Part shown: piece by piece, positions 1-30,851 of the stretch
How positions within the stretch are numbered: position 1 is the stretch's first letter
Layout: every line of letters starts with the position of its first letter
Source of the DNA: a virus
Strand: one strand, 5' to 3'
Length of the DNA stretch: 30,851 nucleotides
IMG/VR virus record: IMGVR_UViG_3300034198_004497
Coordinates: 1 to 30,851 of that record
The notes under the pieces: generated by a model
The model's input: the letters and a program-made list of their open reading frames with translations, nothing else
Databases searched by the model: none
Told to the model about the DNA's origin: nothing
Program-made: the position numbers and the translations under genes

Positions 1-141
1 ACTCTTGGCGCGACAGGTGCAGCACCTAACCTCACAGCGATGCTTGCAACCGGCATCACTGGCGCTGCCCCCGCTACTTTCCCGACTGCTGGTCTAGTAG
101 GTTCACAGTCCATGCTGATGATCGCCGCTCAGCTGGCCTAG
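1..141 (+). CDS. C-terminal end of an unidentified protein (partial)
   Basis: Frame 1 is open from the first base of the window to a TAG at 139-141 and gives the last 46 residues of a protein that starts outside the window. The tail is rich in Ala, Gly, Thr and Leu and ends MLMIAAQLA. It stops two bases before the GTG of the next gene, so it is probably part of the same rightward operon. I do not recognise a family. Its place just before the membrane protein, holin and terminase genes suggests a virion or lysis-associated protein, but that is only context. Confidence 0.6.
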   Translation, partial: TLGATGAAPNLTAMLATGITGAAPATFPTAGLVGSQSMLMIAAQLA

Positions 142-143
142 TC

Positions 144-518
144 GTGTTGAGTAGCCTTTTTGCCAATGAAGTGCAGCAGTCCATAGTCACACTCGCCGCA
201 CTACTAGCAGCGGTTACTGTGATTGGAGCGTTTGCCAACTCTCGAATCATCAAGCCGCTAGTGATGCTTTACAACAAAGTCAACAACCTGCTCGAGCAAC
301 TGCAAGACAACACGGACGGCATCAAGGCAGTGCGTGATGAGATAGGCGCAATCAAGTACGAGATTTCGACAAACGATGGTGGCTCAATGAAAGACGCGCA
401 AAAGCGTATGGAGTTGTGTCAGCACCAAATGTTTGAGCAGTTAGAAACACTCAGGCTAGCCGTTGAGATCGACCATCAACTACTTGTCCAATACATAGAC
501 AACAAGGAATCATCATGA
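144..518 (+). CDS. membrane-anchored coiled-coil protein, DUF2746-like
   Basis: This 124-residue protein starts with GTG two bases after the preceding stop. One hydrophobic segment lies at about residues 14-34 (IVTLAALLAAVTVIGAF). A long helical, probably coiled-coil stretch follows (NKVNNLLEQLQDNTDGIKAVRDE), then the motif STNDGGSMKDAQKRME. The N-terminal membrane segment, Asn/Glu-rich coil and N-G-G-S-hydrophobic-x-D pattern resemble DUF2746 proteins, small membrane proteins of actinobacteriophages often found near lysis genes. The holin encoded two genes later supports a role at the inner membrane during lysis. The precise job is unknown, and spanin-like or holin-accessory roles are both possible. 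Its stop overlaps the next start (ATGA), which indicates translational coupling. Confidence 0.6.
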   Translation: MLSSLFANEVQQSIVTLAALLAAVTVIGAFANSRIIKPLVMLYNKVNNLLEQLQDNTDGIKAVRDEIGAIKYEISTNDGGSMKDAQKRMELCQHQMFEQLETLRLAVEIDHQLLVQYIDNKESS

Positions 519-784
519 AGCCGAACCCCGCCAAGCCGCCGAAGGGTGCAAGCATCCCGAAGGTCGCTCCTAAGAATCCAAAGCTTCCGGCCAAGCCAAT
601 CACGTCAACGCCGGTCACGCGCAAGCCTCCGGTGAAAGGCAAGCCCGTTGAAGGGCCGAAGGCTGTCAAGAGCCGGGGGATGCAGATGGGTGATGCCATT
701 GCTCCCACCAAAGCGCAGAAGAACGCATACGACATGAAGAAGGCCCAGGAGCGTTACATGGCTGCCAAGGCCAGGAAGAAGTAG
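515..784 (+). CDS. small Lys/Pro-rich basic protein
   Basis: The product has 89 residues and is dominated by Lys, Pro and Ala (for example NPKLPAKP and RKPPVKGKP), followed by a helical basic C-terminus (AYDMKKAQERYMAAKARKK). The first half is likely disordered and the whole protein strongly positive, so it could bind nucleic acid, membrane or another virion component. The ATG overlaps the stop of the membrane-protein gene (ATGA), and the holin gene begins six bases after its stop. I do not recognise a family. Similar low-complexity K/P tracts recur at the N-terminus of the protein encoded at 11841-12779. Confidence 0.65.
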   Translation: MKPNPAKPPKGASIPKVAPKNPKLPAKPITSTPVTRKPPVKGKPVEGPKAVKSRGMQMGDAIAPTKAQKNAYDMKKAQERYMAAKARKK

Positions 785-790
785 CAACTC

Positions 791-1051
791 ATGAGCATGT
801 TCACGACTGACTTTTGGAAGGCCACCGCAGAACGGGCCTGCTCTACCGCAGCGCAGTCTGCCTTGCTTGTTGTGGGCGCTGGTCAGTTTGATGTGCTCAC
901 CGTTGACTGGCAACACGTTGCCGGCTTTGCCGCTGGTGGTTTTGTGTTGACCGTGCTCAAGTGCATGGTTGCCGCCAACACCGGCTACGACAACTCTCCC
1001 TCTTTCGGTTCGATCGAGGAACTGCCCGTAACTTTCGCGCCGGACAAGTAA
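791..1051 (+). CDS. holin, r1t type
   Basis: This 86-residue protein would form the membrane lesions that release the endolysin encoded at 22269-23156. The N-terminus FTTDFWKATAERACSTAAQSALL matches the FWkxxxERaxxTxxQ signature of r1t-type holins. It is followed by a hydrophobic stretch, a VDW motif, and a second hydrophobic segment (VAGFAAGGFVLTVLKCMVA). That gives two membrane segments and a short soluble tail, as expected for the family. The GAAGAAG upstream is a modest ribosome-binding site. Its TAA overlaps the terminase ATG (TAATG), so lysis and packaging genes are coupled. Holin and endolysin are 21 kb apart, which is unusual but known in phages whose lysis genes are split. Confidence 0.8.
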   Translation: MSMFTTDFWKATAERACSTAAQSALLVVGAGQFDVLTVDWQHVAGFAAGGFVLTVLKCMVAANTGYDNSPSFGSIEELPVTFAPDK

Positions 1052-2937
1052 TGGCTATGCGGCCCGCACAGGTGCGGGTGTGGGAGCGATACTTTGACTA
1101 CCGGGACAGTGGCTTGTCCGTTGAAGCTGCTGCTCGCAAAGCCAAGATTGCTCCCTCTACGGCGTACAAGTTTGAACGCGGGGATCAAGGCAGCACCGGA
1201 CTCGAGGCTGCCGACATTCTCAACCGTGACACGGTTGCCGGCAATCGGGTGGCTGCCCCGCTCGATCCCGAAGTTCAGGCTGCGCTAGACGACTTTGCGG
1301 TGTTCCGGCTGCGCTACTTTGGCCGCAAGTCAATGCCGTGGCAGGTTGAGGCAGCCTACGACGTGCTGCGCGCCGTGGAGTCGCCCGACAAGGAATACAT
1401 CGTTGTCAACTGTCCCCCCGGCTCAGGAAAGTCAACGCTGTTTACCAACGACATTCCCTGCTGGCTGATTGCCCGCAACCGCGCTATTCGCATCCAGATC
1501 GGCTCACGCACCGAACGTCAGGCGCGCATGTACGTCTCGCGCATCAAGAAGTCTCTCGAGCGCGACGCTCCGCTGCGAGCCGACGCCGACTCTCTTGCTA
1601 CCGGCGCAGCGTTCGATGCCCTTGCTTGCATTCAAGACGACTTCGGTGCGTTCAAGCCGGAAGGTCGCAGCGACTTGTGGCGCGCAGAAGCTTTGGTTGC
1701 CCGCCAGCTCGATGGTGTGTCGCTGGACGACAAAGAACCAACGGTTTCCGCGTGGGGTCAAGACTCAGGTTTTCTTGGTGGTCGATTCGATTTGGTCATT
1801 TGGGATGACCTTGTGGACCGCAAAAACACCAAAACTCCCGAAGCGAAAGAGAACCTGCGCTACTGGTGGGGTACGGAAGCCGAAACTCGACTTGAGCCGG
1901 GGGGTGCGCTGATTTTGCAGGGCCAGCGCATCAGTCACGACGACTTGTACCGGACATGCCTGGACATGCGGACGCTCAACGAGCAGCCCAAGTACCGTCA
2001 CGTCAAGTATCAGGCTCACGATCTGGCTTCCTGCAACGAAGAACACGGCCCGACGGCTCAACCGTGGCCGCAAGGCTGCCTTTTGGACCCGTATCGGCTC
2101 AACTGGTCGTCGCTGGAGACGATCCGAAACAACAATCCGCGGGTATTCGAGGTTCAGTACCAGCAGGAGGACGGCGATGTTGTCGGCGGTCTCGTTGATC
2201 CGGCTTGGATCACTGGTGGACTAGACGGGGAAGGCTATTTGGCTCCCGGATGCCTCGATCATCAGCGGATCATTGGCGATGTGCCGGCGCATCTGGTCGG
2301 AACCAACGCTTTTTCGTTTGTCAGCGTAGACCCGTCCCCGACCGAATGGTGGGGGATCATCTGGTGGGTGTACGACCCGGACTCTGAGAACCGTTACGCA
2401 GTCGATTTGATCCGTCAGCGGCTCAACCCTGAGCAGTTTCTGTCCCTCGACCTCGACACGTTCGCTTTCAGCGGTGTCATGGAGGATCTGCGCGTTGCCT
2501 CAATCAACGCGGGGGCACCGATCAGCCGTGTCATCGTAGAAACGAACGCTGCCCAACGCTGGTTGCTTTCGCAGCCGCACGTTCAACGCTGGATGCAGGC
2601 GACAGGGGTGACGTTCATCCCTCACACAACCACCATCAACAAGCATGACGTGAAATACGGTGTGGAGTCGATTGGTGACCTGTTTCGGCAGGGCCGCATC
2701 CGTCTACCGTGGGGTGACATTCAATCTCGCCTCAAAACAAACGCTCTCGTACGCGAAGCGCAGCAGTACCCGGAGTCGGACACTACTGACATGGTGATGA
2801 GCACTTGGTTCCACAAGTTGTGCATCGAAAACCATTACACTCGCTCAGGCGGTCTCGGCTACAAGCGTCCAGTACCATTTTTTGTGTCTCGCGGTCGTTC
2901 CGGTGTTTCCCGTGGCCTTGCATCGTTCGTGGGATAG
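1051..2937 (+). CDS. terL: terminase large subunit with N-terminal helix-turn-helix
   Basis: This is the ATP-driven DNA packaging motor and nuclease, 628 residues from the ATG that overlaps the holin stop. Residues about 15-45 (SGLSVEAAARKAKIAPSTAYKFERG) form a helix-turn-helix of the kind normally found in the small terminase subunit. The ATPase follows, with Walker A CPPGSGKS at about residues 121-128 and Walker B LVIWDD at about 248-253. The C-terminal RNase H-like nuclease has FVSVDPSP at about 424-431, a later VIVETNAA strand, and acidic residues near DTTDMVMS. No separate small terminase gene is visible, so the fused domain may recognise the packaging site. The portal follows after a short gap. 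An in-frame ATG at 1057 is an alternative start. Confidence 0.93.
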   Translation: MAMRPAQVRVWERYFDYRDSGLSVEAAARKAKIAPSTAYKFERGDQGSTGLEAADILNRDTVAGNRVAAPLDPEVQAALDDFAVFRLRYFGRKSMPWQVEAAYDVLRAVESPDKEYIVVNCPPGSGKSTLFTNDIPCWLIARNRAIRIQIGSRTERQARMYVSRIKKSLERDAPLRADADSLATGAAFDALACIQDDFGAFKPEGRSDLWRAEALVARQLDGVSLDDKEPTVSAWGQDSGFLGGRFDLVIWDDLVDRKNTKTPEAKENLRYWWGTEAETRLEPGGALILQGQRISHDDLYRTCLDMRTLNEQPKYRHVKYQAHDLASCNEEHGPTAQPWPQGCLLDPYRLNWSSLETIRNNNPRVFEVQYQQEDGDVVGGLVDPAWITGGLDGEGYLAPGCLDHQRIIGDVPAHLVGTNAFSFVSVDPSPTEWWGIIWWVYDPDSENRYAVDLIRQRLNPEQFLSLDLDTFAFSGVMEDLRVASINAGAPISRVIVETNAAQRWLLSQPHVQRWMQATGVTFIPHTTTINKHDVKYGVESIGDLFRQGRIRLPWGDIQSRLKTNALVREAQQYPESDTTDMVMSTWFHKLCIENHYTRSGGLGYKRPVPFFVSRGRSGVSRGLASFVG

Positions 2938-2951
2938 GGAGGGAGTCAGAC

Positions 2952-4811
2952 ATGAGGACGCCGGATGAGATTCTTGCGCTGCATCAAGAGCGCGAGAAGA
3001 TGTACCGACCGCTGCACAACGCGATGCGCGAGATTCAAGCGATCTACGACGGCAAAGCGACCGTTCCCCTGTCTGAGTTGAACCGTGACGAGCCTTCCAG
3101 CGTCCCCAACCTGCTCGCACAGGGTGTAGAGCAAATGGCTGGCCGCGTAGCCTCAATCACGCCGATGGTTTCGTTCAGTTCAGAACAGCCAGGTGTCCGC
3201 AAGTACGACCGTAGAGCCGAACAGGCACGTCGAGTTGTCACCGGCTGGCACCAGATGGACCGGCTGAGCCTCAAAAAGAAGCTGAGCGCCCGCCACTTGC
3301 TTGCCTACGGGCTGGGAGCGACGGTGGTCCGCTACGACGCCAAGTTGAAGCGCCCGACGTGGGACGTGCGCTCACCCCTTGAGTGTTTTCCTTCGATGGA
3401 GGTTGAGCCGTCCACGTTCACCCCGCTAGACGTCGTGTTCGCCTACCGTCGCAGCGTTTCGTGGCTTCGGTCGCGCGGATACGCCGAAAACGTCACGCTG
3501 GTCACTGGCCGCACTGACACGTCCGGGGACACCGAAATGATGGTCCTCGAATACGTGGATCATGACGGCATCATGCTCGTTTTGACTGGTGTAGCCGAGC
3601 AGACAAACGGGTGGATGAACAGCAACCCGATTACGCTCAACGCTCGTCGGGCGACAGCAATCGACTTTGCTGCAAACCCGTCTGGTCAGATGCAGGTCGT
3701 CGTTCCAACGCGCATCACCCTTTCTCGCACTGGTGGACAGTTCGACACGATGGTTGGCATGTACTACGCGCAGTCGAAGCTTATGGCTCTCGAGATTGCC
3801 GCCGTTGAGAAGGGCGTTTTTCCGGACGCCTACCTTGTTGGCCGTCCAGGGGAAACTCCGCGGTTCGTGGACGGCCCGTATGACGGTCGGACTGGTCAGA
3901 TCAACGTAGTCACGGGCGGTGACGTGAAAGAAATGAGTACCGCCCCCGGCTACATGACTCCGCAGACCATTGACCGTCTCGAGCGGGCGCAGCGGCTCAC
4001 CGCAGGCATCCCGGCAGAGTTTGGTGGCGAGTCAGGGTCCAACATTCGCACGGGCCGGCGTGGCGACGCTGTGCTGTCCGCGGTCATCGACTTTCCGGTG
4101 GCTGAGGCGCAAGACATCATGGCTTTCGCGCTGCACGACGAAAACAAGGCGGCGATCGCACTGGCCAAGCACTACGACGGCTCCGCTAAGCGCATGGTGT
4201 TTGTCGGCACCGGCAACGCTGCCCGCGCGGTCACCTACGTTTCGACCGAAGTGTTCAGCAACGATGAGCATGTGGTGTCCTACCCTGCGTCCGGCACTGA
4301 CTTGAACTCGCTAATGATCGGATTAGGTCAGCGGGTTGGCATGGGCATCATGTCGAAGGAGACCGCAGCGGCACTCGATCCGTTTGTTGAGTCTCCCGAA
4401 ATGGAACATGACCGGATCATCAGCGAAGGGCTCGAGCAGGCGCTTGTGTCGGGAATCCAGCAGCAGGCAGCGTCTGGTCAGATCCCGCCGATGGTGCTCG
4501 CCAAGGTGATGATGCTGGTGAAAATGGACAAGATGGAACTCGCGGACGCACTCAACAAGGTTGCTGAGGATGCCGCCAAAGAGCAAGCTAAAGCGGAAGC
4601 GGAGCAGCAGACTCAACAGCAGGGCGCTCCCGGTGGGCCTCCGACCGCTGACCAACTCAGTGCCCCAGCAGCGCAGGCGTCTCTTGCCGGCGCTAGCCCG
4701 ATCCCTGGCGCTTCGGCTGGTCAAGCGGACCTTGCTGGACTTCTATCAACTTTGCGTCAGCCTGCTATGACCGTGCAACCAATGAGGGGGGTGGCGTCAG
4801 GTGCGATGTGA
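2952..4811 (+). CDS. portal protein
   Basis: The portal is the dodecameric ring at the capsid vertex through which DNA is packaged and ejected. This 619-residue protein follows the terminase directly and starts at an ATG preceded by AGGGAGGGAG. An N-terminal helical region (PDEILALHQEREKMYRPLHNAM) leads into the typical portal pattern DEPSSVPNLLAQGVEQMAGRV, with a membrane/clip-like core and the sequence RLTAGIPAEFGGESGSNIRTGRRGD. The C-terminal part is helical and ends in a Gln/Ala/Pro-rich tail (about residues 540-619) that is probably disordered and inside the head. Assignment rests on position, size and pattern, since I could not run a profile search. The 17-bp palindrome begins two bases after the stop. 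Confidence 0.85.
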   Translation: MRTPDEILALHQEREKMYRPLHNAMREIQAIYDGKATVPLSELNRDEPSSVPNLLAQGVEQMAGRVASITPMVSFSSEQPGVRKYDRRAEQARRVVTGWHQMDRLSLKKKLSARHLLAYGLGATVVRYDAKLKRPTWDVRSPLECFPSMEVEPSTFTPLDVVFAYRRSVSWLRSRGYAENVTLVTGRTDTSGDTEMMVLEYVDHDGIMLVLTGVAEQTNGWMNSNPITLNARRATAIDFAANPSGQMQVVVPTRITLSRTGGQFDTMVGMYYAQSKLMALEIAAVEKGVFPDAYLVGRPGETPRFVDGPYDGRTGQINVVTGGDVKEMSTAPGYMTPQTIDRLERAQRLTAGIPAEFGGESGSNIRTGRRGDAVLSAVIDFPVAEAQDIMAFALHDENKAAIALAKHYDGSAKRMVFVGTGNAARAVTYVSTEVFSNDEHVVSYPASGTDLNSLMIGLGQRVGMGIMSKETAAALDPFVESPEMEHDRIISEGLEQALVSGIQQQAASGQIPPMVLAKVMMLVKMDKMELADALNKVAEDAAKEQAKAEAEQQTQQQGAPGGPPTADQLSAPAAQASLAGASPIPGASAGQADLAGLLSTLRQPAMTVQPMRGVASGAM

Positions 4812-4813
4812 AC

Positions 4814-4830
4814 TGTCTCAGTCTGAGACA
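4814..4830. repeat. dispersed palindrome, copy 1 (TGTCTCAGTCTGAGACA)
   Basis: A perfect palindrome with 8-bp arms around a central T fills almost the whole gap between the portal stop and the next ATG. That ATG lacks a normal ribosome-binding site, so the palindrome takes the place where one would be. A protein bound here, or a hairpin in the transcript, could affect expression of the next gene. It is one of seven copies in the window. Confidence 0.85.
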
Positions 4831-4832
4831 CG

Positions 4833-5192
4833 ATGAGCCGCGGAGGTAGGCGTCAAGGAACACCCGGTAAGGCGTACAGCAACCGGACTGACCTTGCCGT
4901 AAACACTGGTCCGCAGACAGGAATGGCTACCGCGGCTTCTGGTGGAGTGGCTGCGCCAGCGACGCAACAGTGGACAACACCCGATCAGGTTCCGTCGTTG
5001 ACTGATCCCACGGCACGCCCTGACCTTCCCGTCACACACGGTCTCGCTACTGGTCCCGGTGCGGGCATGGAAGCGATCGGCCCGGTTCCTTCGCGTCCAG
5101 AAGCCGACCAACTGTTTGCCGCCTACGCAATCATGCCGACCCCTGAGTTGATGAACGCGATCATGATGATGCAGGAGAAAGGAGTCGTCTAG
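4833..5192 (+). CDS. small post-portal protein of unknown function
   Basis: This 119-residue protein begins MSRGGRRQGTPGKAYSNRTDL, a basic N-terminus that I associate with short proteins encoded just after the portal in actinobacteriophages. The middle is Pro/Thr/Gly-rich and probably disordered. The C-terminus is helical and Met-rich (PELMNAIMMMQEKGVV). No catalytic motif is visible. The start has no Shine-Dalgarno sequence because the preceding bases are the palindrome at 4814-4830. Its TAG overlaps the GTG of the giant gene (TAGTG), and its own last codons supply that gene's ribosome-binding site (AGGAGAAAGGAG). A virion or assembly role is likely from context only. Confidence 0.7.
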   Translation: MSRGGRRQGTPGKAYSNRTDLAVNTGPQTGMATAASGGVAAPATQQWTTPDQVPSLTDPTARPDLPVTHGLATGPGAGMEAIGPVPSRPEADQLFAAYAIMPTPELMNAIMMMQEKGVV

Positions 5193-8100
5193 TGGCTGCG
5201 CCCAAAAAGACTCCCTTGCAGAAGGCTCAGGAGCGGTGGTCGGGAGCGTTTGATCGAGAATATGTGCCGTTCGAGAGTGTCCCGCACTACGACCCGATCG
5301 ACATTATGCGCGTTGACGGTCAACTGATTGTTGCTCAAACCGTCAACAACCGGCGACTCGATGCAGCACTCACAATGGGGCCGATGGGCGCGCGCATGTT
5401 TGACCAGTGGGCGCGCAACACTCCCGCCACCGACCCTTTCACTTGGATTCCGCTCGCCTACTCAGGGGTCGCCCCTGATCGTTTGCCGACGATCGTTCAA
5501 GACCAGATCAACTACGCTGACCTGATTCCTAAGGCAGCACCGGAGCCGACGCAGAGCGCAATCCCTCAAAACAACGAGCCTGACAACCTGTTTGAGTCGA
5601 TAACTGGCGCAGTTTCAAATGCCTATGATGCCGCATGGTCAGGCATCCAGACGGGGGTCCGCGGAGCGTTTTCGGCTTTGCAGACGTTGCTCGAGGTTCC
5701 TGTCGGACAGGTCAACTCAATCTACGGTGACCGAGAAGCTAAGAGACAGGTAGCAGAGAAGTACGGCTTGAAGTTTGAGGAAGTAGAGTTTCTATTTCCC
5801 AACTACGGCAACACAGCGTTACGACTTGCCGGCCTAGGTGGCACCCCAGTTCCCGATGGTGTCGACCCCTACAACTGGGCCGTTTTCCACTTTGGGCAAG
5901 ACCGCGCTGACATTATGTTTGCAGCGCAAGACGAGTTTTTGAGGCAACCGAATCGTGCAGGGACACCCTTGCAGGCGTGGCAAGACTTGGTGATGCGAAC
6001 AAGCGCAGGTCAGATTGGCAACGATCCTGGACTGCTGTTTGATCCTGAGCTTGGTGGATCAGGTTTGCTACCTAGTAACCGGATTGAGGAAGAAAAATAC
6101 ACTCGCGCTGGTCAACAGTACGACTTGCGTACGCCGGAAATGAAAGAAGCAGCGGCTCAAAAGATCGAGAATATGACTCTCCAGTTGGCGAAGCGCGGCT
6201 ACATGCCTAACCAAGACTGGGTTGACTCAATCAACGCGCCACTAGCGGCCACCCCAGGTCGAATGATTGCTCAACAGTGGCTTGATCCCACAAGCTCGGA
6301 CTATGCCGTGAAGTCGGGGATCATCGACGCTGGCATTTCGCTTGGCCTAGACCCTGCCAACTACATGGGTGTCGGCTTGGTTGAAAAGGGAGCATTGCTG
6401 CTTCCTAAGGTGCTACGCAAAGCCGGTGTGGCAGTCCCGACTACGGCCCGTGAAGCCGTCGGCAAGCAGCGTCAAGTTTTGGTGGCTACTGATGGGCGAG
6501 TCAAGTTTGGTGCGGCCAATCAGGTGCCGTCGCCGCTTGCTGCTGTGCGCGCGTCAGCCAAAGACAAGACCACGATTGCTGACCTCCGCTCGCTTGGGAT
6601 TGAAGAAGTTGTTGACCCTGCTCGCGCAGCGGCTGAGGCTGCCGGCACCACAACCAGTGGCCGTGGTTTCTACGTCAGCGGTCAGGCCGCATACAACTTC
6701 TTGATGGGCGCTAGAGGCGGGCGTATTGTTGACGATCTAGTTGGCATGACTTCACCCACAGCGATTGTGCTCAAATCCAATCGCAAGTTCGATATTGCCC
6801 TTGCCACTCAGTTATCTAAGGCGTCTACACCCGAAGCAGTGCGAGCGGTCTTGTTGAGCCGCATGGGTGGGGAGATTGACTCCGCATCAGGTTTGACCAA
6901 GTTTGGTCAAGCGCCTGGACTGTTTCGTAGCGCACCAATCGTCTCTACCTTCTTCGGGGGAGCAGCCAAAGACTCTGCTTTTCGGCAGTGGTTCCGTCTT
7001 GCGCCGCAGAGCGGTCACTTCGACCTGAACGACACTGACGAGGCCTTCCAGCGCATCGAAGCGTTCACGCGTGGACTTGGTATCACCGCGGAAAAGTTCG
7101 GTGAGCACATGGACCGCATCATCAACTCGCCTCAGGATCGAAACATTCGGTTTGAGGCTTTGACTGACTTGATGATGGAGGTTGCTACCAAGCTCAAAGA
7201 TGAGAACGGCATCGAGTCTGCTCGAGCGAAAGACTTGGTTCAACTTTTTGCTGGCGGCCTGTCTAACGATGCTCGCAAGTATGTGGCCGAAGGCGTGGCG
7301 TTGAGCGGCAATCTTGGAGCAAAGCTGGACGTACACAAGCCGCTTTTGGAAGCCGAGTTGTTGGGTCGAACTGTCGCTTTGCCTGACTTCCGAGCAATCA
7401 TGCGCGAGACCGGCATGTTGGGGTCTATCGAACGCAAGTTGAGCGGCGATGCCAAGGTTGCTTCGTACGTCTTAGACAAGTTGAACCACGGCACGTCTAT
7501 TTGGCGTATGGGCGTACTGGTTCGACCTGCCTACGTTCTGCGCGAGATTGGCGAAATGAACTTTCGTCAAGGACTGTCTGGCTACGGCGGTGGTTTTGTT
7601 CATCCCGCTCAGCACATCGGCTTGGTCATGTCTACGATCATGGCAAAAGAGGCTGCTACCGCGGCCCATCGTATTGGTCGTGCCGTTATGGGCCACATCG
7701 ACTGGGAGCACAACAACAAACTGTTTGATCGGCAAGTGGAGCGCAGGGGCGCTTTGGAGGGTGCGCTTCCTCGGACTCGCGCAGTTGCCTACCGCGCAAT
7801 CGCACTGCCGGGTCAAGGTGTTCGCACTACGGCTGAACTTGCTGGCCGTATTCCTGTTCCGGCCCTACTGCGGGACGTGGAGAAGCAACGGGTAGCCGGA
7901 TACAAGGCTGCCCCGGTAGTCCACACCAAGGTTTCTGCCGGATCGTACACGACGGGCGACGGGCACACGATCAACAAGACCGGAAAGACGTGGACAGTCA
8001 CCGGCCCGTTTGGCGCTGGAAACTACCCGACTATGGCTGCCGCTCGAACCGCGATTGACAACGCGGCACCCAAGAATGTTCCCATCATGCAGACTTACGT

Positions 8101-10909
8101 TGACCCCAACTTGACGCTTACGTCAGTGGCGCTGAAAGAGGGTATGCAGCGGCTGTTTCCGTCCATGTCGATGACTATGGCGCGCGTCAACGGTGAGCAA
8201 ATGTATGCCTCGCTGAACCGCTACTTGGACACGGGCGACTTGGACGATCTGGAACGCTGGCACACGTTCATGGGCAGTGTGCATGGCTCGTACTCGCTTG
8301 ATGAGGCAAGTGCTAGGTCCGCTGCCCGCGCCTACGCCATGTTGTCGCGCGACAAAGAAAACCAGTGGAGCGACTACATCAGCGGCACTATCGACAAGTT
8401 GGAGATGCTGGCTCGTGACTCGCTTGTGCGCGACTTGGCCAACCCCAACGTCACGTTTGATGATGCAGTTGCGAACATGCTTGCGTCCCCGACATTGGCG
8501 GGTCGGATGCACGCTCAACCGGCGCTACTGACTGCCGGCAACCTTGCTGCCGACGCTAGGCAGTACGCCAAGGTTGTTCAAGCGATCATGCGAAAAGTGA
8601 CCATGAACGACAGCGAGCTTTACGAGGCTCTAGCAACCCGCACTTACCGAGGGGTGCGCCTCGAGGGTGGCAACAAGGAGTTGCGGGCGTTCTGGCGTTC
8701 CAAGTTGCAGGCAGACGCTCTTGTTCCAATCAACCAGCGCGTACTGCCAGATGAGGTCAAAGGCAGCCGTTTCCAAACGGGAGACAGGACGCTCACCAAC
8801 GTCCTTGATGACGTGACGGAAGGCTTTTTCAATGCCACTGGAGAACTGTCTGACGTGTTTTCGCGCGGGCCGCTGTTTCGACAGGCATACATGAAGCGGG
8901 TTCTTGACCTGGGGGCCAACATGAGCCCTGTCGCCAAAGCGGAGGCTGTGCGGAAGCTTCGCAAAGCCGGCGACACAAAACTTGCTGCCCGCATCCAAAA
9001 AATCGAGGCTCGCGGGAGTCTCACTGTGGATGAGGTTGACGGCATCGCTCTTGGGTTTGCCGTCAAAGAAATGCAGCGGATCTACTACGATGCTACGAAG
9101 CGTCAGAACTGGGCGTTTGCTACTCGCATCGCTATGCCTTTCGCTCAGGCGACAGCCAACACGTTCCGCAGATGGGGCGAAATGTCCCTCAAAAACCCGC
9201 AACTCATGTACCGGACAATCAAGCCGTTCTACGCTGGCACGCAGCCCGGTTCAGCCGTCATCTACGACATGCTGGGCGGCTTGACTCGAGACGAAGAACT
9301 CCAGTCTTACTACACCCCGGATGACCCGACGATGGGTGCTGACGGTTTCTTCTTCACTGACAAGTACGGCGAGCGTCGGTTTGCCTACCCGCTGATCGGC
9401 CAACTGGCGAGGATGGTGCCTGGGCTTTCTGATGTGATGCAATCGGGCCCGATGAACTTCGTCTCCAAAATGGCCGGACTCAACGTAGCCGGCACGTCGA
9501 TCTTCCCCGGTGTCGGACCGGCGCTGACCCTTCCGCTCGCTATTGGTGCTTCTGAATGGCAGGACGAAGATTCGGCTAGAGGGGAAATCGTCCGTTACAT
9601 TGCTCCCTACGGTCTGCCGCGGGGGTCAACGCTGGACAAGGTTATTTCGTCTCTGGCCCCGCCAGCGCTTGACAAGCTCAAAAAGTCTGAGACAGAAGAC
9701 TTGGCGGCTCGCGCGGCAATCGGCTTGATTCCTACCTTGCTCTCTAGCGGCAACTACGACGTGAGCACCCCATCGGGGATGCAGCGCCTGACTGATGACG
9801 CTAACCGCATGGCTAAGGGTTTGACTGTTTGGAACGCAGTCTTTGGTGCAGTCACCCCCGCAACCTTGTCGAGCAATCCTTCGCTGTGGGTCAACGGTGA
9901 TCCTGATGGTCATGGCCGCGTCATGATGATGCAGTCAAAGCTGATTCAGGAATACAGCAAGTACCGCGACACTGCCAAGACCCCACAAGAAGCCACTGCG
10001 CTGTTTGCACAGGACTACGGTGTTGCTGCTTTGAGCGCACTCATCCCTAGCACGACAACTAAGGGGCCGCAGTCAACCAACGACATTTTTTCGTATCGCA
10101 CCCTTGAGCCGCAGGCGTACAAGACGTACAACGACGTTATCGGCTACTTTTTTGGTGCCGGTGATCCGTATGTAGAGTTCAAGACTGCCGACCAAAACAA
10201 CAAGCCGACTGCGTACAGTTCGCAGGCGTACCTCGCACAGAAGGCAGACGGCGACAAGCAGATTCGACCTGTCGAAGATTTCGTTACTGAGATCAACAAG
10301 CAGTTGGGCTGGATGCTCTACAACGCACGCACCAATGAGATCGACAAAAACATCGTTGACCCTGACACGCGGGTGCGCGCTCGAGCGGATTTGGAATCTG
10401 AGGTCATTCGCAAGTTCCCTGGCTGGTCGAACCAAGCCGTTGATCCCGGTGCGTTCGACAAAAAGATGAACCTTATGCGCGAGGCTCTGCGTGACCCAGC
10501 GGTCAAGCAACTGCGTTCGGCGCCGTACTTGACTGCGTACATTGTGGCCCGCGAGTCTGCGATTGAAGATTTGCGGAGTCAAAACTTGTCTGGTGATCTG
10601 AGGACGAAGGCGGCTAAGACTCAGCGAGAAGCTCTGCTCGAGGTTGCCTTGAAGATCACCAAGGAGGACACCACGGGAGCGTTTGCAAACGCCTGGAATC
10701 GACTGTTCAGCAAAGAGTTCCCCGCATCGCTGTTTACCGTCAAGGAAACCCCGCGCGGACGGGCGCTACCAGAAACGGTTGACGACGCTACCATCAGCCG
10801 TGGCGTGGTCAGCGGTTCGCCTGATTTGCCAATGGGCACCCGACCTGACCAGTCGCAAGAGGCAATAAATCTGGACACACAACCTGACGTGTTGGGGAGT
10901 ACGCCATGA
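5192..10909 (+). CDS. giant virion protein, putative internal/ejection protein
   Basis: At 1905 residues this is by far the largest gene, about 19 percent of the window. It starts at a GTG overlapping the previous stop, after a strong AGGAGAAAGGAG site. It looks like a chain of mostly helical segments without long membrane spans. A region near residues 910-945 resembles a small beta domain (TWTVTGPFGAGNYPTMAAARTAI). Around residue 1300 the pattern YYDATKRQNWAFATRIAMPFAQATANTFRRWGE matches a motif I know from very large phage structural proteins that carry polyvalent-protein-associated domains. Its position among portal, scaffold and capsid genes, with no tape-measure gene elsewhere, suggests a head-internal protein ejected with the DNA in a podovirus-like particle. 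I see no clear lysozyme, protease or polymerase motif. Confidence 0.75.
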   Translation: MAAPKKTPLQKAQERWSGAFDREYVPFESVPHYDPIDIMRVDGQLIVAQTVNNRRLDAALTMGPMGARMFDQWARNTPATDPFTWIPLAYSGVAPDRLPTIVQDQINYADLIPKAAPEPTQSAIPQNNEPDNLFESITGAVSNAYDAAWSGIQTGVRGAFSALQTLLEVPVGQVNSIYGDREAKRQVAEKYGLKFEEVEFLFPNYGNTALRLAGLGGTPVPDGVDPYNWAVFHFGQDRADIMFAAQDEFLRQPNRAGTPLQAWQDLVMRTSAGQIGNDPGLLFDPELGGSGLLPSNRIEEEKYTRAGQQYDLRTPEMKEAAAQKIENMTLQLAKRGYMPNQDWVDSINAPLAATPGRMIAQQWLDPTSSDYAVKSGIIDAGISLGLDPANYMGVGLVEKGALLLPKVLRKAGVAVPTTAREAVGKQRQVLVATDGRVKFGAANQVPSPLAAVRASAKDKTTIADLRSLGIEEVVDPARAAAEAAGTTTSGRGFYVSGQAAYNFLMGARGGRIVDDLVGMTSPTAIVLKSNRKFDIALATQLSKASTPEAVRAVLLSRMGGEIDSASGLTKFGQAPGLFRSAPIVSTFFGGAAKDSAFRQWFRLAPQSGHFDLNDTDEAFQRIEAFTRGLGITAEKFGEHMDRIINSPQDRNIRFEALTDLMMEVATKLKDENGIESARAKDLVQLFAGGLSNDARKYVAEGVALSGNLGAKLDVHKPLLEAELLGRTVALPDFRAIMRETGMLGSIERKLSGDAKVASYVLDKLNHGTSIWRMGVLVRPAYVLREIGEMNFRQGLSGYGGGFVHPAQHIGLVMSTIMAKEAATAAHRIGRAVMGHIDWEHNNKLFDRQVERRGALEGALPRTRAVAYRAIALPGQGVRTTAELAGRIPVPALLRDVEKQRVAGYKAAPVVHTKVSAGSYTTGDGHTINKTGKTWTVTGPFGAGNYPTMAAARTAIDNAAPKNVPIMQTYVDPNLTLTSVALKEGMQRLFPSMSMTMARVNGEQMYASLNRYLDTGDLDDLERWHTFMGSVHGSYSLDEASARSAARAYAMLSRDKENQWSDYISGTIDKLEMLARDSLVRDLANPNVTFDDAVANMLASPTLAGRMHAQPALLTAGNLAADARQYAKVVQAIMRKVTMNDSELYEALATRTYRGVRLEGGNKELRAFWRSKLQADALVPINQRVLPDEVKGSRFQTGDRTLTNVLDDVTEGFFNATGELSDVFSRGPLFRQAYMKRVLDLGANMSPVAKAEAVRKLRKAGDTKLAARIQKIEARGSLTVDEVDGIALGFAVKEMQRIYYDATKRQNWAFATRIAMPFAQATANTFRRWGEMSLKNPQLMYRTIKPFYAGTQPGSAVIYDMLGGLTRDEELQSYYTPDDPTMGADGFFFTDKYGERRFAYPLIGQLARMVPGLSDVMQSGPMNFVSKMAGLNVAGTSIFPGVGPALTLPLAIGASEWQDEDSARGEIVRYIAPYGLPRGSTLDKVISSLAPPALDKLKKSETEDLAARAAIGLIPTLLSSGNYDVSTPSGMQRLTDDANRMAKGLTVWNAVFGAVTPATLSSNPSLWVNGDPDGHGRVMMMQSKLIQEYSKYRDTAKTPQEATALFAQDYGVAALSALIPSTTTKGPQSTNDIFSYRTLEPQAYKTYNDVIGYFFGAGDPYVEFKTADQNNKPTAYSSQAYLAQKADGDKQIRPVEDFVTEINKQLGWMLYNARTNEIDKNIVDPDTRVRARADLESEVIRKFPGWSNQAVDPGAFDKKMNLMREALRDPAVKQLRSAPYLTAYIVARESAIEDLRSQNLSGDLRTKAAKTQREALLEVALKITKEDTTGAFANAWNRLFSKEFPASLFTVKETPRGRALPETVDDATISRGVVSGSPDLPMGTRPDQSQEAINLDTQPDVLGSTP

Positions 10910-11844
10910 GCGAGAACAGCGGCCCCGGTGGAACCGGGTCGTACACGCCTGCACCACAAGCGCCCCCGAAACCATCGACGGCAGACCGTAGCGACTACAT
11001 CGGTGTCGATGATTACTACCGGGCGTGGGTTGGAACTGCGCGAGTGCCGGCTAGCCAGACTGATGCTCACGATCGTCAGTCAGTGGAAGGCATTTACCGT
11101 CTACCGCAGTACCACAGTGGCGACGAGTACCGTCTTATGCCTCCGCAGAACGATCAGAGGTCTATTGCCAACTTGCAAGCCAACTTGATCGGCATGGGTT
11201 TCCTGAACACCAACGCCGTGCCTCGCATGGGCATGTTTACTGGTCAGGCAGCGACAGCCACGATTGCTGCGTTCAAGCAGGCGCTTCATGCTGCCAACAT
11301 TCAGGGTGTCTCGTTTCAGCAGATGGTGAAGTCCTACCAAGCGGCAATCGGTGGTGGCGGCGGCGGTGGTGGCGGCGGCGGTGGGGGCGGTCGAGGTCGT
11401 GGCGGCGGTGGCGCTGGCTACGGTGGCACGTCCACGTCGAGCAACAGCAGCATCGCTACCCAGTCGCAGATCAACCTCACGTCGGCAGAGAACGCGCGAG
11501 CGATTTTGCGAGTGGCTTTGCAGCAAGAACTTGGCCGGGAACCTGACGAGGTTGAGTTGACTGCCTTCACTAAGGCGCTGAACCGCGTTGAGAAGGAAAA
11601 CCCTGACGTGTCTACCACTAAGTCTAACTCTACGCAGACGACTCGGGTCAGCGGTTCGGCGCAAAACTCGAGGTCGAGCACTACTGGTACGTCAAACTCG
11701 TCTACCACCACGAAGCAGGGCAACGTCAACTCGCAGGAGGAAGCTTTGCAGTACGCGAAAAGTGGTTCGTTGGCTGGTGAGCGCAAGATGTTCAAGGACA
11801 GCCAGTACATGAACGTCATTTCACAGATGCTTGGTATCCAATGA
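10906..11844 (+). CDS. putative internal virion protein with peptidoglycan-binding-like N-terminus and poly-Gly linker
   Basis: The 312-residue product starts with an ATG overlapping the giant gene's stop (ATGA). Residues about 70-145 (RSIANLQANLIGMGFLN, then MGMFTGQAATATIAAFKQAL) have the spacing of a PG_binding_1-type helical repeat, in which a leading LQ..L...G is followed by G.F...T..A...F. A run of about 14 Gly, broken by Arg-Gly, follows at about 150-175. A Ser/Thr-rich segment and a helical C-terminal domain (ENARAILRVALQQELGREPDEVELTAFTKAL) end the protein. The C-terminal Glu-rich helix pattern is shared with other internal virion proteins of this kind. A role in crossing the cell wall during DNA ejection is an inference. 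Confidence 0.6.
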   Translation: MSENSGPGGTGSYTPAPQAPPKPSTADRSDYIGVDDYYRAWVGTARVPASQTDAHDRQSVEGIYRLPQYHSGDEYRLMPPQNDQRSIANLQANLIGMGFLNTNAVPRMGMFTGQAATATIAAFKQALHAANIQGVSFQQMVKSYQAAIGGGGGGGGGGGGGGRGRGGGGAGYGGTSTSSNSSIATQSQINLTSAENARAILRVALQQELGREPDEVELTAFTKALNRVEKENPDVSTTKSNSTQTTRVSGSAQNSRSSTTGTSNSSTTTKQGNVNSQEEALQYAKSGSLAGERKMFKDSQYMNVISQMLGIQ

Positions 11845-12779
11845 CGACAACTAAGCCTCCCGCGAAGCCTCCCGCGAAGCCTCCCGTGAAGCCACCGGCG
11901 AAGCCTCCCGCAAAGCCTCCGGTCAAGCCAAAGCCGAAACCGGTTGCCGCGGATTACGGCTACGTCAAGGCGTTCCTTGATGCTCACCCGGACGTGGCAG
12001 CCAAGGTCACGGCTGCACTCAAAGCCGGCTGGACAAGCGCAAGGCTTGAAGCGGAAATCAAAAACACCGATTGGTGGAAGAAGCGCACTGACTCGCAGCG
12101 CAAGTGGGACGTTATCTCGACCAACAACCCTGCTGAGGCTGAGCGTCAAGTTTCGGCTCGGCGTGGTGAACTAGCAACGCAGGCAAAAAGCATGGGCGTT
12201 ACGCTGACACCGCAAGAACTGGAAACGATTGCCCGAAACAGCATCATCAACGGCTCTACTGGTGGCGAAGTCCAGTCCATGCTCGCGGGCCAGTACGAAG
12301 TAACCGCGGGCAAGGCCGCTACTGGCACTGCCGGCACTAGCGTCGATCAGATTCGCGCTTTAGGTCAGTCGTATGGAATCAAGATCAGTCCAGCGTCAGA
12401 GACGGCTTACGTTCGAGACATTCTTGCTGGCCGATCTACTGTGCAAGCGCTCACCGACACGATGCGTGAGCAGGCAAAGCTTCTTTACCCTGGCATCGCT
12501 AAAGGCTTGGACAACGGCAGTACGGTTGCCGACTACCTGAACCCCTATTTGCAGGGTGCCGCCTCTGAGCTCGGGGTCAACCCTGCCACCTTTGACATGA
12601 CAGATACCAAGTGGACGGCTGCCTTGCAGGGAACAAACGGCACTCCGATGAGCCTTGATCAGTGGACTCAGCGCATCCGAACCGATGTTCGATACGGTTT
12701 CGACCAGTCACCTAACGGACGTAAGGCAGGCGCTGATCTTGCGCTTGGCCTAGGCCGAATGTTCGGGAATGTGGGGTAG
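11841..12779 (+). CDS. putative internal virion protein with Lys-Pro-Pro repeat N-terminus
   Basis: This 312-residue protein overlaps the previous stop (ATGA). It begins with tandem K-P-P-A/V units to about residue 33. A helical domain follows with the motif TDWWKKRTDSQRKWD and a neighbouring NNPAEAERQV, a pattern that recurs in virion proteins encoded beside giant podovirus-type genes. The rest is helical and Ala/Gly-rich (SVDQIRALGQSYGIKISPASE, STVQALTDTMREQAKLLYPGIAKGL). No signal peptide or catalytic motif is visible. The next gene begins two bases after its stop. I infer a component of the internal core or ejection complex together with its neighbours; the function is unproven. Confidence 0.65.
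   Translation: MTTTKPPAKPPAKPPVKPPAKPPAKPPVKPKPKPVAADYGYVKAFLDAHPDVAAKVTAALKAGWTSARLEAEIKNTDWWKKRTDSQRKWDVISTNNPAEAERQVSARRGELATQAKSMGVTLTPQELETIARNSIINGSTGGEVQSMLAGQYEVTAGKAATGTAGTSVDQIRALGQSYGIKISPASETAYVRDILAGRSTVQALTDTMREQAKLLYPGIAKGLDNGSTVADYLNPYLQGAASELGVNPATFDMTDTKWTAALQGTNGTPMSLDQWTQRIRTDVRYGFDQSPNGRKAGADLALGLGRMFGNVG
11850..11938 (+). repeat. 12-bp tandem repeat encoding Lys-Pro-Pro-Ala/Val
   Basis: About seven units of the form AAGCCTCCCGCG, with silent or Ala/Val changes, lie at the 5-prime end of the gene at 11841. The repeat should give a stiff, positively charged polyproline-like arm. Tandem copies of this kind can expand or contract by recombination, so the length may vary between relatives. 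Confidence 0.75.
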
Positions 12780-12781
12780 TC

Positions 12782-13600
12782 ATGGCTGATTCAGTGCAAA
12801 CAGGTGGGAAAGCGCTGCTCACAAACTTCTTGAAGCAGTTTGGCCTCGAGAGTCTTGCCGACTGGGCATGGTCAACCGCAGTGCAAGGAAACCTTGACAC
12901 GTCACAGTTGACGTTGCTGCTGCGTGATCGACCCGAATACAAGGCTCGCTTTCCGGCTATGGCCGAACTAGCGAAGCAGGGTCGTGCAATCACTGAGCAA
13001 GATTACATCGGCTACGAAACGCAAGTAGACAAGTTGGCTCACTCGTACGGCATTCCCAAGGGAATGTACGACTCTCCTTCGCAGATCGCAAAAATGCTTA
13101 TCAACAACGTGGACACTCCTGAGATCAACCAGCGCATGAAAACTGCTGCCGCTGCCGCCTACTCGGCCCCGCAGGAAGTCCGCGATGCGCTGCGAGACAA
13201 CTACGGGATCAGCGGTGGCAGTCTGATTGCCTACTGGCTTGACCCGGATCTTGCTGGACCGATTCTAGAGCGTCAGTTTGCGGCTGCACAGATCACTGGT
13301 GCCGCACGCCAGCAGGGCATGAACTCAACGGTTTCAGAGTCTGAGCGTCTAGCCACTATGGGGATCAGCGCCGACGAAGCTCGTACCGGTTTTGGTCAGG
13401 CAGCGTCGCTAGAGGGTCTTGATGTTTCCCTAGGTGGTGACGCCACTACTCGTAGCACTCGCGTCGAAGGTGTGTTTGGCGATGCCAAGTCGGCTGATGA
13501 GATTCGTCGGGTACAAGCCAGTCGTAATGCTCGCTTCAATGAAGGTGGCGGCGCGGCAACCGGACAAACTGGCGTTAGCGGCCTCGGCAGCGGTCGTTAG
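12782..13600 (+). CDS. putative internal virion protein
   Basis: The 272-residue product starts two bases after the previous stop. The first two thirds are helical (SLADWAWSTAVQGNLDTSQL, PEVRDALRDNYGISGGSLIAYWLDP-like stretch), and the C-terminal third is Gly/Ala/Ser-rich and likely flexible (NEGGGAATGQTGVSGLGSGR). The segment AYWLDPDLAGPILERQFAAAQITGAARQQG resembles a helical pattern in other virion proteins found next to scaffolding genes. It forms a three-gene group with the proteins at 10906 and 11841. No enzymatic motif is visible. A role in the internal core is inferred from position between the giant protein and the scaffold. Confidence 0.65.
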   Translation: MADSVQTGGKALLTNFLKQFGLESLADWAWSTAVQGNLDTSQLTLLLRDRPEYKARFPAMAELAKQGRAITEQDYIGYETQVDKLAHSYGIPKGMYDSPSQIAKMLINNVDTPEINQRMKTAAAAAYSAPQEVRDALRDNYGISGGSLIAYWLDPDLAGPILERQFAAAQITGAARQQGMNSTVSESERLATMGISADEARTGFGQAASLEGLDVSLGGDATTRSTRVEGVFGDAKSADEIRRVQASRNARFNEGGGAATGQTGVSGLGSGR

Positions 13601-13616
13601 CCGATAGCATGTAACT

Positions 13617-13634
13617 GCGAGCACTCCCGCTCGC
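13617..13634 (+). promoter_or_regulatory. small hairpin upstream of the scaffold gene
   Basis: GCGAGC and GCTCGC form a perfect 6-bp inverted repeat with a 6-base loop in the 53-base gap before the scaffold gene. It is not followed by a T tract. It may be a weak terminator, an mRNA-processing or stability element, or incidental. A good ribosome-binding site (AGGGAG) lies between it and the GTG at 13654. Confidence 0.35.
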
Positions 13635-13653
13635 CACAGATAGGGAGTCCACA

Positions 13654-14166
13654 GTGAGCGAAACGACCGAGTACGAAGATTACGTCAACGGCATGGACGA
13701 GGAAGTGTCTCAGGCTGAGACAAAGCCGCAGCGAAGCGACTCCGAGTGGGCGCAACTTCGACGGGAAGCTAAGGCGGCTAAGACTGCTGCTGAGGAAGCG
13801 AACGCGGCAAAACGTGAACTGGCTTTCATGCGGGCCGGCATCGACTCGACTGACCCGAAGTTGTCTTACTTCGTGAAGGGTTATGACGGGGAGATTGACG
13901 CCGACGCGATCAAGTCTGCTGCGGTGGAGGCTGGTTTTCTTGCCAGCGCTTTGGCGAACACCGATCCGGTTTCCGATCCTTCGGTGGCTGCCAACCTTGA
14001 CGCGGCCTCGAGGATTGCTGCTGCGTCCACTGGTGCAACAACGCCGTCTACGGCCTACCAGGCTGCGGAGGCCTCCATTGTGGAGGCTTTCACGTCTGGT
14101 GGTCAGGAAGCACTCATCGCTCAGATGCGCTCGATGGGTCTGATCGTGAAGGACGGAATCGTCTGA
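13654..14166 (+). CDS. capsid scaffolding protein
   Basis: The 170-residue protein is highly charged at the N-terminus (SETTEYEDYVNGMDEE) and then strongly helical, with an Ala/Glu/Lys coiled-coil (WAQLRREAKAAKTAAEEANAAKRELAFMRAG). It ends in a small helical C-terminal region. This composition, the size, and the place just before the major capsid gene are typical of phage scaffolds that shape the procapsid and leave before DNA entry. It starts at a GTG seven bases after AGGGAG. One copy of the 17-bp palindrome lies inside the gene and encodes SQAET at about residues 19-23. A terminator-like hairpin begins ten bases after the stop. Confidence 0.8.
   Translation: MSETTEYEDYVNGMDEEVSQAETKPQRSDSEWAQLRREAKAAKTAAEEANAAKRELAFMRAGIDSTDPKLSYFVKGYDGEIDADAIKSAAVEAGFLASALANTDPVSDPSVAANLDAASRIAAASTGATTPSTAYQAAEASIVEAFTSGGQEALIAQMRSMGLIVKDGIV
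13706..13722. repeat. dispersed palindrome, copy 2 (TGTCTCAGGCTGAGACA)
   Basis: A palindrome with 8-bp arms lies within the first 70 bases of the scaffold gene. It is read as codons for V-S-Q-A-E-T, the same phase used by the three other intragenic copies. A bound protein here could block elongation of transcription into the capsid genes. Confidence 0.8.
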
Positions 14167-14176
14167 CCCAGCACGG

Positions 14177-14216
14177 ACACAGCCCCGTTGCCTTTCACTA
14201 GGTGACGGGGCTGTGT
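14177..14216 (+). terminator. terminator-like hairpin between scaffold and capsid genes
   Basis: ACACAGCCCCGT and ACGGGGCTGTGT form a perfect 12-bp stem with a 16-base loop, followed by TATGTT rather than a long T run. It lies ten bases after the scaffold stop. It may partly terminate transcription or protect the upstream mRNA 3-prime end, which would help uncouple scaffold from capsid levels. It is followed directly by the structured capsid leader. Confidence 0.75.
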
Positions 14217-14254
14217 TATGTTCAAGGCTGCCGGGGTGTCCACTGTCCTGAAAA

Positions 14255-14358
14255 GGATGGAAGGTACTGGCGTGAGGTGGCCGCAGCCGTGATGCGGTAG
14301 TGACTGGCGAAAGCCGGGTGTGTGTCCGCGCTGAGGCGCGTTGAACCCTTCCACGTCC
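14255..14358 (+). ncRNA. candidate structured leader RNA of the major capsid gene
   Basis: The leader upstream of the capsid ATG folds by eye into a closed multi-helix element. TGGAAGG (14258-14264) pairs with CCTTCCA (14347-14353), and GGA (14255-14257) pairs with TCC (14356-14358) across a 2-base bulge. Inside are three hairpins: CCGCA/TGCGG with a 7-base loop (14281-14297), CTGGC/GCCGG with a GAAA tetraloop (14304-14317), and CGCGC/GCGCG with a TGAG loop (14327-14340). The one non-Watson-Crick pair is U-G on the + strand and would be A-C on the other, so the RNA is read rightward. It ends 25 bases before the ATG, leaving the AAGGA ribosome site free. It could control capsid translation or stabilise the mRNA. 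I recognise no known family. Confidence 0.5.
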
Positions 14359-14383
14359 CTTCATGCCAACTAAGGAACCCATC

Positions 14384-15418
14384 ATGGCCACTGTCAATAC
14401 CCCATCATCCCCCGGCTCGCTCTTTGCGTCCCCGGTTGATGACAACAACCTTGCTCAACTCACCCGCGTAGGGCCGCGTGACAGCGCCGGCCTACCCACT
14501 GGTACTGACTACATCGACTCGCTGGTCACTAAGGCGTACGAACTGGTGGCCCGCCCCCAGCTTCGCCGCCAGTTGATGATCGCTGAGTCGGTCACTGTTC
14601 GGCCCACCATGCAGTCGCACATCGGTGCCTCGGTTCAGCTCAACGTCGTTGATGACCTTGATGACGACCCGAGCACCGCAGCCCTTCTTGAGGCGTATGA
14701 CGTTCTTCCCACCCCGTTGAAGTCGTACAACCTGTCCATCGCACTCAACGAGTGGGGCCGGACCAACACCCGTACCGCGCTTGCCCGCGGCACTTCGATG
14801 ATTCCGCTGGACCCGACCGCTGCTGAGCGTGTCGGTCGTAACGCTGGTGCCACCCTCGAGCGTCGTGCCTTCAACGTGGCGATTGCTGCTGGTGGCATGA
14901 AGAAGGACGGCACCAGTGGCTCCACCCCGGTCAGTCAGACGGTCACCGGCAAGCCTTCGGACACGCTTCGCAAGGCCAACGAGTATTTCCAGACCAACGA
15001 TGTGGAGCCTTACGACAACGGTCGTTACCGGGCCTACATCAGCCCGGTCAACGCCACGGCGCTGCGTCAGGAATCGGATGCGTCCGGTTGGCGCTACTGG
15101 AACATCAACCAAGACCCCGGAGGCGGCACCGGCAACATCGCCAACGGTTTCATCGGCACCTACGAGAACTTTGACATCATGGTGTCATCGCTTCCGTCCC
15201 TCGCAGTTGCCAACTCCGGTCCCGGTGGACTGTTCATGGGCAAGGATGGTCTTGCCAAGGTTTGCTCCGCTGCCCCCGGCTACGGCGACATGCCGCAGAT
15301 CGTCGTTGCCCCCGTCATTGACCGCTTGAAGCGGTTTGTGTCGGTCGGTTGGTTCTTCCTGGGTGACTTCGGACGTTTCCGCGCAGAAGCAATCTGCACC
15401 GGGAACCTTGCTGGCTAA
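14384..15418 (+). CDS. major capsid protein
   Basis: This 344-residue protein starts at the ATG at 14384, because AAGGA lies seven bases upstream; an in-frame ATG at 14363 lacks such a site. The N-terminal arm (ATVNTPSSPGSLFASPVDDNN) is followed by a region with DYIDSLVTKAYELVARPQLRRQLMI, and later WGRTNTRTALARGTSMIPLDPTAAERVGRNAGATLERRAF. The second pattern, a T-x-N-E-W/Y-G-like strand followed by a long spine-like helix, resembles N4-gp56-type capsid proteins with the HK97 fold. Scaffold immediately upstream, strong flanking hairpins and a structured leader fit a gene that needs high and separate expression. The family assignment is by pattern only. Confidence 0.85.
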   Translation: MATVNTPSSPGSLFASPVDDNNLAQLTRVGPRDSAGLPTGTDYIDSLVTKAYELVARPQLRRQLMIAESVTVRPTMQSHIGASVQLNVVDDLDDDPSTAALLEAYDVLPTPLKSYNLSIALNEWGRTNTRTALARGTSMIPLDPTAAERVGRNAGATLERRAFNVAIAAGGMKKDGTSGSTPVSQTVTGKPSDTLRKANEYFQTNDVEPYDNGRYRAYISPVNATALRQESDASGWRYWNINQDPGGGTGNIANGFIGTYENFDIMVSSLPSLAVANSGPGGLFMGKDGLAKVCSAAPGYGDMPQIVVAPVIDRLKRFVSVGWFFLGDFGRFRAEAICTGNLAG

Positions 15419-15425
15419 TGGCTGA

Positions 15426-15458
15426 CCTTGGGGTGTCTCAGCGTGAGACACCCCAAGG
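15426..15458. terminator. strong hairpin after the capsid gene, containing palindrome copy 3
   Basis: A perfect 15-bp inverted repeat with a 3-base loop (GCG) starts seven bases after the capsid stop. The inner seven pairs are TGTCTCA/TGAGACA, the dispersed palindrome, and the outer eight add CCTTGGGG/CCCCAAGG. No T run follows. As RNA it would be a very stable terminator or 3-prime protective hairpin; as DNA it contains a full operator-like site. The next gene has its own AAGGAG site at about 15484. Confidence 0.8.
15434..15450. repeat. dispersed palindrome, copy 3 (TGTCTCAGCGTGAGACA)
   Basis: This copy has 7-bp arms around GCG and forms the inner part of the post-capsid hairpin. It is the only copy extended into a much longer perfect inverted repeat, so transcription termination and protein binding could act at the same spot. 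Confidence 0.85.
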
Positions 15459-15496
15459 CTGCTGTTGCCGCATCGTCAACGTGAAGGAGCAAAGAC

Positions 15497-15928
15497 ATGG
15501 CTAACGCACTCTACTCACCGGGCCGCGAAGGTTTCCTTGCCGGCGAAATCGACTGGGACACTGCCGTCATCAAGACCGTGTTGGTGCGTGGCTACACGCC
15601 CAACCTGACCACCCACAAGTTCGTTTCTGACGTTACTGGTGCCGGTGGCACCCTCGTCGGCACCCCGGCAACTCTTGGAACCAAGACGATTGCTGCTGGT
15701 GTCGCTGGGGCGGCCAACGTCACGTTCACGGCGGTTACCGCTGGTGCAGCGTGCCCGTACATCTTGATCTACCAGGCTTCCGCTGTCACTGGCGGTGCCG
15801 ACGTTGCGGCCACCCTTCAACGTGTTATTGCGTTGATCGACACGGCCACTGGCCTACCCGTTACGCCCAACGGCGGTAACATCACGATCACTTGGGACAC
15901 CGGAGCCAACAAGATTTTCCGACTCTGA
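15497..15928 (+). CDS. putative capsid decoration protein
   Basis: The 143-residue protein begins ALYSPGREGFLAGEIDWDTAVIKTVLV, a pattern I associate with small phage structural proteins that follow the capsid gene (a helix, then D-D/W-D-T-x-x-I-K-V-x-L-V). The remainder is Thr/Gly/Ala-rich beta sequence ending ITWDTGANKIFRL. It is preceded by a good AAGGAG ribosome-binding site after the post-capsid hairpin. Position and size suggest a head decoration or minor head protein. A tail-associated role cannot be excluded, since no homology search was possible. Confidence 0.6.
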   Translation: MANALYSPGREGFLAGEIDWDTAVIKTVLVRGYTPNLTTHKFVSDVTGAGGTLVGTPATLGTKTIAAGVAGAANVTFTAVTAGAACPYILIYQASAVTGGADVAATLQRVIALIDTATGLPVTPNGGNITITWDTGANKIFRL

Positions 15929-15965
15929 TTCGTGAACCCGTCAACACCGGAATCGAGAATCGTTC

Positions 15966-17834
15966 ATGGCAGATAACACAGTCATCAACCTGCAAAGTGG
16001 CGGGGACAGTATTGCCACCGACGATATTGCTGGGGTCAAAGTCCAGCGCGTCAAACTGATCCACGGTGTTGACGGGGTAAACGACGGTGATGTGGCATCA
16101 AGCAATCCGCTGCCTGTCACTGTCGGCAACACGCCTACCGTCAACTTGTCGGCTACCGATCGAACGAAGCTCGATGCCGCGGCAACCCCAGCAACTCAGC
16201 CTGTATCTGGAACGGTCACCGCGACAGGTCCGTTGACTGATACGCAGCTTCGCGCAGCCAACGTCAACACAACGCTTGCATCACTGGTCTACCCAACCGC
16301 GACTGGCAACAACACGGTTGCCCAACTTGCAGCCGGCGCGACGTTTACCGGCACGGCTGAGACGATCCAGAACCTGCAAGCGGCTCAGATCAGCGTCGTT
16401 GCCGATCAGCCGGTCACTGTTGTTGTCGAGCAGTTCTTGGATGCTGGCGCTACCAAACTGGTGTCGTCTGACACGTTCACGCGAGCCGCGTCAGTACCGC
16501 TCAACGAAAACGTGAGCTTGCCGGGTGACTACTTCCGAATCAAGATCACCAACAACGGCGCAAGCGCGACGACAACCCTGCAAGCAGGCGTCACGTTTGG
16601 CATCATGGCAACCGGCCCACGCGCTCTCACAAACCTCGGCAACAACAAGACGGCGATCTCGGAGGTCGGCGGTACTGCCGTCTCGGTGAACTCAGGTGTA
16701 GTCGATGCTGGCACGCAGCGCGTCGTTTTGCCTACCAATCAGCCCGCGATCCCGGTCACTGTCTCTGGCACCGTGACCGTCACGGACGGAGCCGGCTCAA
16801 TCACGGTGGACGGCGTGACGGCTGCCGGTGTCGCTCCCGCTGGCAATCCCGTGCTGAACGCGGGCACGGACGGAACACTAACAAGGTCGCTGCTTACCGA
16901 CACGGCAGGGCGACAGGTCGTAGTGGCGCAAGATGCGTCGGCTGCAATCAGTATCGCAGCGAACTCCACGGCATCCGGGTCGGTGACCGGACTGACGGGC
17001 GCTGGTACGGCAATGATTCAACTCACGGGCACGTTTGTTGCTACCGCTCAGGTGCAGGTAACCGTAGACGGGACGACGTGGGTCAACGTCACCGGCTCGC
17101 AGTCGATGATCAACGAGGCGACGGCAGCGTTCATAGCCTCGGGCAACCTCACCGCTGTTGGTGTGTATCAGGTAGACGTGTCGGGTGCGACGGGCGTGCG
17201 CGTCATCACGACTGCCTACACGTCGGGCACGATCACCGGCACCGTTCGCGTCTCTCCTTCAAGCGGCATGGTCGCGGTGCAGGGCGTCGTGCCTGTGTCT
17301 TACTCGTCGGGCACGTTTCTTGTTGACACTGAGTTGGCTACTGCTGCGGCGCTTGCCGATGCTGCGGCTAACCCGACCACGGCGACCGCTGGTGCTGCTG
17401 GTCTTGTCTGGAACGGCGCGACCTGGGATCGCCAGCGTACGGACAACTTCACGCAGAACGTGGACACGTCCTCGGCCCGTACCGCTACGGGTACTGGCGC
17501 GACTTTCACCAACCAAGTTGGCACCAACCTCATCGTGTGGATCAACGCAACAGTGGTCACCGGAACGACCCCGACTTGTCAGTTCCGCTTGCAATGGTCG
17601 CCTGACAACGGAACGACGTGGCTCGACCTTGACACGACCAACTTGCAGGGCACGGCGATTACAGGTGTCACGACTCAGTTGTTCCGCGTTGGCCCTAACT
17701 TGACCACTGTGGCTGGTAGCGCGACTGGTGGATCGAAGCAGGACATTGTGCCGCGCCTCATCCGTCTTGCGTGGACGATTGGTGGCACGACTCCTTCGTT
17801 CACGTTCGCGTCGTGGTTCACTACGACTGGATAG
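15966..17834 (+). CDS. large Thr/Ala/Gly-rich virion protein, possible head fiber or receptor-contact protein
   Basis: The product has 622 residues and is almost entirely predicted beta structure, with many Thr, Val, Ala and Gly. The N-terminus contains GVKVQRVKLIHGVDGVNDGDVASSNPLPVTV, a pattern common in phage surface proteins that open with a short oligomerisation motif and then carry repeated QPVSGTVTATG-like strands. Similar V-T-V-S-G-T-V-T-V segments recur near residue 260. The C-terminal 150 residues look like a globular beta domain (QFRLQWSPDNGTTWLDLDTTNLQGT). Such proteins decorate the head or form fibers. No catalytic motif was seen. The ribosome-binding site is weak. Confidence 0.6.
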   Translation: MADNTVINLQSGGDSIATDDIAGVKVQRVKLIHGVDGVNDGDVASSNPLPVTVGNTPTVNLSATDRTKLDAAATPATQPVSGTVTATGPLTDTQLRAANVNTTLASLVYPTATGNNTVAQLAAGATFTGTAETIQNLQAAQISVVADQPVTVVVEQFLDAGATKLVSSDTFTRAASVPLNENVSLPGDYFRIKITNNGASATTTLQAGVTFGIMATGPRALTNLGNNKTAISEVGGTAVSVNSGVVDAGTQRVVLPTNQPAIPVTVSGTVTVTDGAGSITVDGVTAAGVAPAGNPVLNAGTDGTLTRSLLTDTAGRQVVVAQDASAAISIAANSTASGSVTGLTGAGTAMIQLTGTFVATAQVQVTVDGTTWVNVTGSQSMINEATAAFIASGNLTAVGVYQVDVSGATGVRVITTAYTSGTITGTVRVSPSSGMVAVQGVVPVSYSSGTFLVDTELATAAALADAAANPTTATAGAAGLVWNGATWDRQRTDNFTQNVDTSSARTATGTGATFTNQVGTNLIVWINATVVTGTTPTCQFRLQWSPDNGTTWLDLDTTNLQGTAITGVTTQLFRVGPNLTTVAGSATGGSKQDIVPRLIRLAWTIGGTTPSFTFASWFTTTG

Positions 17835-17837
17835 CAG

Positions 17838-18245
17838 ATGAGCCTGCTACTTCTGCTGTCAGGGTCAACGGCTGCCATTCCTGAATCAACTATCACAGTT
17901 GATGGGATTGCAAGCGGTGAAGCTTTTGGGTTGCCCTCGGTGTTCACAAAGCAGCGGCTCACAATGAACTACGGTGTTGATGACCATGAGCGCGCCGATC
18001 ACCGCCTGTGGATGCGTCACCGTCCTTTCACTAGCCAGTTTTTGCTTGCCTGCAACGTGACTGCCGGAACAGTGGTCGTTGTTGATTCCCGGTACAGCCA
18101 GGAAGCACTGCTAGCCGAACGTGTTGTTGGTGGCGGCACGGAAACGATCGTCAACAACGGCTCACCCTTGTACGCTCTGCTGTTGGCGCAAGGTTTCTCG
18201 TGGGAGCCGTACGGTGGCAATCTTGACCCAATCAAGGAGGTTTGA
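17838..18245 (+). CDS. small virion protein of unknown function
   Basis: The 135-residue protein starts three bases after the previous stop. It opens with a short hydrophobic stretch (LLLLLSGSTAAIP) and then ITVDGIASGEAFGLPSV, a short beta motif that recurs in phage structural proteins, often at fiber or head-fiber ends. The remainder contains RADHRLWMRHRPF and ends EPYGGNLDPIKEV. It is too small for a fiber. A connector or attachment subunit for its larger neighbours is possible. Its last codons hold the AAGGAGG ribosome-binding site of the next gene. Confidence 0.55.
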   Translation: MSLLLLLSGSTAAIPESTITVDGIASGEAFGLPSVFTKQRLTMNYGVDDHERADHRLWMRHRPFTSQFLLACNVTAGTVVVVDSRYSQEALLAERVVGGGTETIVNNGSPLYALLLAQGFSWEPYGGNLDPIKEV

Positions 18246-18248
18246 GTT

Positions 18249-19151
18249 GTGGCTACCGTTGATGACCTTGTGACGCAGACAAGGAACATGCTGCAAGGGT
18301 CAATGACTGACGAGTTTTCAGTCCTCGCCAACCCGTACGCAGTCACCGATACGACCATCACGCTCCGGTATCCGCGAACCAAGATTCAGCCGAACATGGT
18401 TCTGTCGTGCGGCTTGAACACGTGGTACGTCCTTGATGCCAGCTCGGATGGAACCACGTTCACGATCCTGCCCAGCACTGACGGCTCACCCAAGGTCGCT
18501 ATCACTGACACGGCAACCTCGCTGGTGCGAATCAAGCCTCGCTACACAAACTGGGCGATCTTTCAGGAACTGTCCGATGCGATTGCGGCTGTGTCGTCGC
18601 CGGCCAACGGGGTGTTCGGGGTTGCCTCGTTTGAAGCCTCGCCCAACTACGTCACGGGCTATTACTCGCTTCCAGACACCTGGACAGTCAACCCGATCCG
18701 CTTGCTGCGGGTGCGATCCAAGAACCACATGACTCAGGCTTGGCAGGACGTTCCCTCGTATGAGTGGATTCCTGAAAACGGGGCCGTCAAAATCTTTGAG
18801 CCGCAGCCTCGAGCGTCGTTGCTAGAGTTCCTGTTTGCCATGCCGTTTGCTCGACCGTCAGCTTTGACTGACGACCTTTACACGGCTTTGGGCATGTATC
18901 CCGAAATGAGGGATATTCCTACCCTCGGTGCCGCCATGATGCTTTCGCTTGGCTCAGAGGGTCGCCGCGGGCAACTCAACGCGCAAGGAGATTCGCGTCG
19001 GGCCGAAGAAGTGCCCCCAGGTGGGCACACGTCCATGTCACGATCGTTTGCAGCCCACCGACAGGCGCGCATCAGCGAGGAAGCCTCACGGTTGATTCGC
19101 TTGTACGGGTACCGGGGCGCATCGGGCATGAGCAACAGGTCTGGTTTCTGA
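18249..19151 (+). CDS. putative head-tail connector (neck) protein
   Basis: This 300-residue protein starts with GTG seven bases after AAGGAGG. The N-terminus (ATVDDLVTQTRNMLQGS) is helical. A beta region with RYPRTKIQPNMVLSCG and NTWYVLDAS follows. The C-terminal half contains DIPTLGAAMMLSLGSEGRRGQLNAQGD and a basic helical tail (RSFAAHRQARISEEASRLIRLYGYRG). The mix of a small beta insertion with long helices near the end, plus position between head and tail genes, fits an adaptor that sits under the portal. The assignment rests mainly on context. Confidence 0.55.
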   Translation: MATVDDLVTQTRNMLQGSMTDEFSVLANPYAVTDTTITLRYPRTKIQPNMVLSCGLNTWYVLDASSDGTTFTILPSTDGSPKVAITDTATSLVRIKPRYTNWAIFQELSDAIAAVSSPANGVFGVASFEASPNYVTGYYSLPDTWTVNPIRLLRVRSKNHMTQAWQDVPSYEWIPENGAVKIFEPQPRASLLEFLFAMPFARPSALTDDLYTALGMYPEMRDIPTLGAAMMLSLGSEGRRGQLNAQGDSRRAEEVPPGGHTSMSRSFAAHRQARISEEASRLIRLYGYRGASGMSNRSGF

Positions 19152-19152
19152 C

Positions 19153-20988
19153 ATGGCAGAAATCACATACCCACTCAACACACCGTTTATCACTGGCTCT
19201 GGTTCTGAACCGCAAGCCGATTCAGCAAACCTGCCGGTGTCGGTCAACGGGCGTGGGTTTCTGATCGACAACTTTTCTGGCGACGGCATGATGTACCAGC
19301 GGTTTATGCGTCAGAGCATTCAGCTTCTCAACACTCAGCAAGCACAGTCCTCTGCTGACCAGTCACTGATTGCTCCCGAAGTGTGGCGTCGCAGTATCGA
19401 GTCGTGGGCTTCTGGTGCTGGGCAGCCCAAGTACGACAAGCGAGAGTCGCTGCCTGAGCGTTACGAGTCCTCGAGCGGCATGGACCCCTGGACTCGATGG
19501 ACGCTGCGACCGCTGAATCGCACGACGTTGGCTCGTACGCTTCCCGCGGGCCGCTGCAAAGTGTCGCAGGGCAACGGCGTGACCTTGTTCTGTGTTGGCA
19601 CGCAAGGCTACTGGTTTGACGGGGCCACTTATGCCTCGATCACGTTCACTAGCGCAGTCATCGACGCGACAAGTGACGGAAACTTCCACTACACGCTGCA
19701 CACCAACAAAGAGATTCGGAAGTGGACTGACTCAATCACGTCGGTTGTGTTTGCCACTGCGCCCGCTACGCCGGTCATCGACAAGTCAATGTTGGCGGTT
19801 GTCAAAGGCTTTCTGATGCTTGGCTTGGCAAACGTCCTGTACGACGCCACCAGCGGCACACCGGCTGTTGTAATGACGCACCCTCTCGCGTCGTTTGTGT
19901 GGCTTCGGGCTTGCGACGGACTCACTGTTGCCTACTTCTTGGGCGGCTCAGGAGACAAGTGGCATATCCTTCGATCCGCGGTAGATGCGACAACCGCCAC
20001 CAAACTCACACCACCAGCGGTAGCGGCAACCCTGCCTGACGGGGAAGTGGCTCTCGAGGTCGCCTCGTATCAAGGGTTTGTTTTGGTGGGAACGTCGAAA
20101 GGCTGGCGCTTTGCCAACCCTGCCGGCGACGGAGCGTTGACCTATGGCCGGCTGATCCACACCCAAGTGCCTGTGCGCTGCTTTGAGGGTCAGGATCGGT
20201 TCGTCTGGTTTGGGATGGACGGCCAAGTGTCACCGGCCCGCGCTCCCCTTCTGGGTCGAGCTGATCTGTCTACGTTTGTGGGAGACCTTGTGCCGGCTGC
20301 CGCTGACGACTTGCAGGGCGGCACTAGCGGCGCTGTTGCCTACGTTGGTACTGCGCCGAACGGTCTGCGCTTGTACGCCGTTGAAGGCGAAGGGGTGTAC
20401 GCCGAGCAAGCCATTCCTATTGCCAGCGCCACGCTGACACAGGGGGCAATCGACTTCGGTGCCAACGACTCAAAGAAGGGCTTGTACGCCCAAGTGTTCA
20501 ACGAGCCGATTGCTGGCGGCACTTACAGCGTTGAAGCTTTTTACGACGGCTCGTTGACTGCCGACAGCATTGGTGCTGGCACGTCTTTCGGGTCAGTGTC
20601 GAGCGGCAACATGGGTTTGCGAGAGAAGTTCACGTCCGTATCGCTTCGAATCACGATTGCCCCGGATGCGACGAGCAACCTTTACCCCATCATCAACCGG
20701 GTTGAGGTTCGATCGGTGCCAATCCCTGGATCAGCGAACGAGTGGCGCATCCCGCTAGTCGTCAAAGACACGATCGAGTACGACGGTGCTACTTACTCAC
20801 GCAGCGCGGAAGAAGATTTCGACATGCTGCTTGGACTGGTCAACTCTCGAGCGACTTTCGCTTACCGTGAAGGGTCACGTCAGTACCAACTGTTCGCCAC
20901 TGAGTACGCATGGATGCCTCAGCATCTTACTGAGTCCATGACTTCGTTCGAAGGAACATTCGTCCTGACTGCGAGAGAGGTTCTGTAA
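19153..20988 (+). CDS. putative tail protein (tail hub/nozzle-like)
   Basis: The 611-residue protein starts with ATG one base after the previous stop. The N-terminus (PLNTPFITGSGSEPQADSANLPVSVNGRGFLID) leads into a motif region SWASGAGQPKYDKRESLPERYESSSGMDPWTRWTL. That region resembles a conserved opening of large phage tail proteins, in which a W..GAGQ..Y is followed by R...S.G.D.W. A long beta-rich body with repeated short strands follows, suggesting a propeller-like or barrel fold. The C-terminus (ESMTSFEGTFVLTAREVL) is typical of tail proteins that pack against a partner. Its TAA overlaps the next ATG. The hub or nozzle role is an inference. Confidence 0.6.
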   Translation: MAEITYPLNTPFITGSGSEPQADSANLPVSVNGRGFLIDNFSGDGMMYQRFMRQSIQLLNTQQAQSSADQSLIAPEVWRRSIESWASGAGQPKYDKRESLPERYESSSGMDPWTRWTLRPLNRTTLARTLPAGRCKVSQGNGVTLFCVGTQGYWFDGATYASITFTSAVIDATSDGNFHYTLHTNKEIRKWTDSITSVVFATAPATPVIDKSMLAVVKGFLMLGLANVLYDATSGTPAVVMTHPLASFVWLRACDGLTVAYFLGGSGDKWHILRSAVDATTATKLTPPAVAATLPDGEVALEVASYQGFVLVGTSKGWRFANPAGDGALTYGRLIHTQVPVRCFEGQDRFVWFGMDGQVSPARAPLLGRADLSTFVGDLVPAAADDLQGGTSGAVAYVGTAPNGLRLYAVEGEGVYAEQAIPIASATLTQGAIDFGANDSKKGLYAQVFNEPIAGGTYSVEAFYDGSLTADSIGAGTSFGSVSSGNMGLREKFTSVSLRITIAPDATSNLYPIINRVEVRSVPIPGSANEWRIPLVVKDTIEYDGATYSRSAEEDFDMLLGLVNSRATFAYREGSRQYQLFATEYAWMPQHLTESMTSFEGTFVLTAREVL

Positions 20989-22133
20989 TGCCGCTACGAG
21001 GACATTCAGGTGGCGCGTCCCCGCTTGCTCTGACTTCTGCCATGACGGCAGGGTCAACGACGTTTACCGTCGCTAGCATCATCGGGACGTGGCCGACAGG
21101 CGTGAGCAACACGTACCCGTTCATCGTGTGCTTGGAGCGCGGCACGGTGCGTGAAGAAAAGATCCTCGTTGGGGTCCGCACTGGAACGTCGTTTGCCACT
21201 CTCACCAGAGGCTACGACGGCACCACTGCTCAGTCGCATGGCGCTGGGTCGGCGGTCGAGCACGTCATCGGAGCCATTGAAATGGACGAGAGCAACGTCC
21301 ACGTCAACACCCAGTTCGGGGTGCATGGCCTTGGCCCATCGGAGCAGTTGGTTGGAACCGACAAGGTTCAGACGCTCACCAACAAGACCATCAACTCGTC
21401 CAACAACACGGTCACTGTCGCTCAAGCTTCTGTAACTGGCTTGCCGGCTGTCGTCACGGCATCGACCAACCATATTGCTGCAAGCGCCAATGTTCACGGC
21501 ATCGGTGCAGGAAGTAGTGTTGTTGGGACAGATACGACACAGACTCTTGCAAACAAAACGCTCACTGCGCCGACTGTGAATAACCCCACGATTTACAGCG
21601 CGACTATCGTAGGGGCGACCATCAACAGTGGGACTCTTACCGGCCCTATTATTGTGGGTGGGGACATAGGTAGCCCGACTATCAGCAATCCCACCATTAC
21701 CGATCCTTCCGTTTCAATCAACGGTAGTCCCGGTTCAGGTGCATGGTCAGTATCTACTCTTGTCGATACGTTTGCGGCAACGTGGGCCAACCTAAGTGGA
21801 ACGGGCACGCCCATTATTACGACCAACTGGCGTCATCGGTTTCTGAACCAAAAAACTGTTGCCTTTCAAGTGTACGTCAACATTTCTGGCGGCACTCTTA
21901 CTGCTACCGGCGCAGCGAACGAGACGATCAACCTCATCATTCCTACGATTTGGGGAACAGTAGCCTCGTACGCGACACAGTTTTTCAGCGCACGCAACAC
22001 CAACTCTGCCGGCATCTACACCAGCGTCACTGCCGGTGGTACGACGCTAGCGTTTACACAACTTGCTGCCAACCCGCTTGGAACGAGCAACATCGCTAAC
22101 CTACGCGCATGGGGAACGCTCGAACTAGCCTAA
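20988..22133 (+). CDS. tail fiber protein
   Basis: This 381-residue protein has fiber architecture. The N-terminal domain (about residues 1-95) contains FTVASIIGTWPTGVSNTYPFIVCLERGTVREEKILV and LTRGYDGTTAQSH, a common virion-attachment module. Thin repetitive segments follow with the motif QTLTNKTI/QTLANKTL twice, a collagen-like or triple-beta shaft signature in phage fibers, and then a run of short I-x-x-P-T-I repeats. The last 130 residues look like a compact beta tip (TVAFQVYVNISGGTLTATGA). The tip is the likely host-receptor contact. Its ATG overlaps the previous stop (TAATG). Confidence 0.75.
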   Translation: MPLRGHSGGASPLALTSAMTAGSTTFTVASIIGTWPTGVSNTYPFIVCLERGTVREEKILVGVRTGTSFATLTRGYDGTTAQSHGAGSAVEHVIGAIEMDESNVHVNTQFGVHGLGPSEQLVGTDKVQTLTNKTINSSNNTVTVAQASVTGLPAVVTASTNHIAASANVHGIGAGSSVVGTDTTQTLANKTLTAPTVNNPTIYSATIVGATINSGTLTGPIIVGGDIGSPTISNPTITDPSVSINGSPGSGAWSVSTLVDTFAATWANLSGTGTPIITTNWRHRFLNQKTVAFQVYVNISGGTLTATGAANETINLIIPTIWGTVASYATQFFSARNTNSAGIYTSVTAGGTTLAFTQLAANPLGTSNIANLRAWGTLELA

Positions 22134-22146
22134 TAAGGAGTACGAC

Positions 22147-22272
22147 GTGATCTACGAAGAACTGTTCACAGATGACTTTGACGACATGCCGAAGGATGAT
22201 GAGCCGTCAGAGTTGCCGGACGGCGACGATGATGATTCGGATTCTTTCGAGGACGCAGAGGACAACAAATGA
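22147..22272 (+). CDS. 41-residue very acidic protein
   Basis: A GTG at 22147 follows GGAG by six bases and gives IYEELFTDDFDDMPKDDEPS, then a D-rich run, ending EDAEDNK. Twenty of 41 residues are Asp or Glu and only two are Lys. The stop overlaps the endolysin ATG (ATGA), so the two are probably translated together. The density of negative charge recalls DNA-mimic or chaperone-like proteins, but there is no further evidence. Alternatively it may simply couple endolysin translation to the fiber gene. The ribosome site, frame use and both junctions support it as a real gene. Confidence 0.6.
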   Translation: MIYEELFTDDFDDMPKDDEPSELPDGDDDDSDSFEDAEDNK

Positions 22273-23156
22273 CCGTCTACCCAATCCCCACCCCCAGCGT
22301 CTTGCGTGACGCTTTCCGCAGGTTCGGCGTGGTTCTGTCCGAGGAACCTGACTGCGCTACTCGAGGTCGCCCGTGGTCGAGCGGTTTGCGGGCGATGGTC
22401 GATCACCACACGGCTGGGTCAGATTCGCTTGGCTACATGCTGAACCGCAAAGGCAACTACCCGTTTGCCAACGCGCTGTTCAACAAGAACGGGACCGTCC
22501 ACATCTTGTCCTACCTGTCCGTGTGGGGGTCTGGTGATGGTGGTCCGTGGGCCGGCGTCGCTGATGAGGATTCGCTGCACCTTGTTGCATGGCAAAACGA
22601 GGTTGAGTCGCTAGGCCGCGGACAGGACTTCACTAGCCAGCAGCTCGATTCGCTGGGTCGAGTCAACGCGGCTCTAGTGTGGCTTGGTGTGCCGGCTGCC
22701 CACGAAATCAACCACCGGGACTGGGCAGACGCTACCAATGGCGTCACTGGTCCGCTTCGGGTGCGTGAGAACGGCAGAACTACCGAAGGCCGAAAGATCG
22801 ACACGTTGTATGACACGGTGTGGCTGCGTCAGTCAACGGCGCGGTTCATTCGACTCAACCCTCCGGTGGAGAAGCCGAAGCCGGTGATTCGTCCTGACGG
22901 CGTGGTGGCGTTGAAGAATCTTCGCCCAGGGAAGCGCAACAGTGATGTGGCAGAGTTTCAGACGGCGCTTCGAGCGTTCCTGGGGCGGGCCGCGGCATCG
23001 AAGTTGAATCCTTCCGGTGTCACTGGGTTTTACGGTGACGAGACGAAGGCGCTGTGCCGTAATGCCTATGCGAAGTTGGGGTGGACTCGAGGCGACTTGA
23101 CTGTGCCCGGTCCGCTGATGTTGACCGCGATCGGCTTGAAGCTTGAAGGGAGGTAA
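22269..23156 (+). CDS. endolysin: N-acetylmuramoyl-L-alanine amidase with peptidoglycan-binding domain
   Basis: The enzyme cuts the amide bond between muramic acid and the stem peptide and so lyses the cell with the holin encoded at 791-1051. It has 295 residues. The N-terminal Amidase_2 domain shows VDHHTAG at about residues 43-49 and HEINHRDWADATNGVTGP at about 145-162, which supply the zinc-binding His residues and nearby acidic groups. After a Pro-rich linker (NPPVEKPKPVIRPDG), the C-terminal region RNSDVAEFQTALRAFLG, then GFYGDETKALCRNAYAKLGW, matches a PG_binding_1 domain. There is no signal peptide, so export depends on the holin. Its start overlaps the small acidic gene. Confidence 0.88.
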   Translation: MTVYPIPTPSVLRDAFRRFGVVLSEEPDCATRGRPWSSGLRAMVDHHTAGSDSLGYMLNRKGNYPFANALFNKNGTVHILSYLSVWGSGDGGPWAGVADEDSLHLVAWQNEVESLGRGQDFTSQQLDSLGRVNAALVWLGVPAAHEINHRDWADATNGVTGPLRVRENGRTTEGRKIDTLYDTVWLRQSTARFIRLNPPVEKPKPVIRPDGVVALKNLRPGKRNSDVAEFQTALRAFLGRAAASKLNPSGVTGFYGDETKALCRNAYAKLGWTRGDLTVPGPLMLTAIGLKLEGR

Positions 23157-23159
23157 GTC

Positions 23160-23372
23160 ATGCCACAGGCAACCAGTCTACAAATCGCCCGCACGCTGGG
23201 TATTTCTGTCAGCGAAGCGGACACGATTCGGGCCGCTGATGGGGTGACGCTCGCTGTTGCTCGCAAGCTCGCGCTTCGTCAAGAGATTGTCGCGTCGTAC
23301 GTTGACCCGCAGGCGCTTGTACCGACAGCGATCGCCACGCTCGAGGCTTTCGGCAACCCGGTTCTTTCCTGA
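23160..23372 (+). CDS. small helical protein, last gene of the rightward block
   Basis: This 70-residue protein begins three bases after the endolysin stop, following GGAGG within the endolysin's last codons. It is helical (SLQIARTLGISVSEADTIRAADGVTLAVARKLALRQEIVASY) with a pattern like a small helix-turn-helix (TSLQIARTLGISVSEADTI). It ends PTAIATLEAFGNPVLS. A DNA-binding role is conceivable but the recognition helix is not basic, so this is weak. It could equally be a lysis accessory protein. The bidirectional terminator follows eight bases after its stop. Confidence 0.6.
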   Translation: MPQATSLQIARTLGISVSEADTIRAADGVTLAVARKLALRQEIVASYVDPQALVPTAIATLEAFGNPVLS

Positions 23373-23379
23373 CAAGCCA

Positions 23380-23425
23380 ACAGCCCCCCACCCGGCTGAC
23401 TTTGGGAGTCTGGGTGGGGGGCTGT
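23380..23425. terminator. bidirectional terminator between convergent gene blocks
   Basis: ACAGCCCCCCACCC and GGGTGGGGGGCTGT form a perfect 14-bp stem with an 18-base loop. The stem lies in the gap between the last rightward gene (stop at 23372) and the last leftward gene (stop at 23433). On the + strand it is followed by CCTATTTC. The convergent layout makes a two-way terminator very likely. Confidence 0.9.
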
Positions 23426-23432
23426 CCTATTT

Positions 23433-23753
23433 CTAGACTGAACGGTAACAGTCGCAAGGTCCAATCCGGGTAGGCACTTGGCACTCGTTGTCGCCGTGGT
23501 GTGGATGCTCGCAAGTGACACATGACCCTAGCGGTGCTGGTGCAAGGTCTTGTTCTGGTTCGTCGTAGATGGGAACGACTGGTGAGTGGAACCTGTCGAG
23601 GTTTTCTCGCTGATCCACTGTCTCAGCCTGAGACAGTGACTCCCACGTCAACGTCTGCTCATCAGTCCACACCAACTCGATGACATGCTCGTCGCCGTGT
23701 GGCACGTCTAAGCCACATCGACCATGCTTTGGGTGAATCGCGTAGCACCTCAT
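23433..23753 (-). CDS. small Cys/His-rich protein, putative zinc-binding
   Basis: The 106-residue protein is the last gene of the leftward block. Its ATG overlaps the stop of the PP-loop gene (ATGA). The N-terminus reads MRCYAIHPKHGRCGLDVPHGDEHVIE and the C-terminus CVTCEHPHHGDNECQVP then GPCDC. That gives two clusters of Cys and His able to bind zinc, one of the form C-x8-9-C with nearby His, the other C-x2-C-x8-C with HH between. The middle carries the palindrome-encoded SQAET. I do not recognise a family. A role as a small partner of the upstream PP-loop protein is possible. Confidence 0.6.
   Translation of the reverse strand: MRCYAIHPKHGRCGLDVPHGDEHVIELVWTDEQTLTWESLSQAETVDQRENLDRFHSPVVPIYDEPEQDLAPAPLGSCVTCEHPHHGDNECQVPTRIGPCDCYRSV
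23619..23635. repeat. dispersed palindrome, copy 4 (TGTCTCAGCCTGAGACA)
   Basis: This copy lies inside the Cys/His-rich gene. With flanking bases it becomes a perfect 23-bp palindrome, CACTGTCTCAG-C-CTGAGACAGTG (23616-23638), the longest extension besides copy 3. On the minus strand it encodes S-Q-A-E-T. Confidence 0.85.
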
Positions 23754-24592
23754 GTGAAGCAGTACCCCTCATCGCAGGTTTCAATGTCTGGTGACACGTC
23801 GAAAATAGGGAGCATGTTCTGAGCCTCAGGTATTGCTTCTCTCAGCGGCTTGGCGAACCTAGTCAGATAGACATGATCTTTTCCTAGTTCGTCTCGGCGC
23901 TCGTTGAGCAAATCTTCGAGTGCCGCTGACTTCTCAAACAACTCTGGCTCGTCTCTCCGCATTTCTGCCCACACTTGGGGCCGGTGAAACGGGCAGAAGA
24001 AGCACGATGACTTCGGCGGCACCGGCAGACCAGCAGCAGCAATAACCTGCTGGCAGCGCGAACGGTCCATGCTTACGTCGATCAGAGGGTAGATCGGCTT
24101 TTCGTACGGCATGGATTTCTTGTTTGATACTCGTTGAATCTCGTCAGTGCTGATGCCAATGCAGACCTCGAAAGGGTTTTCGGCGGTAGCGCCGTGCTTT
24201 TTGAGCCACTTTCCTACCACAGCAATCTTGAAGTCTGCCGTGCAACTACGAGTACCTGGGGCGCCATTGTCCATCCGAATCGGAATCGGCAGGCTTCGGG
24301 AGCCTTCTCGAGTAAGGCGACCCATCAAGGTTTCGGTGTCCCCGTTACGCTTGACCCGATCCATGACTTCGATGTGAACTCCGTTTTTTGCGGCCCACGG
24401 AAGCATGACTTCTCGAACGTAGACCAGCGTTGCTGGGTGCTCACTGTCATCGCCTACGTTAGCCATGATTGCTGCGTCGATAGGTGGAATCCTACCTTGC
24501 GCCGACAGCACGATCATCGCTGTCGATTGCACTCCACCCCCATAACTGATGATCCGTCGGTGCTTGATGTCAACCACGGGTGAACGCTCCAT
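23750..24592 (-). CDS. PP-loop ATPase, PAPS-reductase-like protein
   Basis: The protein (280 residues from ATG at 24592) has an N-terminal PP-loop SYGGGVQSTAM at about residues 15-25, which binds ATP and activates a substrate by adenylation. Further conserved patterns are a central NGAPGTRSCTADFK, a later ISTDEIQR, and SSCFFCPFHRPQVWAEM near residues 185-200. The C-x2-C with the earlier Cys suggests a metal or Fe-S site. Proteins of this pattern are often labelled phosphoadenosine phosphosulfate reductase in phages but lack a sulfur-assimilation context. Nucleobase or tRNA thiolation, or DNA modification, is equally possible. The start overlaps the upstream gene by 23 bases; a GTG at 24577 would shorten that overlap. 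Confidence 0.75.
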   Translation of the reverse strand: MERSPVVDIKHRRIISYGGGVQSTAMIVLSAQGRIPPIDAAIMANVGDDSEHPATLVYVREVMLPWAAKNGVHIEVMDRVKRNGDTETLMGRLTREGSRSLPIPIRMDNGAPGTRSCTADFKIAVVGKWLKKHGATAENPFEVCIGISTDEIQRVSNKKSMPYEKPIYPLIDVSMDRSRCQQVIAAAGLPVPPKSSCFFCPFHRPQVWAEMRRDEPELFEKSAALEDLLNERRDELGKDHVYLTRFAKPLREAIPEAQNMLPIFDVSPDIETCDEGYCFT

Positions 24593-25037
24593 TCTGGTTG
24601 TCGTAGCCAGCGGCTTGAAGTAGCGACAGAGCGTTTCCGAGTCGCATACGGATGGGAATGAGACCGTCGAGCAGTCCTAACGGTAGTCCCCCGCACAAGT
24701 GGGCGAACGTGTGCGTACGCATGACAGCCCACCACTCATCGGCTCGGTCAGGACCGATGCCTTTGCGTTTCATTACGAGGAAGCCGATTTGCGCCTCCGC
24801 GTTGACGATTTCAGCGTCGGTCTCGGCCAACCACTTGTCTACGAGCGAGTCGCTGGCACGAATGGCTGCTTCACCAGCTTTGACCTCGATGATGACTCCG
24901 GGGCACACCAGCACGTCGCCTTTATCCATGCTGCCGGCTAATGCTCGACGCTCGGCGTCAGGGAAGCCGTTGACTTTGCAGGCTCGCACTACGGCAGATT
25001 CAGCCGCGGTGCCGATGTTCTTGGATCGGTTAGTCAT
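24570..25037 (-). CDS. PD-(D/E)XK nuclease, Holliday-junction-resolvase-like
   Basis: The 155-residue protein contains GTAAESAVVRACKVNGFPDAERR, then GSMDKGDVLVCPGVIIEVKAGEAA at about residues 30-55. The E...(G)D...(I)EVK pattern is the PD-(D/E)XK active site seen in Hjc-type resolvases and related phage nucleases. The active-site Glu-Ala-Lys strand ends EVKAGEA, and a following helical part carries a second conserved acidic region. In this recombination operon it likely cuts branched or joint molecules left by the annealing protein. Its ATG overlaps the stop of the preceding gene (ATGA) and has GAGGGGAAG as ribosome site. VRR-NUC or other endonuclease subfamilies remain possible. Confidence 0.7.
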   Translation of the reverse strand: MTNRSKNIGTAAESAVVRACKVNGFPDAERRALAGSMDKGDVLVCPGVIIEVKAGEAAIRASDSLVDKWLAETDAEIVNAEAQIGFLVMKRKGIGPDRADEWWAVMRTHTFAHLCGGLPLGLLDGLIPIRMRLGNALSLLQAAGYDNQNGAFTRG

Positions 25038-25594
25038 ATCTTCCCCTCAAATAGATCGTAAGATTTATTGCTTTCCGTCATAGGTAGAACAATGGACGAT
25101 GGTCGTGACCGACTCCATGTGCGTGACCATCGCTTCTTCGGACCCGTTGGCTGATCTGTGCGACGTGGCTTCCCGTCACTGCCGGTCCATTGACCTCCGG
25201 TAGTTTTGCCTTCGTATTCCCAACCAGCAGCACGCAAGGTGACTCCTGCTTCTGATTCCAGCGTGTAAGTCTGAATCCGAATGAATCCCATTGCGCGACA
25301 GGTAGCAGCAGCGGCACCATAAAGCATTGAACAAGCATTTGGCGTGCCGTCTGATGCCAACCTTGTCACTTCCGCAACATCGCGTGGATGACCAGCAAGT
25401 CTCGCCACGGGCCTGCCAACAACAGCGACACCATGAAGCACGCCGTCAGAGTCAATAACTCCCAACGAGAAGCGATGACTTACGACAGGCTTGTGGTGTC
25501 GATGCCACACCAATATTGCTGTGTTTGCTTCCTTCAAAGTGAGAGGGACGACAAACAGGGAATGATCAGTCACGGCGTCTGTTGCGCTCTGCAT
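25034..25594 (-). CDS. XF1762-type (GNAT-like) protein
   Basis: This 186-residue protein begins with a leader of about 12 residues and then FVVPLTLKEANTAILVWHRHHKPVVSHRFSLGV. Further motifs are GRPVARLAGHPRDVAEVTRLASDGTPNACSMLYGAAAATCRAMGF and IQTYTLESEAGVTLRAAGWEYEGKT. The H-R-H-H plus EVTR and A-CR-MG-Y/F-I pattern defines the XF1762 family of phage and plasmid proteins, related in fold to acetyltransferases and of unknown substrate. The C-terminus is basic (KPRRTDQPTGPKKRWSRTWSR). It overlaps the small membrane-protein gene by 29 bases at its start and its stop overlaps the nuclease start. Confidence 0.75.
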   Translation of the reverse strand: MQSATDAVTDHSLFVVPLTLKEANTAILVWHRHHKPVVSHRFSLGVIDSDGVLHGVAVVGRPVARLAGHPRDVAEVTRLASDGTPNACSMLYGAAAATCRAMGFIRIQTYTLESEAGVTLRAAGWEYEGKTTGGQWTGSDGKPRRTDQPTGPKKRWSRTWSRSRPSSIVLPMTESNKSYDLFEGKI

Positions 25595-25745
25595 CTAGCC
25601 GCACCACCAGTCGTTCTTGACGATCGCGCATCGCCGCGATTCGTGGCTCCTGCGACTCACGGCCACGCTTGAAAGCGATGTTGCTGACGATGATGGTGTA
25701 GATGGGCAGCACGATGACGAGCGCCCAGATGAGGTCGTTGTTCAT
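25566..25745 (-). CDS. 59-residue single-pass membrane protein
   Basis: On the minus strand an ATG at 25743-25745 overlaps the stop of the RecB-like gene (ATGA) and opens a 59-codon frame. It reads MNNDLIWALVIVLPIYTIIV, then SNIAFKRGRESQEPRIAAMR and a basic tail ending RNRRRD. Residues 5-25 form one membrane segment, and the C-terminal 35 residues are helical and highly charged, so the basic tail probably stays in the cytoplasm. It fills the 147-base gap between two annotated-size genes. The coupling, composition and frame support a real gene. Membrane attachment of recombination or replication machinery, or a superinfection function, are guesses. Confidence 0.65.
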   Translation of the reverse strand: MNNDLIWALVIVLPIYTIIVSNIAFKRGRESQEPRIAAMRDRQERLVVRLDAERNRRRD

Positions 25746-26683
25746 GAGCGCACCTTCCGCACGTCAAGGCGCTCGTAGCCGGCCCGCTCGAACGAGGGAA
25801 CCTGCGAGCCGTTGATGTACGTCCAACGTGCCTGGTATCGCCCGGTAGAGCCGGACACCCCCACCAGCATGGCTTTAGCTTCGTCCTTCAAACGCTTGGC
25901 TTCCTTCTCGAGACGCTGGCCTTCGACGTACATATCTATCGCCCCGACGAGCTCGGGGTCGCTGATGTATTCGCTGTTTTCGTCAGGGAGGCTGCCGCGG
26001 CAAGCAGTGAAGAACTCGCAAATCTTCTCGCACACGGGCGCTGCCACGTCACGTTCAGCGTCCTCGTTATTGACGACCGCGTACGTCACGTCGTCAATCC
26101 ACGAACTGATCTGGTCAGTAAGCGACCAGTCGGCTTCCTCAATCTCGACGTACGGCATTTCTGTGGCACCGGAACGGTCGAGGTAGACGTTGCAGACGTA
26201 GATCGGCTTAGTCGGGTCAAGCCAACCCTTCTCGATTGCACCCAGCAGGTACAGGTGGCGCTGGAACTTGTTGGACTGGTCGGAGCCGTAGCGTGCGACG
26301 TACTCGAGGCCGTCCTTAGTTTTGAGGTCGATGATTGCGTTCCAGTCGGGGGCAACAATGTCGGGGGTGCCGCTGACTTCCGCACCGTTCGGCAGGGTGG
26401 CGGTGACGCGTTCCTGCTCAACGATCCAGTCGGGGAACTGAACCTTGATGATGCTTTCCACGAAGTTGTGAATGGCCGTGCCAACACCGGCAGCCCACAC
26501 GGGCGTCGAATCTGTTGCCTTGACTCCTTTCGTCATGAGTGCTGCCTTTTGCCGGCAGAACCCGATGTTGGAGGGGCCGAGTTGACCGGCAGCGGCTTGC
26601 TTGGATCGAGCGGAGCCGTGGATGCCGGCTTTGATCGCCTCAGCGAACACGAACGAGATTGTCTGTGCGTCGGGGGTGCTCAT
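25742..26683 (-). CDS. RecB/Cas4-like PD-(D/E)XK exonuclease with probable Fe-S cluster
   Basis: The 313-residue protein likely resects DNA ends to feed the Rad52-like annealing protein encoded just upstream, overlapping by ATGA. The nuclease core has VSGTPDIVAPDWNAIIDLKTKDG at about residues 100-123: the acidic PD and the D-x-K catalytic pair. A conserved H in AIHNFVESI lies near residue 71. Cys43 (NIGFCRQ), together with VCEKICEFFTACRG near residues 217-231, supplies one distant and three clustered Cys (C-x3-C-x5-C). This is the arrangement that binds a 4Fe-4S cluster in Cas4 and AddB-type nucleases. The start has AAGGAGG. A lambda-Exo-like role in annealing recombination is inferred. Confidence 0.8.
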   Translation of the reverse strand: MSTPDAQTISFVFAEAIKAGIHGSARSKQAAAGQLGPSNIGFCRQKAALMTKGVKATDSTPVWAAGVGTAIHNFVESIIKVQFPDWIVEQERVTATLPNGAEVSGTPDIVAPDWNAIIDLKTKDGLEYVARYGSDQSNKFQRHLYLLGAIEKGWLDPTKPIYVCNVYLDRSGATEMPYVEIEEADWSLTDQISSWIDDVTYAVVNNEDAERDVAAPVCEKICEFFTACRGSLPDENSEYISDPELVGAIDMYVEGQRLEKEAKRLKDEAKAMLVGVSGSTGRYQARWTYINGSQVPSFERAGYERLDVRKVRS

Positions 26684-27513
26684 GCCTGATCCTCCTTAGC
26701 GAACGAACCAGCGGCAACGAGGTCCGCGAGTTGCCCGTACGTTATGTTTCCGTGACCTGGCACTTCGGTCATCATGGTCAGAATGTCGGTTCCGGTGGCC
26801 GCGGATTTGAGCGACGCGACGACAAGGACACGCTCGCGGGCCTTCGAGTTGCTAGCGACCGCGCGCAGCTCGGAGAGCCACATTTCGTGATCGACAGTCA
26901 ACGGCAGGTCGTCTGTCTCAGTCTGAGACACTGCCTTCGGGTTGGTGCGGCTGATTTCTTCCCGAGGCGGGTTGTAGGTCGCCTCGTCCTTCGAGTGAGC
27001 CTCATCCCCAAGATCGTTGACTGGCGCTTCCTGCACCACACCAGCAGCCATGTCGGGACGCACGATGGTGCCCATGACGAACGCCGACTTCTGACCCTTG
27101 TTGTAGAGGCTCAGACCGAACTGGTCGCCAAGGTTGCTGCATGCCCGCTTGATTGCAGTAGACACCGCCGATGTGAGTGCTAGTGCGTGCGCTTCGGCCC
27201 GGTCAGGTTGAGGCATGTTGCCACTGGCGTGGCTGTCCTGATACGACGCAAGAAACGTGCCGTCCGGGGCGTCAATGCTGACCTCGACGGTGGCCCGGTA
27301 GCCGACCTTCCACCGCTTCTGCTCGTTCTGTTCCTCAAACAGCATCACCGTCTCAACGACGCGGGTAGACCAGCGCCCGAAGCCGAAGATGCGGTTCATG
27401 TGTGCGCGAATGTCGTGCTGCGCGACGTAAGACATGCCCTTCAAGTCAAGGACTCGAGTCGGGTTGATGGGGGCGATCAAACGATCGTATTGCTCGTTGG
27501 AAAGGTAAGACAT
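26680..27513 (-). CDS. Rad52-like single-strand DNA annealing protein
   Basis: The protein anneals complementary single strands in phage recombination. The start is taken as the ATG at 27513, with GGGAG seven bases upstream; the promoter lies close enough that the upstream ATG at 27543 would fall near or before the start of transcription. It has 277 residues. The N-terminal 150 contain GMSYVAQHDIRAHMNRIFGFGRWSTRVV, a beta strand region (YRATVEVSIDAPDGTFLASYQDSHASG), and AEAHALALTSAVSTAIKRACSNLGDQFGLSLYNKG. The last pattern (A.K.A.S.A.KRA...G...G..LY) is the Rad52/Rad22 signature. The C-terminal part is acidic and variable, ending KEDQA, possibly an SSB or partner contact. The leader is complementary to the loop of the sRNA at 29328-29460. 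Confidence 0.85.
   Translation of the reverse strand: MSYLSNEQYDRLIAPINPTRVLDLKGMSYVAQHDIRAHMNRIFGFGRWSTRVVETVMLFEEQNEQKRWKVGYRATVEVSIDAPDGTFLASYQDSHASGNMPQPDRAEAHALALTSAVSTAIKRACSNLGDQFGLSLYNKGQKSAFVMGTIVRPDMAAGVVQEAPVNDLGDEAHSKDEATYNPPREEISRTNPKAVSQTETDDLPLTVDHEMWLSELRAVASNSKARERVLVVASLKSAATGTDILTMMTEVPGHGNITYGQLADLVAAGSFAKEDQA
26914..26930. repeat. dispersed palindrome, copy 5 (TGTCTCAGTCTGAGACA)
   Basis: This copy lies inside the Rad52-like gene and is identical in sequence to copy 1. It is read as V-S-Q-T-E-T in the variable C-terminal part of the protein, where a non-structural sequence can be tolerated. Confidence 0.85.
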
Positions 27514-27531
27514 GGTTTTTCTCCCTAGTTG
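27514..27531 (-). promoter_or_regulatory. ribosome-binding leader of the Rad52-like gene, sRNA-complementary
   Basis: On the minus strand the bases before the ATG read CAACTAGGGAGAAAAACC, with GGGAG as the ribosome-binding site. The + strand RNA from 29335-29352 (GGTTTTTCTCCCTGGTTG) pairs with all 18 bases, 17 Watson-Crick and one G-U. Pairing would cover the ribosome site and reach the start codon, so repression of translation is the expected effect. Confidence 0.6.
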
Positions 27532-27544
27532 CTTGTTTGTCATG

Positions 27545-27573
27545 ATTTTAGTGCAACGTGCATTGTGAGTCAA
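27545..27573 (-). promoter_or_regulatory. sigma70-type promoter for the annealing/nuclease operon
   Basis: On the minus strand TTGACT (27568-27573) and TAAAAT (27545-27550) are separated by exactly 17 bases, each one mismatch from consensus. Transcription would begin near 27538 and leave a leader of about 25 bases ending in the AGGGAG site. The -35 overlaps the stop codon of the HNH gene. This would drive the genes from 27513 down to 23433. Confidence 0.7.
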
Positions 27574-27929
27574 GGTGCGTTTGGTGCAGTTGGGTCTGTG
27601 ATAGCGAGCGTTTTGCCACCAGCGTCATCGAGCAGCCACCACTGTCCTCGCAAGATGACGGGAACATCGGATGGTTCCTGCCACTGGTGTACGAGCCAGC
27701 CGTTCTTGTACGACTTGGCTCGCCACATTTCCACCATCCGTAGATGACAGGTTGAGCACAGGTGCAGCAGGTTGCACGCCCGGTCGATTATGTCACTCCT
27801 GCTGCCACCCATTTTTCGTGGCTTGCGATGGTGCATGTGCATGAAGTGGGTGGACAGCCCGCAAATCTCGCATCGCCCACCGGAGCGTTCCCTGACTGTC
27901 TCACGCTGAGACGTGGGGATGCCGCTCAT
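27570..27929 (-). CDS. HNH endonuclease
   Basis: From the ATG at 27929 this is a 119-residue protein. It has Cys20 and Cys23 (CEIC), a catalytic HH at 33-34 in MHMHHRKPRKMGG, Asn53, Cys58 and Cys61 (CSTC), and His62. Together these form the zinc-stabilised beta-beta-alpha HNH fold that nicks or cuts DNA. The C-terminal half (YKNGWLVHQWQEPSDVPVILRGQWWLL) is an added beta region typical of phage HNH proteins that act in packaging or replication, though here it is far from the terminase. The ATG overlaps the stop of the 28-residue microprotein (ATGA), which supports this start over an in-frame TTG at 28034. It also carries palindrome copy 6. Confidence 0.8.
   Translation of the reverse strand: MSGIPTSQRETVRERSGGRCEICGLSTHFMHMHHRKPRKMGGSRSDIIDRACNLLHLCSTCHLRMVEMWRAKSYKNGWLVHQWQEPSDVPVILRGQWWLLDDAGGKTLAITDPTAPNAP
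27897..27913. repeat. dispersed palindrome, copy 6 (TGTCTCACGCTGAGACG)
   Basis: This is the only imperfect copy: one outer base differs (G in place of A at 27913). It sits near the 5-prime end of the HNH gene and encodes S-Q-R-E-T on the minus strand. Both arms otherwise match the consensus. Confidence 0.75.
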
Positions 27930-28012
27930 GAGTCGCTGCACAGGCGACACCAGCGCCACAACCAGCCGCCGCAGTTGCCGCAGCGTCGAATCTCGCGCTC
28001 CGTGGAAGTCAC
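27926..28012 (-). CDS. 28-residue CxxC...CxxC microprotein
   Basis: A GTG (28010-28012) starting at the GTGA overlap with the previous gene's stop opens a frame of 28 residues and ends in a TGA that overlaps the HNH ATG (ATGA). The protein is VTSTEREIRR followed by CGNCGGWLWRWCRLC and SDS. Cys11, Cys14, Cys22 and Cys25 form a CxxC-x7-CxxC zinc knuckle with three Trp between. AAGGAG lies five bases before the GTG. Both junctions and the ribosome site fit a real gene. It lies between a zinc-ribbon replication protein and an HNH nuclease and may bind zinc or a partner. Its function is unknown. Confidence 0.6.
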   Translation of the reverse strand: MTSTEREIRRCGNCGGWLWRWCRLCSDS

Positions 28013-28545
28013 TTGGTCTCCTTGATGCCGGCAATCGAATCCCACGCCACGCTTTTTGCTGGCTTGATGTACGGAGTGGGCGGTACGGGGAAGCCGCACT
28101 CGCAGTAGTTGTGACGACCAGCGGTGATGAACTTTGAGCACCCCTGGCATCGCACCGTGTGGGTCACCCCAACATCATCGAGGGTGAGACTGACAAGGGT
28201 GAGCTTCTCGCCGCAGTTGACGCACCGGGCGTTCATTCCGGGGGACGAACCGCGCTGATACGGCTGGGAGCAGCTCGAACATTCAGGCGAACCGACCGAC
28301 GTATCTGTGGCGCGCCGCGAGTTTGCCCGCAACTGCTCTTGGATGCCCGTCACAGTGACCTGATGCGGGTTAGCGGAGCCGTACCAGCGGTGAATGACCG
28401 TGACAACCTCATCGAGTTGCCACGACCGCAGGTACAGCATCCACGCCTGCACTTTTGCGGCCCGTGCTTCCTCAGTGGACACCCGGTGGCGAGGATCAAG
28501 ACCTTCCACCGTCAACAGCAATGATCGAACCTCGTCGGCGTTCAC
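28009..28545 (-). CDS. replication accessory protein with multiple zinc-ribbon pairs
   Basis: The 178-residue protein starts at a GTG that overlaps the initiator stop (GTGA), after AGGAGG. Residues 1-75 are helical (MNADEVRSLLLTVEGLDPRH, then WMLYLRSWQLDEVVTVIHRWYG and VTVTGIQEQL), with the spacing of small helicase-loader proteins such as the G39P type. The rest has CSSC at 89-92, CVNC at 108-111, CQGC at 133-136 and CEC at 148-150, forming two zinc ribbons. Its place directly after the replication initiator supports a role in loading the replicative helicase. The loader label is an inference from pattern and context. Confidence 0.6.
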   Translation of the reverse strand: MNADEVRSLLLTVEGLDPRHRVSTEEARAAKVQAWMLYLRSWQLDEVVTVIHRWYGSANPHQVTVTGIQEQLRANSRRATDTSVGSPECSSCSQPYQRGSSPGMNARCVNCGEKLTLVSLTLDDVGVTHTVRCQGCSKFITAGRHNYCECGFPVPPTPYIKPAKSVAWDSIAGIKETK

Positions 28546-29279
28546 AGGGAACCTCCTGAGAGCCGCTCTAAAGCCTCCACGAAGGCCGGGTCCATGCCGG
28601 CGTAGGCAGCGGGCTGTTCGTCAAGCCACCGCTGCGCCCACAGCCACGTTGCAGGGTGTGGGACGTACTGCTCGCCCGCGGCAAGGTTCCATCCGATGCC
28701 TTTGCGAGTCGCTTCGATGACTTGCTCGGCAGTCGTCTCCTTCATGGCAGCGCGCCACGCTCGAGCCGCTGCGCCCTTGGCGACCTTGCGAGGAACGACC
28801 CTCCACCAGTCGTCAAATCCGACGCTCGGCGTCGCGTTAGCGGCGGTGAGCAAGAGTTCTTGTTCTTGGTCTTGTTCTATTGGTCTTGTTTGTCCCCCAT
28901 CCACGGGGGGGGAGTCCCCCACTGACGGGGGGGTGGTATCCCCCACTGATGGGGGGGTATCTTCGTCGGGCCGCGAGTAAGCTTTAGGGATCACCACGTC
29001 GAGCAGCCGGGTCGATGACGACACTTGCACTCCTGTTGCGCCGTACTGAGGCGAACGGTCGATGACACCGTTTTGCACCAACTCTTTGATGAGCCGCTGC
29101 GTCGTGTTGACTGAAATCCCTAGTGCTTCGCTGACTGTCGAAGTCGAAGGCCAGCAGTAGCCTTTTTCGTCAGCGTACGTCGCGTACAGCGCGTACAGCG
29201 CCTTTGCCTGCGGAGATAACGATGGATCGCGCATGATCGTTGATGCGATGACACCAAACGAACGTGAAAGCCTAGACAC
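28542..29279 (-). CDS. winged-helix replication initiator
   Basis: The start is the GTG at 29277-29279, four bases after AGGAGG; upstream in-frame starts lack such a site. The 245-residue protein has an N-terminal winged helix (LSPQAKALYALYATYADEKGYCWPSTSTVSEALGISVNTTQRLIKELVQNGVIDRS) of the HTH_36 type. Low-complexity linkers follow (TPPSVGDTTPPSVGD, then QDQEQEL). The C-terminal domain (GFDDWWRVVPRKVAKGAAARAWRAAM, then YVPHPATWLWAQRWLDE) is shared by phage replication initiators. The linker-coding DNA carries the C5-N6-G7/8 repeats, a likely origin, as in lambda O. The accessory protein follows immediately. Confidence 0.8.
   Translation of the reverse strand: MSRLSRSFGVIASTIMRDPSLSPQAKALYALYATYADEKGYCWPSTSTVSEALGISVNTTQRLIKELVQNGVIDRSPQYGATGVQVSSSTRLLDVVIPKAYSRPDEDTPPSVGDTTPPSVGDSPPVDGGQTRPIEQDQEQELLLTAANATPSVGFDDWWRVVPRKVAKGAAARAWRAAMKETTAEQVIEATRKGIGWNLAAGEQYVPHPATWLWAQRWLDEQPAAYAGMDPAFVEALERLSGGSL
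28866..28960. repeat. candidate replication origin: C/G tandem units and direct repeats inside the initiator gene
   Basis: Three tandem units of CCCCC-N6-GGGGGGG(G) lie at 28894-28912, 28916-28933 and 28940-28957, spaced 22 and 24 bases apart. The two left-most inner sequences are ATCCAC and ACTGAC, the third ACTGAT. Beside them, in an AT-richer stretch, TTGGTCTTGTT occurs twice, at 28866-28876 and 28880-28890. The layout of iteron-like units next to AT-rich repeats within the initiator linker resembles phage origins of the lambda O type. The G tracts could also form quadruplexes, and the long homopolymers may slip. Confidence 0.5.
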
Positions 29280-29291
29280 ACTTCCTCCTGG

Positions 29292-29321
29292 TTGACGTGT
29301 TGGATTGTGAGAACGTACAAT
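29292..29321 (+). promoter_or_regulatory. sigma70-type promoter for the + strand sRNA
   Basis: TTGACG (29292-29297) and TACAAT (29316-29321) lie 18 bases apart on the + strand. Both are one mismatch from consensus. A start site near 29328 would place the first hairpin of the predicted RNA at its very 5-prime end. It points opposite to the surrounding genes, which would be pointless unless a small RNA is made. Confidence 0.65.
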
Positions 29322-29327
29322 GTGGCG

Positions 29328-29460
29328 CAGCGCAGGTTTTTCTCCCTGGTTGAGCCTGCGCGAGAGTGGCACTGCCGCTCCCTTGCTCTAACCCCGTTTA
29401 CGGAGCGAGGTACGAAAGTGCGGGGATCGGGCCTGATAGAACCCGATCCCCGCACTTTCA
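29328..29460 (+). ncRNA. candidate small regulatory RNA, antisense to the Rad52-like leader
   Basis: Downstream of the promoter at 29292 the + strand has four consecutive hairpins. H1: GCGCAGG/CCTGCGC, 18-base loop (29330-29361). H2: GAGTGGC/GCCGCTC, 3-base loop (29364-29380). H3: CCTTGCTC/GAGCGAGG, 14-base loop (29381-29410). H4: a perfect 17-bp terminator stem (29415-29458). The non-Watson-Crick pairs in H2 and H3 are G-U on this strand and would be A-C on the other, which shows the direction. The H1 region 29335-29352 pairs over 18 bases, one of them G-U, with the ribosome site of the Rad52-like gene. The RNA also overlaps the leader of the initiator in antisense. It is probably a repressor of annealing-protein synthesis; this is not proven. 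Confidence 0.65.
29415..29458. terminator. terminator hairpin shared by the small basic gene and the sRNA
   Basis: Arms of 17 bp (left arm 29415-29431, right arm 29442-29458) pair perfectly around the 10-base loop CCTGATAGAA. It lies seven bases after the stop of the leftward gene at 29466 and at the 3-prime end of the rightward sRNA, so it can serve both. The outer pairs are AAA/TTT, giving a T run at the end of the stem on either strand but no long U tract beyond it. Confidence 0.9.
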
Positions 29461-29465
29461 CTGCA

Positions 29466-29726
29466 TCAGGACGCTGCAAGAGCCTCGTCTACGATGCCGT
29501 CACCGTACTGTGCAGCGAGAGCGGCGATCTTCGCCTTCGCCTCGTTGCGTCGGCGCTCAGTGACCAGAGCACCACGTTCCTGAGCCGACAGCCGAGTCCG
29601 GTAGGTCCGGCCTTCGTTGGCGTACTCAGCGGCGAGCAGCGTGCGGTATTCATTCGGGTACTGCTCACGAAGCTTCTTCGAGGCCCGCTGCGCGAGTGTT
29701 GCCGATGACGCCTGCTTGTCTGACAT
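29466..29726 (-). CDS. small basic helical protein of unknown function
   Basis: The 86-residue protein is preceded by AAAGGA six bases before the ATG and by palindrome copy 7 (29744-29760). It is helical with many Arg, Ala and Glu (SSATLAQRASKKLREQYPNEYRTLLAAEYANEGRTYRTRL), then TERRRNEAKAKIAALAAQYGDGIVDEALAAS. No zinc or catalytic motif is seen. The alternating basic helices could bind DNA. Because a palindromic site sits just upstream and a strong terminator just downstream, it is expressed as its own unit and is a candidate for the regulator that binds the palindrome, though this is speculative. Confidence 0.65.
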   Translation of the reverse strand: MSDKQASSATLAQRASKKLREQYPNEYRTLLAAEYANEGRTYRTRLSAQERGALVTERRRNEAKAKIAALAAQYGDGIVDEALAAS

Positions 29727-29743
29727 GACTATCCTTTCGTTGG

Positions 29744-29760
29744 TGTCTCACGGTGAGACA
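29744..29760. repeat. dispersed palindrome, copy 7 (TGTCTCACGGTGAGACA)
   Basis: This copy lies in the 38-base gap between the SSB stop and the ATG of the small basic gene, about 18 bases from that start. Its centre is C-G-G, giving 8-bp arms with a G axis. In the RNA it would form a short hairpin just before the ribosome site AAAGGA, and in DNA an operator-like site. Confidence 0.85.
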
Positions 29761-29764
29761 GTGA

Positions 29765-30175
29765 CTAGAACGGTGGTTCCTCGGACTGGGTAGGATACCC
29801 CGAGACAGGGGACGATACACCAGATGCTTTGGCCGTCAATGCCGTCCCAAACATCATGGTAGGTCCGAAGGTGTCTGCAAGGATACGGTAACTGGTCCGC
29901 TTCTGACCATCCTTTTCGTATTCTTGCTGTTGCAACTTGCCAACAACAAACACCTGATCGCCTTTGCGGACAGACTCAACGAAATGTTCCGCTGGCTTGC
30001 CGAAAGCAACCACGTCAATAAACGTGGCATCCCCATCGACCCAAGTACCGTTTTCGCCGCGCACACGATCCTTGCACGCCACACGAAAGCGAACCCACGC
30101 CTTGCCCTGCTGGCTAAATGCCAGCTCGGGGTCAGCGACGAGGCCGCCTTCCAATATCGTCATTGGTAGACCCAT
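29765..30175 (-). CDS. ssb: single-stranded DNA-binding protein
   Basis: The 136-residue protein coats single-stranded DNA during replication and recombination. The start at 30175 is chosen because AGGAGG lies six bases upstream and MGLPMTILEGGLVADPELAF is the normal SSB N-terminus. The OB fold is clear: a strand GKAWVRFRVACKDRVRGENGTWVDGDATFIDVVAFGKPAEHFVESVRKGDQVFVVGKLQQQEYEKDGQKR, followed by a strand in SYRILADTFGP. The C-terminus ends SEEPPF, the acidic tip that recruits partner proteins. The start overlaps the upstream gene by 44 bases, so the two may be translationally coupled. Confidence 0.93.
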   Translation of the reverse strand: MGLPMTILEGGLVADPELAFSQQGKAWVRFRVACKDRVRGENGTWVDGDATFIDVVAFGKPAEHFVESVRKGDQVFVVGKLQQQEYEKDGQKRTSYRILADTFGPTMMFGTALTAKASGVSSPVSGYPTQSEEPPF

Positions 30176-30524
30176 GTCGTCCCTCCTTCTCTTGCCAAGC
30201 CGCCAACATGGGAGCAAAGTCCCCGAGACGGATGTAAACGGTAGCGTCCTCCGCGTATGGGATTCCGATTCGTGCTGCTTCCATGCTGCTGTATGTGCTG
30301 ATGACAAACCCAAGCGTCTTGCGACCGTGGGTAATGTCAGCAAGGTAGTACAGCGGTGAACGTCCTCGATGAGCACGGCCCATGAGTCGAGCCATGCCCC
30401 CGTTGTAGATGATGCGAGTGCGAGTGCCAGGCTCTTTCAGATTCTCGACACCATGCACGCCACCACCAATGAGGCAGTTCATGATCGGTTTCATGTTGCT
30501 GCTGCGGTAAAGCCGTTCACCCAT
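30132..30524 (-). CDS. small protein of unknown function upstream of SSB
   Basis: From the ATG at 30524 this gene encodes 130 residues; a GTG at 30536 would add four. The sequence has a Gly-rich part (MNCLIGGGVHGVENLKE), then NGGMARLMGRAHRGRSPLYYLADITHGRKTLGFVISTYSSMEAARIGIPYAEDATVYIRLGDFAPMLAAW, and a basic tail. It overlaps SSB by 44 bases at its end and the next upstream gene by 8 at its start. The TVYIRLGD part resembles the TVIYMRLRDG end of the gene at 30517, hinting at distant relatives or a shared small domain. I do not recognise a family. Confidence 0.55.
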   Translation of the reverse strand: MGERLYRSSNMKPIMNCLIGGGVHGVENLKEPGTRTRIIYNGGMARLMGRAHRGRSPLYYLADITHGRKTLGFVISTYSSMEAARIGIPYAEDATVYIRLGDFAPMLAAWQEKEGRHGSTNDDIGRRPRR

Positions 30525-30777
30525 GAGAGCCGTCACGCAGGCGCATGTAGATCACCGTGTAGTCGTACTTTTTCACGTCACCACGACGACCGACGATCTC
30601 ATACTTGTTGGGGTCAACGTACTTGAACTTGCCGGCCCGCAGCTTCGATCCGGTGGTGAAATGAAACTCGCCAATGGCACACCACTCGCCACCAGCAGCG
30701 TCAACCTGAGCCATGATCGCAGGCCAATCACGCCCTCTTTGGCGACGTTCAGGTAGGTGGTTGACTACTTCAACCAT
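30517..30777 (-). CDS. small protein of unknown function
   Basis: The 86-residue product starts at ATG 30777 with AAAGGA nine bases upstream. It contains WPAIMAQVDAAGGEWCAIGEFHFTTGSKLRAGKFKYVDPNKYEIVGRRGDVKKYDYTVIYMRLRDG, a mostly beta sequence resembling a small nucleic-acid or regulatory domain seen in actinophage genes of unknown function. No zinc or catalytic motif is present. It leads the gene group toward SSB, so a replication or recombination accessory role is possible. Its end overlaps the next gene. Confidence 0.6.
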   Translation of the reverse strand: MVEVVNHLPERRQRGRDWPAIMAQVDAAGGEWCAIGEFHFTTGSKLRAGKFKYVDPNKYEIVGRRGDVKKYDYTVIYMRLRDGSHG

Positions 30778-30814
30778 GATAGATATTCCTTTCTAGTTGG
30801 AGGATAGAACACCA

Positions 30815-30851
30815 ATGCCGCTAGGCTATCACGCGGATAACCTAGCGGCAT
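30815..30851. terminator. hairpin at the right end of the window
   Basis: ATGCCGCTAGG (30815-30825) and CCTAGCGGCAT (30841-30851) form a perfect 11-bp stem, with TATC/GATA pairing further inside after a single mismatch. It ends exactly at the window edge and lies upstream of the leftward gene at 30777, so it is most simply the terminator of a gene beyond the window. It could also be an operator or a processing hairpin. Because the window stops at its last base, any extension is not visible. Confidence 0.65.

Follow-up and report, generated by a model that had tools for sequence, protein, structure and literature searches.

The window analysed here, the whole of a 30,851-base IMG/VR virus record from an uncultured phage, carries in its right part a leftward gene region that encodes, in this order, an SSB, an 86-aa protein, the replication initiator, a 178-aa protein, an HNH protein, a Rad52/22-type annealing protein and an exonuclease (Table 1). 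The initiator gene contains three iteron-like repeats, and similar repeats were observed in the initiator gene of the related phage G006 (locus L017, 1773–1842). Elsewhere in the window, a single ORF of 1,905 aa occupies the rightward region at 5192–10909. The record ends in a hairpin (30813–30851, ATGCCGCTAGG...CCTAGCGGCAT), and given this ending the contig may have been cut at a terminator-like repeat.

Table 1. Features of the leftward gene region and of the initiator gap, in window coordinates.
Feature	Position	Strand	Remarks
Exonuclease gene, 3′ of the annealing gene	25742–26683	−	phrog_35747
Rad52/22-type single-strand annealing protein gene	26680–27513	−	PF04098, E 1.8e-17; ATG start
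Annealing-gene Shine-Dalgarno region, putative target of hairpin 1	27514–27531	−	CAACUAGGGAGAAAAACC, just before the ATG; 18/18 pairs, one G-U
Annealing gene's own promoter, TTGACT-17-TAAAAT	27545–27573	−	10/12 sigma70 match; same position in relatives
Replication initiator gene	28542–29279	−	GTG start at 29279; phrog_270, E 3e-37; HTH_36
Three 22-nt iteron-like repeats, CCCCCA...GGGGGGG	28892–28959		Inside the initiator gene; candidate origin
Initiator Shine-Dalgarno region, possible second loop target	29282–29295	−	UCAACCAGGAGGAA; 13/14 pairs, one G-U; direct repeat D4
sRNA promoter, TTGACG-18-TACAAT	29292–29321	+	Sigma70-like, 10/12
Candidate initiator −10, TACGTT	29312–29317	−	Sole leftward TAnnnT between the initiator and 29507
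Predicted small RNA	29328–~29462	+	Start and end predicted; fold z −8.6, four hairpins
Hairpin 1	29330–29361	+	Loop ~29338–29353, putative anti-Shine-Dalgarno element
Bidirectional terminator-like hairpin	29414–29459		18-bp perfect inverted repeat, 29414–29431/29442–29459

The 86-aa gene stops at 29466, and the gap between it and the initiator gene wholly contains a predicted small RNA that would be read rightward, away from the initiator. The preliminary description had placed a promoter for this RNA 13 bases upstream of the initiator GTG, and we found the sigma70-like elements at exactly this distance. Promoters were called by the sigma70 consensus, which may not be that of the host; by this measure the whole window contains two 10/12 matches on its two strands, against 0.8 expected, and these two belong to the predicted sRNA and to the annealing gene, which favours their pairing as regulator and target. 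The RNA from 29328 to 29463 is predicted to fold into four hairpins at −78.6 kcal/mol, and with its own promoter and a terminator-like end it has, at the level of sequence, what would be expected of an anti-Shine-Dalgarno sRNA. On these grounds both the promoter and the predicted RNA are well supported as far as the sequence goes. The sRNA matched no family in Rfam, including at a relaxed threshold; candidate matches at E 0.2–3.4, mostly to microRNA families, were judged to be hairpin artefacts. Its exact loop motif has a single, unrelated match in IMG/VR, and the collections searched yielded no close homologue of the sRNA itself. In IMG/VR we likewise found no close relatives of the initiator or of the 86-aa gene, the initiator homologues there being distant, and no initiator homologue was found among phage records.

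On its loop side, hairpin 1 carries GGUUUUUCUCCCUGGUUG (29335–29352), which pairs contiguously with the annealing-gene Shine-Dalgarno region. Among all sites in the window outside the RNA itself, this match is the longest, and it is positioned exactly at the ribosome-binding site. The annealing leader ranks first of 35 gene leaders (−31.9 kcal/mol), none of 500 shuffled loops is as good on it as the real loop, and the interaction retains −12.8 kcal/mol even after the cost of opening hairpin 1, so that the annealing-gene ribosome-binding site shows extended complementarity beyond chance. That one RNA would act in trans on the annealing gene, as had been proposed from the sequence, is strongly supported by this pairing, by the shuffled loops and by the loops of related phages.

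Ten viral records share a terminase, which is 66–69% identical in the best segment. Of these relatives, G004, G006, G008 and G009 each carry a GC-rich hairpin directly 3′ of the exonuclease gene, with a loop that can base-pair with the Shine-Dalgarno region of that phage's own annealing gene. Specifically, the G006 loop CUCUCCUGUUUC is complementary to its own leader GAAACAGGAGAG, and the G004 loop CUCUCCUGUUCG to its own leader CGAACAGGAGAG; the match in G009 covers seven bases only. Using aligned annealing proteins from these four phages and G011, we recruited 44 loci, many of which show the same hairpin-after-exonuclease design, and in most of which the annealing gene has its own promoter and a short leader, as in the window. 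Across all 23 phages, the pairing of each loop with its own leader was equalled in 0 of 20,000 permutations, and again in 0 of 20,000 when the window was omitted and when one phage per leader type was kept, in a test that leaves some effect of shared ancestry in. For 13 of the 23 phages, the own leader ranked in the top four, and when compared with every position of its own locus it stood out (best 3%) in 13 of 24. This within-locus specificity is mixed, as in 10 of the 24 phages the leader's pairing is equalled or surpassed at more than 20% of positions. In L069, L078, L079, L090 and L106, the post-exonuclease hairpin fits the leader poorly, partly through uncertain start codons; the gene starts of several relatives were assigned automatically.

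We found no convincing promoter before the post-exonuclease hairpins in most loci, and these hairpins are therefore probably the 3′ ends of mRNAs. The window lacks a hairpin in this position because the next gene overlaps the exonuclease gene and leaves no room for one. The comparison strongly supports an anti-Shine-Dalgarno hairpin against the annealing gene as a conserved, group-wide logic, of which the window would carry an independently promoted version beside the initiator. Homologues of the annealing protein were not found in bacterial genomes, and six records of cultured Microbacterium, Rhodococcus and Streptomyces phages with a Rad52-like gene have no comparable free leader, because there the annealing gene starts within ~5 nt of the upstream gene or overlaps it.

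Some of the recruited loci carry further structured elements. In L084, an anti-Shine-Dalgarno hairpin at ~2750–2800 (loop TTCCCTTCCCTTT) that matches the annealing leader follows a 350-aa ORF and precedes the annealing gene. In L067, L069, L070 and L075, two hairpins come just 3′ of the exonuclease gene, the first with a poly-C loop (CCCCC to CCCCCC) and the second being the anti-Shine-Dalgarno hairpin. In G008 (L028, 6076–6120), terminator and promoter are fused: the loop of a 14-bp terminator-like hairpin contains the −35 element of a leftward promoter, TTGACA, and the −10 element comes directly after the stem. The sequence after this promoter (~5955–6066, minus strand) is structured and probably noncoding, ends in a GC-rich stem with a T-rich tail, and is a possible further small RNA.

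The initiator mRNA could be a second trans target, with hairpin 1 pairing with both Shine-Dalgarno regions and so co-repressing recombination and replication initiation. The initiator leader ranks second of the 35 for loop pairing (−19.7 kcal/mol) because its Shine-Dalgarno region and the loop complement share UCAACCAGG, as reflected in direct repeat D4 (TTCCTCCTGGTTGA versus TTCTCCCTGGTTGA). None of the 23 other phage loops fits this leader as well as the window's loop does (−19.7 versus −13.6), and as a pure loop contact the pairing would retain a net energy of about −12 kcal/mol. However, 123 of 500 shuffled loops match some leader equally well, so that the match is not significant, the energy falls to −0.4 kcal/mol when the opening of hairpin 1 has to be paid for, and by eye no comparable initiator match was seen in the relatives. 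We consider joint repression of the two genes rather unlikely, and the initiator match was downgraded as a main function of the RNA, given how often shuffled loops equal it and that opening hairpin 1 costs nearly all of its energy. Nevertheless, if the sRNA touches the initiator at all, trans pairing between loop and Shine-Dalgarno region is the better route, and this is modestly supported.

The other route is the one given in the preliminary description, where the same RNA was said to be countertranscribed to the initiator leader. The model for such an arrangement is the CopA-CopT pair of plasmid R1, in which an antisense RNA controls repA, the replication initiator, and the predicted sRNA resembles CopA in lying on the antisense strand upstream of a replication initiator. 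The two differ in that the sRNA of the window is not predicted to share sequence with the initiator mRNA except on readthrough, and its strong target is the annealing gene. The minus strand contains no TAnnnT between 29318 and 29507, and the sole leftward candidate −10 belongs to a weak promoter (3/6 and 2/6 matches, with a poor −35) that would start the initiator mRNA at ~29305, left of where the sRNA would begin. The claim of countertranscription is thus unsupported, as the only leftward −10-like site predicts a start outside the RNA; the preliminary description itself took an initiator mRNA starting left of 29328 to be incompatible with it, and the start predicted from these weak elements is such a start. 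The placement of the promoters and the bidirectional hairpin instead suggest divergent, non-overlapping transcripts. By eye, TACGTT also occurs ~30 nt before the initiator start in G011, and TACATG ~31 nt before that in G006.

Overlap between the sRNA and the initiator mRNA would, as the sequence is laid out, arise only from readthrough of the 18-bp hairpin. The initiator could then be expressed from a long mRNA that reads through from the SSB and 86-aa genes, with the sRNA as a cis antisense of its leader that sets its level as CopA does. The RNA does lie on the opposite strand across the whole gap, and the lack of a strong leftward promoter between terminator and initiator means that readthrough could matter. 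However, the 18-bp hairpin should stop leftward transcription, and in the corresponding gap of G008 and G009 such a hairpin is followed by a clear leftward promoter (TTGACA-18-TAAGAT and TTGACA-17-TAAAGT, respectively). Furthermore, an away-pointing promoter is no general feature of related initiators: upstream of 40 distant ones we found it in 2, against 3.3 expected, and thus no enrichment. The leftward promoter geometry and the terminator hairpin weigh against cis overlap, which we rate as less probable than divergent, non-overlapping transcription, and CopA-like control of the initiator appears unlikely.

The placement of the promoter has a parallel in the OOP RNA of phage lambda, whose promoter, pO, lies at the start of the initiator gene, fires away from it and gives a short, terminator-ended RNA, with iterons located within the gene (PMC3349717, PMC3985674). 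The window likewise has a promoter at the initiator start that points in the opposite direction, and its candidate origin of three iteron-like repeats lies inside the initiator gene. OOP is also defined by its overlap with the 3′ end of cII, to which it is antisense, whereas the terminator-like hairpin of the window ends at 29459, before the stop codon of its neighbour, and the best match of the window RNA is the Shine-Dalgarno region of a distant gene. The likeness to pO raises the possibility that the rightward promoter matters in itself, rather than its RNA, by transcription or promoter interference near the origin and the initiator. The activity of pO affects lambda replication (PMC3985674), and the overlapping −10 elements of the window would exclude each other. 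We nevertheless consider this quite improbable, as it leaves both the 18-nt loop match and the matching of loops to leaders in the relatives unexplained. Least probable of all is the absence of any regulatory RNA, with a bidirectional terminator and chance similarity of promoter and loop, for although relatives by eye also have terminator-like hairpins after the SSB or 86-aa gene, the fold z of −8.6, the 0 of 500 shuffled loops and the 0 of 20,000 permutations argue strongly against it.

We consider it likely that a free sRNA (29328–~29462) restrains the annealing module in trans, while the initiator is transcribed divergently and without overlap except on readthrough. The sRNA would be transcribed from its own promoter, and the loop of hairpin 1 would capture the Shine-Dalgarno region of the annealing mRNA and block ribosome binding, which would restrain the recombination module of annealing protein and exonuclease. 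In the relatives, the corresponding hairpin at the 3′ end of the annealing-exonuclease transcript would probably provide negative feedback; in the window, this element appears to have been uncoupled from the operon and now stands divergently beside the initiator, which is most likely read from its own overlapping leftward promoter.

The predicted RNA would work like an anti-Shine-Dalgarno sRNA, for which the nearest described actinobacterial case is 6C/B11 of mycobacteria. This small RNA is structured and represses translation through hairpin loops that base-pair with ribosome-binding sites (PMC10470900). The two share a structured small RNA with a loop complementary to a ribosome-binding site, but the loop of 6C/B11 is a generic poly-C loop, whereas that of the window is rich in U and C and its specificity for a single phage gene extends over 18 nt, and the predicted sRNA does not match the 6C covariance model of Rfam. 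Closer to 6C than the window loop are the poly-C-loop hairpins that adjoin the element in some relatives.

More broadly, these phages may represent an undescribed family of anti-Shine-Dalgarno elements that act on a Rad52-type annealing gene, mostly as 3′-tail feedback with co-evolving loop and leader and here as a free sRNA that perhaps silences both recombination and replication initiation; this wider reading is a serious possibility that stops short of being probable. Within the papers searched in full text, no relevant report on phage annealing proteins together with small RNAs turned up, and riboregulation of phage recombination seems hardly described. Because loop and leader change together across the phage group, a specific target can be tested even where no host is in culture, and the contrast between a 3′ tail in the relatives and a free sRNA in the window could trace how trans-acting sRNAs arise.

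Follow-up and report, generated by a model that had tools for sequence, protein, structure and literature searches.

The promoter of the phage lambda OOP RNA (pO-oop-tO) lies at the start of gene O, and its transcript reads away from that gene and stops at a hairpin close to where the preceding gene ends (PMC5869508). The c4 RNA of phages P1 and P7 is an antisense RNA whose complementary sequences, which are probably located in loops, pair around the ribosome-binding site (RBS) of ant (PMC12197685). Intergenic non-coding RNAs with no known function or target have been described in mycobacteriophages D29 and StarStuff (PMC5712189). The word “recombination” is absent from the main text of the 2025 review of phage small RNAs (PMC12197685).

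The stretch of DNA analysed here (the window; 30,851 bases) is the whole record of an uncultured bacterial virus. It includes a non-coding spacer, around which the local genes are on the - strand. On this strand, the SSB gene, an 86-aa ORF, the spacer, and the replication initiation protein gene rep are followed in order by an unknown gene, an HNH endonuclease gene, rad52, and a candidate exonuclease gene (Table 1). Comparison of rep homologues placed the rep start at the same position, and the Rad52-like identity that an earlier note on this DNA had given to the target gene agrees with its Pfam match. A + strand ORF of 138 aa (29292–29708) spans the region and is mostly antisense to the 86-aa ORF.

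Table 1. Features of the spacer, its surroundings, and the corresponding spacers of three relatives.
Feature	Position	Strand	Remarks
Candidate exo	25742–26683	-	nuclease name from position and general appearance
rad52, Rad52-like annealing protein gene	26680–27513	-	Pfam PF04098, E 1.8e-17
Candidate target, rad52 ribosome site	27514–27531	-	CAACTAGGGAGAAAAACC, directly before ATG
rad52 promoter, TTGACT-N17-TAAAAT	27545–27573	-	10/12 matches; immediately upstream of rad52
rep, replication initiation protein gene	28542–29279	-	GTG start, AGGAGG; phrog_270, E 3.3e-37
Non-coding spacer, 186 nt	29280–29465		between 86-aa ORF and rep
Sigma-70-type promoter, TTGACG-N18-TACAAT	29292–29321	+	10/12 consensus matches
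Putative small RNA, ~130 nt	29328–29460	+	start predicted from promoter; 3′ end predicted, uncertain
H1	29330–29361	+	GCGCAGG...CCTGCGC stem; pairing sequence in loop
Pairing sequence	29335–29352	+	GGTTTTTCTCCCTGGTTG, H1 loop region
H2	29364–29380	+	GAGTGGC-act-GCCGCTC; one U-G pair on + strand
H3	29381–29410	+	stable on + (-12.7), weak on - (-9.2, z -0.98)
H4	29414–29459	-	18 Watson-Crick pairs, perfect stem, 10-nt loop
86-aa ORF	29466–29726	-	weak homologues in some relatives
SSB gene	29765–30178	-	
Gene-sense structured RNA, L066	2600–2721		after SSB or small ORF
Gene-sense structured RNA, L067	4422–4540		after SSB or small ORF
Gene-sense structured RNA, L065 (by layout)	376–548		after SSB or small ORF

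Comparison of the putative RNA with the described systems revealed that (i) as in lambda OOP, its promoter is located at the start of the initiator gene and reads away from it, and a hairpin lies near the end of the preceding gene; (ii) OOP overlaps cII and acts as antisense in cis, whereas the putative RNA only abuts the preceding gene (H4 ends at 29459, 6 bases from the stop of the 86-aa ORF at 29466, without overlapping it) and has a candidate target in trans, rad52; no sequence relation to OOP is claimed; (iii) as is probably the case in c4, a phage loop sequence is complementary to the ribosome site of another phage gene, but the c4 target is the antirepressor gene ant, whereas the candidate target here serves recombination, lies at a distance of 1.8 kb, and has a promoter of its own; and (iv) as with the RNAs of D29 and StarStuff, which are phages of Actinobacteria, it lies in an intergenic gap; one relative of the window was found in an Actinomycetales MAG. 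No match of the window to Rfam reached the gathering threshold, and the weak matches below it were mostly to miRNA models. Our best reading is that the RNA would be placed like lambda OOP and would act like c4 of P1 and P7; known parallels exist.

The promoter that had been proposed on the strand opposite to the local genes is present, and its -35 box is found a short distance upstream of the rep GTG (29279), adjoining the rep Shine-Dalgarno sequence. In the 30.85-kb record, only two sites match the consensus at 10 or more of 12 positions, namely, the spacer promoter and the rad52 promoter; the shuffled record contains a mean of 0.93 such sites, which corresponds to ~0.006 expected per 186-nt spacer. 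At the lower threshold of at least 9/12, 6 sites were observed across the record versus 8.7 expected, which is not above chance. This count, together with the lack of conservation in relatives, would fit a locus with no RNA function at all, in which a promoter match and hairpins arose by chance beside an 18-mer that is itself accidental or duplicated. Such a coincidence is very improbable in our estimation, as several unlikely features occur together in one 170-nt non-coding spacer.

The four adjacent hairpins described after the promoter were found as H1–H4 (29330–29459). The full putative RNA folds with an MFE of -78.6 (z -9.99). When H4 is left out, the + strand folds at -41.3 kcal/mol (z -4.56), which no shuffled sequence equals, versus -34.4 kcal/mol (z -2.50) for the - strand; the difference of -6.9 kcal/mol was reached in 1.2% of shuffles (p 0.012). 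The + strand suits H1, H2, and H3 better, and the - strand suits H4 better (-40.5 versus -37.7 on the + strand). The argument of the earlier note, that the non-Watson-Crick pairs are G-U on the + strand and A-C on the - strand, stands for H2 and H3 and also reaches into H1; H4 shows the reverse preference. We predict that a + strand RNA is made from the spacer, and we consider this probable.

The pairing sequence in the H1 loop region repeats the rad52 ribosome site with one change, which gives 17 Watson-Crick pairs and one G-U pair. Both the gapless 18-base pairing and the G-U as its sole non-Watson-Crick pair, as noted earlier, hold. The complement of the pairing sequence, CAACCAGGGAGAAAAACC, is RBS-like, and with as many as 3 mismatches allowed, the two sites are each other's sole matches in the record, where shuffles predict 0.00. 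The loop pairs with the rad52 start region over these 18 contiguous bases at -31.9 kcal/mol, versus -19.7 for the second-best gene in the record. This value lies beyond the controls: the best of 1000 shuffled loops reached -28.1 (0/1000 as good), and the other ribosome sites in the record, taken as reverse complements, reached -25.1 kcal/mol at best. With folding costs included, rad52 shows a net cofold gain of -12.4 kcal/mol and the next gene one of -6.7. When gene leaders from the record and 20 related loci were compared pairwise, 2 of ~5960 pairs matched at 17/18; a conservative figure is thus a ~1% chance that an RBS-like sequence matches one of 30 leaders this well. The complementarity to rad52 is outlying and target-specific, and these comparisons support it. 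A separate suggestion, that the 18-mer is a common RBS element, was rejected; its 16-mer core occurs just 20 times in the viral collection, with many copies before an ATG.

The status of H4 differs from that of the other hairpins. Its stem is one pair longer than the 17 bp first counted, and its assignment as the small RNA's own terminator is not supported: checked as an intrinsic terminator, the hairpin is strong and neither strand carries a U-tract, the - strand gives the better fold, and hairpins occur in the same spacer of relatives. For the first two of these reasons, the predicted 3′ end of the RNA is uncertain. H4 is probably the boundary hairpin of the - strand SSB gene group rather than part of the RNA; a + strand RNA could possibly share it to end, or not. 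Other long hairpins without a U-tract are located at gene boundaries at 14177–14216, 15426–15458, 23380–23425, and 30815–30851. The last of these is a perfect 11-bp inverted repeat that closes the record; it may be a further hairpin of the gene-boundary type, truncated where the contig stops. In most of the spacers of 13 relatives, a long hairpin likewise comes after the SSB gene or the small ORF that follows it; such a hairpin is absent in two distant relatives, L159 and L160.

These hairpins bear on the view that the spacer serves the - strand only. H4 would then be a gene-boundary hairpin after the SSB and 86-aa genes, functioning in termination or 3′-end protection, H1–H3 would belong to the structured leader of the rep unit, and the loop of H1 would match the rad52 RBS because it is a duplicated or decayed RBS. 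The occurrence of long hairpins in the same spacer of most relatives, the similar U-less hairpins at other gene boundaries, and the greater stability of H4 on the - strand are all consistent with this view; moreover, approximately half of the 20 unrelated viral loci with the 16-mer core have an ATG directly after it, and L055 and L081 show other leader duplications at 17/18. However, the H1 loop is not followed at a working distance by an ATG, GTG, or TTG, the spacer contains no - strand promoter of at least 9/12, H1–H3 fold better as + strand RNA, and the flanks of the two 18-mer copies do not match, which argues against duplication of an RBS. We regard this account, taken as a whole, as a serious possibility and lean against it.

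A + strand RNA might instead act in cis on the rep leader or on origin firing, like lambda pO, with the rad52 match being incidental. The position of the promoter next to the rep Shine-Dalgarno sequence would suit such a role, as would the full complementarity that the RNA would have to read-through rep transcripts, the origin-like repeats inside rep, and the 9/12 promoters found in the same place and orientation in the relatives L056 and L057. Two observations make a cis role unlikely: the rad52 complementarity is a statistical outlier, and the rep ribosome site lies outside the RNA, the pairing of the loop with rep (-19.7) being no better than the shuffled-loop mean (-20.0).

In the reading that we prefer, with rad52 as the target in trans, a + strand RNA of ~130 nt would be transcribed from the spacer promoter, starting just upstream of rep and reading away from it, and its H1 loop would present the 18-base sequence for pairing with the entire ribosome site of the rad52 mRNA. 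The predicted rad52 transcript starts ~25 nt before the ATG, as judged from its promoter, and the pairing site makes up most of this leader, including the Shine-Dalgarno sequence. Pairing with a rad52 mRNA made from its own promoter would block binding of the 30S subunit, leading to less Rad52 and probably less of the downstream exonuclease. In the predicted folds, H1 and the rad52 leader each leave just a part of the 18-base site unpaired; therefore, pairing would have to start at the CCCU of the loop and then open H1. As a caution, any - strand read-through transcript would include a perfect complement of the RNA and would bind it first, as a sink.

The promoter match, the strand-biased fold, and the specific complementarity are computed, and from them we infer transcription, the 3′ end, repression, and purpose. 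That the + strand RNA is made and also acts on rad52 is a proposal that we lean only slightly against on the sequence evidence. The fuller version, in which an OOP-placed RNA covers the short rad52 leader in trans and shuts off the annealase, so that replication and recombination are timed together, is tentative and rather doubtful. The interpretation is plausible and specific and rests on one genome, and that of the earlier note is partly supported. If true, it would provide a case in which a small RNA controls a single-strand annealing protein, in a phage family that has received little attention, and would mean that a trans-acting regulator can occupy the OOP position. This makes for a sharp prediction, with one loop and one target.

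Relatives of the window were collected through the terminase (11 loci with strong matches at 59–69% identity, of which two share a record, and one weak match in addition), the exonuclease alignment (34 loci plus one genome contig, mostly belonging to one phage family by gene order), and a Rad52 protein scan (one, 53%). Scans with the Rep protein and the major capsid protein found no relative, a search with the rep alignment (65 loci) found no new member of the window's phage family with the spacer, and the alignment of the 86-aa ORF was too weak for searching. In 11 related records, nothing matched the spacer sequence itself convincingly. Cultured phages that carry relatives of Rad52 were rejected for comparison, as their gene order differs. 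Thirteen relatives hold the spacer. When either strand of the spacer was compared with the relative's own rad52 leader in these 13, which are too distant to align, nothing exceeded 13/18, the background level; these relatives are too divergent for the check by paired changes between loop and leader that was proposed earlier. Because the rad52 proteins of these relatives are just 37–53% identical to that of the window, the comparison shows that the pairing is no ancient feature of the family and does not bear on the window's own lineage. The 13 relatives without the pairing, and three relatives with a sense-strand RNA layout at the spacer, count against the trans reading.

In two of these three, L066 and L067, the same spacer near the SSB gene instead contains a structured RNA of ~115 nt, with four compensatory pairs between the two sequences. 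It resembles the putative RNA of the window in size, structure, and location, and differs in lying on the gene-sense strand, in having its promoter partly within the preceding hairpin (the -35 box falls at the boundary-hairpin loop), and in ending at a U-rich terminator. The third, L065, has the same layout with a different sequence. The stems of the L066/L067 RNA covary, and its U-rich terminator has an alternative pairing partner. The L066 RNA had no Rfam match at the gathering score, and a covariance model built from L066 and L067 (R1) had no match in the window at E values up to 5.

Several further features of the window and its relatives were observed. At the rep start of L056 and L057 (positions 185–207 and 386–408 of the regions examined, respectively), a 9-bp hairpin with the arms TATCTCCTC and GAGGAGGTA includes the rep ribosome site in one arm, a possible translation switch. 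Three similar 19-mers are located inside rep at 28893–28957; two are TCCCCCACTGAYGGGGGGG, and the third has 3 mismatches. They are a candidate replication origin, placed like the lambda origin repeats in gene O. The palindrome TGTCTCA-N3-TGAGACA occurs seven times in the window (4814, 13706, 15434, 23619, 26914, 27897, and 29744), with one end base changed in the copy at 27897. Relatives have repeated palindromes of their own: GTGACAC-N1-GTGTCAC in L025 (10 copies), the GTCCCAA-N2-TTGGGAC type in L056 (8 copies), TTCAGA-N1-TCTGAA in L085 (8 copies), and another in L055 (4 copies). These repeats are operator- or stoperator-like, and their sequences are phage-specific. Finally, the MAG that contains the family member L092 (JAGWVT010000017.1) is named Actinomycetales bacterium, which hints at the group to which the host belongs.
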